NCBI GenBank assembly: GCA_003220495.1
Contig: QHSP01000044.1
Span: 1 to 54,197, forward strand
Length of the DNA stretch: 54,197 nt
Direction: 5' to 3'
From: Candidatus Rokuibacteriota bacterium
Lineage (GTDB): Bacteria; Methylomirabilota; Methylomirabilia; Rokubacteriales; CSP1-6
Made by a program: the position numbers and the translations under genes. Below, in pieces: positions 1-54,197 of the stretch (the first letter of the stretch is position 1; every line of letters begins with the position of its first letter). The notes under the pieces were generated by a model. It worked only from the letters and a program-made list of their open reading frames with translations, was not told where the DNA came from and made no database searches.

Positions 1-111
1 GAACTTAGACGACAGGACAGCGCCAGGGGGTGCCAGGATTACACGTGAAGTCGTGACAGCTTTGGCAAAAGCGAGGCACGAGGCGAGCCGTGCCGCGAGA
101 TCGAGAGCCGG

Positions 112-759
112 CTAGCGAATCGTCGCCGTCAGCGCCATCGTCGTCTCGGTCGCGGTCTGGCTGGCGCGATAGCCAAGGATCCGGCGCGTGAGCTCGTGGG
201 TCTGCGTGGTGGTGCCGCCGAGAACGACCGTGCGGCCGTTGGGCACGATCAGCTCGGTGGACGCCTCGTTGACCTCGATCACCCCGGACTTGTCGGCGGA
301 GAGCCAGCTGATCGTGGGCGTCAACCTCACCTTCACCTGGTTGCCGGGGAGGATCACGGCTCCCACCTTCAGCGAGGTGCCGACGTCCTTGAACTGCAGG
401 CCGGTCGCGACGTAGCCCGCGCCGGTCAGGTAGTCACGATAGAACGTGATCTGGGAATACGGGATCTGGCTGGCGACGAGCAGCATCGATTCGCCGCCGT
501 CCTGGACGATCGTGAACATGCCGGTCGACGTCTGCACGCGCCGCTGGGTGCTGTCCACGCCCACGCGACCCGGGGAGCGCGTACCCCCGCGATCGGTGAT
601 GATGACGCGCCCACTCCCGTCGACCGCATCGCGCTTCTGCGTGCTCGACTGCCGGAAGTCGAAAGCGACCCTCACCTGCTTGCCGCTCTGGGCTCCGGCG
701 TACTCCGACGATCCCATGAGGAGGGCCAGAAGGAACGCGAGAGCACGAACCGCGATCAT
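112..759 (-). CDS. Exported secretin-domain-like protein, stand-alone
   Basis: This 215-residue protein begins with a signal peptide (hydrophobic residues about 5-18, then AGAQS). Its C-terminal 70 residues follow the pattern of the secretin (GspD/PilQ) core: a predicted strand ending in RLTPTISWL, then GVIEVNEASTELIVPNGRTV in spirit, then the VLGGTTT turn. Full secretins exceed 400 residues and carry N0/N1 domains that are absent here, so this is a mini-secretin or a periplasmic relative rather than a full outer-membrane pore. GspA/GspB-type genes occur elsewhere in the window (24.5-26.8 kb), but no other secretion-system gene adjoins it. A -10-like box sits 6 nt before the ATG, which suggests a leaderless transcript. 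Confidence 0.6.
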   Translation of the reverse strand: MIAVRALAFLLALLMGSSEYAGAQSGKQVRVAFDFRQSSTQKRDAVDGSGRVIITDRGGTRSPGRVGVDSTQRRVQTSTGMFTIVQDGGESMLLVASQIPYSQITFYRDYLTGAGYVATGLQFKDVGTSLKVGAVILPGNQVKVRLTPTISWLSADKSGVIEVNEASTELIVPNGRTVVLGGTTTQTHELTRRILGYRASQTATETTMALTATIR

Positions 760-765
760 GTATTC

Positions 766-795
766 AGACTAGCCCCTCGCTCGGCGCGGGGCCAA
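766..795 (-). promoter_or_regulatory. Candidate promoter of the secretin-like gene, leaderless layout
   Basis: On the minus strand TTGGCC (795-790) and TAGTCT (771-766) are 18 nt apart. TAGTCT ends 6 nt before the ATG at 759, so transcription would start at or next to the start codon, and there is no Shine-Dalgarno sequence. The match to the sigma-70 consensus is moderate. Confidence 0.4.
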
Positions 796-835
796 AAAGC
801 TTGAACCTTCGGGCGGTGATTGGCACCCTGCTGCC

Positions 836-2425
836 ATGTCCGTGCTCCGATCCCGGCTCGCTCTCGTCGCGGTGCTGGCGTTCGCGGCGCTGGTGGTCGG
901 GCTCCCGGCGGGACGCGCACCGCTCTGGGATCCGAACGAGGCGCGCTACATGCTGCTGGCGCGCGACATCCTCGATAGCGGGCGCTGGCTGATCCCCGAC
1001 CTGCGCGGCGAGCCGTACCTCAACAAGCCTCAGCTCTTTTTCTGGTCCGTCGCGGTCGCGTCGCTGCCCGGCGGTGAGGTGACGGAGCGGACGGCGGCGC
1101 TCCCGGCGGTCCTGTCCTCGATCGCGACCGTCGCGGCGGTGTTCGCGATCGGCGCCCGGACCTGGGGCGCCGGCGCTGGCGCGATGGCCGCGCTCGTGCT
1201 CGCCTCGACGATCGGCTTCTTCGCGATCGGCCACCACGGCCAGTCGGACGTGATGGTGACGGCGTGGACGTGGTGGGCGCTGTACGGCCTGCTCGCGGCG
1301 CGGCGAGCGGGTTACGCGGCGCTTCCGCTGATCGCCTTCTACGCCTGTGTCGCCGGCGCGATCCTGAGCAAGGGGCCGATGGGCCTGCTCGGGCTCGCGG
1401 CCGGCTTCGCCACAGTCGCGTTCGCCGACGGCTGGCGCGAGATGACCCGGCTGCGGCCCGCCGTCGGGCTCGTGGTCCTCGGCGTGCTGCTGGCGCCCTG
1501 GTACGGCGCCTATCTCGTCCGGCACGGGTCGTCGTTCGTCGACGACACGGTCGTCGGTCACTACGGCAGCTGGGCTTTTCGCCGCGGCGTGCTGGTGCGG
1601 CTCGAAAGCCTCTGGGTCCTGGCGTACGCGTTGCCGTGGACGATCTTTCTCGTCGGCGCGGCCACGTGGTGGCGGCGCCTCCCCGACGCCGAGCGCCGCC
1701 TGATCGCCGCCTGGACGCTCACGATCTGGGTGCTGATCGGCCTGAGCGGAATCCATCGCGCGCGCTACCTGATTCCCATCTACCCGGGCCTGGCGCTCCT
1801 CGTGGGTGAGTTCCTCACTCGGGCCCCCGCGCACGGGGGCGCTCCCGCCCTGCGCCGGGCGCTGCTCGCGTGCGCGGCGCTCGCCGGAGTCGTCGCGGCG
1901 TTCGCGCTCTCGCCCGCGGCGCGGCTGATCGGCGGGGAGGGCCGCCCGTGGGTACCGGACGCACGGTCCGAGATCGCGCTGACCGTGGTGCTGCTCGTGG
2001 GGACGGCCGTGGCCGCGGTCGTGGCCGCGCGCCGGGCAGCCTTCACGCGCGGCGGGCTCGTCGTGGCGCTCGGCGTCGGCGCGATCTTCTTGATCGAGGG
2101 CGCCCGGTACCCGGCGCGGTTCGCGCGGGAGTTCGACGTCCGGCCGATCGCCGCGGCCGCGCAAGCTTTGACGCCGCCCGGCGCCGTGGTCCGGGTGTAC
2201 CCTGACATCTGGCTGACCTACGATTTCTATCTTCGCCGGCCCGTCGTCGAGCTCGATCGCGCGCGCGTCGAGCAGCTTCTCGCGGGCTCGGCAAGCGGGG
2301 CCGTGATCATGTCGAGGAAGTCCTGGACCGGGCTTCAGCCTTTGGCGCACCCGTCGTGGCGCGTCGTCGAAACTCGCCGAGTGGCCAGCGACGAGATGGT
2401 CGTCCTGGGCGGGGGCGGGGCGTGA
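836..2425 (+). CDS. Glycosyltransferase family 39 (ArnT/PMT-like) membrane protein
   Basis: This 529-residue polytopic membrane protein has a short N-terminal helix, then an external loop with DPNEARYMLLARDIL (acidic catalytic-type motif, about residues 32-46) and NKPQLFFW (about 63-70). Both are hallmarks of lipid-linked-sugar transferases of the ArnT/PMT fold. About ten further hydrophobic segments follow, then a soluble tail from about residue 430. The family moves a sugar from a polyprenyl phosphate to lipid A, protein or another glycan on the outer face of the inner membrane. The next gene, a polyprenyl-phosphate glycosyltransferase of the DPM1 type that overlaps by 4 bp, would supply that donor. 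The acceptor and sugar cannot be read from sequence. Confidence 0.85.
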   Translation: MSVLRSRLALVAVLAFAALVVGLPAGRAPLWDPNEARYMLLARDILDSGRWLIPDLRGEPYLNKPQLFFWSVAVASLPGGEVTERTAALPAVLSSIATVAAVFAIGARTWGAGAGAMAALVLASTIGFFAIGHHGQSDVMVTAWTWWALYGLLAARRAGYAALPLIAFYACVAGAILSKGPMGLLGLAAGFATVAFADGWREMTRLRPAVGLVVLGVLLAPWYGAYLVRHGSSFVDDTVVGHYGSWAFRRGVLVRLESLWVLAYALPWTIFLVGAATWWRRLPDAERRLIAAWTLTIWVLIGLSGIHRARYLIPIYPGLALLVGEFLTRAPAHGGAPALRRALLACAALAGVVAAFALSPAARLIGGEGRPWVPDARSEIALTVVLLVGTAVAAVVAARRAAFTRGGLVVALGVGAIFLIEGARYPARFAREFDVRPIAAAAQALTPPGAVVRVYPDIWLTYDFYLRRPVVELDRARVEQLLAGSASGAVIMSRKSWTGLQPLAHPSWRVVETRRVASDEMVVLGGGGA

Positions 2426-3156
2426 AGCCGACCCCGGTCGAGCTCTCGATCGTCCTTCCCGTTTTCAACGAGGCTCAGAGCCTGCCGGTCCTGTGGGAAG
2501 AGCTCCAGGCGGTGCTCAAGACCGTCGAGGATTCGGCCGAGGTGATCGTCGTCGACGACGGATCGACCGATTCGAGCGTCGAATTCGTGAGGCTCCTGCA
2601 GGTGACCGACTCGCGCGTGCGCCTGATCCGGCTCGCGGCCAACCGCGGGCTCTCGTCGGCGCTGGCGGCCGGCCTGCGCGCCGTCCGCGGGCGCGTCGTC
2701 GTCACCCTCGACTCCGACCTACAGTCCGATCCGCGGGACATTCCCCTGCTGCTCGCGCAGCTGGAGCGCTGGGATGCCGCGGTCGGCTGGCGTCAGGCCC
2801 GTCGCGATCCGTGGCTCAAGCGCGTCTCGTCCCGCATCGGCAACAGCGTGCGCAGCGCGGTCCTCGGCGACGAGGTTCGCGACAGCGCGTGCTCGCTCAG
2901 GGCGATGCACCGGCGCTGCGTCGACAGCCTGCAGTTCTTCGACGGCTTTCACCGGTTCGTCCCGGCGCTCCTGCGTCAGGCCGGCCACCGGGTGATCGTG
3001 ATGCCCGTGAATCACCGCCCGCGCCGGTTCGGCGTCTCGCACTACGGTGTCAGGAACCGCGCGTGGCGCGGGGTCGTTGACACATTCGGAGTTCGCTGGC
3101 TCCAGGCGCGGCGGCTCCGTTACGAGGCCCGCGAGGAGCCGCCGGGAACGCCGTGA
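2422..3156 (+). CDS. GT2 glycosyltransferase, DPM1/ArnC-like
   Basis: I place the start at GTG 2422, which overlaps the upstream TGA as GTGA and has a G-rich ribosome site just before it; this gives 244 residues. An in-frame ATG at 2356 would extend the protein by 22 low-complexity Arg/Gly residues inside the upstream gene and is less likely. Visible GT-A motifs are SIVLPVFNE at the N-terminus, VVDDGSTDSS, and TLDSDLQSDP (DxD region). There is no C-terminal membrane anchor. DPM1-type enzymes load a sugar from a nucleotide donor onto polyprenyl phosphate in the cytoplasm. With the preceding GT39 protein this forms a synthesis-and-transfer pair for envelope glycans. Confidence 0.85.
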   Translation: MKPTPVELSIVLPVFNEAQSLPVLWEELQAVLKTVEDSAEVIVVDDGSTDSSVEFVRLLQVTDSRVRLIRLAANRGLSSALAAGLRAVRGRVVVTLDSDLQSDPRDIPLLLAQLERWDAAVGWRQARRDPWLKRVSSRIGNSVRSAVLGDEVRDSACSLRAMHRRCVDSLQFFDGFHRFVPALLRQAGHRVIVMPVNHRPRRFGVSHYGVRNRAWRGVVDTFGVRWLQARRLRYEAREEPPGTP

Positions 3157-3170
3157 CGGCGGCTGGGGCT

Positions 3171-3212
3171 CGCGCCGCCAGCCGTCTCGGGGCTGGGGGC
3201 CCCCCGGCCGAG
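3171..3212 (+). repeat. Dispersed GC-rich element, divergent copy
   Basis: The stretch resembles the 3' half of the element at 16231-16276, sharing GGGGCTGGG, CCCC and CGGCCGAG in the same order. It lies between two convergent genes. This is the weakest of the five copies. Confidence 0.4.
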
Positions 3213-3224
3213 TCGCGACCACAA

Positions 3225-3872
3225 TTACGGACGCCGGGTGGCGATATAGATGACGTGCGGATACGGGAGGAAGTCGAGCATGGCGTGACGCCGCACTTCG
3301 AATCCCGCCGCCCGTAGCGCCGCGTCCAGCTCGTCCCCGCTCCAGTACCTCACGGGTGTCGTCGGCGCCATCAGCTTGTCGAGCGCCCAGGTGAACCAGC
3401 GCTTCGGGGCCGGCCGCGTGTCGACGTCCTTCACGATCAGGATGCCGCCGGGCGCGAGGCACGCGTGGAGCCGGCGGAGAAGCGGGGCCACCGTGTCGGG
3501 CGGAATGTGGTGCACGATGTCGAGCATGTACGCGGCCGCGACCTCTCCGTCGCCCTTGAAGGTCCGCGCGTCGCCTTCTTCGTAGGCGACGTTCTCGATC
3601 GCGAGTCGCGACGCCGCCCGGCGCGCCATCGCGATGCGCCTCGTGTTCAGGTCGAGGCCCCGCACGAAGCGGGCGGGCGCGGTCGCGGCGTAGTAGAGCG
3701 AGAACAGGCCGAAGCCGCAGCCGATGTCGAGCACGGCTCCCGACGCCGGAAGGTACTGGCCGATCTCGTCGAGGAAGCGCTGGCGAAGGATCCAGAACCG
3801 CGCCCAGCAGTAGGCGCGCACGATCGGATCGTCGTAGGCGCGGATGATCCGGCGGATGATGTCAGCGCGCAT
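3225..3872 (-). CDS. Class I SAM-dependent methyltransferase
   Basis: The 215-residue protein has the Rossmann motif I VLDIGCGFGLFSL (about residues 47-59), motif II around GLDLNTRRI, an acidic EEGDARTF (motif III) and a post-motif LAPGGILIVKDVD. It resembles small Methyltransf_11/25 enzymes that methylate lipids, quinone precursors or sugars. The start overlaps the end of the upstream GT39-like gene by 11 bp, so the two are co-transcribed and the acceptor is plausibly a lipid or glycan made by that cluster. No family-specific substrate residues can be recognised. Confidence 0.85.
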   Translation of the reverse strand: MRADIIRRIIRAYDDPIVRAYCWARFWILRQRFLDEIGQYLPASGAVLDIGCGFGLFSLYYAATAPARFVRGLDLNTRRIAMARRAASRLAIENVAYEEGDARTFKGDGEVAAAYMLDIVHHIPPDTVAPLLRRLHACLAPGGILIVKDVDTRPAPKRWFTWALDKLMAPTTPVRYWSGDELDAALRAAGFEVRRHAMLDFLPYPHVIYIATRRP

Positions 3873-5376
3873 ACACGATGTAGCCGTCCCGCCGCCGGTC
3901 GACCCGGTAGCCCGAGAGCCGGCGCCGAAGGCCCGGGAACTCGTTCACCCGCTCGTAGCCCCCGGTGGGCCAGCCGCGCTCGAAGAGCACGACGAACTTC
4001 GGTGGATGGGCGTCGAAGCCCGCGAGGAACTCCTCGCGGAGTCGCTGGATCATCGGCGTCTGCGCGTCGTGGTAGAAGTGAAAGTCGTACATGAACCGCG
4101 TGGGCTGGACGGCGTGGAGCCGCAGCAGCGCGTGGATCCCGGCGTCCGTCGTGTCCAGCACCTGGACGTAATCTCCCGGCGCGATCCGGCCGTCGAGGGC
4201 CGCCACGATTGCGCTCACCCGGCGCTCCTTCGCCGCGATCCACGCGGCGTCGGCCGCCTCCACACCCTTCGCCCCGAGCATCGTCCCGGCCGCGACGATA
4301 CACGCCAGGAGCGGCACTGCCGCGAGGCGGCCGGCGTCGAGGAGCCGCTGCATCTCGGCCAGGAGCGCGACGGCCGCGAACGCCGCGAGCGGATATAGAT
4401 GGTACTCCCAGCCCTTGCCCTGGCCGACGAAGTGGGCGACGCCGTAGCCGAGGCCGATGGCGACGACCGCGTGCCTCGTGGCGAAGCGGCGGCTCGCGAT
4501 GGCGGATCCGATCGAGACCGCCACCCCGGCGGCGATCGGGAGCCACACGTGCCACCGATGGAACGTCCAGCGCTCCGGCCGCCCGAGGCGCGAGTAGAGC
4601 GGCACCAGATAGCCGGCGACGATCTCGTACCACGCCGGCAGGGCGCCCACGACGCCGAGCCAGGCAGCGACGGCCAGCAATGGCACGACGATCGCGGCCG
4701 CGAAGATCACGACCGAAGCGGCGGCCGCGCGAGCCGCAAGACGTCGCGGAGCTGAGGCCCCGGCGTCTGAGGCGAGTCGACGATCGAGTGGCCGGTGGCC
4801 GGTGCGCGCGACGACCGCGACCAGCACGAGCAGCCCCACGGCGAACAGGCCAGCGTGCGGCTTCACGGTGATCCCGGCGCCGAGCGCGAGCCCGCCCCAC
4901 GCGAGGCTCGTCCGTTCGCCGGGACGCTCGGCCCAGCGCGCGACGCCGAGCGCCGCCAGCAGGAGGAACGGACACAGCAGGAAGTCGCGCTGCCCGGTCT
5001 GCCACGCGCCGCCGGCCAGGTGGTACGCCGCGAAGACCAGGCCGGTGCCGGCGGCCGTGAGGCCTCCCCAGGGCGCGGCCAGCGCCGCGGCCGCGAGCGA
5101 CGTCGCGGCGAGCCATGTCAGATCGAAGAGGCGCCACCCGGCATCGCCGGCGCCGAACACGTGCAGCGCCGCCAGATGCAGCAGGTAGACGCCCGGGAAA
5201 TTCATGTCGAAGAGGTCCCGGTACGGAACGGCGCCCTGGCCGATGCGCCAGGCGACGTAGTGCATGAGCGGGGCGTCGTGTATCAGCGGCCAGCCGCGCG
5301 AGCGCCACGCGAGCGCGCCAACCAGCGTGGCGAGGGCGAGGACGACGAGCGCGCCGACGACGGGCGGCCGCTTCAC
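3862..5376 (-). CDS. GT39-family-like polytopic membrane glycosyltransferase
   Basis: I start this at GTG 5376 (VKRPPVVGAL), 13 nt after the stop of the upstream gene. The open frame continues to 5598 but only as Ser/Arg-rich sequence antisense to nothing and inside the neighbour. The result is 504 residues with about ten membrane segments. The first external loop holds IHDAPLMHYVAWRIGQG and YRDLFDMNFPGVYLLH, an arrangement common in PMT_2/GT39 relatives with an acidic pair near the active site. A soluble tail of about 90 residues ends the protein. It probably transfers a sugar from a lipid carrier in the inner membrane. It is the middle gene of a unit running from 5884 to 3225. Confidence 0.75.
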   Translation of the reverse strand: MKRPPVVGALVVLALATLVGALAWRSRGWPLIHDAPLMHYVAWRIGQGAVPYRDLFDMNFPGVYLLHLAALHVFGAGDAGWRLFDLTWLAATSLAAAALAAPWGGLTAAGTGLVFAAYHLAGGAWQTGQRDFLLCPFLLLAALGVARWAERPGERTSLAWGGLALGAGITVKPHAGLFAVGLLVLVAVVARTGHRPLDRRLASDAGASAPRRLAARAAAASVVIFAAAIVVPLLAVAAWLGVVGALPAWYEIVAGYLVPLYSRLGRPERWTFHRWHVWLPIAAGVAVSIGSAIASRRFATRHAVVAIGLGYGVAHFVGQGKGWEYHLYPLAAFAAVALLAEMQRLLDAGRLAAVPLLACIVAAGTMLGAKGVEAADAAWIAAKERRVSAIVAALDGRIAPGDYVQVLDTTDAGIHALLRLHAVQPTRFMYDFHFYHDAQTPMIQRLREEFLAGFDAHPPKFVVLFERGWPTGGYERVNEFPGLRRRLSGYRVDRRRDGYIVYAR

Positions 5377-5389
5377 GCGCTCGGCCGCA

Positions 5390-5884
5390 CTACTCGCGGA
5401 ACTCTTGATCGAGGATCTCGCGGATGAAGCGGTCGATGGAGACGGGATAGAAGCGCACGTCCGGAGTCGTGATGACCCCGGTGTTGATGACCTCGCGCTG
5501 CGACAGTTCCTCGAGGACGCGCTCGAGATGGCCGTGGGCGTCCCGCTCCTGGCGCCGGATCCGGAGCTCCTCGCTCTCGAGCGAGACCCGCGAGGCATAG
5601 CGGAAGCTGAACACGCGCGCGATCAGGCGCCGATCCATCAGCTCGGTCTCGTTGAACATCTCGCCGTAGGTCGGGCCGCCGCCAGCGCCGATGACGAGCC
5701 GGGGCGACACCTTGATGCGGCCGCGAACCTCCACCGACCGGCCGGGCTGGTCGTGCTCTGGTCCCACCAGGATGTAGGGCAGCACGTGATAGCCCGTGAT
5801 GATCCCGGTGAGCGGCTTGCGGACCACCTGCGTCTCGTCGAAGACATGACGCAGGAACTCTAGATCTTGCCAGTCGTCGGCCAT
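5390..5884 (-). CDS. Conserved hypothetical protein, 164 aa
   Basis: This 164-residue soluble protein has no signal peptide or membrane segment and I cannot assign it to a named domain. It contains GYHVLPYILVG, GRIKVSPRLVIG, YGEMFNE, an Arg/Glu-rich helix (ESEELRIRRQE) and an acidic/basic tail RFIREILDQEF. The high content of conserved-looking charged and aromatic residues argues that it is a real protein. It is the first gene of the minus-strand glycosylation unit and lies 21 bp from a divergent zinc-ribbon gene, so both promoters overlap and both messages probably lack leaders. No function is proposed. Confidence 0.75.
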   Translation of the reverse strand: MADDWQDLEFLRHVFDETQVVRKPLTGIITGYHVLPYILVGPEHDQPGRSVEVRGRIKVSPRLVIGAGGGPTYGEMFNETELMDRRLIARVFSFRYASRVSLESEELRIRRQERDAHGHLERVLEELSQREVINTGVITTPDVRFYPVSIDRFIREILDQEFRE

Positions 5885-5896
5885 GCGGGGTAGTGT
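5867..5896 (+). promoter_or_regulatory. Candidate promoter of the small zinc-ribbon gene
   Basis: TTGCCA (5867-5872) and TAGTGT (5891-5896) are separated by 18 nt. The -10 box ends 9 nt before the ATG at 5906, with no ribosome site, implying a leaderless or near-leaderless transcript. The -35 box lies within the coding start of the divergent gene. Confidence 0.45.
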
Positions 5897-5905
5897 ACCA
5901 GCGGC

Positions 5906-6079
5906 ATGGAGCCGCGCCCGAGCCCGCCTCCGACCCTCGTTCGCGCCGACGTCACGCCGTCCGCCTGTGGGAGCCACTGGGTGCATCATTGCGAGCGCTG
6001 CGGCGAGCTGATGGAAGAGCGGCAGTGCAAGATCGTCTGCAAGAACTGTGGACTGTTCAGGGATTGTAGCGATCCCTGA
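5906..6079 (+). CDS. Small zinc-ribbon protein, 57 aa
   Basis: An ATG at 5906 opens 57 codons ending at TGA 6077-6079. The protein holds HCERCGE (C29, C32) and CKIVCKNCGLFRDC (C41, C45, C48, C54), a treble of Cys pairs typical of a zinc ribbon or knuckle, and ends in DCSDP. The N-terminal 20 residues are Pro-rich and probably disordered. Such mini zinc ribbons are usually of unknown function; a nucleic-acid or protein-binding role is only inference. It is divergent from the 164-aa hypothetical and is followed by an aminotransferase remnant. It is below usual gene-calling length but has a matching promoter and a plausible fold. Confidence 0.7.
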   Translation: MEPRPSPPPTLVRADVTPSACGSHWVHHCERCGELMEERQCKIVCKNCGLFRDCSDP

Positions 6080-6110
6080 TTCGCGATCGCTCGAGTCGTC
6101 ACCCACGCTC

Positions 6111-6291
6111 GTGACGTCCGCCTCCGAGCGCGCGTGGGCGGTCTTTCCGGTGGGCTCGTCCGGCGAGTACAACCTGCCCCGCGAGCTCACGATCGTGCTC
6201 GCCCGCGGGGAGGGCGCGACGGTCTGGGGACGCAGACATCCAGCGGTTTCTGGCGGTCGCCCGCGCGACGCTTCGCGACGACTGCCGCTGA
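6111..6291 (+). pseudogene. Internally deleted class III aminotransferase (GSA-aminomutase-like) remnant
   Basis: From GTG 6111 the frame reads ERAWAVFPVGSSGEYNLP and then LARGEGATVW, closely matching the start of glutamate-1-semialdehyde-aminomutase-like transaminases (family pattern: GG.SGEYNLP..., ARGEG..VWDVDG). At 6228/6229 the sense passes to the next frame, which reads DADIQRFLAVARATLRDDCR and stops at TGA 6289-6291; that is the usual C-terminal helix of the same family. Nearly the whole PLP-binding middle (about 370-400 residues) is missing. I infer one large out-of-frame deletion that left both ends of the gene. No function remains. Confidence 0.6.
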
Positions 6292-6303
6292 GCGGCGGTC
6301 GCG

Positions 6304-7131
6304 CTACGGCGCCTCGGGCGGGCGCGGCGTGGGGCCCGGCGCAGCGCCGCCGGGCGCCGGCGACGGATCCACGACGGCGATGCCGTCCATGTCGGGCTCG
6401 AGCTGGAGCGTGTCGGCGATCTTGGTGTAGCTCGAGAACATCTGCGTGACGCCGAGCACCTCCATCACCCCGCGCTCGCCGACGCCGAGACGCCGCATCT
6501 CGCCCAGGTGGAAGGCCGTCCCGAACGCGGAGCGGGTCGTGACCGAGACCGCGAACGCGAGCGCCTCTTTGTGGCGGCGCGTGAGCTGGTTGTCGGCGAA
6601 CACACGCCGGGCGGCGCCCCAGAGGTCGGCCAGGTAGCCCGGGTCGGCCGCCACGCGGCGAAACGCCACCGGCACGTCGGCGCGGTCGTAGAAGGCGCGG
6701 ATCTCGGCGAACACCGCCTGCGCCTCGGCGCTCGGGCTCGCCGGCTCGAGCGCCGCTAGCGGCGAGTCGGCGACGACGTTGAGCGCGTTCGTGACGCCCA
6801 CCAGCAGCGCCGCTTCGTACCAGAGCGCGTCGTCGGCCATGCCCTGCAGCTTCCCGGCTGCAGTGTGGGCGCGTACTCAATAGGCGCAGGCGTTGACGCC
6901 ACTCACGACGGCGGCGACCATCTCCTTCTCGGCCCGGCTCCATTCACCCGGTGTCATGGCACGCTTCATCGCGCGTCCGTGAAAGGCGCCGAACTCCGGG
7001 TCCCACGCCATCACCCGGCTCATCGCCGGCGGCTGGGCGAAGTCGTAGTTGAACCAGGCCTTCGCGACCTCGAAGAGCTTCTGGATTGGCGCGGGATACT
7101 CCGAGGCATCTCGTAGTCTGACCGTCGGCAT
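6304..7131 (-). CDS. AhpD/CMD-like selenoprotein with CxxU motif (internal TGA)
   Basis: Two open stretches in one frame (7131-6880 and 6876-6304) are separated only by TGA at 6879-6877. Read through as selenocysteine, the product is 275 residues. U85 then completes E70-x11-C82-x2-U85-x3-H89, exactly the spacing of the AhpD proton-relay and redox site (E-x11-CxxC-x3-H), with TGA replacing the second Cys codon. A hairpin follows the TGA at 6844-6863. The C-terminal half is a second AhpD-like repeat with E189-x11-S201-x2-G204-x3-H208, so its thiols are lost but Glu and His remain. The likely role is peroxide or thiol redox chemistry in the cytoplasm. It starts 4 bp after the AlkZ-related gene ends. 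The alternative, a broken pseudogene, is less likely given two more such genes in this window. Confidence 0.85.
6844..6863 (-). promoter_or_regulatory. Candidate bacterial SECIS hairpin for the AhpD-like gene
   Basis: On the minus strand, 13 nt after the TGA, a perfect 7-bp stem CTGCAGC/GCTGCAG encloses the loop CGGGAA. The loop guanines lie 22-24 nt after the TGA and at positions 2-4 of the loop, inside the range described for bSECIS elements (loop G about 16-37 nt after UGA). Confidence 0.75.
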
Positions 7132-7135
7132 CGGT

Positions 7136-8014
7136 TCAGCTCCTTTCGGCGCCGCGCGGGTCGCCCGCGGCCGCCGTGTGGATCAGCCAGCGCCCCGGCC
7201 AGCCGTCGATCGCGCAGTCGGCGCGGACGGTTCGTTTCTGCGCCAGGGTCTCCACCGCTCGGGCGACCTCGTCGGGGCGAAGGCCGAAGAGGCGCGCGAG
7301 CTGCCGCTCCGTCGTGAACACCGCGCCGCGCGTGTAGCGCTCGATCACGCCGGCGACGGCCGCCTCTCGCGACAGGCGGCGGCCCTCGGCGACCTCGTCC
7401 GGCAACCAGGCCTCGAGCAGATCCCAGCGGTAGGAAAAGGTCGGCTCGTAACGCTCCTCGCTCTTGACGAGCCAGAGGCCCTGCTGGAGCTCCGCCATCG
7501 CACGCTCGAACTCGCGCGTCTTCGAGGGCTCCAGCATAAAAGCGTTCGCGCGGAGCTCGCGCGTGTACTGCGGATGCTCGTCGAGCATCGCGTCCATGAT
7601 CCGCCGGGCCGTGTGCGAGAGTCGCCCCGCCTCGTACTCGACCTTGTAGTCGCGCGCCCGCTGGCGGCCCCGCACCAGGGCATAGAACATCGGGAAGAGA
7701 TCGAGCGAAACCAGGAGGGGCCGGCCCTTCAGGAGCTTACCGTAGTACACCGCCTTGCGGGCCGGCAGCGAATCCTTCAAACCCCAGGTGAGGCCGATGC
7801 CGGCGTCGTGGTGCGAGCGCCGGGGCCAGCGCGGATTCGCTTTGCCGGCGACCGCTTCCCAGAGACAGGCGACGCCCTCGGGGAACCGATAGAAGGTCGA
7901 GCAGAAGCCGACGTCCCGCACGAACGCGAGGGCGGCGCGCTCGCCCTGGACGCGGCGCTCCGCGAGGCGGCGGAACCGACGGTCGCGGAGCCGATGGAGC
8001 GAGTCGGCGGTCAA
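7136..8014 (-). CDS. AlkZ-related winged-helix protein (YcaQ/AlkZ-like)
   Basis: The best start is TTG 8014 (MTADSLHRLRDRRFRRL), preceded by GGAGG at a good distance, giving 292 residues; a GTG at 8053 would add 13 residues with no ribosome site. The protein shows GFCSTF, WPRRSHHDAGIGLTWGLKD, VYYGKLLKGRPLLVSLDLFP and a C-terminal winged-helix stretch (TTERQLARLFGLRPDEVARAVETL). These resemble proteins annotated AlkZ-related, distant from the interstrand-crosslink DNA glycosylase AlkZ. I cannot identify the catalytic QxQ/QxD motif of true AlkZ, so glycosylase activity is uncertain. It heads a two-gene unit with the selenoprotein, and is divergent from the small basic protein. Confidence 0.6.
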   Translation of the reverse strand: MTADSLHRLRDRRFRRLAERRVQGERAALAFVRDVGFCSTFYRFPEGVACLWEAVAGKANPRWPRRSHHDAGIGLTWGLKDSLPARKAVYYGKLLKGRPLLVSLDLFPMFYALVRGRQRARDYKVEYEAGRLSHTARRIMDAMLDEHPQYTRELRANAFMLEPSKTREFERAMAELQQGLWLVKSEERYEPTFSYRWDLLEAWLPDEVAEGRRLSREAAVAGVIERYTRGAVFTTERQLARLFGLRPDEVARAVETLAQKRTVRADCAIDGWPGRWLIHTAAAGDPRGAERS

Positions 8015-8045
8015 CAGTCCTCCTTGTTCTCGGGCAGGCCTCTCA

Positions 8046-8075
8046 TTGACCACATTTCTGTCGCTGTTGTAAAGT
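8046..8075 (+). promoter_or_regulatory. Sigma-70-type promoter for a leaderless gene
   Basis: TTGACC (8046-8051), 18 nt, TAAAGT (8070-8075), then 7 nt to ATG 8083. The -35 box matches the consensus at 5 of 6 positions. The AT-rich spacer stands out from its surroundings. No Shine-Dalgarno fits before the ATG, so the mRNA should start at or beside the AUG. Confidence 0.6.
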
Positions 8076-8082
8076 GCGCTGC

Positions 8083-8235
8083 ATGAAAAAGAAGAAGGCG
8101 ATGCCCAAGGCGGCGGCGCGGAAGCGGGCCGGCAAGAAGCCGGCTGCGCCGAAGCCGGCCAGCTCGGCCGCGACCTATACGCCCAAGCCGCTGCAAGGGA
8201 ACGGCTGGGCGCCGTTCCGCTACCCGCCGCAATAG
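8083..8235 (+). CDS. Small basic protein, 50 aa, Lys/Ala/Pro-rich
   Basis: ATG 8083 to TAG 8233-8235 encodes 50 residues. It starts with MKKKK and has a Lys/Ala/Pro-rich tail-like region to residue 30, then a more ordered end NGWAPFRYPPQ. The composition of the first half resembles histone-H1/AlgP-like DNA-binding tails; the conserved-looking aromatic end may bind a partner. The strong promoter just upstream supports expression. The product may be nucleoid-associated, but that is inference. The gene is divergent from the AlkZ-related gene and 45 bp upstream of the diguanylate cyclase start, with which it may be co-transcribed. Confidence 0.6.
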   Translation: MKKKKAMPKAAARKRAGKKPAAPKPASSAATYTPKPLQGNGWAPFRYPPQ

Positions 8236-8280
8236 CGGACGCTCCTGGACAGGCTCCTGCCCCACCTGGCGCCCGGCGCG

Positions 8281-9453
8281 GTGCTGCTGCTGGGCGTCAC
8301 GGTTATCTTGCAGTCCGCGTCGATCCGGGAGGCGGTCGCGACCTCGGCGCCCGTCTACTCGTGGGTCATCTTCTGCGCGGGGATCCCCCTCGGGTGGCGA
8401 TTCAAGCGCCGCCAGCTCGTCGTCGCCCTGGTGGTCCTCTTCGCCGCCGAGCGGGCGATCGCGTACTTTCCGGCCGTCGGGCCGACGGCGCCGGGCGGTC
8501 GGATCGTGTACGCCGCGATCGCGCTGCTGCTGCCGCTCGATCTGGCGGCCATCGCCTGGCTCTCGGAGCGGACGTTGTCCACGTGGGCCGGCCGGCTCGT
8601 CGAGGGCGCGATCCTGATCCAACCGCTCGCGGTCGCGCTGCTCCTGCGCCCGGAGCTGTCGCTGGCAGCCCAGAGCCTGCAGCACGAGCTCGCCCCCGCC
8701 GGGTTGCGCGTCACGAGGATCCCGGCGGTCGCGCTCCTGGCCTTCCTGGTGGCGATCACGCTGACGGTGCTGCGCTTCGTGGTCCGTCGCACCGTGATCC
8801 AGGCCAGCCTCGCCTGGGCGCTCCTGGCCGCGCTGCTGGGGCTCCACGGCGATGGCGCCGCGTCGACCGTGTACCTGGCGACCGGCGGGCTCGTCCTCAT
8901 CGTGTCGCTGATCGAGACCTCGCATCGGATGGCGTTCAGCGACGAGCTGACCGGGCTCCCGTCGCGCCGCGCGCTCACCGACGCGCTCATGCGGCTGCCC
9001 GAGCTCTACACCATCGCGATGATCGACATCGATCACTTCAAGAAGCTCAACGACGAGTTCGGTCACTCGGCGGGCGACCAGGTCCTCCGCTTGATCGGCT
9101 CGACCCTGACGCGAACCGAAGGCGGCGGGCGACCGTTCCGTTACGGCGGTGAAGAGTTCGCGGTGCTGTTTCCGGGCAAGCCGGCGGAGGAGGCGCTGCC
9201 GTATCTCGAAGATCTGCGCCAGACGATCGAAGCCTCGGTCTTCATCATCCGCGGACGCGATCGACCGAAGGTGCGGCCTGAAAAGCCGGTGCGCTCGACC
9301 GGCGGGCGGCGACGGCTCGCGATCACCGTCAGCATCGGCGTCGCGGAGCCGGAAGAGACGGGCGCCGATCCGGACGACGTCATCCGCGCCGCCGATCAGG
9401 CGCTTTACCACGCCAAGCACACGGGCCGCAACCGCGTCTGCGTTTCGGAGTAG
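8281..9453 (+). CDS. Membrane-bound diguanylate cyclase (GGDEF)
   Basis: The 390-residue protein has about six N-terminal membrane segments (residues about 1-220), then a GGDEF domain with DELTGLPSRRAL, MIDIDHFKKLND and RYGGEEFAVLFPG. The active-site GGEEF is intact, so it should make cyclic di-GMP from two GTP. The inhibitory I-site RxxD expected five residues before GGEEF is absent (GGGRPF instead), so product feedback is likely missing. A basic insert (RGRDRPKVRPEK) precedes the last strand. GTG 8281 is the only standard start in frame, without a ribosome site; the frame stays open to 8236 and codes plausible residues (a CTG start is possible). Confidence 0.85.
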   Translation: MLLLGVTVILQSASIREAVATSAPVYSWVIFCAGIPLGWRFKRRQLVVALVVLFAAERAIAYFPAVGPTAPGGRIVYAAIALLLPLDLAAIAWLSERTLSTWAGRLVEGAILIQPLAVALLLRPELSLAAQSLQHELAPAGLRVTRIPAVALLAFLVAITLTVLRFVVRRTVIQASLAWALLAALLGLHGDGAASTVYLATGGLVLIVSLIETSHRMAFSDELTGLPSRRALTDALMRLPELYTIAMIDIDHFKKLNDEFGHSAGDQVLRLIGSTLTRTEGGGRPFRYGGEEFAVLFPGKPAEEALPYLEDLRQTIEASVFIIRGRDRPKVRPEKPVRSTGGRRRLAITVSIGVAEPEETGADPDDVIRAADQALYHAKHTGRNRVCVSE

Positions 9454-9459
9454 CTACGA

Positions 9460-9526
9460 CAGGCTGCTGAGAAAGGCCCGGATGCGAGGGCGCCAGCGAA
9501 GCAGATGGGCCTTTATCAGCAGCCTG
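9460..9526. repeat. Hairpin repeat element, copy 1
   Basis: This 67-nt element has outer arms CAGGCTGCTGA/TCAGCAGCCTG and an inner stem AAAGGCCC/GGGCCTTT around a core containing GCGAGG, GCGCCA and CGAAGC. A second copy with the same core lies at 32094-32162. It sits 6 nt after the diguanylate cyclase stop and touches the stop of the convergent gene, so it could act as a bidirectional terminator. Confidence 0.75.
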
Positions 9527-9934
9527 TTAGTCGAGGCCCCAGGTGAAGACGCGGAGTGGGGTCACCTCGATGATGACCGAGTCCGACTCGTCGAGCGTTG
9601 CGTCGCGGGAATACTGCGGGTATTTGCGGTAGAGGAGCCCGCGGATCTTCCTGAAGCGTGGCCCCTTCGCGTAGAGCTTCGCCCGACCCTGCACCGTGGC
9701 GCCCTTGATGTGCGTCCAGTCGTCGGAGTAGAGGTCGACGGTCAACGCGATTCGTGGGTTCTCGGCGAGGTTCAGCGCCTTGCGGCCGTCGCTCGCCGAG
9801 GCGAAGTAGATCTTCCCGTCCACCACCACCTGGCACACCGGCACCAGATGCGGCATACCGCGCGAGTTCGCGGACGCCACGCGGCAGATGCGCTCGCGGT
9901 CGAACCAGCGCGCGATCGATCGCTGGAGCCGCAT
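9527..9934 (-). CDS. Pyridoxamine-5'-phosphate-oxidase-fold (PPOX) protein
   Basis: The 135-residue protein starts at ATG 9934 and follows the split-barrel flavin/F420 fold: ERICRVASANSRGMPHLVPVCQVVVDGKIYF in two strands, then KALNLAENPRIALTVDLY, then KGATVQGRAKL. This pattern (R-V-A-T..G.PH..P, K..NL..NP..) is typical of PPOX-class proteins that use FMN or F420, or of heme-utilisation relatives. No cofactor-specific residues can be called. It lies 5 nt after the dehalogenase-like gene and probably shares its message. Its stop abuts the hairpin element. Confidence 0.75.
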   Translation of the reverse strand: MRLQRSIARWFDRERICRVASANSRGMPHLVPVCQVVVDGKIYFASASDGRKALNLAENPRIALTVDLYSDDWTHIKGATVQGRAKLYAKGPRFRKIRGLLYRKYPQYSRDATLDESDSVIIEVTPLRVFTWGLD

Positions 9935-9939
9935 CGGGC

Positions 9940-10803
9940 TCAGGCCCTCGCCGGCTCGCCGACGAAGCGCAGCACGGCCTCGATCACCGCCGCCGGCTGC
10001 TCCTCGGGGATGAAGTGGCCGGAGCCGGGCACGGCGTGCCCCACGACCTGGGTGCAGCGCTCCTTCCAGACGCCGAGCATGTCGGCCACCTGCGGCCGAC
10101 GGCCTCCGGCCTCGCCCCAGAGCACCAGGGTCGGGGCCGCGACCTTCTTGTCGCGATCGGCTCCGTCCTGCTCGAGATCGATCGTCGCGCCGGCGCGGTA
10201 GTCGTCGAAGGCGGCGCGCATCGCGCCGGGCTGGCGAAAGCAGCGGACGTACTCCTGCACCGCCTCTTCCTCGATGGCCGCGGGATTGTACGCCGAGGTC
10301 CGGTACATGTAGCGCAGATAGATCTCCTCGCGCCCGGCGGTGAGCGCTTCCGGCAGGTCGGGGAGCTGATGGAAGAACCAGTGCCATCGCGCGCGAGCGC
10401 TCGCCTGGTCGGTCCGCGCGAACACGTCGTACGTGGGCGCGATGTCCAGCAGCACCAGCCGCGTCAGCAGCGACGGATGATCGAGCGCGAAGCGATGCGC
10501 GACGCGAGCGCCGCGATCGTGGCCGATCAGCACGACCGGCCCGATGCCGAGCCCCTGGATCACGTCGGCGATGTCGGCCGCCATCGTACGCTTGTCGTAG
10601 CCGCGTATCGGTCGATCGGAGTCGCCGTAGCCGCGCAGATCGGGCGCCACGACCGTGAATCGCTCGGCGAGCGCCGGCATGACCTTGCGCCACATGTGGC
10701 CGGTCTGCGGGTACCCGTGCAGCAAGACCATGCCCGGCCCCTGACCGAGACGGCGATAGTGGATACGGGTCTTGTCGCTGACGCTGACGACGTCACGAAT
10801 CAT
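9940..10803 (-). CDS. Alpha/beta hydrolase, haloacetate (fluoroacetate) dehalogenase-like
   Basis: The 287-residue protein has an Asp, not Ser, nucleophile: GHDRGAR with D96, plus R97 and R100. Compared with what I recall of the Rhodopseudomonas palustris fluoroacetate dehalogenase (D110, R111, R114, D134, H155, W156, Y219, H280), every residue has a counterpart: D96, R97, R100, D120, H141, W142, Y202 and H263, with constant offsets of 14 and then 17. That includes the carboxylate-binding arginines and the halide pocket. The expected reaction is hydrolytic dehalogenation of a haloacetate to glycolate through an aspartyl ester. Family members with these residues may also prefer chloro- or bromoacetate. 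The start overlaps the epimerase stop by 4 bp. Confidence 0.8.
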   Translation of the reverse strand: MIRDVVSVSDKTRIHYRRLGQGPGMVLLHGYPQTGHMWRKVMPALAERFTVVAPDLRGYGDSDRPIRGYDKRTMAADIADVIQGLGIGPVVLIGHDRGARVAHRFALDHPSLLTRLVLLDIAPTYDVFARTDQASARARWHWFFHQLPDLPEALTAGREEIYLRYMYRTSAYNPAAIEEEAVQEYVRCFRQPGAMRAAFDDYRAGATIDLEQDGADRDKKVAAPTLVLWGEAGGRRPQVADMLGVWKERCTQVVGHAVPGSGHFIPEEQPAAVIEAVLRFVGEPARA

Positions 10804-11558
10804 CGGCGATGGTCCTCCGCCCGATCGCGCGGCTCGAAGCCGAGGACGGTCCGGGCGTGCTCGAGGTCACGATAGCCCCAGCGGTTGTCGGAGACCGCGT
10901 AGAAGACGTCGAACTTGAGCGCGGCCGGCGCGACGATGCAGAGCTCCAGCATGCGGACGACGTCGCGCTGGCTGCAGAAGACCGAGAACTCACGGGCCGA
11001 CACCGGGCGGTCCTCGGCTCTCACGCGCCCGATGCGGACGCAGATCGCCGACAGGCCATGCGCATCGGCAAAGTGACGCGCGATCGCCTCGCCCCAGATC
11101 TTGCTGGCGCCGTAGAGGCCGGCGGGGCGCAGCGGCATCTCGTGGGTCATCGTCTTCCACGGTGTGGCCTCGTCGTAGCGGCCGGCGACCAGGGCGCTGT
11201 AGGGCGGATCGCGCTCCCAGGCGCTCACGGTCGCGCCGCTCGACGCGTAGACGACCCGGCCGACACCCGCCCGACGCGCCGCTTCGAAGACGTTGTAGGT
11301 GCCCACGACGTTGGCCTGGAGGATCTCGTCGAAGACGTCGCTCGAGCCGGTGCGCGCGGCGAGGTGCACGACCGTTTCGACGCCGGCGAACGCGGGCGCG
11401 ATCGCGTCGAGGTCGGCGATGTCGCCCTGGTGGCACTTCACGCCGGGGATCGGCCGACGGTTGAGGGCGGAGAGCTCGTACTTGCCCTCCAGGTGGCGCC
11501 GGAGCGCGCCGCCGATGAGCCCGCTCATGCCGGTCACGAGCACCCTGCGCGGCGCCAT
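10800..11558 (-). CDS. NAD-dependent epimerase/dehydratase (extended SDR)
   Basis: The start is taken at ATG 11558; a GTG immediately before is equally possible. The 252-residue protein has the nucleotide-binding VTGMSGLIGGALRRHL (GxxGxxG), a D-x-D type QGDIADLDA, VVHLAA, and the catalytic YGASKIWGE (YxxxK). It lacks the longer C-terminal substrate domain of sugar-nucleotide epimerases, so the substrate is unknown. It overlaps the dehalogenase-like gene by 4 bp, which suggests a shared catabolic operon. Confidence 0.8.
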   Translation of the reverse strand: MAPRRVLVTGMSGLIGGALRRHLEGKYELSALNRRPIPGVKCHQGDIADLDAIAPAFAGVETVVHLAARTGSSDVFDEILQANVVGTYNVFEAARRAGVGRVVYASSGATVSAWERDPPYSALVAGRYDEATPWKTMTHEMPLRPAGLYGASKIWGEAIARHFADAHGLSAICVRIGRVRAEDRPVSAREFSVFCSQRDVVRMLELCIVAPAALKFDVFYAVSDNRWGYRDLEHARTVLGFEPRDRAEDHRR

Positions 11559-11571
11559 CACGGACGACGCG

Positions 11572-12702
11572 CTACACGATCGAGGCGTGAACGAGGTTGC
11601 TGACGCGATCGAGCCGCGCCGAGTGCCACGGGTCGGGCACGCGGCTGTTGGTCAGATACGCGAACGAGACCCCGGAATCCGGATCGGCCCAGCAATACGA
11701 GGACCCGACGCCGCCGTGACCGAACGTCCGCGGCGACGCGAGCGAGCCGAGGCCGCGAATCGTCTCCGTCGTCCCGCGCAGGTGCGGGCCGAGCCCGCGA
11801 TGCATCGGCATGCCCATGTAGGCGTCGACGCGATCGCCGGTGTAGTTGCGCGTGACGTAGGCGATGGTCCGCGGCGAGAGCAGGCGGGCGCCGCCTAGCT
11901 GGCCGCCCTGGAGCAGCATCTGATAGAACGCCGTCATCGCGCGCGCAGTCGCGTAGCCGCCGCCCCCCGGCGAGCCCGCGCGCCGAGCCTCGGGCGAGCT
12001 CTCCTCACCGCGCCTCACCTGGCGCGCGCCATCCTGCGCCGGCTCGTGCATGTCCACCGCGCGCGCGTGGGCGCGATCGGGCAGGCCGACGAACAGGTCG
12101 TCGGCGAGGCCGAGCGGCTCGGCGATGTGCTCGCGGATGAACGCCCGATAGTCGGTCTTGGTGAGCGCCTCGATCAGGACCGCGGCGACCCAGTGCGCGG
12201 CGCCGCGGTGATAGTGGACTCTCGAGCCCGGCGTCCACTCGAGGGTGAACCCACACACCGAGCGCCGCAGGAGCTCGTGGTCTTCCCACGCGGCCTTCGG
12301 CACCTCGGCGTTGGGGAAACCGCCCTGGTGTGAGAGCAGCTGGATGATCGAGATGTCGCCCTTGCCGTTGGCCTCGAATCCCGGCACGTGATCGGCCACA
12401 CGATCCGTGAACGCGAGCGCGCCGCGCTCGACGAGGATCCACACCGCGCACGCGGTGATGACCTTCGTGTTCGAGAAGAGCAGCCAGAGCGTCTCGTCGC
12501 GCGCCGGCACGCGCTGGGGCTCGAGACGCGCATCACCGAGCGTCCACGCGAGCGCGAGCTTGCCGTGGCGGGCCACCGCGATCTGCGCCGCGGGATAGCG
12601 TCCCTCGGCGATGTGGGCGGTGATCAGCTCGCGGAGACGGCCGAGCGGTTTTGGATCGAGACCGAGCGCTTCGACGCTTGAGGTCGCAAGGGGAAATGTC
12701 AT
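11572..12702 (-). CDS. Serine hydrolase of the beta-lactamase (class C/EstB) family
   Basis: I start at ATG 12702 (MTFPLATSSVEALG); the longer frame runs back through the inverted repeat and is not coding. The 376-residue protein has the family SxxK in LLFSNTKVITA, a Tyr motif in VHYHRGAAHW, and a C-terminal FGHGGVGSSYCW in place of the KTG triad (HGG, common in EstB-type esterases). It has no signal peptide, which speaks for an intracellular esterase rather than a drug-degrading beta-lactamase. A TGCTAGAGT box 7 nt before the ATG suggests a leaderless transcript. It stands 13 bp upstream of the epimerase gene in the same direction. Confidence 0.8.
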   Translation of the reverse strand: MTFPLATSSVEALGLDPKPLGRLRELITAHIAEGRYPAAQIAVARHGKLALAWTLGDARLEPQRVPARDETLWLLFSNTKVITACAVWILVERGALAFTDRVADHVPGFEANGKGDISIIQLLSHQGGFPNAEVPKAAWEDHELLRRSVCGFTLEWTPGSRVHYHRGAAHWVAAVLIEALTKTDYRAFIREHIAEPLGLADDLFVGLPDRAHARAVDMHEPAQDGARQVRRGEESSPEARRAGSPGGGGYATARAMTAFYQMLLQGGQLGGARLLSPRTIAYVTRNYTGDRVDAYMGMPMHRGLGPHLRGTTETIRGLGSLASPRTFGHGGVGSSYCWADPDSGVSFAYLTNSRVPDPWHSARLDRVSNLVHASIV

Positions 12703-12709
12703 GGGCGCA

Positions 12710-12718
12710 ACTCTAGCA
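12710..12718 (-). promoter_or_regulatory. Extended -10 box of the serine hydrolase gene
   Basis: TGCTAGAGT on the minus strand ends 7 nt before ATG 12702, with no ribosome site between. It belongs to a set of TGCTAnnnT boxes seen before several genes in this window. Confidence 0.45.
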
Positions 12719-12734
12719 TGAGCTGGTAGGCGAT

Positions 12735-12907
12735 GCGGTCGGCGGTCGGGGGGCAGGTTATCGGGGCGGGGTCGCTCGACCCTGCGGCACGCGTTCGCTG
12801 CACCGCGGCGGGTGGGCTCCATCCGGGCGCGCGTCGTCCGCCGCCGGTCGGCGGGAACGGATCGCGTCGACCCCGCCCCGCTAACCTACCCCCCGACCGC
12901 CGACCGC
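12735..12907. repeat. 40-bp inverted repeat with 93-nt spacer
   Basis: The arms at 12735-12774 and 12868-12907 are reverse complements at 38 of 40 positions. The right arm contains the last codons and stop of tgpA; the left arm lies upstream of the serine hydrolase start. The arms can form a very stable hairpin. Protein-like readings across both arms are coincidental to the repeat. It could be the ends of a small non-autonomous mobile element or a transcription insulator. Confidence 0.7.
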
Positions 12908-14896
12908 CTGGGCTTCCTGCGCATGGTCGCGCAGCCATGCCTCGGATTGAGCTCTAAGTAAGGATCGCTCGGTCGGGTCGAGGCCGGCGGGGTCGAAGCG
13001 GTAGCGGTAGTGGAGGTCGAGGATCGGGCCGAGCTCCCGCGCGTGAATGCGCTCGATCCATTCTGACGGCGGCTCGGCGGCCTGGCGGCCGAGCCCCGCG
13101 GTCCGCAGGCGGTCGGCGATGAGGTAGAACTCGGAGTCTTGGCCCGGGCGAGCGACCGCGACCGTCGCGCGCGACGCGGCGGCCTCGCGGCCCACGCGGC
13201 GGCGTGAGTAGAGACGCCAGACGAGGAGCAGGACCAGCGGGATCAGGAGCCAGGCGGCGTGCCGGCCGATCCCGCTGTCGTCCTCGCTCCATCGCCACCG
13301 CGAGAAGAGGAACGTGGCGAAGGACCAGAGATCGTGGACGGGCTCCAGGAGCGATGACTCGCTCTGCTCGGTCTCGGCCCACACCGGGGGGGTCGTGTCC
13401 ACGTCGCGCCAGGCGCCGTGCACGTACGCGAGCGTCCAGGAGTGGGCGTGGCGCGCCCGCACGATGTATCGCTGCTCGAGCCGGCTCCACTCCTGGACCG
13501 AGAAGCCGACCGCGTAGCGAGCCGGCACGCCGGCCGCCCGCAGGAGCAAGGTCGTCGCCGTGGCGAAGTACTCGCAATGCCCGGCGCGCGAGTTCAGCAG
13601 GAATTCCTCGAGCGCCGACTCTTTCCTCGGTCGCTCGCCCTTCCAGGTCGAGTATTTGAAGTTTCTCCGGAAGTACGCGGCGACGGTCTCGACCTTCTCG
13701 GCGGGCGAGCCGCCGGCGAGACTCAGGTCCATGGCGACTCGAGAGAGCAGCGCGGCCTCCCTCGGCGGGACGCGCAGATCGGGCTCGATCGGCGGTCCGT
13801 CGAGCGGCCCGTCGGGCGCGAAGAGCGCCGTATAGGTGACGAGCCCGAGCCCTTCCTCGACCTTCACCGCCCCGAGCCGGTTCCGATGGACGCCGACGAC
13901 GGCGAGACGATCGATCTCGAACGCGCCTCCCGGCAGGGTGAGCACGCCCCGCCCCCGATTGAGATAGGCCGAGACGGTGACGCGCTCGACCGGGCTACGG
14001 CCGGTCCCGAATCTCCACGTCTCGCCGTCGGCCTCGGGCTGGACGGCGGTGAAGGCCGCGCCCGAGGCGAGCCACGCCGGCGAGTTGTAGACGTCGTAGC
14101 TCGCCTCGCGCAGGAGAAACGGCAGGTGGAGCCCCTCGCGTGGCTCGACGCGGAGCACCGTCCGGTCCGACAGCTTCAGGCGGCCGAGGTGGCCGATGGC
14201 CGTCGTCACCCGAAACGGATCCACGTCGCCGCGCACGATGCTGAAGATGTAGTCGAACACCATCTGCTCGGCCACCTGCTGGAATCGGTGCAGCACGACG
14301 TGGCCGCCGTACCCCGCGACGGCCGCGATGCCCAGCATGGGCACCCACCAGAGGGGCGAGAAGCGGCGCGAGCGCCACGGCCAGAGGGCCCAGCCCGCGA
14401 GCACGCACAGGCCCGCGTAGAACTCGAGCGTGCGCCGGTTGGCGGCGCTGGCGGACAGGACGCAGAGCGCGAAGTAGAGGTAGCCGAGATCGACCTGCCC
14501 GGGCCGCGTCTCGGGCGCGCGAGCCGCCTGGCGCCTGAGCGCCCAGAAGAACGCCGTCAGGGGGACCTTCCCGGCCGTGCTGTAGAGCTGGCTCGCGACC
14601 AGCGGGAACAGGAGGAACGGCAGCCACTGGAACAGGAGCGTCATCGCGCGCGGGCCGTCGGCGGCGCGCGCGGTGCCGGTGGTCGAGAAGAGGTAGACAC
14701 CGCTGACGACGATCAGCAAGGTGCAGAGGTCGGTGAGACGGTGGAAGTCGGTCGCCGACAGCTCGAGTCGCCACGTCAGGGCACGCGCGGCCTCGATGAG
14801 TATCGCGAGCGGCAGTGCCAGGAACAGGAAGCCCGTCTGCCATCCCCAGAAGAGGAGCGCGGCGCCGAGCAGCATCGGGGGCGGCGTCACAAGCAC
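12881..14896 (-). CDS. tgpA: TgpA-like transglutaminase membrane protein
   Basis: The 671-residue protein has six or seven N-terminal membrane segments (about residues 1-200, DUF3488-like), a large periplasmic transglutaminase-like domain, one more membrane segment (LLIPLVLLLVWRLY) and a cytoplasmic DUF4129-like tail. The Cys/His/Asp triad is visible in GHCEYFATATTLLLRAAGVP, RHAHSW and VDTTPP. TgpA of Pseudomonas aeruginosa is an essential inner-membrane transglutaminase-fold protein. The start (GTG 14896) overlaps the DUF58 gene by 10 bp. The stop lies inside a long inverted repeat, so the last residues (about AVGGRGVG) may have been altered by that element. Confidence 0.9.
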   Translation of the reverse strand: MLVTPPPMLLGAALLFWGWQTGFLFLALPLAILIEAARALTWRLELSATDFHRLTDLCTLLIVVSGVYLFSTTGTARAADGPRAMTLLFQWLPFLLFPLVASQLYSTAGKVPLTAFFWALRRQAARAPETRPGQVDLGYLYFALCVLSASAANRRTLEFYAGLCVLAGWALWPWRSRRFSPLWWVPMLGIAAVAGYGGHVVLHRFQQVAEQMVFDYIFSIVRGDVDPFRVTTAIGHLGRLKLSDRTVLRVEPREGLHLPFLLREASYDVYNSPAWLASGAAFTAVQPEADGETWRFGTGRSPVERVTVSAYLNRGRGVLTLPGGAFEIDRLAVVGVHRNRLGAVKVEEGLGLVTYTALFAPDGPLDGPPIEPDLRVPPREAALLSRVAMDLSLAGGSPAEKVETVAAYFRRNFKYSTWKGERPRKESALEEFLLNSRAGHCEYFATATTLLLRAAGVPARYAVGFSVQEWSRLEQRYIVRARHAHSWTLAYVHGAWRDVDTTPPVWAETEQSESSLLEPVHDLWSFATFLFSRWRWSEDDSGIGRHAAWLLIPLVLLLVWRLYSRRRVGREAAASRATVAVARPGQDSEFYLIADRLRTAGLGRQAAEPPSEWIERIHARELGPILDLHYRYRFDPAGLDPTERSLLRAQSEAWLRDHAQEAQAVGGRGVG

Positions 14897-16212
14897 GCGA
14901 GCCCCTCGGCGATCCGGCCGACCTCGAGCCCATGCACGTCACCGGGCAGGCGGTCGAGCGTCGCCCGCTCGCCAACGACGAACACGCGGGTCGGCGTGCC
15001 GAGCGCCTCCAGATGACGGACGAGCTCCTGGCGCGCGTCGTCCCAGGCGAGCAGCACGCAGACGCAGCCGCTCAGCAAATCGTGGCGGTCGATCACCGCG
15101 TGGTGAAGCGAGCGGAACGGCTTGTCCTGGCACGGGCCGACGCACGCGAGCACCTCGAGTAGCTGCTCGGTGTGCGCGACTCCGCGCCCGGCGGTGAAGC
15201 AGTACGCCTCCGGCCCGACGAACATCAGATCGAGAAGCGACTCCTGCGTCTGCATCGAGATCGCGATCGACGCGGCGACGGAGACGGCTTCCTCGAAGAC
15301 CGGATCGCCGAGGTGAGTCGTGAACGTGTCCAGGACGAGGGCGTGGCGCACGAAGAACTCGTCGAGGTACTCCTTCACCACCGGCCGGCCTACACGGGCG
15401 AAGCTCTTCCAGTGGATGCGGCGCATCGGATCGCCCGCCCGATAGTCGCGCAGCGACACGAACTCCTCGGAATCGCCGACGGTGGACGCGAGCGCGACGC
15501 CGCCCGGCTGGTACTTGCGCGTGCCGGCGATCCGGATCTCCGCCATCGGATACCGCTTTGGCAAGACGAGGAGCGATTGGGGGAGCGCGATCGACTTGAG
15601 CGCCTGGATCAGGCCCAGCGGATCCGGCCGCGCGATCGTGACGCCCTTGAACCGCAGATGGCCCCGGCGCAGTGGCGTGATCTCGACCATGACCTCGGTC
15701 TCGACCACGGGGTCGAGCGGGGGCAGCGGCCGCGGCGGGATGACCGCGCCGCGCTTCTGCGAGACGAGCCAGGCCCAGCGCGGATAGCCGACCTGCCGGT
15801 CGAACCAGTTCCGCCGCTCCTCGCCAGGCTCGCGCGCCGTCACGAACTCCTCGAACGAAGGGCGCGGATCGCTGAGCTCATCCAGCAGCACAAGCCCGGC
15901 CTGGCGCCGGCCAGTCTGATTGGCGATCGCGACGCGGTACGTGACCGGCACCCCGACGGAGGCGAAGCGGGGCAGGATCCGGCGCGCCGCGAATCGGCCG
16001 CGAAAGACGAGGCTCGACGCCGCCGAGAGGACGACGAGGGCGAGCACCAGGGTCAAGACCTGGTAGCCGACCGTGCGGTTCGTATCCAGGCCGATCACGA
16101 CGGCGGCACCGAGCACGCCGAGGGCCAGCGACCCGGCACGGGTGCACCGCCGGTCGAGCCGGTACTGGAACGCCGAGAAGGAGTTGAACCAGCGAAACAG
16201 GAGGCGCTTCAT
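14887..16212 (-). CDS. DUF58-domain protein
   Basis: The 441-residue protein has two N-terminal membrane segments (about residues 27-70), then a beta-rich region, then the DUF58 hallmark EEFVSLRDYRAGDPMRRIHWKSFAR (cited here in part; about residues 245-270) within a von Willebrand-factor-A-like fold. DUF58 proteins nearly always pair with MoxR ATPases and often with TgpA, as here, and are thought to work in assembly or quality control of envelope proteins. It sits between moxR (73 nt upstream) and tgpA (overlapping). Confidence 0.9.
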   Translation of the reverse strand: MKRLLFRWFNSFSAFQYRLDRRCTRAGSLALGVLGAAVVIGLDTNRTVGYQVLTLVLALVVLSAASSLVFRGRFAARRILPRFASVGVPVTYRVAIANQTGRRQAGLVLLDELSDPRPSFEEFVTAREPGEERRNWFDRQVGYPRWAWLVSQKRGAVIPPRPLPPLDPVVETEVMVEITPLRRGHLRFKGVTIARPDPLGLIQALKSIALPQSLLVLPKRYPMAEIRIAGTRKYQPGGVALASTVGDSEEFVSLRDYRAGDPMRRIHWKSFARVGRPVVKEYLDEFFVRHALVLDTFTTHLGDPVFEEAVSVAASIAISMQTQESLLDLMFVGPEAYCFTAGRGVAHTEQLLEVLACVGPCQDKPFRSLHHAVIDRHDLLSGCVCVLLAWDDARQELVRHLEALGTPTRVFVVGERATLDRLPGDVHGLEVGRIAEGLACL

Positions 16213-16230
16213 AATAATTTATCGGTGCGC

Positions 16231-16276
16231 CTCGGCCGGCGGGGTCCCAGCCCCGCGACGGCCCGCAGCGCGCACC
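16231..16276 (-). repeat. Dispersed GC-rich element in the moxR-DUF58 gap
   Basis: Read on the minus strand, GCGCGCTGCGGGCC, GTCGCGGGGCTGGG and CCCCGCCGGCCGAG follow one another. Almost the same series occurs at 28455-28488, 51234-51275 and in part at 53851-53922. It fills most of the 73-nt intergenic gap. Confidence 0.65.
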
Positions 16277-16285
16277 GCGCGACGC

Positions 16286-17224
<939 letters not shown>

Positions 17225-17232
17225 GCTCCAAC

Positions 17233-17706
17233 TCAGCGCTTCCGCCGGAGCCCTTCGATCACGTCGAGCACGCGGAGGATCTCGCTCCCGTCGCGGACCA
17301 TCTCGCGATCCCCGGCTTGGCCCCAGCGGAGCACGCCGTCCCGATCCACGACGAAGGTCGAGCGATACGCGACGTTGCGATCGACGTCGAGCACGCCGTA
17401 GGCGCGGATCGCCGTGCGGTGCACGTCGCTCAGGAGCGGAAACGGCAGGTTGCGCGCTTTCATGAACGCGGCGTGGCAGAAGGAGCTGTCACCGCTGATG
17501 GCGAGCACGACGGCGTCCCGCCTGGTGATCTCGTTGGCGACCCGACCCAGGTCGCTCAGCTCGGGCGTTCAGATACCCCCCCAGTCGTAACAATAGAAGA
17601 CGAGCACGACGTCCTTGCCCTTGAAGTCGGCCAGGGACGTCTCGCCGCCCGCGCTCGACGGCAGCGAGAAGCCCGGCGCCGCCTGGCCGAAGCGGAGACC
17701 GGTCAC
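17233..17706 (-). CDS. Peroxiredoxin (AhpC/TSA-Redoxin) selenoprotein with internal TGA
   Basis: From GTG 17706 (GGGGAG ribosome site 7 nt upstream) the frame runs to 17233 with one TGA at 17571-17569, codon 46. Read through, it is a 157-residue peroxiredoxin: LRFGQAAPGFSLPS, VVLVFYCYDWGGI-U46-TPELSDL, AISGDSSFCHAAF, STFVVDRDGVLRWGQ. U46 sits exactly at the peroxidatic Cys (family pattern FYPADWSPVCTDEL). The conserved Pro and Thr before it are Cys39 and Gly43 here; Cys77 may resolve the oxidised Sec. No signal peptide, so cytoplasmic. The expected reaction is thiol-dependent reduction of peroxides. A SECIS-like hairpin follows the TGA. It leads the moxR operon. Confidence 0.85.
17537..17555 (-). 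promoter_or_regulatory. Candidate bacterial SECIS hairpin for the peroxiredoxin
   Basis: On the minus strand, 13 nt after the TGA, the stem GCGACC/GGTCGC (6 bp) encloses the loop TGGGTCG. Loop guanines are 21-23 nt after the TGA, the same spacing as in the AhpD-like gene. Confidence 0.7.
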
Positions 17707-17819
17707 GCGAGATCTCCCCGGCGGTGGACGCTGACGCGATTGGTCACGCGGCGCTTCATGGGGTGGCTATTCCGGTATACCACGTTCGGCGCCGCGGCCG
17801 GAAAGGCCCTGGCGGGAGC

Positions 17820-17825
17820 TAGAAT
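17820..17825 (+). promoter_or_regulatory. -10 box of the NrtS-like gene, leaderless layout
   Basis: TAGAAT (5 of 6 to consensus) ends 6 nt before the GTG start at 17832, leaving no room for a ribosome site. No clear -35 box is visible. Confidence 0.4.
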
Positions 17826-17831
17826 CGGCCC

Positions 17832-18149
17832 GTGAATCCTCCGCCAACCGGCCGCTGCGACTCGTGCGGGCGCGAGCCCGTCCGGCGGCTCTTCCTCTTC
17901 CGGACCGGCCACGACGCGGTGCTCAAATGCGGCGGGTGTGCGCTGCGACACCGGCCCTTGCTGAAGCGCTCGCTCGGAATCGCCGCCATCGTGGGTACCG
18001 TGCTCCTGGCCATCAACCAGGGTGACGTGCTGCTGTCGGCCCGGTGGCCGGCCGCCCTCGCCTGGAAGGTGCCGCTCACCTATCTCGTACCGTTCCTGGT
18101 CGCGACGTGGGGCGCGCTCCTGAACAGTCGCGTCCCCGGAGCGGGCTGA
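17832..18149 (+). CDS. NrtS-like small membrane protein with N-terminal zinc ribbon
   Basis: The 105-residue protein starts with a zinc ribbon (C9xxC12 and CGGC at about residues 37-40). It then has LLKRSLGIAAIVGTVLLAINQGD, a short loop and WKVPLTYLVPFLVATWGALLNSR, two membrane helices. The second part matches the pattern I know from NrtS, a small protein described as a nitrate/nitrite transporter (INQGD, W..PLTY.VP..V...G). The fused zinc ribbon is unusual for that family and could sense redox state or metal. Transport activity is inferred. The gene is transcribed away from the selenoperoxiredoxin operon. Confidence 0.6.
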   Translation: MNPPPTGRCDSCGREPVRRLFLFRTGHDAVLKCGGCALRHRPLLKRSLGIAAIVGTVLLAINQGDVLLSARWPAALAWKVPLTYLVPFLVATWGALLNSRVPGAG

Positions 18150-18274
18150 CGCTCGCGAATTCTTCCGCGGGTCACGCCGGACGCCTGATGAGCCACCAGA
18201 TCCGGTAGCCACCGGCGTCGGCGGCGCCCACCACTCGCGTCTACGATTTCCTTCGTGGGCTGAAGAACCCGGTT

Positions 18275-18282
18275 GCTAGCGT
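18275..18282 (+). promoter_or_regulatory. Extended -10 box upstream of the 139-aa gene
   Basis: GCTAGCGT preceded by T (TTGCTAGCGT, hexamer 18277-18282) lies 34 nt before ATG 18317. It shares the TGCTAGnnT pattern seen elsewhere. The remaining upstream gap (18150-18270) shows nothing else I can name. Confidence 0.35.
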
Positions 18283-18316
18283 GTCTCCCCGAAAGATTTT
18301 CCTCAGGGGGAGAGCG

Positions 18317-18736
18317 ATGGACGATCCCGGCGGACGATGGATCGAGTTCACGACCCAGGACGGCCGCACGAGCCGCATGCGCGTCGAGCAGATCGACACG
18401 GTGATGCGCGCGCACGGCGGCGACGCAGGCGTCATCCACACGAGCCTGGGCGAGCTCATCAGGGTGCTCAACGTCACCCACGTCCTCAAGCAGTGGCGGC
18501 ATCGACTGCTCTTCATCGTCTCGCGCCAGGCGATCAGCTATCACGGCTACCTCCAGCGCGCATTCTCCGACCTCGACTGGGCCGAGGTGATCTTCGACCG
18601 CCGACGCGGCGAGCGACGTCAGCAGGAGTCGCCGTGGATGGTCGAGCGGCGCGCGCGCGGCCGGCGCGCGCAGCCCGACGTCGACGCGCGCGTGCGCGCG
18701 TTCGGCTGGGCGATCGTCCGCGTCAACCGCGCCTAG
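18317..18736 (+). CDS. Hypothetical protein with DRRRGERR motif, 139 aa
   Basis: The start is ATG 18317 with GGGGGAGAG directly upstream, giving 139 residues (MDDPGGRWIEF). The first 60 residues look like a small beta-rich module (IEFTTQDGRTSRMRVEQIDTV in style, GVIHTSLGELIRVLN) similar to short regulatory or FlbD-like folds. The end carries VIFDRRRGERRQQ and ERRARGRR, basic motifs found in the same arrangement in the gene at 38473-38853. Function unknown. Its stop overlaps the convergent aldo/keto reductase stop by 4 bp. Confidence 0.7.
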   Translation: MDDPGGRWIEFTTQDGRTSRMRVEQIDTVMRAHGGDAGVIHTSLGELIRVLNVTHVLKQWRHRLLFIVSRQAISYHGYLQRAFSDLDWAEVIFDRRRGERRQQESPWMVERRARGRRAQPDVDARVRAFGWAIVRVNRA

Positions 18737-19716
18737 GCGAGCCCGGTCCAGAGCGCGGCGAGGCGCTGGAGCGCCGCCGGAGGTAGCGGCCCCCGGTTGA
18801 CCGCGGCCGCGGCGGCCTCGAGATGCTCGAGGCTCGAGTAGCCGACGAGGACCGTCGAGACCGCATCCGACCCCACCGCGAGGCGGATCGACGCCTCGAT
18901 CAGATTCTCGACGTGTCCTTCCCGCACGAGCGCGCCGAGCCGCTGCGCCCGGGCCACGTCGGTCCGGTAGTCGGGCGCGGTCGAGATCGGATCGACCGAG
19001 GGCACCGCGACGGGATGTCGCGTCTCGACGCCGCTCAGCGCGCCGGCCGCCAGCACGCGGATCACGATGACGCCCATGCGGCGCTCGCGCGTGCGGTCGA
19101 GGAGCCGGCCGAAATCCTGGGCGGGAAAGCCCGACGGCACCGCGGCGCCGGCGCTCGGGTTGAGCAGGTTGTAGCAGACCTGCGCCGTATCGATCGTGCC
19201 GGCGTCGATCGCCTGGTGCAGCGCGGGTGTCTCGCCGAGCGCGGTGATCCCGCAGAATCCGACCTTCCCCTGCTGGCGGAGCTTCTGGACGGCCGGGACC
19301 ACTTCGCTCAGGACGTCGCCGAGGCTCAGGGCGCCGGGGCCGCGCGCTGGCTCGATCCGGTTGTGGAGCTGAAACAGGTCGACGCGCTCCATCCCGAGAC
19401 GCTTCAGGCTCGCGTCGAGCGAGCGCGCCACCGCGCCGGGGATATCACGCAGATCGGGAGGATCGAGCCGGAACTTCGTGCCGACCTGCACCGGCGCCTT
19501 CAGCGCCTTCAGGACCTGGCCGAGGTTGCGCTCGGACTCGCCGTCGCCGTACGACGGCGCGGTGTCGAAGTAGTTGACGCCAAGCTCCATCGCCCGTGCG
19601 ACCGCGCGCTCGCGCTCGGCCGGTGTGCCGCGGATGATGAGCCCGCCGACGTTGCCGCAGCCGAACCCGAGCGTCGAGACCCTGAGACCCGTCTTGCCGA
19701 GATTTCGCAATTCCAT
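18733..19716 (-). CDS. Aldo/keto reductase
   Basis: The 327-residue protein has the TIM-barrel AKR signatures MELRNLGKTGLRVSTLGFGCGNVGG, cited in part, then GVNYFDTAPSYGDGESE (catalytic Asp and Tyr), VGTKFRL (Lys) and LFQLHNR (His), so the D-Y-K-H tetrad is complete. NADPH-binding residues occur near the C-terminal IEASIRLAVGSDAVSTVLVG. The family reduces carbonyls or oxidises sugars; the substrate is unknown. It stands alone, convergent with the upstream gene and divergent from the DinB gene. Confidence 0.88.
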   Translation of the reverse strand: MELRNLGKTGLRVSTLGFGCGNVGGLIIRGTPAERERAVARAMELGVNYFDTAPSYGDGESERNLGQVLKALKAPVQVGTKFRLDPPDLRDIPGAVARSLDASLKRLGMERVDLFQLHNRIEPARGPGALSLGDVLSEVVPAVQKLRQQGKVGFCGITALGETPALHQAIDAGTIDTAQVCYNLLNPSAGAAVPSGFPAQDFGRLLDRTRERRMGVIVIRVLAAGALSGVETRHPVAVPSVDPISTAPDYRTDVARAQRLGALVREGHVENLIEASIRLAVGSDAVSTVLVGYSSLEHLEAAAAAVNRGPLPPAALQRLAALWTGLA

Positions 19717-19860
19717 GCGCGCGCCTCCCGTTGCTGTCGTCGGGAACTATTCGCCGATGCTCCGAGCGTTGTCAAGCCGGGGCGAGGGCTCCGGTCGCGG
19801 CCGGCGCGCACTTCAGGTAGAGTCGGACCGGACGCGCAGCGACAGCGTCGGGAGGTGCGC

Positions 19861-20322
19861 ATGGCCCGGTCGTACGTCACCGAGAACAATCACGCGCGCG
19901 CCCGGCTGCGCGCCCTCGTCGACCGCCTGAGCGACGGCGAGCTCGCCCGCCCGCTCGACGCCGGCTGGACGGTGGGCGCCGTCCTCGCCCACCTGGCCTT
20001 CTGGGATCAGCGCACGCTGATCCTGATCGAGCGCTGGGAGAAAGAGGGTTCGCGCGCGGTTCCGCGCTCGATCGACAGCAAGGACGTCGACTGGATCAAC
20101 GACTCGGCCAAGGCGCTCTGTCTCGCGCTCCCGCCGCGTGCGGCGGCGCGGCTCGCGGTCGCCGTCGCGGACGCGGTTGACCGCCGGGTCGAGACGCTGT
20201 CGGACGAGCTCGTGGCGGCGAACGCCGGGGCGGGCAGCCCGATCAATCTGCTCCGCGCCGAGCACCGGCAAGAGCACCTCGACGAGATCGAGCGAGCCTT
20301 CGGTCAGGGCCGCGCCCGCTAG
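19861..20322 (+). CDS. DinB/maleylpyruvate-isomerase-like four-helix protein
   Basis: ATG 19861 has a strong ribosome site (GGGAGGTG) and opens 153 residues. The helix GWTVGAVLAHLAFWDQRTL carries a His and the last helix has LLRAEHRQEHLDEIERAF with two His, the three-His metal site of the DinB/MDMPI fold. Family members are thiol-dependent metalloenzymes or stress proteins of unknown substrate. It is followed by a convergent kinase gene after 17 nt. Confidence 0.8.
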   Translation: MARSYVTENNHARARLRALVDRLSDGELARPLDAGWTVGAVLAHLAFWDQRTLILIERWEKEGSRAVPRSIDSKDVDWINDSAKALCLALPPRAAARLAVAVADAVDRRVETLSDELVAANAGAGSPINLLRAEHRQEHLDEIERAFGQGRAR

Positions 20323-20339
20323 CGGCGCGGGCGCCCGCT

Positions 20340-22151
20340 CTACTTGACGGGGCGCGCGGCTCGGGCCCGGATCGCGGCTTCACCGTAGCGCTCGGCCGCG
20401 TCCTGATACGCCCGGACGGCCGCGGCGAGCTCCTTGCGGCTCGCGAGGCCGTCACCCTCCACCTGCCGGGCCTGCGCCTGGTCGAAGAGATCTCTTGCGA
20501 GCTGATCCGCCTCGGCGGCGAGGGCTTGCTGACGACCCCCTGCCGCCGCCGCGTGCGCCTGATCGAGGCTGCTCCTCAGGCGCGCGAGCTGGCGCTCCTT
20601 CTCCTCCTCGCGCGGAGCCTCCGCCATCGCTGTCTGGTATTCGGACTGCGCCTCGGCGAACAGGCGGGCGGCCGCCGCGTAGTCGGACTTTCCCAGCGCG
20701 GCGTCGCCGTCACGCTCCTTGCTCTGCGCCGATGCGAATCGTTGGCGCGCGTAGAACCCGGCGGCCACCCGCTCGGCCGCCTGCCGGGCGGCGGTCATTC
20801 GTGACCGGGCTTGCTCCGCCTCCTCGCGTGGGCCCGAGGGCGCGACGGCGACCGATTGGACCTGGTCGCGCTCGCGTGGTGGGGGGCTCGTCCGGTCCGT
20901 TTTGCTCGACGCCGCGGCGGGAGGCGAGGTGGCCGCCGCGGGGCGCGCCGCCTCGTCACGGACGGGGTCCGCGGGGCGGGGCAGCTCCGTCGTCGGTGCC
21001 GTGTTCGCCGCGCCCGTACTCGACATCGCCGCTGCGCGTTGGTCGTCGCGGACACCGCGAGGAGCGGCCGGGGGCCACAGGTAGAAAGCCGCGGCGACGG
21101 CCGCGGTGAGGGCAGCGCCGGTTCCGATCGCGATTCGAGGCAGGCGCCGAACCTGTTCTCGATCGGTCTCGGGTGCGGCGGCGGCGTCGGGTTGTCGAAA
21201 GAGACGGGCTGAGCCTTCGCGGTCGATCGGCCGCGCGGCGGGCGTCGCGGCAGCCTGACCGGACGGCCCCAGGAGGGACGACGGCCGCGCGATCGGCTTG
21301 TCGTCGCCGAGGCGCACACCGCCGCCGTCCTCGGGGAGCTCGCGCTCCACCAGCTCGAGCTGCCGACCCATCTGCCCGAGGTCGGCGAAGCGATCGCCGG
21401 GCTCTTTCTGCAGCGCTCGTTCGATGACGTCGGAAAGCTCGGACGGCAGACTCGGGTCGAGCTCGCTGAGCCGGGGCGGCGTGGCAGTCCGGAGCTGCTC
21501 GAGGATCTGCAGCGGATCGTCGCCCGAGAAGGGCGGCCGCCCGCTCAGAAGCTCGTAGGACACCGCCGCGACCGAGAAGATGTCCGAGCGGCGGTCCGCC
21601 TGGCCGCGCACCTGCTCGGGGGCCATGTAACGAAGCGTGCCCATGAACATCCCGCTGCGGGTGCGATCCCGTTGAGTGGCGGCTCCGGCGATCTGCGCGA
21701 TCCCGAAATCCAGGATCTTCACCTGACCCGTGCGCAGGACGAGGATGTTCGCGGGCTTGACGTCGCGATGCACGACGCCCTTCTGGTGAGCGTAGTGAAG
21801 CCCTTCACACATCTGCCGCACGATGTCGAGCTTGTCCTTCAGGGTCAGCTGCGCCTGCCGGGCGATGACTCGCCCGAGCTCCTCGCCCTCGAGCAGCTCC
21901 ATCACGATGAAGAGCCGCCCGTCGTCTTCCCCCATGTCGTGGATGATGACGATGTTCGGATGAGTGATCCGGGCACAGGCCTGAGCCTCGCGGAAGAAGC
22001 GCGCGCGCAGCGCGGGCGTGACCTCGAGGTTGGAAATGACCTTGAGCGCCACCGAGCGCTGCAGGATCGGATCGCGGGCCCTGAAGATCGTGCCCATGCC
22101 GCCCCGGCCGATCTGGCCGATCACTTCGTACTTACCGATCTTCGCAGCCAT
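20340..22151 (-). CDS. Transmembrane Ser/Thr protein kinase (PknB/Hanks type)
   Basis: The 603-residue protein has a complete N-terminal Hanks kinase domain: GRGGMGTIFRARD (glycine loop), VALKVI (ATP Lys), HRDVKPANILV (catalytic loop), KILDFGIAQ and GTLRYMAPEQV. A Pro/Ala-rich linker follows, then one membrane helix (AIGTGAALTAAVAAAFYLW, about residue 345), a low-complexity stretch and a C-terminal Ala/Arg/Glu-rich coiled-coil region of about 190 residues in the periplasm. It lacks PASTA repeats. It probably phosphorylates cytoplasmic targets in response to an envelope signal. The target is unknown; an outer-membrane protein gene lies 221 bp upstream in the same direction. Confidence 0.92.
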   Translation of the reverse strand: MAAKIGKYEVIGQIGRGGMGTIFRARDPILQRSVALKVISNLEVTPALRARFFREAQACARITHPNIVIIHDMGEDDGRLFIVMELLEGEELGRVIARQAQLTLKDKLDIVRQMCEGLHYAHQKGVVHRDVKPANILVLRTGQVKILDFGIAQIAGAATQRDRTRSGMFMGTLRYMAPEQVRGQADRRSDIFSVAAVSYELLSGRPPFSGDDPLQILEQLRTATPPRLSELDPSLPSELSDVIERALQKEPGDRFADLGQMGRQLELVERELPEDGGGVRLGDDKPIARPSSLLGPSGQAAATPAARPIDREGSARLFRQPDAAAAPETDREQVRRLPRIAIGTGAALTAAVAAAFYLWPPAAPRGVRDDQRAAAMSSTGAANTAPTTELPRPADPVRDEAARPAAATSPPAAASSKTDRTSPPPRERDQVQSVAVAPSGPREEAEQARSRMTAARQAAERVAAGFYARQRFASAQSKERDGDAALGKSDYAAAARLFAEAQSEYQTAMAEAPREEEKERQLARLRSSLDQAHAAAAGGRQQALAAEADQLARDLFDQAQARQVEGDGLASRKELAAAVRAYQDAAERYGEAAIRARAARPVK

Positions 22152-22372
22152 CGGGACCTGGGCTCACTCCTGATCCGTCGCGTCCGGCGAGATGGGGCGC
22201 CGCTCGAGATCGCGCAGAGTGTAAGCCAGCGAACTTTCGACGCGCAAACTTTCCCGAGCCTCGGCGCGCGCTTCAGCGTGCGCGACCGGGCCTCGTCGCG
22301 GGAACGTGTCGACGAGGTCGACCGGCGCGGCGAGAGCGAGAGGGGAGCGACGAGCCCGGTCGGCGAGCTCGG

Positions 22373-22969
22373 TCAGAACCGGACCGAGATACCGTAGAGG
22401 AAGTCGTGCCCGGTGAGCTCGGTATCCGGCGCGGTCGATCGTTCGCCGTGCGAGAGACTGTCTCGACCGAACTGCAAGAATCGGTAGCCGCCGAAGAGCT
22501 CCGCGTTCCGCGCGAACCGCCACGACAGCCCGGCGCCCCAGCTGAGACCCAATGCCATCGGGCCCTCGCTCCTGGAGCCGGGCGGCCCCGAGCGCGACAC
22601 GAGTTCGGCGCCCGGGAAGAGAACGGTCGGCCCGAATGACAGATACGGGGCGAGCGAGCCAAACGCGGAAGCGCCCGAGGCGGAGGGCCACCGCAGCTTG
22701 AGATCGAACGAGATCGCGGTGCCGAGCAGATCCGTATCGATGAGGCGATACGGAGCGCTGCTGAGCGCCGGATCTTCCGTCCCGATCACCGGCCTGGTGC
22801 CGAGAGTCGAGACGCGGAATCGCGAGGTATCGACCCCGAGCGAAAAGGGCTGGGAGCCGTCGAGCCAGCGCTCGGCCTCCTGCGCCTGAGCGTCACTCGA
22901 GACGGGACGTGCCGTGAGGGCAACGACTGCCAGGACGCCGGCCCAGACCCAGCGATTTCTTTTGATCAC
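22373..22969 (-). CDS. Outer-membrane beta-barrel protein
   Basis: The 198-residue protein (GTG 22969) begins with a signal peptide (WVWAGVLAVVALTARPVSS) cut near SDAQA. The rest is a series of amphipathic strands with Gly/Ser/aromatic alternation, for example LAPYLSFGPTVLF, LGLSWGAGLSWRF and ELFGGYRFLQFG, ending FLYGISVRF with the terminal Phe used for BAM recognition. It matches small eight-stranded OmpA/OmpW-like barrels. Function unknown. The 221 bp between this gene and the kinase show no further gene. Confidence 0.75.
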   Translation of the reverse strand: MIKRNRWVWAGVLAVVALTARPVSSDAQAQEAERWLDGSQPFSLGVDTSRFRVSTLGTRPVIGTEDPALSSAPYRLIDTDLLGTAISFDLKLRWPSASGASAFGSLAPYLSFGPTVLFPGAELVSRSGPPGSRSEGPMALGLSWGAGLSWRFARNAELFGGYRFLQFGRDSLSHGERSTAPDTELTGHDFLYGISVRF

Positions 22970-22978
22970 AGGGTAGCC

Positions 22979-22984
22979 ATCCTA
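22979..22984 (-). promoter_or_regulatory. -10 box of the beta-barrel gene, leaderless layout
   Basis: TAGGAT on the minus strand ends 9 nt before GTG 22969, without a ribosome site between. Weak on its own, but it fits the pattern at other starts in the window. Confidence 0.3.
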
Positions 22985-23055
22985 CCAGCAGGAGGAACCC
23001 CGCGCGAGAAGTCGCGCGGCTCGCTCTCCGTCGCCTTCCGACCTCGGGAATCCCC

Positions 23056-23523
23056 CTACACGGAGGCGCGCTTCTCGAAGATCAGGGGCTGGTCCCGATC
23101 GTGACGCCCCTCACGGAAGAGCTCCGACGCATTCGGCAGCTCGTAGTAGATCTCGAGGTAATTCCCGTCGGGGTCGTGAAAGTAGATGCTCTTCTGACTC
23201 ACGTGGTCCACGGCGCGGACGATCGGGATCCCGTGCTCCTGGAGGGTGAAGTAGGCGTCCGCCAGCGCGGCCTCGCTCCCCACGTGGAAGGCGACGTGAT
23301 GGACACCGACGCCGCCCGGCACCACGCGCTGAGCGGGCTCGGGATTCTGAACCGGAAAGAGGTCCACGGTGTGGCCCTGTCCCTCGAGCGCCATGAAGAC
23401 GCCTCCGTGCTCGGGGTCTTCCTCCACGACTTTGAGCCCGAGGATGGTCGAGTAGAAGGCCCGCGACCGCTCCACGTCGCTCACGCGCAGCAGCACATGG
23501 CCGATCCCGTTGAGTCGAATCAT
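23056..23523 (-). CDS. VOC-family (glyoxalase/extradiol dioxygenase fold) protein
   Basis: The 155-residue protein has two beta-alpha-beta-beta-beta modules. Metal ligands are recognisable: GIGHVLLRV (His), GVHHVAFHV (His) and GNYLEIYYE (Glu), as in type I extradiol dioxygenases and glyoxalases. It starts with RLNGIGHVLLRVSDVERSRAFY and has an AGGAGG-type ribosome site. A single-domain dioxygenase or lyase on an aromatic or methylglyoxal-type substrate is likely; which one cannot be told. Confidence 0.85.
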   Translation of the reverse strand: MIRLNGIGHVLLRVSDVERSRAFYSTILGLKVVEEDPEHGGVFMALEGQGHTVDLFPVQNPEPAQRVVPGGVGVHHVAFHVGSEAALADAYFTLQEHGIPIVRAVDHVSQKSIYFHDPDGNYLEIYYELPNASELFREGRHDRDQPLIFEKRASV

Positions 23524-23662
23524 CGTCCCCTCCTCTGTCCAAGCGCCTCCGCCCGGGTGACGCGACCCTCGTACCGAAGCTCGCCCGAGCGCCTCGTGCA
23601 GCCTCCGGCCAGAGTGTACCGCGGGCCGGGCGCCTTGAGGCTAGCGGGGCGATCGGTCCAGG

Positions 23663-24451
23663 TCAAGCTCGACCAGATACGTCGGCGGGCGAATCCCGAC
23701 GCATGGCCCAGAGGGCTCCGGCTTGGAGGACCAGCGCCGCCGCGATGGCCGCCGCGAAGGCCTGCGCGATGCCGGCCCGCTCGATCAAGAGCGCGAGGAC
23801 GAAGAAGAAGCCGGCGAAGGCGAACAGTCCGAGCAACAACCCGCGGAGCACGCGAGTGGCCGGACCGGGCCCCTCGAGGTGATGCGCGAAGCCCGCAAGG
23901 ATGGCGCCGTAGAGCGGGAACGTCGCCAGCAGGCCCGTGAGCGATGGGCCGAGCGCGGTGGCGAGGCCCGTGAGCAGCAGCACGATCGCGGTCGTCACGA
24001 CGAGCCTCGCCGGGATGTCCCACCGTGGCCTCCGTGCGGGGCGAGCGCCCTCCGAATCTCTCGGCATGAAGACGAGCGCCACGACGATCGTGCCGATCAC
24101 GAGCGACAGGAGCGGGATCAGCGCCAGGGTCAGGAGCTGCAGCGCGACGGTCGCCGCGCCGAACCCCAGGCTGCCGGCGAGGAGCGCCAGGGCCCAGCGA
24201 CGGCCGCGCGCCCAGCGGCCGTAGAGCACACAGAACACGGCTTGCGCGGCGGCGCCGGTCATGGAGCCGACGGCCGCGCCCGCGGCGAACGACACGCCCT
24301 GGTCGAGGGCCAGGAAGAACGCAACGGGACCCGACGTGAGCGGAAATCCGACGAGCCAGCCGCTGACGCCCGGTCCCCACCGCCGACCGGCCAGGCTGAC
24401 CGCGCCGATCAAAGTGGGGGTGAGCACGAGCTTGAGCGCCAGACCGTCCAC
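23663..24451 (-). CDS. Polytopic membrane protein with internal duplication
   Basis: The 262-residue protein has about eight membrane helices and no soluble domain. The N-terminal half carries GPGVSGWLVGFPLTSGPVAF and the C-terminal half GPSLTGLLATFPLYGAILAG, the same GP-x-(V/L)-(S/T)-G-x-L-x-x-FPL pattern, so the protein is two copies of a four-helix unit. Such inverted or direct repeats are typical of small transporters. I do not recognise the family and propose no substrate. It lies 139 bp upstream of the VOC gene in the same direction. Confidence 0.75.
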   Translation of the reverse strand: MDGLALKLVLTPTLIGAVSLAGRRWGPGVSGWLVGFPLTSGPVAFFLALDQGVSFAAGAAVGSMTGAAAQAVFCVLYGRWARGRRWALALLAGSLGFGAATVALQLLTLALIPLLSLVIGTIVVALVFMPRDSEGARPARRPRWDIPARLVVTTAIVLLLTGLATALGPSLTGLLATFPLYGAILAGFAHHLEGPGPATRVLRGLLLGLFAFAGFFFVLALLIERAGIAQAFAAAIAAALVLQAGALWAMRRDSPADVSGRA

Positions 24452-24536
24452 GACTCCGAAGCTTATCGCGACCGAGCCGAGGGCGGGAGCTTCGAGGCGA
24501 ACGGGGCGCTATCGGAGCGTGGCCGGGGGGGGCGCG

Positions 24537-25208
24537 TTAGCGCGAGACGCGCAAAATGAAGCGCCGACCTTGGTCGCTGAGCTCGACGCCCTCTTCCTTG
24601 ATCTCTTCGATCCGGAGGCGGCCATCGATCGAGTCGCCTTCGCGGTACCGGCGCCCGTTGATGAAGACCATTCGTTCCGCCGGCGCGTCGGCATAGATCA
24701 GTGCCTCGAGCCGGAGCCCTGCCGACTCCGGCGGCGGCGCCTGTCGGGCTGCGGCGGGTGGCGCCGCCGATGCCGCCGGCGCGGGTGTCGGCTGGATCGT
24801 CGGGGTCCCCGCGCGAGGGGCCGGCGGCGCAGCCGGTGGCGTCGCGCTCGGCTTCACCGGGGCCGTGGCGTCAGCCTGTGTGTCGCGTGTCGGCGATGAT
24901 GGCTTCTCGACCGTCGCGGCAGTCGGCGGCAGCGGCTCGAGCTTCACGAGCGGCCGAGGGCTCGCTGGTGTCGGGGCTGGTGCGGCGATCGGCTCGGGCG
25001 GCGCCGGGGTCGGGACCGGACGCAGCCACCAGAAGAGCGCGGCGCCCAGGAGGACCGCGTTGAGCGCGAGCGCCGCGAGCACACGTCCGGACGCATGGCT
25101 CCACGGTGATCGCACTCTCGGCGCGGGCGAGAGGAGCCGTTGCACGACAGGAATTTGTCGATCTCGCTGCTGGGCCGCCTTCGTGAGCGCGTCGAGGATG
25201 TACGACAC
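24537..25208 (-). CDS. gspB: General secretion protein GspB-like
   Basis: GTG 25208 opens 223 residues. The N-terminus SYILDALTKAAQQRD is the signature of GspB/ExeB (SYILDALRRAD). One membrane helix follows (ALALNAVLLGAALFWWL), then a long Pro/Ala-rich periplasmic linker, then a GspB C-terminal domain with LRLEALIYADAPAERMVFINGRRYREGD, in part, and ending ILRVSR. ExeA/ExeB help place the type II secretin in the peptidoglycan layer. It begins 2 nt after gspA ends. No other type II secretion genes are nearby, apart from the secretin-like fragment near the window start. Confidence 0.85.
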   Translation of the reverse strand: MSYILDALTKAAQQRDRQIPVVQRLLSPAPRVRSPWSHASGRVLAALALNAVLLGAALFWWLRPVPTPAPPEPIAAPAPTPASPRPLVKLEPLPPTAATVEKPSSPTRDTQADATAPVKPSATPPAAPPAPRAGTPTIQPTPAPAASAAPPAAARQAPPPESAGLRLEALIYADAPAERMVFINGRRYREGDSIDGRLRIEEIKEEGVELSDQGRRFILRVSR

Positions 25209-25210
25209 GG

Positions 25211-26833
25211 TTATGGTCGCTCCCTGTTGAGCGATGGGCCGTTGGCTCCCGGCGTCGTCGCAACCAGACGGACGAGCGTCTCTTCCCCCGCGATGCCGTC
25301 GGGCACCAGGGCCTCGCCCTGCTGGAAGCTGGCGACACGCCGCTTGAGCTCTTCGTCGTAGGTCTGGTTGACCTTCGCCGTTACCGGTTGTCCGTCGAGC
25401 GCGCCGAGCCGCTGGCGAAGCCACGCGACGTCGCGGCCCAGCATGCCCGGCTGGAGCGGCACCGGCCCGGTCACCGGCGATCTCCAGATCAGCACGAACG
25501 GGCCATCCCAGAAGCGCTCCACCTCGCTGCTCGGAAGCGTGACTCGGCGCGGGCCGATCTCGATCGTCGCTCGCTCGCCGTCGAGGCTCGCCAGCACCAC
25601 GTGATACTTTCTCCCATCGCCTGTCGCGAGCTCGAGGATTGCCGGAAGGTTGAGACGACGCAGCACCGTCCACGTTCCCGTGCGGATGAGGCACCGCAGG
25701 CCCGCCGCGCGCCCGAGCTCGCACCCGCGATCGGCGTTCACGCTCCGGGCATCGAGGCCCCAGAGCGCGTACAGGTTCACGAAGGCGCTCGCCCGATCGG
25801 CGGTCAGGTTCGGGTCGTCCAGGATCGCCGCCAGGGTCGGCTCCGGTGCTCGCCGCTCGTCCATCGTCGGAGCCGAGGCCGGGGGGTCCGGCGGCTTCTC
25901 CGCCCGCGAGAGCGCCCAGGCCCCGAGCGAGCGCAGCCCGCCCGTCGCGACCAGCGCGATCGTGCTGCCGACGAGAACGAGCAGCACGGCGGCCGCCGTC
26001 GCCGCCACCCAGCGGCGACTCCGTCGCGGGCCGAGCACTTCCCTGGCCGCTCGCCGGACGACCGCTTCCTTGACGCGCGTCTGTCCGGTCGCGTACGCGC
26101 CGAGCAGCGCGCGATCGCAGATGGTGTTGAGCAGTCGCGGGATGCCGCGCGACAAACGGTGGGCCGCGCGCACCGCCTGCCGGGTGAAGATCGGCTGGCG
26201 CTGGCCCGCCACCTCCATTCGGTGCTGGACGTATCGCTGCGACTCTGCCTCGCTGAACGATCGCAGGTGATAGCGCGCCGTCACGCGCTGCGAGAGCTGA
26301 CGCAGGTTGCGTCGGGAGAGCAGATCGGCGAGCTCGGGCTGGCCGATGAGAACCACCTGGAGGAGCTTCTGCGTCGTCGTCTCCAGATTGGTCAGGAGGC
26401 GAACCTCCTCCAGCACGCGCGCCCTCAGGTTCTGGGCTTCGTCGATGATGAGGACGGTTCGCCGGCCTCGCGCGTGAGCGTCGAGCAGCGCCTGGGACAG
26501 CGCGTCGACGAGCACTTTGAGACTCGTGGTCCCCGGGGGGTACTGCACGCGGAGCTCGTCGCACACCGCCGCCAGCAGCTCGACCGAGGTGAGCCGGGGA
26601 TTGAAGATCATGGCGACGTCGACGTCCGGGGGAAGCTGCTCGAGCAACGCGCGGCAGACCGTGGTCTTGCCGGTCCCCACCTCACCCGTCAGCTGCACGA
26701 AGCTGCCTCCCTCGCCGATCCCGTAGAGCAGATGGGCGAGGGCCTCCCGGTGCGCGTCACTCAGATAGAGGTAGCGCGGATCGGGGGCCAGCGAGAACGG
26801 CCGCTCCGTCAGCCCGAAGTATGCTGCGTACAT
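25211..26833 (-). CDS. gspA: GspA/ExeA-like AAA+ ATPase with peptidoglycan-binding domain
   Basis: ATG 26833 (MYAAYFGLTERPFSLAPDP, the family start) gives 540 residues. Walker A GEVGTGKTT is at about 50-58 and Walker B VLIIDEAQN at about 127-135. One membrane helix lies at about 276-297. The periplasmic part ends in a PG_binding_1 domain (LQPGMLGRDVAWLRQRLGAL, then FQQGEALVPDGIAGEET). In Aeromonas, ExeA with ExeB remodels or binds peptidoglycan to allow secretin assembly. The gene lies 8 nt after the binding-protein gene, which may be chance. Confidence 0.9.
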   Translation of the reverse strand: MYAAYFGLTERPFSLAPDPRYLYLSDAHREALAHLLYGIGEGGSFVQLTGEVGTGKTTVCRALLEQLPPDVDVAMIFNPRLTSVELLAAVCDELRVQYPPGTTSLKVLVDALSQALLDAHARGRRTVLIIDEAQNLRARVLEEVRLLTNLETTTQKLLQVVLIGQPELADLLSRRNLRQLSQRVTARYHLRSFSEAESQRYVQHRMEVAGQRQPIFTRQAVRAAHRLSRGIPRLLNTICDRALLGAYATGQTRVKEAVVRRAAREVLGPRRSRRWVAATAAAVLLVLVGSTIALVATGGLRSLGAWALSRAEKPPDPPASAPTMDERRAPEPTLAAILDDPNLTADRASAFVNLYALWGLDARSVNADRGCELGRAAGLRCLIRTGTWTVLRRLNLPAILELATGDGRKYHVVLASLDGERATIEIGPRRVTLPSSEVERFWDGPFVLIWRSPVTGPVPLQPGMLGRDVAWLRQRLGALDGQPVTAKVNQTYDEELKRRVASFQQGEALVPDGIAGEETLVRLVATTPGANGPSLNRERP

Positions 26834-26841
26834 CGATATGC

Positions 26842-28389
26842 TTATTGCCCTTTCAGGCGCACCTCTTCGTAGGCTGAAAAGGGTATCAGATGCATCGAGT
26901 CGAGCATGTGCTCGGCGATGCGCGGCCCGACGCCCCGCAACGTTCGATAGTCCATGATCGGCGCGAACATCACCCGGTCGATCGAGATCTGCTGGATGCG
27001 ATGGAGCAGCGCCTCGCGCTTGGCGGGATCGCGCTCCCGAGCTTGCTGGTGGAACAGATCGTCGAGGTCGGGATAGCCGCCGTAGGCATTGCTCCCTTTG
27101 GTGTAGATGAACGCTTCGACGCGGCTGGCCGCGTTGCCCGAGTTTCCGACCGCGGCCATGAACAGGCCGCGGAGCTTCTTCTCGCGCCAGGCGGCGAGGA
27201 ACGCCGCGCGCTCCATGAGCCGCATCTTCGTGCGGATCCCCACCGCGCCGAGATAGTTCGTCGCCGCTTCCGCCGCCGTCACGAACGGGGGCGTCGGCAC
27301 GAAGTCGCCGGCGTCGATCCCGTTGGGATAGCCGGCCTCGGCGAGAAGCTGCTTGGCCTTCTGTGGGTCGTAGGGGAGCGGCGGCGCCTGCAGCGCGAAC
27401 TCCATCACGCGGGGCACGATGACCCCGGCGGGCGGACAGAAGCCGAGACACGAGACCTCGTTGATCGCCTGCCGATTGAGCGCGTAGTTGGCCGCCAGCC
27501 GCACCCGCTTGTCGTGCCACGGTGATTTGGGATCCCACTGCTCGGCGAACTCGATCCAGTAGATCGACGCGTGCTTGGACGGCACGAGCTGCAGTCGCGG
27601 GTCGCGCTTCACGTTCAGGGCGTCTTCGCCGTCGAGCGCGTAGGCGATGTCGGCCTCACCGTTCTTCAGCATCGCCACCCGCGTCGTGCCCTCGGGCACG
27701 CTCTTCATGATGTAGCGCTTGACGGTGGGCACGCGGCGCCAGTAGCCGGGATAGGCCTCGACCACGACCTCGACGCCGGGCTTGTGGCTCACGAAGCGGT
27801 AGGGTCCGGCGCCGATCGGGTGCTTTCTGAACCCTTCGTCGCCGACCTGGCTCACGTACTTCTTGGGGACGACGATCCCCGCGGCGGTGGCCGTGGTCCC
27901 ATAGAAGGTCATGAAGTCCGGCCAGGGCTCGGTCAGATGGAAGCGCACCGTCAGGGGATCGACGATCTCGACCTGGCGCACGTGCGACTGGATCTCCTTG
28001 GCTCCCGCTCCCCGATAGCGCTCGTAGCTGAACTTGACGTCCTCGCTCGTGACGGGATCGCCGTTGTGGAATTTGAGATCGCGCCGCAGCTTGAACTCAT
28101 ACACGAGCCCGTCGGGGCTCTCCGTCCACGACTCGGCGAGGCTCGGCGACATCTTGCCCTTGCCCGGCAGCGGCCGGACGAGCGCGTCGTGAAGGGCGAA
28201 GAGAATCCCGAACGGCGTGATCTGAGCCGGCGCGGTCGACGGATCGAACCAGGTCGGCGCGATCGTGACGTGCCAGGCGACGACCACGTCGCCCGCGGGC
28301 GCCGCCTGCGCGGCGACCTCCTGGACCGCGCCAAACGTCAGGAGCACCAGACTCACGATCACGACCGCGATATATCGATCCAAGCGCAT
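26842..28389 (-). CDS. ABC transporter substrate-binding protein, family 5 (peptide/nickel type)
   Basis: I choose ATG 28389, 6 nt after GGAG, giving 515 residues with the signal peptide RYIAVVIVSLVLLTFGAVQEVAAQA. The mature part follows the SBP_bac_5 pattern: WFDPSTAPAQITPFGILFALHDAL, LAESWTESPDGLVYEFKLRRDLKFHNGDPVTSEDVKFSYERY, both cited in part. Binding proteins of this class take up di/oligopeptides, nickel or other solutes. No permease or ATPase for it is in the window, so it may serve a distant transporter. Confidence 0.88.
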   Translation of the reverse strand: MRLDRYIAVVIVSLVLLTFGAVQEVAAQAAPAGDVVVAWHVTIAPTWFDPSTAPAQITPFGILFALHDALVRPLPGKGKMSPSLAESWTESPDGLVYEFKLRRDLKFHNGDPVTSEDVKFSYERYRGAGAKEIQSHVRQVEIVDPLTVRFHLTEPWPDFMTFYGTTATAAGIVVPKKYVSQVGDEGFRKHPIGAGPYRFVSHKPGVEVVVEAYPGYWRRVPTVKRYIMKSVPEGTTRVAMLKNGEADIAYALDGEDALNVKRDPRLQLVPSKHASIYWIEFAEQWDPKSPWHDKRVRLAANYALNRQAINEVSCLGFCPPAGVIVPRVMEFALQAPPLPYDPQKAKQLLAEAGYPNGIDAGDFVPTPPFVTAAEAATNYLGAVGIRTKMRLMERAAFLAAWREKKLRGLFMAAVGNSGNAASRVEAFIYTKGSNAYGGYPDLDDLFHQQARERDPAKREALLHRIQQISIDRVMFAPIMDYRTLRGVGPRIAEHMLDSMHLIPFSAYEEVRLKGQ

Positions 28390-28454
28390 CTTCATCTCCG
28401 TTCGAAGGACGACTCGGCTCACGGGGCTTCGGACGCGAGTATATTCGACTCGCA

Positions 28455-28488
28455 GTGCGCGCTGCAGACCGTCGCGGGGCTGGGGCTC
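28455..28488 (+). repeat. Dispersed GC-rich element at a gene start
   Basis: GTGCGCGCTGCAGACC, GTCGCGGGGCTGGGG and CTC run on as in the copies at 16231-16276 (minus strand) and 51234-51275. Here it supplies the GTG start of the lipoprotein gene. Confidence 0.6.
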
Positions 28489-28955
28489 TCGTCGCCACGA
28501 TCTGGGCGCTGCTCGGCGCCTGTGCGGCGCCGCCTCCGTTGGCGACGCCGGTCGGGCCGATGCCCGATCTGCGCGGAACGTGGACAGGCGCCTGGGGCGG
28601 CGCTCCCGTCACGCTCGTCATCCTCGAGCAGCAGGATGCCGAGCCCGTCGACGGGGTGTCCGTCGGCCCCTGGCCGATATTCGGCCGAAGCTTGCCCGGA
28701 GTGGCCGGCATCCTGACCGTCAAGATCCGGAGCGAGATGGTCTCGGTCAACGTGCAGGGGCGGCTCGGGATCTCGAACGGACGGCTCACTCTGGTACTCG
28801 AGCCCGCCACCGCGAATGGTGGCTGGATCAGTCTGACGCGGCTCGACGAGAACAGGCTGGCGGGAACCGGGACCGCGCAGATGCGCTGGGAGCCGCAAGG
28901 GCCCGTGGAGCTGATTCGCCAGCCCCAGGGCCCCGCGGCCAATCCACCGGCCTAG
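28455..28955 (+). CDS. Putative lipoprotein, 166 aa
   Basis: GTG 28455 opens 166 residues. The start has a hydrophobic stretch with a good lipobox LLGAC (Cys about residue 23), so the protein is probably lipidated and exported. The mature part is beta-rich (LRGTWTGAWGGAPVTLVILEQ, GILTVKIRSEMVSVNVQGRL, LTRLDENRLAGTGTA), like small lipocalin-type or copper-resistance-type barrels, without an assignable domain. The first 11 codons coincide with a copy of the dispersed GC-rich element, so the true start could be later. No partner gene is evident. Confidence 0.7.
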   Translation: MRAADRRGAGALVATIWALLGACAAPPPLATPVGPMPDLRGTWTGAWGGAPVTLVILEQQDAEPVDGVSVGPWPIFGRSLPGVAGILTVKIRSEMVSVNVQGRLGISNGRLTLVLEPATANGGWISLTRLDENRLAGTGTAQMRWEPQGPVELIRQPQGPAANPPA

Positions 28956-28964
28956 ACGCTCAGG

Positions 28965-29393
28965 TCAGAACTTTCCATCGCCGCTGGACTGGAACCAGGT
29001 GTAGTCCCAGATGCTGACTCGGTAGCTCGCCGCTGCCGGCAAGTTCGGGACCTCGAAGTACGCGCGTCCGAATCCACCCACGCCTCCGGGCACGTAGGCG
29101 ATCCGCTGACCGACCACGGCGCCGGCGGCGTCGACCGCCTGCGCGAGCACGCGCAGGTTGATCGCAAACTCGCCGTTACGGTTGTAGACGTAGCCGGCGA
29201 CCTTCCGTGAGCTCTGGCCCTGCTCGGCGGCTGCCCACTCCACCGCGAAGTGGTGCTCCCAGCCGGCCGTCAGGGTCGTGGCGGTCATGCTGAGCGGTGG
29301 CGCGGCGCCGAGCTCTCCGCACGCCGCGCACAGCGTGGCAATCAGGCTGATCAGGCCGCCGAGTCGAATCTTCTCCAGGGCACGTTGCCTCAT
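28965..29393 (-). CDS. Putative exported lipoprotein, FxLYD-like, 142 aa
   Basis: ATG 29393 overlaps the upstream TGA by 4 bp (ATGA). The 142-residue protein has a hydrophobic leader (LGGLISLIATLCAAC) with an imperfect lipobox. The body resembles FxLYD-type immunoglobulin-like domains: VAGYVYNRNGEFAINLRVLAQAVDAAG, cited in part, then VPGGVGGFGRAYFEVP and SYRVSIWDYTWF. It is translationally coupled to the exported selenoperoxiredoxin, so both probably act in the periplasm or at the membrane. Function unknown. Confidence 0.7.
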   Translation of the reverse strand: MRQRALEKIRLGGLISLIATLCAACGELGAAPPLSMTATTLTAGWEHHFAVEWAAAEQGQSSRKVAGYVYNRNGEFAINLRVLAQAVDAAGAVVGQRIAYVPGGVGGFGRAYFEVPNLPAAASYRVSIWDYTWFQSSGDGKF

Positions 29394-29950
29394 TGCATGG
29401 ACAAGTTGGCGGCCTTCACCGCCGCGAGCACTTCGGCCGGCTCGAGAAGGTTCAGCGGGCTGTCCATGATCTTGAGGTATTTGATGGTGCCCGTCTTGTC
29501 GATGATGAAGTACGCGCGCTTTGCGTAGCGATACACGGGGCTCGCCTCGTTCGTCTCCATCGCCCCATACGCCGGCAGCATTTGACGGCGGAAATCCGAG
29601 AGGAGGAGCTGCTTCGAGTGCTGGTCCTTCTGCCACGCGGCGAGAGCGAGGTGGTGATCGGTGCTGACGCCCACGACCTGGGCGCCGGCGGCTTCGAACT
29701 GCGGCAGGGCCGCCTCGAAGCCGACGAGTTCACGGGTTCACGTCGGGGTGAACGCGGCGATGAACGTATAGATGACGACGGGCCCCTTGGCCGTCAAGTC
29801 GGAGAGCTTGACGGGCTTGCCGTCGGGCCCGTTCAGGGCGAAGTCCGGGGCCTTCTGCCCGACTTCGAGGGCGACGGCGGCGCTGGCCAGGACCAGGACG
29901 GCCAGCGCGCTCAGGACGAGAGTGCGGCTCACGGCGCGTAGGGTGGACAT
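29390..29950 (-). CDS. Exported peroxiredoxin selenoprotein with internal TGA
   Basis: ATG 29950 has GAGGAGG upstream. The frame continues to 29390 with one TGA at 29740-29738, codon 71. Read through, the product is 186 residues with a signal peptide (LVLSALAVLVLASAAVA) and an AhpC/TSA domain: VGQKAPDFALNGPDGKPVKL, YTFIAAFTPT-U71-TREL, VVGVSTDHHLALAAW, and YFIIDKTGTIKYL. U71 is at the peroxidatic Cys (pattern AAFTPVCTKEL); the conserved Thr is T68 and the Pro is Ile64. I see no obvious resolving Cys, so a 1-Cys type is likely. It probably reduces peroxides in the periplasm. The next gene overlaps by ATGA. Confidence 0.85.
29689..29723 (-). promoter_or_regulatory. Hairpin after the TGA of the exported peroxiredoxin
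   Basis: Starting 14 nt after the TGA, a perfect 9-bp stem CGGCTTCGA/TCGAAGCCG encloses 17 nt that can pair again (GCGGC-CCT-GCCGC). The apical loop lacks the usual guanine, so the match to the SECIS model is weaker. A smaller alternative (CTCG, loop TCGGCTT, CGAG) puts loop guanines 16-17 nt after the TGA. Confidence 0.5.
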
Positions 29951-30043
29951 GGCTCCTCCTCGGCTGAGAGTTACTCCCTCGGATTGTACTCGTAACCCTC
30001 GGCCGGGGCGCGCGGTTCCAGGCGACCGCGGGCGGGAGAATGT

Positions 30044-30051
30044 GCTAGCCT
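30044..30051 (+). promoter_or_regulatory. Extended -10 box of the S9 peptidase gene
   Basis: GCTAGCCT preceded by TGT (TGTGCTAGCCT; hexamer 30046-30051) lies 26 nt before ATG 30078 with a GGAGGGAGG ribosome site between. It matches the recurring TGCTAnnnT pattern. Confidence 0.4.
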
Positions 30052-30077
30052 TCCGACCCTGGCGGAGGGAGGCCTCG

Positions 30078-32093
30078 ATGCGCGCGATCCCGTCGTCCCG
30101 TCGGAGCTTTCTCGTGGGTACCGCCTCGCTGACCGCGGGGCTCATGCTGCCGCGACTCGCTGACGCCCAGCCGGCGCCCTCTCGCCCGCTCGTCCCGCGG
30201 GAAACCTTCTTCGGCGATCCGGACGTCGCTTCGGCTCAGATCTCGTTCGACGGCGCGTGGGTCGCGTATGTCGCGCCGGTCGACGGCGTGCGCAACCTCT
30301 GGGTGGCGCCCGTCGGTGATCTCGCGGCCGCCCGGCCCCTGACCCGCGTGACCGATCGCCCGATCGGCTCCTTCTTCCAGTGGGCGTACACGAATCGGCA
30401 CGTCGTCTTCTGGCAAGAGCGCGACGGCGACGAGAACTGGCGCGCCTCGAGCGTCGACATCCACGACGGCACGATCGTGCCGCTCACTCCCCCGCGCGGG
30501 GTGCGCTCGTGGCTGCTGGAGGTGAGCCGGCGATTCCCCCGGGAGATGCTCATCAGCCACAACGAGCGGGACAAGCAGTTCTTCGACCTCTTTCGTATCG
30601 ACGTCGTGACCGGGAAATCGTCGCTCGTCTACGAGAACCCCCAGTTCGCGTGGCTCGCCACGGACAGCGCGTTTCAGCTGCGGCTCGCCTCCCGCTACCG
30701 CAAGGACGGCAGTGTCGAGGTCCTCGAGCGCCGGCCGAGCGGAGCCTGGGTGCCTTTCATGTCGATCCCGCGTGGCGAGGTCGACGCCACCCGGCTCCTC
30801 GACTTCAGCGCCGACGGCAAGACCCTGTACCTCTACGACACGCGGGACCGCGACAAGGCCGTGCTCATGGCCGTGGACGTGCCGACGCGCCGGGCGCGAG
30901 TGCTCGCGGAGAACCCGGACGCGGATATCACGCGGGTTCTTCTCCACCGCGTCACGCGGCAACCGCTCGCCGCCGGCGCCATGGTCGATCGCCGATGGTG
31001 GCACGCGGTCGATCCGAGCTTCGCGTCGGACTTGAAGGCGATCGAGTCGTCGACGTCCGGTGACGTCGATCTGGTCGGCCTCAGCGCCGACGCGAGCCGG
31101 GTCATGGTCCTGGTCCAGCACGACGCCGCGAGTCCGGAATGGCTCCTCTACGAGCGAGCCACGCGCCGGGTCCGTCCGCTCTTCAAGGCGCGGCGCAATC
31201 TCGACGGCCTGCCGCTGCGGCCGCTCGAGCCGGTGACGTTCCCGGCGCGGGACGGCCTGAGGCTCCAGGGCTACTTGACCCGCCCGGCGCCCGACGCGAA
31301 GAACGTCCCGATGGTCCTGGTGATCCACGGCGGGCCGTATCTGCGGGACGAGTGGGGATTCAATCCCACGCACCAGTGGCTCGCCAATCGGGGCTACGCG
31401 GTGCTGAGCATCAACTATCGAGGCTCGACCGGCTTCGGCAAGACCTTCGTGACCGCCGCCGACCGCGAGTGGGGCGGCAAGATGCACGACGACCTGATCG
31501 CCGGCGTCAACTGGGCGGTCGCGCGCGGGATCGCCGACCCCAAGCGCGTGGGCTTCTACGGCGGAAGCTACGGCGGCTACGCGGCGCTCACGGCGGCCAC
31601 CCGGACGCCGGAGGTCTTCGCGTGCATCGTCGACATCTACGGCATCGCGAATCTGCTGACGTTCATGGCGGCGATCCCGCCCTACTGGGCGCCGTCGTTC
31701 AGCGTCTGGAGAAACCGCATCGGGGATCCGGACACCGAGGAAGGACGCGCATTCCTGAAGGAGCGCTCGCCCCTGACCCACATCGATCGCGCCTTCCGGC
31801 CGATCCTCATCGTGCAGGGACTCGAGGACGTGCGCGTGACCCGCGCCGAATCGGAGCAGATGGTCGCCGTGCTGCGGCAGCGTAACGTGCCGGTGACCTA
31901 CGTCGTGTTCCCGGACGAGGGCCACGGCTTCTCGAAGCCGAAGAACCAGATCGCGTTCCGCGCGGTGACCGAAGCGTTCCTCGCCAAGCACCTGGGCGGC
32001 GCCGCCCAGCCGATCGACCGCCCCCGCGACTTCGCCGGCTCCTCAATCACCGTCGAAGTCGGCGCCGACCTGATCCCCGGCCTCTCCAGCTAG
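30078..32093 (+). CDS. S9 family (prolyl-oligopeptidase-type) serine peptidase, Tat-exported
   Basis: ATG 30078 opens 671 residues with a twin-arginine leader (SSRRSFLVGTASLTAGLML). The N-terminal 400 residues form a beta-propeller with repeats such as AQISFDGAWVAYVAPVDG and LLDFSADGKTLYLYDTRDRD. The C-terminal alpha/beta-hydrolase domain has GGSYGGY (S497), GLEDVRV (D584) and DEGHGF (H616), the catalytic triad in the correct order. This fits acylaminoacyl-peptidase/dipeptidyl-peptidase-like enzymes working on peptides in the periplasm. It is divergent from the exported selenoperoxiredoxin. The stop touches a hairpin repeat. Confidence 0.93.
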   Translation: MRAIPSSRRSFLVGTASLTAGLMLPRLADAQPAPSRPLVPRETFFGDPDVASAQISFDGAWVAYVAPVDGVRNLWVAPVGDLAAARPLTRVTDRPIGSFFQWAYTNRHVVFWQERDGDENWRASSVDIHDGTIVPLTPPRGVRSWLLEVSRRFPREMLISHNERDKQFFDLFRIDVVTGKSSLVYENPQFAWLATDSAFQLRLASRYRKDGSVEVLERRPSGAWVPFMSIPRGEVDATRLLDFSADGKTLYLYDTRDRDKAVLMAVDVPTRRARVLAENPDADITRVLLHRVTRQPLAAGAMVDRRWWHAVDPSFASDLKAIESSTSGDVDLVGLSADASRVMVLVQHDAASPEWLLYERATRRVRPLFKARRNLDGLPLRPLEPVTFPARDGLRLQGYLTRPAPDAKNVPMVLVIHGGPYLRDEWGFNPTHQWLANRGYAVLSINYRGSTGFGKTFVTAADREWGGKMHDDLIAGVNWAVARGIADPKRVGFYGGSYGGYAALTAATRTPEVFACIVDIYGIANLLTFMAAIPPYWAPSFSVWRNRIGDPDTEEGRAFLKERSPLTHIDRAFRPILIVQGLEDVRVTRAESEQMVAVLRQRNVPVTYVVFPDEGHGFSKPKNQIAFRAVTEAFLAKHLGGAAQPIDRPRDFAGSSITVEVGADLIPGLSS

Positions 32094-32162
32094 CAGGCGG
32101 CCCAGAAAGGTCCAGCCGCGAGGCGGCGCCAACGAAGCGGATGGGCCTTTATCGGCCGCCTG
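32094..32162. repeat. Hairpin repeat element, copy 2
   Basis: This 69-nt element begins right after the peptidase stop. Outer arms are CAGGCGGCC/GGCCGCCTG and the inner stem AAAGGTCC/GGGCCTTT. It shares the core and layout of the copy at 9460-9526; differences in the outer arms keep pairing. The following 133 bp up to livK hold only a ribosome site near the end. Confidence 0.75.
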
Positions 32163-32295
32163 GGCTTGAATACGGGAGCCGACCGGGTCAGACTCGTCGC
32201 GCTCCCGGCGAGCGCGGGAGCCCGACGATCAGACGCGCGACGCGCTCGTCGTCGAGGCCGTCATCCCGATGTTCTTCAACGAGGAGGAAGCGACG

Positions 32296-33489
32296 ATGAG
32301 GATCCGAGCGAGCATCGCGACCGTCGCCATGGTCGCGCTGGTGGCGGCCGGCACCGCGACGCGGGGCGCGGCTCAGGACAAGACGCTCACGATCGGCGTG
32401 CTGGGGCCGCTCTCGGGCGGCGCGGCGTCGTACGGCGTCGAACTGGTGCGGGGCGCCGAGATGAGGGCCGACGAGATCAACAAGGCCGGTGGTCTGAAGG
32501 TCGGCAACGACGTCTACCACATCAAGCTCGTCAGCTACGACCACAAGGCGCTCGCCGCCGACGCCGCCACTGCCGCCAACAAGCTCGTGTTCCAGGACAA
32601 GGTGAAGTTCATCATCGGCAACGCGGTCGGCGCCACGTGCAACGCCGTGCAGACGGTGACCGAGCCCGAGAAGGTCCTGTTCTCGTTCGTGTGCTGGGGC
32701 ACGAGCAACCTCGGCCCGGACAAGCCGTACTCGTTCCGCGCCATGCTGAGCCAGTGGGAAGTGGCCGAGCCGTTCTACCGCTGGGTGAAGGAGAAGCATT
32801 CCGCCGTCAAGCGAGTGGCCCTCATCTCGCCCAACGACACCAGCGGCAAGGACACCAACACCGCGGTGGTGAAGGCCCTCAAGGGTCTCGGCTTCGAGGT
32901 CGCCGCCGACGAGTACTACGAGCGCGGCACCAAGGACTTCTATCCCATCCTCACCAAGATCCTGGCGACCAAGCCCGACATGCTCGACGTCGCGGCGGCG
33001 CCGGCCGGCGAAGGCGGGCTCATCCTGAAGCAGGCGCGCGAGCTCGGCTTCAAGGGCGCCAAGGGTTGGACCGCCGGCACCAATCCGTTCACGATCATCG
33101 GCGTCGCCGGCAAGGAAGCGGCCGAAGGCGTGTGGAGCCCGACGAACATCAACGTGAAGAGCGACTTCGTCAGCCCGACCGTGCGCCGCTTCGGCGAGGA
33201 GTACGAGAAGCGCTACAAGGAAGTGCCCGGCGTCATCGCGGTGGCCAACTACGCGGCGTTCGATGTGTTCACCAAGGCGATGCAGGACGCGCGCTCGCTC
33301 GACACCGACAAGGTCCTGGCGGCGCTGACCCAGAAACCCTTCGACACCGTGTGGGGCAAGCTGGTCCTCGGCGGCCGGGAGACGTACGGCATCGACCGGC
33401 AGTTCCTCTATCCGCTCGTCATCAGCGAGATCCGCGACGGCAAGGTGGTCGACATCGCGCAGGTGCTGCCGGCGGCCTTGAAGAAGTGA
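32296..33489 (+). CDS. livK: Liv-type ABC substrate-binding protein (system 1)
   Basis: ATG 32296 follows GAGGAGG and opens 397 residues. It has a signal peptide (IATVAMVALVAAGTATRGAAQ) and the type I periplasmic-binding fold (Peripla_BP_6): TIGVLGPLSGGAASYGVELVRGAEMRADEIN, cited in part, then FIIGNAVGATCNAVQTVTEPEKV. Such proteins bind branched-chain amino acids, but many bind aromatic acids, amides or urea. It leads an operon K-H-M-G-F followed by an acyl-CoA synthetase, which hints at an organic acid rather than leucine. Confidence 0.9.
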   Translation: MRIRASIATVAMVALVAAGTATRGAAQDKTLTIGVLGPLSGGAASYGVELVRGAEMRADEINKAGGLKVGNDVYHIKLVSYDHKALAADAATAANKLVFQDKVKFIIGNAVGATCNAVQTVTEPEKVLFSFVCWGTSNLGPDKPYSFRAMLSQWEVAEPFYRWVKEKHSAVKRVALISPNDTSGKDTNTAVVKALKGLGFEVAADEYYERGTKDFYPILTKILATKPDMLDVAAAPAGEGGLILKQARELGFKGAKGWTAGTNPFTIIGVAGKEAAEGVWSPTNINVKSDFVSPTVRRFGEEYEKRYKEVPGVIAVANYAAFDVFTKAMQDARSLDTDKVLAALTQKPFDTVWGKLVLGGRETYGIDRQFLYPLVISEIRDGKVVDIAQVLPAALKK

Positions 33490-33522
33490 GGGACACGACT
33501 CGATAAGGGCCGAGGGCGACTC

Positions 33523-34383
33523 GTGTCGAGCGAGCTCCTAGTCCAGGCGCTGCTCAACGGCTTCGGCCTGGCGATGGTCTACGTGCTGGTCGCCCTCGGC
33601 CTCACTCTCATCTTCTCGATCCTCGAGATCATCAACTTCGCCCACGGCGAGTTCTACATGCTCGGGGGCTATGTCACCTACTACGTCTACGCGCTCTCCG
33701 GCCTGAACTATTTCGCGACTCTCGTCCTGGCCATCCTCACGGTCGGGGTCGCTGGCGTGGTCGCCGAGCGGCTGATCTTCCACGATCTGCGCGGCAAAGC
33801 GCTCAACGCCTTCATCGTGTCGCTCGGGCTCCTCTGGGTCATGCAGGCCGGAGCGCAGCTCGCGTTCGGCGTGCTCGACAAGCCGGTGCCGTCCGCGTTC
33901 TCCGGCGTCGTGCGCGTCCTGGGGCTGGTCATGTCGGTCGAGCGGCTGGTGGTGACCCTCTCCGCGATCGTCCTGATCGTGGCCCTCTATCTCTTCCTGC
34001 GCTTGAGCCGGCCCGGGCGCGCCATGCGGGCCGTGGCGCAGGACCCGGACGCCGCCGCGCTCCAGGGCGTCAACATCGACGCGGTGTCCGCCCTCGGCTT
34101 CGGCGTCGGCTGCGCGCTGGCGGGAGGCGCCGGCGGTCTCCTGGCCCCGCTCTTTGCGGTGAGCCCGGCGATGGGCGCGCTGCCCGTCGTCAAGGCCTTC
34201 ATCATCATCATCGTCGGCGGCATGGGGAGCTTGCCGGGCGCCGTGCTCGGAGGCCTCCTCCTGGGCGGCGTCGAGGGGCTCGGCGCGCTCTTCATGGGAA
34301 GCGCCGCAGTGAACATCCTTGGCTTCCTGATGGTGATCGTGGTCCTACTCGTCCGGCCGCGGGGACTTGTCGGTGGAGCGTAG
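33523..34383 (+). CDS. livH: Liv-type ABC permease LivH (system 1)
   Basis: GTG 33523 opens 286 residues with about eight membrane helices of the BPD_transp_2 family. Family patterns are NGFGLAMVYVLVALGLTLIF, NFAHGEFYMLGGY and the cytoplasmic coupling region MRAVAQDPDAAALQGVN, and IIIVGGMGSLPGAVLGGLLLGG. It forms the channel with LivM. The end overlaps livM by 11 bp. Confidence 0.93.
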   Translation: MSSELLVQALLNGFGLAMVYVLVALGLTLIFSILEIINFAHGEFYMLGGYVTYYVYALSGLNYFATLVLAILTVGVAGVVAERLIFHDLRGKALNAFIVSLGLLWVMQAGAQLAFGVLDKPVPSAFSGVVRVLGLVMSVERLVVTLSAIVLIVALYLFLRLSRPGRAMRAVAQDPDAAALQGVNIDAVSALGFGVGCALAGGAGGLLAPLFAVSPAMGALPVVKAFIIIIVGGMGSLPGAVLGGLLLGGVEGLGALFMGSAAVNILGFLMVIVVLLVRPRGLVGGA

Positions 34384-35368
34384 GGCCGCCGCGCCCGTCG
34401 CCGGCGTGGGGCTGATTGCGCTGGCGGCCGCTACGCTGCCGCTGATCACACGCGACTCCTACTACCTCGACGTCGCGACCACGATCCTCATGAATCTCAC
34501 CCTGACGATGAGTTTCCGCCTTCAAGTCAGCACCGGACAGATCAACATGGCCCACATCTCCTTCATGGGAATCGGCGCCTACGCGTCGGCGCTCCTGGTG
34601 ACGCGCGTCGGGCTCTCCTTCTGGGCCACGCTCTGGCTCGGCGCGCTCGTGGCGGCGCTGCTGGCCGTCCCCATCGGCAGCGTCGCGCTGCGTGTGAGCG
34701 GCCCGTACTACTTCCTGATCACGTTCGCCTTCTCCGAAGTCGTCCGGCTCTTCTTCAACAACTTCTTCGAGGGGCTCTTCGGCGGGCCCTCGGGGCTGGT
34801 GGGGATTCCGAAGCCCGGCCGGTTGCTCGGGCTGGTCTTCGACGGCAAGCCCGCGCTCTACGGGCTGATGGCCGTGCTGTGCCTCATCGTGGTGGTCGCC
34901 CTCGTGCGGCTGGACTACTCGCGGTTCGGCCTCACGGCGGGCGCGATCCGCCAGGCCGACCTCGTGGCCGAGACCCTCGGCGTGAACGTCTTCCGCTACA
35001 AGCTGACGGCCTTCGTCCTCGGCAGCTTCGTGGCCGGGCTCGCCGGCGTCTTCTTCGCGCACTTCCGCCAGGTCCTGCACTCGAGCGATTTCGGTCTGGA
35101 GCCGATGGTGCTGCTGGTCGTCTTCACGGTGATCGGGGGCACCGGCAGCGTGTGGGGACCGGTGATCGGGACAATCGTAATGACGCTCGCTTCGGAGCTC
35201 CTGCGCGAGCTCCACCACTACGAGATCCTCGTCTTCGGCGCCGTCCTCATCCTGACGATGCTCTTCGCGCCCGAGGGACTGGTGGCGCTTTCGGGCGCGG
35301 CCCGTCGCCGGCTCCGGAGACTGCGCGGCCGGGCGCCGGCCCAGGCGGGAGCCGGCCTTGCTCCTTGA
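34373..35368 (+). CDS. livM: Liv-type ABC permease LivM (system 1)
   Basis: I choose GTG 34373 (331 residues), with GGGGA upstream; a TTG at 34367 is the alternative. There are about nine membrane helices with the family patterns GQINMAHISFMGIGAYASALL, GGPSGLVGIPKPG, and VFTVIGGTGSVWGPVIGTIV. It pairs with LivH. Its stop overlaps the start of livG by 11 bp. Confidence 0.92.
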   Translation: MERRAAAPVAGVGLIALAAATLPLITRDSYYLDVATTILMNLTLTMSFRLQVSTGQINMAHISFMGIGAYASALLVTRVGLSFWATLWLGALVAALLAVPIGSVALRVSGPYYFLITFAFSEVVRLFFNNFFEGLFGGPSGLVGIPKPGRLLGLVFDGKPALYGLMAVLCLIVVVALVRLDYSRFGLTAGAIRQADLVAETLGVNVFRYKLTAFVLGSFVAGLAGVFFAHFRQVLHSSDFGLEPMVLLVVFTVIGGTGSVWGPVIGTIVMTLASELLRELHHYEILVFGAVLILTMLFAPEGLVALSGAARRRLRRLRGRAPAQAGAGLAP

Positions 35369-36125
35369 GCTTCGAGGTGTCTCGCAGCGCTTCGGCGGCT
35401 TGCAGGCCGTCGCGGATCTCTCCATGACGGTCGCGCCCGGCTCGATTCACGGGCTCATCGGCCCCAACGGCGCCGGCAAGAGCACGGTCTTCAACCTGAT
35501 CACCGGCGTCATTCCCCTGACCGCGGGCGAGATCCTCTTCAAGCGCGAGCGCATCTCCGGGCTCCGGTCAGCGGAGATCTGCCGGCGCGGCATCGCGCGG
35601 ACGTTTCAGGCGACGGCGCTCTTCCGCGAGTACACGGTGCTCCAGAACGTGCTCGTGGGCGCCCACCGGCTGGCCGCGCCGGGGCTCGGGCCGGCGCTCC
35701 TGTGGTCCGCCTCCTATCGAGAACGCGAGCGACGGGCGCGCGAGCGCGGGCACGCGCTCCTGAAGTCGCTCGGCCTGGGAGCGGTCGCGAGCCAGGTGGC
35801 CGGTCAGCTCCCGAACCGCGACCAGAAGGCGCTGGCGCTCGCGATGGCGCTCGCCACCGGCGCCGAGCTCGTCATCCTGGACGAGCCGCTGGCCGGGCTC
35901 ACCGATCAGGAGAAGGCCGAGACGACCGCCGTCCTCAGGCGGCTTCGCGAGCAGAGCCTCACGGTGCTCCTGGTCGAGCACGACATGAAGGCGGTCATGG
36001 GAGTCTGCGACACCGTGACCGTGCTCGACCACGGCGTCCGCATCGCCGAGGGAACGCCGCGCGAGATCCAGACGAACGCGGCGGTGATCGAGGCCTACCT
36101 GGGCGCGGAGGAGCCGGGTGCTTGA
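35358..36125 (+). CDS. livG: Liv-type ABC ATPase LivG (system 1), altered signature motif
   Basis: TTG 35358 opens 255 residues. Walker A GPNGAGKST, Walker B VILDEPLAGL and the H-loop VEHDMKAVM are intact. The ABC signature expected as LSYGQ/LAYGQ is LPNRDQ here, so one of the two composite ATP sites in the LivG-LivF pair may be non-hydrolytic. It overlaps livM and livF. Confidence 0.93.
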   Translation: MLLELRGVSQRFGGLQAVADLSMTVAPGSIHGLIGPNGAGKSTVFNLITGVIPLTAGEILFKRERISGLRSAEICRRGIARTFQATALFREYTVLQNVLVGAHRLAAPGLGPALLWSASYRERERRARERGHALLKSLGLGAVASQVAGQLPNRDQKALALAMALATGAELVILDEPLAGLTDQEKAETTAVLRRLREQSLTVLLVEHDMKAVMGVCDTVTVLDHGVRIAEGTPREIQTNAAVIEAYLGAEEPGA

Positions 36126-36825
36126 GCTGACCGACCTCTCCGTCCACTACGGAAATGTCGCCGCCGTCGACGGGGTGTCGGTCACGGTGCAGGCCGGCGA
36201 GATCGTCGCGATCATCGGCCCCAACGGGGCCGGAAAGACCTCGACCCTGCGCGCGCTCTCGGGGCTCGTCCGACCGAGCGCCGGGCGGATCGTCTTCCGC
36301 GGCGTCGATATCTCGCGGTGGCGCGCGCACCGCATCGTGACGCTCGGCCTGTCGCACGCGCCGGAGGGGCGGCGACTCTTTCCGCAGATGACCGTCCTCG
36401 AGAACCTCCGGATGGGCGCTTACCGGCGCCGCGACGGCCGGGCCATCGAGCGCACGCTCGGCGAGGTCCTCGAGCGATTCCCGCGGCTGGGCGAGCGCCG
36501 GCGCCAGCTCGCCGGCACCCTCAGCGGCGGCGAGCAGCAGATGCTCACGATCGGCCGCGCGCTGATGTCGAGCCCGACCATGCTCGTGCTCGACGAGCCG
36601 TCGTTCGGGCTGGCGCCGTTGATCGTGCGCGAGATCCGGACGATCGTGGAATCGATCAACCGCGACCGAAAGGTCGCGGTGTTGTTGGTGGAACAAAACG
36701 CCCGAATGGCGCTGGCGGTCGCCGCCCGCGCGTACGTCATGGAGACCGGACGGATCGTGCTGAGCGGGCCCGCCGCGGCGCTCCGTGAGAGCCCGCACGT
36801 CAAGGCCGCCTATCTCGGCGGATGA
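36118..36825 (+). CDS. livF: Liv-type ABC ATPase LivF (system 1)
   Basis: GTG 36118 opens 235 residues with Walker A GPNGAGKTS, the canonical signature LSGGEQQ, Walker B LVLDEPSFGLAP and the H-loop VEQNARMAL. The start overlaps livG by 8 bp. It completes the transporter; the acyl-CoA synthetase follows after 22 nt. Confidence 0.93.
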   Translation: MLELTDLSVHYGNVAAVDGVSVTVQAGEIVAIIGPNGAGKTSTLRALSGLVRPSAGRIVFRGVDISRWRAHRIVTLGLSHAPEGRRLFPQMTVLENLRMGAYRRRDGRAIERTLGEVLERFPRLGERRRQLAGTLSGGEQQMLTIGRALMSSPTMLVLDEPSFGLAPLIVREIRTIVESINRDRKVAVLLVEQNARMALAVAARAYVMETGRIVLSGPAAALRESPHVKAAYLGG

Positions 36826-36847
36826 CGGGTAAGCTGGAGGCATCGCC

Positions 36848-38476
36848 ATGAAGTTCGAGACCCGGCTCACCGACGACCTCATCGCGCGATACCAGAAGTC
36901 GGGGCACTGGGGCGCGGAGACCTTCTACTCGATCCTGACCGCACGGGCCGCGGCGCATCCCGATCGAGTCGCGATCGTCGACCGCGGACGCCGCGTCACC
37001 TACGCCGAGCTCAAGACGCGGGTGGATCGCGTGGCGGCGGGTTTTGCGGCGCTCGGCATCGGCGCGAAAGACGTCGTCACGATCCAGCTGCCCAACTGGG
37101 CGGAGTTCGCCTACGTCTTCTTTGCCCTGGAACGGCTGGGCGCGGTCGCCAACCAGATCGGGCCGGACTTCCGGAGCCGCGAGGTCGACTACATCTTGCG
37201 CTTCTCGGAGAGCCGCGCCTTCGTCTGCCCGGCGAGCTTCAAGAGCTTCGACTACCTGAAGATGATCGGCGAGCTCCGACCGGGCCTGCCCGACCTCAAG
37301 GCGGTCGGCGTCCTCGGAAGCCCGGCCGCAGCCGGCGGGGCCCAGGGGCTGGTGTCACTCGACACGCTGATCGAGGACGCGACGGCCGTGGCCTCGCCGG
37401 GCGCCGGCCAGCGGGCGAACGACGTCATGCGGATGGCGTTCACCTCGGGAACGACCGGCAACCCGAAGGGCGTGATCCACAGCCACAACACCACGCTCTC
37501 GACGTGCCGCACCCTGAACGCTGACATGCGGGTCACCCCGGACGAGGTCTTCCTCATCTATCTTCCGCTCGGCCTCAACTGGGGCTACCTCACACTGGTG
37601 CAGGCGCTGATGGCCGGAGCGCGGGCGGTCCTGCTCGACCAGTTCAGCGCCCGGGCGGCCCTCGAGCTGAGCCAGCGCGAGCGCGTCACGTACATTCCCA
37701 CGGCGCCCGCGTCGATCATCGCGATGCTGAACGAGCCCGACCTCGCCCGGTTCGACCGGAGCTCGCTGCGTGTGATCATCACGGGCGGCGCCTCGTGCCC
37801 CATCGAGACCATTCGTGAGTTTCGCGCGCGGATGCACGGCCACCTGATCGAGCTCTACGGGATGCTCGAGACGGGCTTCCACACCTACACGCGGCTCGAG
37901 GACGACCCCGAGGCCGTGACCGGGACGGTCGGTACCGTCTCCGCCGGCCTCGGGCTCAGGCTGATCGACGAATCGGGGCGCGACGTGGCGGCCGGCGCCG
38001 AGGGCGAGATCGCCGCGCTCGGACCGTCCGTCCACCTCGGCTACCACAAGAATCCGTCGGCGAACGCCGAGCTCTTCACCGCCGACGGCTGGTTCCGCAC
38101 GGGCGACCTCGGGCAGTTCGACCGCGCCGGCAACGTGAAGATCGTCGGCCGGCTCAAGGAGATGATCAACCGCGGCGGCAAGAAGTTCTTTCCGAGGGAG
38201 ATCGAGGAGATCCTCTATACCCACCCGAAGATCTTGCACGCCGCCATCGTGGGCGTGCCCGATCCGCGGCTGGGCGAGCGGAACTGTCTGTGCGTGATCC
38301 CGCGCCCCGGCCAGAGGCTCACCCTCGACGAGGTCGTCGGCTATCTCAAGGACGGGGTGGCGACCTACAAGCTACCGGAGACGATCGAGGTCTTCGACGA
38401 GCTGCCGTTCACGCCGACCGGAAAGATCCAGCGCCACGTCCTCGTCCGGCGCGTGCTCGAGCGCCGGGGCCCCTAG
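36848..38476 (+). CDS. AMP-forming acyl-CoA synthetase
   Basis: The 542-residue protein (CTGGAGG ribosome site) has the adenylation P-loop AFTSGTTGNPKGV (about 197-209), LYGMLETG, GWFRTGDLG, GRLKEMINRGGKKFFPREIE (hinge) and the catalytic Lys in PTGKIQR near the end. It activates a carboxylic acid to acyl-AMP and then acyl-CoA. Similarity is to the DhbE/EntE-like and fatty or aromatic acid ligases. Its place directly after Liv system 1 suggests that it activates the acid imported by that transporter, an inference. The end overlaps the convergent gene by 4 bp. Confidence 0.9.
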   Translation: MKFETRLTDDLIARYQKSGHWGAETFYSILTARAAAHPDRVAIVDRGRRVTYAELKTRVDRVAAGFAALGIGAKDVVTIQLPNWAEFAYVFFALERLGAVANQIGPDFRSREVDYILRFSESRAFVCPASFKSFDYLKMIGELRPGLPDLKAVGVLGSPAAAGGAQGLVSLDTLIEDATAVASPGAGQRANDVMRMAFTSGTTGNPKGVIHSHNTTLSTCRTLNADMRVTPDEVFLIYLPLGLNWGYLTLVQALMAGARAVLLDQFSARAALELSQRERVTYIPTAPASIIAMLNEPDLARFDRSSLRVIITGGASCPIETIREFRARMHGHLIELYGMLETGFHTYTRLEDDPEAVTGTVGTVSAGLGLRLIDESGRDVAAGAEGEIAALGPSVHLGYHKNPSANAELFTADGWFRTGDLGQFDRAGNVKIVGRLKEMINRGGKKFFPREIEEILYTHPKILHAAIVGVPDPRLGERNCLCVIPRPGQRLTLDEVVGYLKDGVATYKLPETIEVFDELPFTPTGKIQRHVLVRRVLERRGP

Positions 38477-38853
38477 GCTTTCCCGAACCGGATGATCGTG
38501 TAGCCCAGGGCGGAAACTTCGCCCTGGCGGAGCCGCCGATCGAGCCCGCGATGCTCCCCGGCGACGCTCTGCTCTTCTTCCCGGTGGTCACCCCGGCGCC
38601 GATCGAGCATCACCTTCACGCCGCCGACACCGGCCAGCTCGCGCTGGAGGTGCTCGTAGAGGTTGGTTTCCTTGGCGCTGACCACGAGCAGGAGGCGAAC
38701 CCCGGGGAACGAGCGCGAGGGCATCCGGCTGAGGAGGTCGAGGGTGTGGCGCCGGCAGATCCCGTGAGTCTCAGCCGGGTTGTCGAGAGGCGCCCGCTCC
38801 CCCAGCGTCGCCGGCTGCCCCTCGTGCTGACACCAGGCGCAGGTGACTTTCAT
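38473..38853 (-). CDS. Zinc-ribbon protein with DRRRGDHR motif, 126 aa
   Basis: The 126-residue protein begins MKVTCAWCQHEG and has HGICRRH at about 30-36, which together give a CxxC...C..H zinc site. The middle (VRLLLVVSAKETNLYEHLQREL) looks like a small alpha/beta module, followed by VKVMLDRRRGDHREEEQ and DRRLRQ, the same basic motif as in the gene at 18317-18736. Function unknown; regulatory or signalling adaptor is possible. Its ATG overlaps the stop of a 15-codon upstream frame. Confidence 0.65.
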   Translation of the reverse strand: MKVTCAWCQHEGQPATLGERAPLDNPAETHGICRRHTLDLLSRMPSRSFPGVRLLLVVSAKETNLYEHLQRELAGVGGVKVMLDRRRGDHREEEQSVAGEHRGLDRRLRQGEVSALGYTIIRFGKA

Positions 38854-38897
38854 TTGCCGCCGCTCGCCCGTGCGCCGATCGTGTCTCGCCGTTCCAT
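38850..38897 (-). CDS. 15-residue leader frame coupled to the zinc-ribbon gene
   Basis: ATG 38897 is preceded by AGGAGAGG, the best ribosome site nearby, and opens MERRDTIGARASGGK, stopping with TGA that overlaps the next ATG as ATGA. The following gene has no good site of its own, so its translation may depend on this frame. It might instead be a chance frame whose ribosome site only serves re-initiation. Confidence 0.4.
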   Translation of the reverse strand: MERRDTIGARASGGK

Positions 38898-39052
38898 GCT
38901 GCCTCTCCTAAACATCTAAAGCACAGCGAGTGCCACCGGCTTCCGGATTTCTTCGCGCCGGGTCCTCGAAGGTTCTCGGGAACTTGCGGCGCACGCGCGA
39001 ATGGGTCCCAAGCCTGATTGGCAAAGCCTGACAATTTTGGGGCGTCCGTCAG

Positions 39053-39529
39053 TCAGGGAGCGGTCGCCGCACGACTGTTCGGCGGCGCGGTGGGTCGCTG
39101 CCGATCCCGCGCCACGGTGGCCCGCAGGAACTCGGCGACGAGTCCGGGCAAGGTTCCCGGCTCGAACGGCTTGGGAATGAATCCGATGCATCCGGCCCTC
39201 ACGAGCCGGTTCGCCTCGGCGGCCGACCCCGACGTGAACGCGACCACGGGGATTGCCCGGGTCAGCGTGTCAGACTTCAGCGCAGCGACCACCGCCAGGC
39301 CGTCCATCTCGGGCATGTGGTAGTCGACCAGGATCAGGTCGGGACGCTCGGCTCGCGTCAGCTCGAGCCCGTCGTGGCCGGTCGTGGCCTCGAGGACTCG
39401 ATGGCCGTGCACGCGCAGGAGCTCGGTGAACGTGCTCAGGACGAGCGCATCGTCGTCGATGACCAGGATCGTGAACGGGTCGGGTCTCGACGGCGCGCCG
39501 ATCCCCGGAGTCGACCTAGCGGCGCCCAG
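39053..39529 (-). CDS. Single-domain response regulator (REC), likely CTG start
   Basis: The REC domain is complete only if translation starts upstream of the GTG at 39412: residues PFTILVIDDDALVLSTF (acidic pocket) lie before it. In frame there is no ATG, GTG or TTG between 39412 and 39529, but CTG 39527-39529 has GGAGG 5 nt before it. That gives 158 residues, overlapping the kinase stop by 14 nt. The phospho-acceptor is in LILVDYHMPEMDG, with the Thr/Ser switch FTSG and Lys in IPKPF. No output domain. It probably receives phosphate from one of the two hybrid kinases upstream. Confidence 0.7.
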   Translation of the reverse strand: MGAARSTPGIGAPSRPDPFTILVIDDDALVLSTFTELLRVHGHRVLEATTGHDGLELTRAERPDLILVDYHMPEMDGLAVVAALKSDTLTRAIPVVAFTSGSAAEANRLVRAGCIGFIPKPFEPGTLPGLVAEFLRATVARDRQRPTAPPNSRAATAP

Positions 39530-41120
39530 CGGTCCCTCCGGAACGCGGATCAGTGGCCGCGTCAGCCAGCATGCGCCGGACGAGCTCTCGTACCTCGGGT
39601 AGATCGAATGGTTTCAGGAGATGCGGCGCACCTGTTCGCTCGAGAAACGCGCGCTTCTCCCGGTTGAGAATATCGCCCGTGACGAACACGATGCGACGTC
39701 GCAGCTGTGGGAATCGTCGCTCGATCTCGGCGTAGAAATGCTCGCCGTCGAGCCTGGGCATCTTGGTATCGCTGAGGACCAGATCGTACGTTCGCCGCTC
39801 GAGCATCTCGAGGGCCGTCACACCGTTGTCCGCGATCCCGACCTCGTGCCCGTCCTCCTGGAGGGCTTCGGCCAGGGTGGCGGCCAGGTCGTCCTCGTCG
39901 TCGACGATCAGGATGGTTTTGCCGGCGACCTTCGGTGACGATACGGGTGCCACGGTCTCCCCGGTCGACGCCGGACGCGCCACCACCGGCAGCTCGAGGC
40001 GGAAGGTCGCTCCGCGCCCGACCTCGCTCGCGACCGTGATGGTGCCGCCGTGCTCCTCGAGCGTGCGCCGGCAGAGCGACAGTCCGAGCCCGGTCCCCTC
40101 ACCCTGAGGCTTGGTCGTGAAGAACGGCTCGAAGATCCGCGCCTGAACCTCAGGGGGGATGCCGGGCCCAGTGTCGGCCACCTCGATGGAGACCCGAGCG
40201 GGCTCGCGCTCCACCGCGGTCGTAATCGAGAGCCGGCGCGGCGTTTCCAACGGGCGCATCGCCTGGATGGCGTTGACCACGAGGTTCACGACGACCTGGT
40301 GGATCTGGTGGCCGTCGGCCCACACAACCGGCAGGTCGTGCGCGAGGGTCAGCACGACCGCGACGTTGCTGGTGCGCAGATCGTAGCCGAGCAGCTCGAC
40401 GGCCTCCTGGACGATCAGATTCAGCCCCACGTCGCCCCGCTCGGGCGGCTGCTGACGGGCCAGCGCGAGGAAGTTCCGGACGATACGCGCGCACCGGTCC
40501 GCGCCCGCGAGAATCTTTTCGGCGCGCTGGATCAAGGCGGGGTCTTGGGCCCCGCCGCGGAGCAGATGAGCCTGCCCCATCACGATCGCGAGCGGATTGT
40601 TGAGCTCGTGGGCCACGCCCGCGAGCAAGGAGCCCATCGTCGCCACCTTCTCGCTCTGCACCAGGCGCTGCGTCCGCTCGGCGATGATCTGCTCGAGCGC
40701 GCGGTTGTGGCGCTCGAGATCGAGGTAGAGGCTGCGCGTGTCCAGGAGGTTCTGGATCCGCAGCATGACCTCGAGGCGGTCGAAAGGCTTGGTCAGGAAA
40801 TCCTTGGCGCCGGCCTCGAGGGCGCGCTTCTTCGCCTCGCTGGTCGCGTCGGCCGTGAGGACCAGGATCGGCAGGAAGACGTCCTCGGGAATGTGCAGCT
40901 GCTGGATTACGGCGATCCCGTCCAGGTGCGGCATCATCAGATCGAGCAGGATGAGATCGGGCGAGAACTCGCCGTAGAGGGTCAAGACTTGTCGAGGATC
41001 CGTGGTGCTCTTGACCTGACGGTAACCGGCCTCCGCCAGCATGCGCTCGAGGAGCCGCACGTTCGCCGGCTCATCGTCGACGACGAGAATACGGACCCGG
41101 GTCGGGTCGGCTTTGCCCAT
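39516..41120 (-). CDS. Hybrid histidine kinase REC-HisKA-HATPase-REC
   Basis: ATG 41120 opens 534 residues. Order: REC1 (ILVVDDEPANVRLL, LILLDLMMPHLDG, TKPFD) at about 9-130, a coiled linker, HisKA with VAHELNNPLAIVMGQ (phospho-His), HATPase with NLVVNAIQA, DTGPGIPPE and GTGLGLSL, and REC2 (ILIVDDEDDLAATL, LVLSDTKMPRLDG). It is cytoplasmic and probably takes phosphate or input through REC1. It begins 2 nt after the membrane kinase gene and overlaps the REC gene, giving a three-protein relay. Confidence 0.92.
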   Translation of the reverse strand: MGKADPTRVRILVVDDEPANVRLLERMLAEAGYRQVKSTTDPRQVLTLYGEFSPDLILLDLMMPHLDGIAVIQQLHIPEDVFLPILVLTADATSEAKKRALEAGAKDFLTKPFDRLEVMLRIQNLLDTRSLYLDLERHNRALEQIIAERTQRLVQSEKVATMGSLLAGVAHELNNPLAIVMGQAHLLRGGAQDPALIQRAEKILAGADRCARIVRNFLALARQQPPERGDVGLNLIVQEAVELLGYDLRTSNVAVVLTLAHDLPVVWADGHQIHQVVVNLVVNAIQAMRPLETPRRLSITTAVEREPARVSIEVADTGPGIPPEVQARIFEPFFTTKPQGEGTGLGLSLCRRTLEEHGGTITVASEVGRGATFRLELPVVARPASTGETVAPVSSPKVAGKTILIVDDEDDLAATLAEALQEDGHEVGIADNGVTALEMLERRTYDLVLSDTKMPRLDGEHFYAEIERRFPQLRRRIVFVTGDILNREKRAFLERTGAPHLLKPFDLPEVRELVRRMLADAATDPRSGGTAGRR

Positions 41121-41122
41121 GG

Positions 41123-43180
<2,058 letters not shown>

Positions 43181-43284
43181 GTGACCCCCAAAACAGAGCC
43201 ATGCGGGCAAAATGGGGCAATTCCAGTAGTATCAGAGCCTATTTGTTCGCCAAATCGATCTTTTTGACCGATTGAAGGGCAGGC

Positions 43285-43306
43285 GGCGAGCGCGAGGCCG
43301 CTCGCC
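43285..43306. terminator. GC hairpin between the FadB-type gene and the kinase operon
   Basis: GGCGAGCG/CGCTCGCC (8 bp) with a 6-nt loop lies 36 nt after the FadB-type stop at 43343 on the minus strand. No clear U-run follows on that strand, so intrinsic termination is only possible. The rest of the gap (43181-43284) is AT-richer than its surroundings and probably holds the kinase promoter. Confidence 0.35.
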
Positions 43307-43342
43307 CAAGAATTTCCAGAGGTTAGGGGTCTCTAGCCCGGG

Positions 43343-45427
43343 CTAGCCGGTGAAGCTCTTACCCTCGGCGGCCACCCGGTCGAGCAGGGGCGCCGGCGTC
43401 CAGAAGGCGTCACCGCTCTGCTTCTTGAACTCGAGCAGTCGGTCGCGGATCGCTTTGAGCCCGATCGAATCGGCCCAGAACATCGGTCCGCCCCGATAGA
43501 CCGGCCAGCCGTATCCGTAGACCCAGATCACGTCGATGTCGCTCGCGCGGATCGCGATCTTCTCCTCGAGGATCTTGGCGCCCTCGTTGACCATCGGGTA
43601 GAGCAGTCTCTGGAGGATTTCGTCGTCGCCGATGGGTCGCCGGGTGATCCCCATGGACGTGGCGACGTCGACGATGATTTTCTCGACCTCCGGGTCGGGG
43701 ATCGGCGTCCGATCGCCCTTCTCGTACTTGAAGTAGCCGGCACCGGTCTTCTGTCCGTATCGACCAAGCTCGCAGATGCGATCGGCGACCGGCGCTTTCG
43801 CCCCGCGCCCCTTTCGGATGCGCCAGCCCACGTCGAGGCCGGCCAGGTCGCCCATCGCAAACGGGCCCATCGGGAAGCCGAAGTCGGTGAGCACGCGATC
43901 CACCTGGTGGGGCGCGGCCCCCTCGAGGATGAGCTTCTCGGCCTGCAGGCCGCGCTGGTGCAGCATGCGGTTGCCGACGAAACCGTAGCAGACGCCGACG
44001 AGGACCGGCACCTTGCCGATCCGACGGCCGACGGCCATCGCCGTGGCGACCGTGGTCTTCGACGACTTCTTGCCGCGCACGTTCTCGAGCAGCCGCATCA
44101 CGTTGGCCGGGCTGAAGAAGTGGGTGCCGATCACGCTCTCGGGACGCTTCGTCGCCGAGGCGATCTCGTCGACGTCGAGCGTGGAGGTGTTGGTCGCCAG
44201 CACCGCGTCGGGCTTGCAGATGGCATCGAGCTTGGCGAAGACTTCCTTCTTGATCGGCATCTCCTCGAACACGGCCTCGATGACGATGTCCGCGTCCGCC
44301 GCCGCCTTGAAGTCGACGCTGCCGGTGATGAGGCCCATGCGCTTCTCGACGTCGGCCGGCGTCAGGCGGCCGCGAGAGGCCGTCGCCTCGTAGTTCTTCC
44401 GCACGATGCCGAGCCCGCGATCGAGCGCCTCCTGCGCCACCTCGACGACGGTGACCGGAATCCCGGCGTTGGCGAAGTTCATGGCGATGCCGCCGCCCAT
44501 CGTGCCGGCGCCGATCACCGCCGCCTTCTTGATCTCCTTGGTCGGCGTGTCGGCCGCCACGTCAGGAATCTTGGCCGCCTCGCGCTCGGCGAAGAAGAAG
44601 TAGCGCTGGGCCTTCGACTCTGGCGAGTTCAGGAGCTCGACGAAGAGCTCGCGCTCACGCCTGATGCCCTCCGCGAACGGCAGGTTCACCGCGGCCTCGA
44701 CCGCCTTGATGCAGTTCTCCGGCGCACGGAAGCCGCGCGTCTGGCGCGCCACGCTCTTGCGGAACTCGGCGAAGATCTCCGGCTTGCCCCGCGCCGGCGC
44801 GATCTTGTCGTCGAGGTCGCGGATCTTCCTGAGCGGGCGCTTCTCGTTCAGCGCCTTCTCGGCGAACGCGACGCCGGCCGCGGTGAGATCTCCGTCCACG
44901 ATCTCGTCGATCAAGCCGACCTTGAGCGCCTCGTCGGCGCCGATCGGATCGCCGCTCACGATCATCTGCAGAGCCTTCTGCGGGCCGACCACTCGCGGCA
45001 GCCGCTGGGTGCCGCCGGCGCCGGGGAGAATGCCGAGCTTCACCTCGGGCAGGCCGAAGCGGGCCCCCTTCGCGCCCACGCGATAGTGACAGGCGAGCGT
45101 GACTTCGAGCCCGCCGCCGAGCGCGGTGCCGTGGATCGCGGACACGACGGGCTTCGGCGAGCTCTCGATCAGGTCCAGCACCGAGTGGAGCCCGGGCTCC
45201 ATCGGCGGCTTGCCGAACTCGGTGATGTCCGCGCCCGCGATGAAGGTGCGCCCGGAGCAGACGATGACGATCGCCTGGACGGCGCGGTCGCCGATCGCCT
45301 GCTTGATCCCGTCGTGCAGTCCCTTGCGCACGTGCTGGCTCAGCGCGTTGACCGGCGGGTTGTCGACGGTGAACACGGCCACGCGGCCGCGGGTGCCGAG
45401 GTCTACGGACTGGGTGATCTTCGTCAT
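43343..45427 (-). CDS. fadJ: FadB/FadJ-type enoyl-CoA hydratase / 3-hydroxyacyl-CoA dehydrogenase
   Basis: ATG 45427 with AGAGGAG upstream opens 694 residues. The N-terminal crotonase domain has the oxyanion-hole patterns FIAGADITEF and HGTALGGGLE, with catalytic Glu E108 and E128 (FGLPEVKLGILPGAGGTQRL, in part). The 3-hydroxyacyl-CoA dehydrogenase domain starts with VIGAGTMGGGIA (about 304-315) and has GTHFFSPANVM (catalytic His) and GFPMGPF. Length and order match the bifunctional beta-oxidation protein without a fused thiolase; no thiolase gene follows. It hydrates 2-enoyl-CoA and oxidises the product with NAD+. The fadB or fadJ assignment is not decisive. Confidence 0.92.
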   Translation of the reverse strand: MTKITQSVDLGTRGRVAVFTVDNPPVNALSQHVRKGLHDGIKQAIGDRAVQAIVIVCSGRTFIAGADITEFGKPPMEPGLHSVLDLIESSPKPVVSAIHGTALGGGLEVTLACHYRVGAKGARFGLPEVKLGILPGAGGTQRLPRVVGPQKALQMIVSGDPIGADEALKVGLIDEIVDGDLTAAGVAFAEKALNEKRPLRKIRDLDDKIAPARGKPEIFAEFRKSVARQTRGFRAPENCIKAVEAAVNLPFAEGIRRERELFVELLNSPESKAQRYFFFAEREAAKIPDVAADTPTKEIKKAAVIGAGTMGGGIAMNFANAGIPVTVVEVAQEALDRGLGIVRKNYEATASRGRLTPADVEKRMGLITGSVDFKAAADADIVIEAVFEEMPIKKEVFAKLDAICKPDAVLATNTSTLDVDEIASATKRPESVIGTHFFSPANVMRLLENVRGKKSSKTTVATAMAVGRRIGKVPVLVGVCYGFVGNRMLHQRGLQAEKLILEGAAPHQVDRVLTDFGFPMGPFAMGDLAGLDVGWRIRKGRGAKAPVADRICELGRYGQKTGAGYFKYEKGDRTPIPDPEVEKIIVDVATSMGITRRPIGDDEILQRLLYPMVNEGAKILEEKIAIRASDIDVIWVYGYGWPVYRGGPMFWADSIGLKAIRDRLLEFKKQSGDAFWTPAPLLDRVAAEGKSFTG

Positions 45428-45519
45428 GTGCCACTCCTCTGAAGGGCTCGCCGCGCGGCGCGACGCCGCTCGGGTCGCAACCGTGGCGCCTATGATACTC
45501 CGCGGCGGCCGGGCCCGGC

Positions 45520-46233
45520 TCAGCAGCCGAGCCGGGCCGCGAGGTCGACGAAATCGCTCGCGACGACGTCCCATTCGCGCGCGGGCTTCACGTCCTTCGC
45601 CTGCCCCGGTCCATGCTCGTTCGGTCGCGGGACGAACGCCGTGCGCAGGCCGACCGCGCTCGCGGCGGCAAGGTCTCCGTTGTGGGCGGCGACCATCATG
45701 CACTCGCCTGGTTTGAGCCCGAGGAGCGACGCCGTCGTCAGGTACGCCTCGGGTTGCGGCTTGTAATGGTGCGCGACCTCGGCGCCGAGGACCGTGTCCC
45801 ACGGCAGCCCACCATACTTGGCCATGTTCACGATCAGCGCGACGTTGCCGTTCGAGAGTGTCGCGAGGACGAACTTCTTCTTGAGTCGCGTGAGGCCGGG
45901 CACGGAATCGGGCCAGGGATCGAGGCGATGCCACGCCCGGTTCAGATGATCGATCTCCGGCTCCGAGAGGCCCGTGATGCCGAACTGGACCAGGAGCGTG
46001 TCGAGGCTTTCGCGGTGGAGATCGTCGAGCTTCGTCCACGGGCGACGCCCGCTGCGCACCGCGTCCATCGCGGGCTGGTAGAGCCCGCGCCAGGCGTCGG
46101 CGAACTTGCCCCAGTCGACGCCGAGCCCCTTCTTCTTGCCCAGCGTTTCGCCCTCGCGAATGAGGCTCGATCGCCAGTCCACCACTGTGCCGAAGACGTC
46201 GAACGTGAGCGCCTTGACGTTCTCGATGGCCAT
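45520..46233 (-). CDS. Haloacid dehalogenase type II (HAD superfamily)
   Basis: ATG 46233 with GGAG 6 nt upstream opens 237 residues. HAD motifs are ALTFDVFGTVVDW (nucleophile Asp), ATLSNGN (Ser), HYKPQPEAY (Lys) and MVAAHNGDLAAA (Asp). This arrangement, FGTVVDWRSS and AAHNGDL, is that of L-2-haloacid dehalogenases (HAD type II). The reaction would be hydrolysis of an L-2-haloacid to a D-2-hydroxyacid. Genomes of soil bacteria often carry several such genes with unproven substrates. Stop to next gene (FadB type) is 92 bp. Confidence 0.85.
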   Translation of the reverse strand: MAIENVKALTFDVFGTVVDWRSSLIREGETLGKKKGLGVDWGKFADAWRGLYQPAMDAVRSGRRPWTKLDDLHRESLDTLLVQFGITGLSEPEIDHLNRAWHRLDPWPDSVPGLTRLKKKFVLATLSNGNVALIVNMAKYGGLPWDTVLGAEVAHHYKPQPEAYLTTASLLGLKPGECMMVAAHNGDLAAASAVGLRTAFVPRPNEHGPGQAKDVKPAREWDVVASDFVDLAARLGC

Positions 46234-46245
46234 GACCACTCCGAT

Positions 46246-47307
46246 CTATGCTGTGAGCAGTTTGTGACGCTCGCGATGGTGGGAGCGCTGGTAGTGGGCG
46301 CGGAGCGGGTCCACGCCGAAGTCGTTTCGCGGATCGTGCCAGACCGAGTGGACGTGGTTCGCGCGGTTCTGTGAGTTGTCGTACTCGATGAGGAGCGTGG
46401 GCCCGTGCAGGCGATAGTAGTGCGGCTGCCACGGGTCGATCGGCCCGGCCCACGCGAAACGCACGTTCTCCACCCCGGCCTCGCGCATGCGGCGAAGCTC
46501 ATCGTCGGCGATGTCGGCTCGCATGTTGCGCGCGTACGTCTCGACCAGGCGTAGCGCCAGCGCTCGCTGCTCGGCACCGAGCTCGCCGAGCGAGATGCCC
46601 GCCGGCGTCTTCAGGCTGTCGGCGCGGCCGGGACCGGCGACGATGTCGCCCGGGGACTCGGCCGCGATCACGAGACGGCCGCGCAGGCTCGGATCGACGC
46701 CCCGCACGAGCGTGAACGCGAGATCCTGCTCGTCGGCGAGCATACGCTGCCCGCGCTGAGGTCCCGAGGGTACTTCGGCCGGATTGGCGCCGAAGAACGC
46801 GGGGGTCACGGAGATGGCACGGCTCGGCACGAGCGTGAAGTTCAGCGAGAGATGGTGTCCCTCGAGGCGCCAGCCCCAGGCCCCTGCCGCATCCGGCGCG
46901 CCGAACACGCTCACGTAATATTTTTCGGAGTCGCGCAGGAGTCCGCCGAACGTCTCCAGCTGGCGCAGGACCTCTTCGAGCTTCATCACGTTGACCGCCT
47001 TCGCGTAGCCGACTCCGGAGAGCGAGATCTTGATCAGCTCGTGAGCCGCCGCGCGGCCGGCGGCGGACATCTCCTTGAACGCGACCCCGGATCGCGAGCG
47101 TGGCACGTAGTGCCAGTTCAGGCGCTCGTCTTGAGTGAACGGCAACATGGCGGCACGGCGCTGTCCCGGTTCCAGCGCGGCGAGGAACGCGCCTGCCGCG
47201 CGCGCCATGGCCGCGCGCGGCGAGTCGCCGATCTGGGCCCATGCCGGCCTGGCGGCCAGCACCGCCGTGACCACGGTCCCGTGGAGAAGCTCCCGGCGAT
47301 CGATCAT
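46246..47307 (-). CDS. DUF3500 protein with secretion leader
   Basis: ATG 47307 opens 353 residues with an exported leader (DRRELLHGTVVTAVLAARPAWAQ, partly Tat-like: RR but weakly). The mature protein fits the DUF3500 family: ERLNWHYVPRSRSGVAFKEM, GWRLEGHHLSLNFTL, PAFFGANPAEV, and near the end WAGPIDPWQPHYYRLHGPTLLIEYDN, HVHSVWHDPRNDFG, all in part. The conserved His, Trp and Asp near the end hint at a metal or haem site. The function of the family is not known to me. Confidence 0.88.
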   Translation of the reverse strand: MIDRRELLHGTVVTAVLAARPAWAQIGDSPRAAMARAAGAFLAALEPGQRRAAMLPFTQDERLNWHYVPRSRSGVAFKEMSAAGRAAAHELIKISLSGVGYAKAVNVMKLEEVLRQLETFGGLLRDSEKYYVSVFGAPDAAGAWGWRLEGHHLSLNFTLVPSRAISVTPAFFGANPAEVPSGPQRGQRMLADEQDLAFTLVRGVDPSLRGRLVIAAESPGDIVAGPGRADSLKTPAGISLGELGAEQRALALRLVETYARNMRADIADDELRRMREAGVENVRFAWAGPIDPWQPHYYRLHGPTLLIEYDNSQNRANHVHSVWHDPRNDFGVDPLRAHYQRSHHRERHKLLTA

Positions 47308-47435
47308 ATTGATGGCGCCCCCAATGCTACACTCCACCGCACGCCGAGTCTCGTGATGCGATTCTGCTTGCGGCTCGTGTCGCGAGTGGCCGGACGCCGC
47401 ACGCCCTGACCCTGCCGCCGCCCGCTTCAAAGTGC

Positions 47436-47441
47436 TACACT
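47436..47441 (+). promoter_or_regulatory. Extended -10 box upstream of Liv system 2
   Basis: TGCTACACT (hexamer TACACT at 47436-47441) lies 92 nt before ATG 47534. The identical TGCTACACT occurs at about 47323-47331 in the same divergent gap. A good -35 box is not visible for either. The remainder of the gap shows nothing else I can name. Confidence 0.35.
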
Positions 47442-47533
47442 CCGCGCCACGGATCGCGCGGACGCCGGCTGTGCCATCGTTCAGGTGAAGCGCCGGCGAA
47501 TCGCGTGTGGATCGAGGCATAACGGAGGTCGCC

Positions 47534-48868
47534 ATGGTGGAGCGCAGCCACGAACTGTCCAGACGCAAGCGCAAGGTCAGCCGGCGCGCGTTTCTCAAAG
47601 CTGGCGGGGTCGCGGGGCTCGCCTCCGCGGCCGGGGCCCTGCACGTCAACATCGCGCGCGCCCAGTCGCGAACCCTCAAGATCGGTTTCATCGGCGCCCA
47701 GTCCGGTGTGCGCGCGAACTTCGGCGAGACGACGCCGTGGATGATCGAGCGCATCCGCACGGCCGCGAAGGACGGGCTGAAGATCGGCGGCAAGTCCTAC
47801 GCGATCGAGCTCGTCGTCAAGGACAATCAGTCCGACCCCAATCGCTCCAGCGTCGTCGGCAGCGAGCTGGTGCTCCGCGAGAAATGTGATCTGGTCGTCG
47901 CGTTCGATTCCGACGCGGCCTTGGCTGTCGGCGAGCTGGCCGACGCGCGTGGCATGCCGACGATCTCGACCATGGTGCCGTGGACGGGCTGGAAATTCTC
48001 CCGCGGCGCGACCCCGGACGATCTGATCGAGAAGAGTTTCCCGTACACGTTCCATTTCTTCTGGGGCGCCGGCGAGGTCGTGAAGAATTTCCTGGCGATG
48101 TGGAACAGCGTGAAGACCAACAAGCAGGTCGGCACGTTTTACAGCGACACGCCGACCGGCCGCGCGTTCGGCAACGCGAAGACCGGCCTGCCGAGCGGGA
48201 TGTCGCAACACGGCTACAAGGAAGTCCCGGGCGGCTTCTACAAGATGGCCACCGACGACTTCACGAACCAGGTGACCGCCTTCAAGAGCGGCAACGCCGA
48301 GATCGTCTCGGGGCTCGTGCTGCCGAGCCACTGGGCGACCTTCTGGAATCAGGCCGCCCAGGCGGGCTACCGGCCTCAGGTCTGCACGGTGGCGGCCGCG
48401 TTCCTGTTCGCGAGCGCCATCACCACCCTCGGGCCCCGCGGCGACGGCATGTCGACCGAGGTCTGGTGGACGCCCAAGTTCCCGTACAAGTCGTCGATCA
48501 CCGGACAGACGGCCCGCGAGCTCGCGACCGATTGGGAGAACTCCACGGGCAAGCAGTGGACGCAGCCCATCGGCTACTCGCACGCGGTCTGGGAAGTGGC
48601 GTTCGCCGCGCTCAGCAGCGCCGCGGATCCGAAGGACAAGGAGTCCGTGAAGCACGCGATCGCGAATCTGTCGATCGACACCGTCGTGGGTCCCGTGCGC
48701 TTCAAGGACACGCCCATCAAGAATGTCGCGGTCACGAGCATGGCCGGCGGCCAGTGGCGCAAGACGAAGAACGGGCGCTTCCCATTCGAGCTCTTGATCG
48801 TCTACAACGCCACGGCACCGCAGATCCCGGTCGAAGCGGAGTTCAAGCTCCTGTCGCAGCTCGGCTGA
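47534..48868 (+). CDS. Liv-type ABC substrate-binding protein, Tat-exported (system 2)
   Basis: ATG 47534 (GGAGG upstream) opens 444 residues with a twin-arginine leader (VSRRAFLKAGGVAGLASAAGA). The body is a Peripla_BP_6 protein: LKIGFIGAQSGVRANFGETT, VVAFDSDAALAVGELADARG, GTFYSDTPTGRAFGN. A Tat leader is uncommon for this class and suggests folding before export. It heads the order K-G-F-H-M, unlike system 1. The ligand is unknown and sequence divergence from system 1 is large. Confidence 0.88.
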   Translation: MVERSHELSRRKRKVSRRAFLKAGGVAGLASAAGALHVNIARAQSRTLKIGFIGAQSGVRANFGETTPWMIERIRTAAKDGLKIGGKSYAIELVVKDNQSDPNRSSVVGSELVLREKCDLVVAFDSDAALAVGELADARGMPTISTMVPWTGWKFSRGATPDDLIEKSFPYTFHFFWGAGEVVKNFLAMWNSVKTNKQVGTFYSDTPTGRAFGNAKTGLPSGMSQHGYKEVPGGFYKMATDDFTNQVTAFKSGNAEIVSGLVLPSHWATFWNQAAQAGYRPQVCTVAAAFLFASAITTLGPRGDGMSTEVWWTPKFPYKSSITGQTARELATDWENSTGKQWTQPIGYSHAVWEVAFAALSSAADPKDKESVKHAIANLSIDTVVGPVRFKDTPIKNVAVTSMAGGQWRKTKNGRFPFELLIVYNATAPQIPVEAEFKLLSQLG

Positions 48869-48919
48869 GCCGATCGTCGCCGCCCGGCCGGCCGTCCGGC
48901 GGGGCGGCAGGGTAGCGCG

Positions 48920-49651
48920 ATGTCAGGACTCCTCGAAGTGGCCGGGCTGCAGAAGCGATTCGGCGCGATCGTCGTGGCCGACGACGTCACCTTCTCGCTC
49001 GACTCGGGGCACTGCCTGGGGATGATCGGTCCCAACGGCGCCGGCAAGAGCTCCGTCTTCAACCTGATCGCCGGCACCATCGCGCCGGACGGCGGCACGA
49101 TTCGCTTCGAGGGCCAGGAGCTGGGTCGCCTGCCGCCCCATCTGCGCGCTCGGCGCGGCATCGTTCGCGCGTTCCAGATCCCGCAGCCGTTTCCGCATCT
49201 CACCGTCTACGAGAACGTGCTCGCCGCGGCGTCGTTCGGCGCGGGGCGGTCTGGAGCGGGCGCCGCGACCGCGGCGCTCGACGTCCTGGCCACCATGGGA
49301 CTCGCGGCGAAGGCTGGAGTGCTGGCCGGACAGCTGCCGCTCCTGGACCGCAAGCGTCTCGAGCTCGGCAAGGCCGTCGCGTCGTGCGCGAAGGTGTTGC
49401 TCCTCGACGAGATCGCCGCCGGGCTCACGGAGCCGGAGGTCGAGGAGCTCGTAGCCCTGGTCCGGAATCTGAAGACGAGCCACGCGATCATCTGGATCGA
49501 GCACATCCCTCACGCGCTGCGCGCCGTGGCCGATCGGATCATGGTGCTCCACTTCGGTCGCAATGTGCTGGAGGGGCGGCCCGCGGACGTCATGACCAGC
49601 CGGCTCGTGCGAGAGATCTACATGGGGTTCCGCGCCGATGACGTTGCTTGA
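48920..49651 (+). CDS. livG: Liv-type ABC ATPase LivG (system 2), altered signature motif
   Basis: The 243-residue protein has Walker A GPNGAGKSS, Walker B LLLDEIAAGL and the H-loop IEHIPHAL. The signature is LPLLDRKRLELG rather than LSYGQ. The same kind of change occurs in the LivG of system 1, whereas both LivF proteins keep LSGG. The Walker B Glu is retained. Its end overlaps livF by 14 bp. Confidence 0.92.
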   Translation: MSGLLEVAGLQKRFGAIVVADDVTFSLDSGHCLGMIGPNGAGKSSVFNLIAGTIAPDGGTIRFEGQELGRLPPHLRARRGIVRAFQIPQPFPHLTVYENVLAAASFGAGRSGAGAATAALDVLATMGLAAKAGVLAGQLPLLDRKRLELGKAVASCAKVLLLDEIAAGLTEPEVEELVALVRNLKTSHAIIWIEHIPHALRAVADRIMVLHFGRNVLEGRPADVMTSRLVREIYMGFRADDVA

Positions 49652-50336
49652 GGTCCAAGCGCTCGACGCGTTCTACGGCGACTTCCAGGCGCTCTTCGGC
49701 GTCACCCTCCGCGTCGAGGCCGGCGAGACCGTGGCGCTCATCGGCGCGAACGGCGCCGGCAAGACGACCTTTCTCAAGTGTCTGGTCGGCCTGATCGGCA
49801 GCCGGCGCGGCGAGATCCGCTTCGCCGGCGAGCCGATCGCCGCCGCGCCCGCGGAGCGCATCTCGCGGCTAGGGCTCTCGCTGGTGCCGGAGGGCCGCCT
49901 GCTCTTCCCGTCGCTGACCGTCGAGGAGAACCTCATGATGGGCGGCCTCAGCCGGCGCCCGGGCGCCTGGTCGCTGGCGCGCGTCTACGAGCTCTTCCCG
50001 GTGCTGGGCGAGCGCCGGCGGCAATGGCCGGATCAGCTCTCGGGGGGCCAGCAGCACATGGTCGCGATCGGCCGCGCCCTCATGTCGAACCCGAAGCTCT
50101 TGCTGTGCGACGAGATCTCGCTCGGGTTGGCGCCGCTCGTGGTCGATCAGATCTACGAGTCGCTCGGGCACATCCGCGCCGAGGGCGCCTCGATCGTCCT
50201 GGTCGAGCAAGACGTCAAGCGCGCGGCCGGCGCGGCCGATCGCGTGTATTGCCTGCTCAAGGGACGGGTGACCTTGCACGGCCAGGCGCGCGGCCTGGGA
50301 CTCGAGCAACTCTCGCGCGCGTATTTCGGAACCTAG
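49638..50336 (+). CDS. livF: Liv-type ABC ATPase LivF (system 2)
   Basis: The 232-residue protein has Walker A GANGAGKTT, the canonical signature LSGGQQH, Walker B LLCDEISLGLAP and the H-loop VEQDVKRA. ATG 49638 overlaps livG. It is followed by livH after 21 nt. Confidence 0.92.
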   Translation: MTLLEVQALDAFYGDFQALFGVTLRVEAGETVALIGANGAGKTTFLKCLVGLIGSRRGEIRFAGEPIAAAPAERISRLGLSLVPEGRLLFPSLTVEENLMMGGLSRRPGAWSLARVYELFPVLGERRRQWPDQLSGGQQHMVAIGRALMSNPKLLLCDEISLGLAPLVVDQIYESLGHIRAEGASIVLVEQDVKRAAGAADRVYCLLKGRVTLHGQARGLGLEQLSRAYFGT

Positions 50337-50357
50337 TGGCCTCGTGACGAGGACTCC

Positions 50358-51224
50358 ATGATCTGGGTCGAGACGATCATCAACGGTGTCCTCTACGGCG
50401 GTCTCTACGGCCTGCTCGGCGTCGGCCTCGCCCTCGCCGTCGGCGTGATGCGCGTGGTCAATCTCTCGCACGGCGAGTTCATCGTCCTGAGCGCGTTCCT
50501 GGGCGTGTCGCTCGTCCGCGTCGTCCCGTGGCTGCACCCGCTCGCGCTCCTCCTGCCGGTCGCGGTGATCGCGTTCTGCCTGGGCTTCGGGCTCCAGGCG
50601 GTCCTGATCAACCGGGTCGTGACGAGGCCGGATCCCTTCGCCGGAATCCTCCTGACCTTCGGCGTGGCGGTCGTGATGCGCAACCTCATGGTTGAAATCT
50701 ATGGCGCCGACCCGCGTCACCTTCAGGCCGGCCACCTGGCGCAAGCGAGCGCGGGATTTGGCGGCCTGCACGTCGGGGTCCTGCCGCTCCTGATCCTGGC
50801 GCTCTCGGTCGCCTTGTTCACGGCGCTCCAGCTCGTCCTCACGCGGACGCGGTTCGGGCGGATCGTGCGCGCCACCGCCGATCATCGTGACGTCGTGCGG
50901 CTGATGGGCGTGAATCCCGGGCGCGTCTACAACCTCGTGATGGGCCTGTCGCTCGCGCTGGCCAGCGTGGCCGGCATGCTGCTCGCTATCCGCGCGTCCT
51001 TCACGCCGTACTCCGGCGTCGAGCGCTTGCTGGTCGCGTTCGAGGTCGTCGTGCTCGGCGGGCTCGGGACGTTCTGGGGCGCGATGCTCGGCGGCATCAC
51101 GCTCGGCGTCGCGGAGCTGGTCGGGTTGAGGCTCGATCCGAACGCGGGGCCGCTCTACGCGCACCTCCTGTTCCTCGTCGGGGTGCTGCTGAGGCCCAAC
51201 GGCCTGTTCCGGGCGCGCACGTGA
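50358..51224 (+). CDS. livH: Liv-type ABC permease LivH (system 2)
   Basis: ATG 50358 opens 288 residues with about eight membrane helices. Patterns are NGVLYGGLYGLLGVGLALAVG, NLSHGEFIVLSAF, VRATADHRDVVRLMGVN (coupling loop) and VVLGGLGTFWGAMLGGITLG. The stop overlaps the GTG of livM by 4 bp (GTGA). Confidence 0.92.
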   Translation: MIWVETIINGVLYGGLYGLLGVGLALAVGVMRVVNLSHGEFIVLSAFLGVSLVRVVPWLHPLALLLPVAVIAFCLGFGLQAVLINRVVTRPDPFAGILLTFGVAVVMRNLMVEIYGADPRHLQAGHLAQASAGFGGLHVGVLPLLILALSVALFTALQLVLTRTRFGRIVRATADHRDVVRLMGVNPGRVYNLVMGLSLALASVAGMLLAIRASFTPYSGVERLLVAFEVVVLGGLGTFWGAMLGGITLGVAELVGLRLDPNAGPLYAHLLFLVGVLLRPNGLFRART

Positions 51225-52330
51225 CGCAGATCAGGTGGCGCGCGCTGCAGGCCGTCGCGGGGCTGGGGACCCGCCGGCCGGGGCGCGTCTATCGCTGGTC
51301 GATCGTCGCGGTCTGCGTGCTCGCGGTCATCGTGGCGCCCTGGGTGATCGGCGAGGGTGCGCAGCGCTTCCTGTCCGAGGCGATGTTGATGCTGGCCATG
51401 GCGCAGATGTGGAACCTGCTGGCCGGCTACGCCGGGCTCGTGTCCATGGGGCAGCAGGTGTTCGTCGGACTCGGCGCCTACGGCTTGTTCTTCGCCTCGA
51501 TCTCGCTGAAGGTCGCGCCGTTCTGGGTGCTGCCGCTCGCGCCGCTCCTCTGCGCGGCGGTCGCCGCGATCGTGGCGCTCTTCATGTTCCGGCTGCGCGA
51601 AGCCTACTTCGCGATCGGCACCTGGGTGTTCTCGGAAGTCGTCTCGCTGCTCATCTCCAAGACCGAGCGGCTCGGCGGCGAGCGTGGCGTCGGCCTGCCA
51701 ACCGCGCGCCTCGTCGACCCGCGCTGGCTCGAGCCCCTGACTTTCTGGATCAGCGCGGCGATCGCGGTCGCGTCGGTCTTCGGCACCTACGCGCTCCTGC
51801 GATCGCGCGTGGGCCTCGGCTTGATGACCGTGCGCGACAACGACGTGGCGGCGGCCAGCATCGGCGTGGACGTGTGGCGCAACCGCTTCATTGCGTTCGT
51901 GATCGCCGCGGCGGGATGCGGCCTGGCCGGCGCCGTCAGCTTCACGGCGACGCTCTACGTCGCGCCGGGCTTCGCGTTCGATCCGAACTGGGTGGTCGCC
52001 ATGATGATCATCGTGATCATCGGCGGCATCGGAACGCTCGAAGGGCCGATTCTCGGCGTCATCATCTACTTCGCGCTCCGCGAGACCCTCACGGTGGTCT
52101 TCGGGCTCTCAGCCGGCTGGTATCTGATCGGCCTCGGCATGGTCGCCATCGCGGCAATCCTGTTCGAGCCCGACGGCCTCTGGCCGCTGGTACGCGGCCG
52201 CCTCGGCGGCGACTGGCTCAGCGTCCGACGCGAGCCCCCCACGCCGCCGAGGATCGCTGCGGCAACTGCGGCCGCCGCGGGCGTGAGATCTTCGCCCCAT
52301 GGCCTCGGCGCAACCCCAGGCGACCGCTAA
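51221..52330 (+). CDS. livM: Liv-type ABC permease LivM (system 2) with repeat-encoded N-terminus
   Basis: GTG 51221 opens 369 residues with about nine membrane helices and the patterns GYAGLVSMGQQVFVGLGAYG, LGGERGVGLPT and IIIVIIGGIGTLEGPILG. Residues about 6-20 (WRALQAVAGLGTRRPGR) are encoded by a copy of the dispersed GC-rich element and are not typical for the family; a long Ala/Pro-rich tail of about 35 residues is also extra. It completes Liv system 2. Confidence 0.9.
   Translation: MTQIRWRALQAVAGLGTRRPGRVYRWSIVAVCVLAVIVAPWVIGEGAQRFLSEAMLMLAMAQMWNLLAGYAGLVSMGQQVFVGLGAYGLFFASISLKVAPFWVLPLAPLLCAAVAAIVALFMFRLREAYFAIGTWVFSEVVSLLISKTERLGGERGVGLPTARLVDPRWLEPLTFWISAAIAVASVFGTYALLRSRVGLGLMTVRDNDVAAASIGVDVWRNRFIAFVIAAAGCGLAGAVSFTATLYVAPGFAFDPNWVVAMMIIVIIGGIGTLEGPILGVIIYFALRETLTVVFGLSAGWYLIGLGMVAIAAILFEPDGLWPLVRGRLGGDWLSVRREPPTPPRIAAATAAAAGVRSSPHGLGATPGDR
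51234..51275 (+). repeat. Dispersed GC-rich element within livM
   Basis: GGCGCGCGCTGCAGGCC, GTCGCGGGGCTGGGG, ACCCGCC run on as in the copies at 16231-16276 (minus strand) and 28455-28488. It is read in frame as the start of LivM. Confidence 0.6.
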
Positions 52331-52453
52331 CCCGCCGCGCGCCCCGCGCGGGCGCTCACGCGCGACACCGAACGCGGCGGCCTTCCAGCGCGGATCGGTT
52401 GACGCATCGAGCCGTGCCGCATCGAGGCGCTCGGTCCCTGATATAAGGACGCA

Positions 52454-53761
52454 ATGGAGGTTGCTCTGGAAGCGAAGAATCCCGAGATCCCTGACACGGG
52501 CCTCACCCTGCGGCAGTACTACATCATGGTGGGGCTCGGCGCCTTCGTCACGACGATTGCCCAGCCCGGCGTCATCGGACGGCTCCCGCTCCAGCTTCTT
52601 CTGAAGACCCAGCTGCACTTCACGGCCCAGACGCTCGCGGCGTTCATGGTCATCGCGACCTTCGCGTGGAACGTGAAGCCGCTCGCCGGCATCATGTCCG
52701 ACGCCTTTCCGCTCTTTGGAACCCGGCGCCGGCACTACATGCTGCTGGGCGCCGGCATGGCGGCCGTCTGCTGGTTCTTGATGGGCGCCGTTCCCCGATC
52801 CTATGTGCCGCTGCTCCTCACGGCCTTCGGTGCCAACGCGTTCATGGTCATCGCGAGCACCGTGATGGGCGGCCTCATGGTCGAGGCTGGCCAAAAGTAC
52901 GGCATCTCCGGCCGCGTGACCTCGATCCGTCAGGCGCTCCAGAGCGCGGTGTCCCTGGGGAACGGAATCCTCGGCGGCTACCTCGCCGCGGCCGCGTTTG
53001 GCTGGACGGTCGGCATCGCGACGGCGCTGCTCCTCGTGCTGGCGGTCACGACGTTCTTCGTCCTCACCGAACGGCGCGTGGCGGTTCGCGACCAGGACGT
53101 GCTGACCAACGCGGCTCACGAGCTCGGCACGCTCGTCGGGTCCCGGACGCTCTGGACGAGCGGAATCTTCCTCGCCCTCGTCTACATCTCGCCCGGCTTC
53201 ACGACGCCGCTCCTGTTCATGCAGACGGATACCTTGAACTTCAGCACCCCCTACATCGGCGTAATGGAGAGCATCGAAGGCGCGGCTGGACTCCTCGGCG
53301 CGCTGATCTACGGCGTCGTGTGCCGCCGGTTCAACCTCAGGCAGCTCCTGACGACGGCTATCGCGCTGAACGTCACGGTGACGCTCCTCTACCTCCGGTA
53401 CAGCCACGCGACCGCGCCCTTCATCCACGCGACCGTCGGGTTCGCGGTGATTTGCTCGGAGCTGGCGCTCATGGACCTGGCGGTCCGATCGACCCCGCCG
53501 GGATGCGAGAGCCTCGGGTTCGCCCTGATGATGAGCGCCCGAAACTTCGCGCTCGGCGGCTCGGACGTGATCGGCTCGTGGCTGATCGACAGCCGTCACT
53601 GGGTTTTTCACGAGCTTGTCTGGCTCAACGCCGGAACGACGGCCCTGATCCTGTTCTTCATTCCCTTCCTGCCGCGCGCCATCATGAGCCGCAAGGACGG
53701 CGACGTCGCCCCAGGCCCGGCCGTCCCACCCACCGAGCCCGCTCCCGCTCGCGCGGTCTAG
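52454..53761 (+). CDS. MFS carrier, BT1/folate-biopterin-transporter-like
   Basis: ATG 52454 (AAGGA upstream) opens 435 residues with twelve probable membrane helices. Visible patterns include IATFAWNVKPLAGIMSDAFPLFGTRRRHYML, cited in part, which is the hallmark loop of BT1-type MFS proteins (W..KP..G..SD..P..G.RR..Y), and SGRVTSIRQALQSAVSLGN. BT1 members carry folates and biopterin in protozoa, plants and cyanobacteria; many bacterial members have unknown substrates. It is 123 bp downstream of livM, probably its own transcript. Confidence 0.78.
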   Translation: MEVALEAKNPEIPDTGLTLRQYYIMVGLGAFVTTIAQPGVIGRLPLQLLLKTQLHFTAQTLAAFMVIATFAWNVKPLAGIMSDAFPLFGTRRRHYMLLGAGMAAVCWFLMGAVPRSYVPLLLTAFGANAFMVIASTVMGGLMVEAGQKYGISGRVTSIRQALQSAVSLGNGILGGYLAAAAFGWTVGIATALLLVLAVTTFFVLTERRVAVRDQDVLTNAAHELGTLVGSRTLWTSGIFLALVYISPGFTTPLLFMQTDTLNFSTPYIGVMESIEGAAGLLGALIYGVVCRRFNLRQLLTTAIALNVTVTLLYLRYSHATAPFIHATVGFAVICSELALMDLAVRSTPPGCESLGFALMMSARNFALGGSDVIGSWLIDSRHWVFHELVWLNAGTTALILFFIPFLPRAIMSRKDGDVAPGPAVPPTEPAPARAV

Positions 53762-53775
53762 CCGCGCGGTCGAGC

Positions 53776-53815
53776 CGCTTGGTCTGGCCGCTGCACGCTT
53801 GGTCTGGCCGCTTGA
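53776..53815. repeat. Two tandem 20-nt repeats
   Basis: CGCTTGGTCTGGCCGCTGCA (53776-53795) is followed directly by a second copy (53796-53815) matching at 18 of 20 positions. It lies 14 nt after the MFS stop. No function is apparent. Confidence 0.7.
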
Positions 53816-53850
53816 CCGCGCGCGCCGCGGCCACTAAGCTGCGCGGCACG

Positions 53851-53922
53851 GTGGTGCGCGCTGCAGGCCGTCGCGGGACCGCTGTGCGAGCCGCGGGGCC
53901 GGCCGGGGGCTGGGGCCCTCAG
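53851..53922 (+). repeat. Dispersed GC-rich element, interrupted copy
   Basis: GTGGTGCGCGCTGCAGGCCG and TCGCGGG match the element's first half. About 29 nt of other GC-rich sequence intervene before GGCTGGGGCCCTCAGGC, its second half. It lies in the gap between the MFS and dehydrogenase genes. Confidence 0.5.
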
Positions 53923-53979
53923 GCCCGAGGCGAGCGAGACGCAGTGCTCCGCCGCCCGAGGCGCGCTTATGACTGATCC

Positions 53980-54197
53980 ATGACGACGTTCTTGATGCTG
54001 CCTCCGCAGACTCCGACGACGCGCGGCTGGGCCTCACGGCTCGCGTCCGCGCTACCGCGGCTCTCCGTCGTGGTGGCCGAGACCGAGGCGGAGGCTGCGC
54101 GCGCCGTCGGCGATGCCGAAGCGGCGTTCGGGACGATGCCGGACGCGTTGATCCGCGATGCCCGGCGCCTGCGCTGGCTCCAGGCGCCGCAGGCGGC
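53980..54197 (+). CDS. D-2-hydroxyacid dehydrogenase, N-terminal part
   Basis: ATG 53980 opens 72 codons that run off the end of the window. The protein has a flavodoxin-like first half (LSVVVAETEAEAARAVGDAEAAFG) and ends TMPDALIRDARRLRWLQAPQA, the conserved start of the family's substrate domain (rLrWlqa..aG). D-isomer-specific 2-hydroxyacid dehydrogenases reduce 2-ketoacids with NAD(P)H. A preceding ATG at 53969 opens only four codons (MTDP). The catalytic Arg-Glu-His lie outside the window. Confidence 0.75.
   Translation, partial: MTTFLMLPPQTPTTRGWASRLASALPRLSVVVAETEAEAARAVGDAEAAFGTMPDALIRDARRLRWLQAPQA

Follow-up and report, generated by a model that had tools for sequence, protein, structure and literature searches.

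The locus studied here raises the question of whether a TGA codon within an AhpD-like gene of an uncultured, soil-type bacterium of the Rokubacteria group ends the protein or is read as selenocysteine (Sec). The window, that is, the whole 54,197-nt stretch analyzed, contains this gene at 6304..7131 on the minus strand, with a Shine-Dalgarno-like AAAGGAG 5′ of the ATG at 7131. When TGA is translated as U, the frame 7131-6304 yields a tandem AhpD/CMD protein of 275 residues that terminates at a TAG (6306-6304). Translation bore out two claims of the initial annotation: the TGA at codon 85 (6877..6879, minus strand) is the only internal stop of the 275-codon frame, and it occupies the second position of the redox pair C82-x-x-U85 with the spacing E70-x11-C82-A-Y-[TGA85]-x3-H89. 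The same annotation had argued that a random nonsense mutation would have had to hit exactly the redox Cys codon while the downstream codons stayed open. The counts behind this argument are correct (190 codons follow TGA85), but the open frame alone is little proof because long shadow ORFs abound in the GC-rich window, one of them reaching 517 aa in another frame at 5390-6943 (minus strand).

An absence of Sec machinery had been named as a finding that would speak against Sec. The source genome (Rokubacteria/Methylomirabilota group; 5.98 Mb, 98.4% complete) encodes SelA (E = 7.8e-151), SelB (over cut-off, at 356.6 bits), a tRNA-Sec with the anticodon UCA (69.8 bits) and a SelD that scores 336.7 bits and likewise has a TGA in frame, so that all of selA, selB, selC and selD are present. 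Contig C152 holds SelA, SelB and tRNA-Sec within a span of 5 kb, and SelD is located on C1. This SelD (L019; G000:C1:77537-78481, plus strand) is predicted to be a selenoprotein too: its TGA stands in the context SCAG-TGA and is followed by a hairpin. Across the phylum Methylomirabilota, SelA scored over cut-off in 83 of 95 genomes. Thirty-five of these 95 were counted as carriers of the tandem gene, either with most of the gene present or with a copy that runs to the end of a contig, and 33 of them have SelA over cut-off, as do all five carriers outside the phylum. The other two carriers (G057 and G077) have neither SelA nor SelB over cut-off, a gap explicable by one missing contig, since the Sec genes are clustered and these genomes are only 78% and 81% complete. 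In G060 and G087, which are near-complete and without SelA or SelB over cut-off, the tandem gene is absent too.

Codon 85 is TGA in all 42 complete or near-complete tandem homologues (a set that includes the window gene) and TGC or TGT in none, and Cys82 is present in every one of them. The set spans Rokubacteria, two Tectomicrobia MAGs (L110, L114), a Dehalococcoidia MAG (L093) and a MAG labelled 'bacterium' (L105); the named relatives of the window gene are mostly Candidatus Rokubacteria/Methylomirabilota MAGs. TGA is also found in the incomplete genes L112 (Nitrospinota MAG), L104 and L113, and the remnants L071, L072, L077 and L079, from which the redox segment is missing, show no Cys in its place. 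Comparing the window gene with ten homologues, NG86 dN/dS was below 1 on either side of the TGA in every pair (for L032, 0.053/0.531 5′ and 0.033/0.214 3′ of the TGA). In single-module homologues, the codon equivalent to TGA85 is TGC or TGT. The proposed search for homologues with Cys at this site thus succeeded among single-module relatives and failed for the tandem form; the contrary outcome, Cys in neither position, does not apply, given Cys82 in the tandem set and these Cys codons at the TGA site.

Neither a peptide-pattern scan of genome contigs, nor the phylum homologues, nor 400 Chloroflexota genomes yielded a full-length tandem protein with Cys at this site. The contig patterns ([HY]GRA[MS][KR]RAM and H[TS]AAGKLQG) reach only sequences keeping those peptides and are not biased to TGA because they exclude residue 85. 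Among the 400 Chloroflexota genomes, for each of which at most six candidates were scored, the tandem form occurred only in the known carrier, and the other matches were single-module.

Some tandem copies stand out individually. Contig G092:C50 carries the tandem selenoprotein gene twice, as the diverged copies L068 and L058, ~5 kb apart. The copy L070/L113 (G072:C26) has its 5′ part out of frame with the TGA part, reflecting a frameshift or an assembly error, and L077 (G094:C59) lacks the redox segment (~residues 74-130) in frame and has its second module broken off, by decay or chimeric assembly. L093 (OX638353.1), labelled Dehalococcoidia, is 70% identical to the window protein and falls among Rokubacteria in the domain tree, by horizontal transfer or through a wrong label.

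Downstream of the TGA, we predict a bacterial SECIS hairpin (CUGCAGC-CGGGAA-GCUGCAG; 6844..6863, minus strand) that begins 13 nt 3′ of the UGA. The published bSECIS model describes a loop 16-37 nt past the UGA, a stem of 4-16 bp, a loop of 3-9 nt with G in its first two positions and a folding energy of at most -7.5 kcal/mol (PMC13188914). The window hairpin lies within all these limits, with its loop 20 nt from the UGA, a stem of 7 bp, the 6-nt loop CGGGAA (G at position 2) and -12.4 kcal/mol. Against shuffled GC-rich sequence, its folding energy shows no excess stability (z 0.14), and we used silent-site conservation as evidence for the hairpin in place of that comparison. In the nearer clade (27 genes), silent-site entropy reaches its minimum over codons 89-96, where it averages 0.11 bits versus 0.84 for the gene as a whole. 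Thr90 is ACT in 27 of 27, and over all 42 genes Ala92 (GCC), Gly93 (GGG), Lys94 (AAG) and Leu95 (CTG) use a single codon each. Selection acting on the protein alone would not produce such conservation. We compared the pairing in 19 selected distinct sequences. None of them breaks any of the five inner pairs, one of which is A-U in some and G-U in others. Variation is found in the two outer pairs: both partners differ in three cells (twice from C-G to U-A, once from U-A to G-U), and the more distant clade has many cells that do not pair. Covariation is consequently scarce, the inner pairs being almost invariant.

What raises the TGA85 frame above chance is the TGA in 42 of 42 homologues, together with dN/dS well below 1 on both sides and the silent-site conservation in the downstream hairpin. 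The initial interpretation of the TGA as Sec is supported by these comparisons, by the Sec machinery and by Cys in single-module relatives. We conclude that the window gene almost certainly encodes a selenoprotein, with Sec as the predicted reading of UGA85; we infer Sec insertion at UGA85 itself from the comparative evidence.

This conclusion has to be weighed against readings without Sec. If the TGA were a true stop, the locus would be a pseudogene or a split gene, with a product cut short after 84 N-terminal residues and perhaps a second ORF, of 178 aa, starting at the ATG at 6840. Such a standard-code ORF does exist (6304-6840, minus strand), and high GC content holds frames open anyway, but Cys82 and His89 would end up apart, the silent-site conservation of codons 89-96 would go unexplained, and the shared TGA and low dN/dS on both sides speak for one continuous protein; we therefore consider a stop very improbable. 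Through suppression or a variant genetic code, UGA85 might instead be decoded as another residue such as Cys or Trp, which would suit the Cys found at this position in single-module relatives. TGA is not reassigned throughout, however, because the upstream gene (7136-8053) and several homologues terminate with it, and the genome encodes the full Sec machinery and the gene has a SECIS-type hairpin, which makes such decoding exceedingly improbable. As for a sequencing or assembly error that turned a Cys codon into TGA, the window TGA is known from assembled sequence alone, yet homologues in independently assembled MAGs of several phyla have the same TGA, so that a base-call error is implausible, this explanation is already refuted and its probability is negligible.

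The selenoprotein reading of the initial annotation was thus sound, but it had overlooked the SECIS hairpin, the tandem architecture and the Sec-only character of the tandem form. The window protein consists of two AhpD/CMD modules of ~125 aa each. The first, predicted to be catalytic (6757..7131, minus strand; boundary approximate), carries E70-x11-C82-A-Y-U85-x3-H89, and the second, degenerate one (6382..6750, minus strand; boundary approximate; PF02627 match at 6409-6627) carries S201-x2-G204-x3-H208. With TGA read as C, the motif E-x11-C-x2-C/U-x3-H is present in 42/42 homologues. Where module 1 has C-x2-U-x3-H, module 2 has S-x2-G-x3-H in 41 of the 42, the remaining one being gapped at Ser. 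In the domain tree, the first modules cluster together (100/100), as do the second modules (100/97). Because the two groups separate and their internal branching broadly matches, the tree fits one old joining of two modules, which would have been followed by largely vertical descent. Eight single-module relatives group weakly (81/38). Among these, Cys forms (L003 of the source genome, L075, L119-L121) are interspersed with Sec forms (L073, L074, L126; CxxU with TGA), and the Cys/Sec swap is therefore seen at module level, and at that level only, since the searches yielded no full-length tandem homologue with Cys.

Further AhpD-like frames of the source genome also contain an in-frame TGA. L006 (G000:C99:87224-87475, minus strand; GCPF-TGA, CxxU) is followed by a 7-bp hairpin (CGCAUCC-AGGG-GGAUGCG) that begins 11 nt 3′ of the TGA (-11.6 kcal/mol for the 41-mer). 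L076 (G000:C88:34108-34308, plus strand; SAY-TGA), a possible SxxU form, has a strong hairpin 3′ of its TGA (-18.2 kcal/mol for the 42-mer).

By profile and motif, the window protein is a member of the AhpD/CMD superfamily: it scores 64.5 bits against PF02627 (cut-off 23) and 50.3 bits, over the curated cut-off, against TIGR00778. An AF2 model of moderate quality (mean pLDDT 73, pTM 0.70; only two of five models above 60) places it in the same fold class, with its best match, 2q0t, aligned over 223 residues and nearly the whole length (Z 20.0). In the mechanism we propose, the hairpin 3′ of UGA85 would recruit SelB carrying Sec-tRNA(Sec), and the ribosome would read UGA85 as selenocysteine. 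By analogy with AhpD, the Cys82/Sec85 pair of module 1 would form a selenenylsulfide, with Glu70 and His89 as the proton relay, and the product would act as a thiol/selenol (hydro)peroxidase or a disulfide-type reductase. Module 2, whose redox pair is lost, was probably kept as a structural partner that would pair pseudo-symmetrically with module 1. Fold and motif make a thiol/selenol peroxidase-type reductase the likely function, and we regard peroxidase-type activity as reasonably probable.

Alternatively, a Sec protein with this tandem scaffold might serve another reductive reaction, comparable to that of the AhpD-fold debrominase Bmp8 (PDB 6ohi), which is among the structural matches of the model (Z 14.5). 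The gene neighbourhood leaves room for this: neither tblastn of the neighbours nor a six-frame ORF clustering, noisy from GC-rich shadow ORFs, revealed a conserved operon partner (AhpC, AhpE, dihydrolipoamide system) beside the gene. Set against it, every one of the 42 homologues retains the E-x11-C-x2-U-x3-H relay and nothing positive points to another substrate, and we hold a non-peroxidase role to be rather unlikely. The upstream neighbour, an AlkZ-related gene (PF24741; 7136..8053, minus strand), ends 4 nt before the ATG of the selenoprotein gene. In tblastn, it and the ORF at 5390-5914 were recovered only from close relatives, and only there does the AlkZ-related gene adjoin the selenoprotein gene; it is therefore probably not part of the selenoprotein's function, and we draw no operon function from these neighbours. 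A more speculative idea, which we think unlikely, is that the tandem subfamily has kept Sec since the joining of its modules, with no Cys form, that its reaction really needs selenium (e.g., reduction beyond ordinary peroxides), and that module 2 is a conserved non-redox partner.

Under the standard code, the window selenoprotein is split at the UGA. Read with Sec, it would give the AhpD/CMD superfamily a branch in which only Sec has been seen so far, from an uncultured phylum with large selenoproteomes; one Methylomirabilota MAG is cited in PMC13188914 as having 63 predicted selenoproteins. The Sec codon has been kept over deep divergence beside single-module relatives that swap Cys and Sec, which makes the question of why some enzymes retain selenium testable.

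Among characterized folds, Mycobacterium tuberculosis AhpD is a Cys enzyme in which a CxxC pair, located in the second half of the chain, works with a Glu and His relay. The window protein shares its helical AhpD fold (PDB 1gu9, 1knc; Z 17.7) but only 13% of its residues. The best fold match, the CMD-family protein 2q0t of Burkholderia xenovorans, is 14% identical; to our knowledge, it has no established function and no report of Sec.

Catalogues of CxxU selenoproteins have included AhpD-like and CMD-like members since 2005 (PMC1088965, PMC2398784, PMC13188914), and the initial annotation was right to call the AhpD-like ones already described (PMC1088965). Like those assigned to COG2128/TIGR01926 in the Sargasso Sea and GOS surveys (PMC1088965, PMC2398784), the window protein combines an AhpD core, CxxU and a bSECIS 3′ of the UGA; unlike them, it comprises 275 aa and has two evident AhpD modules, of which the first bears the active pair, and no Cys form was found. 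Its TIGR01926 score is under the curated cut-off (54.1 vs 81.8 bits), and 11 of the 11 members scanned match this model at E ≤ 0.001. With the CMD domain-containing CxxU selenoprotein (PF02627; PMC1088965, listed in PMC13188914), compared by its listing alone and possibly itself tandem, it shares a PF02627 score over cut-off and CxxU. The (seleno)protein family NF041238 (AhpD_rel_CFYUT) is likewise AhpD-related with CxxU, but the window protein is under its curated cut-off (33 vs 175 bits) and carries the active motif in the N-terminal half, whereas that of NF041238 lies in the C-terminal half, as judged from the match to positions 216-249 of the 357-position model. In the literature searched, we found no paper describing the tandem CxxU form; Deng et al. 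2026 (groundwater MAGs) and Haft & Tolstoy 2025, both cited in PMC13188914, may list it. In conclusion, the window protein represents a distinct, apparently uncatalogued and so far Sec-only tandem branch of the known AhpD/CMD CxxU selenoproteins.
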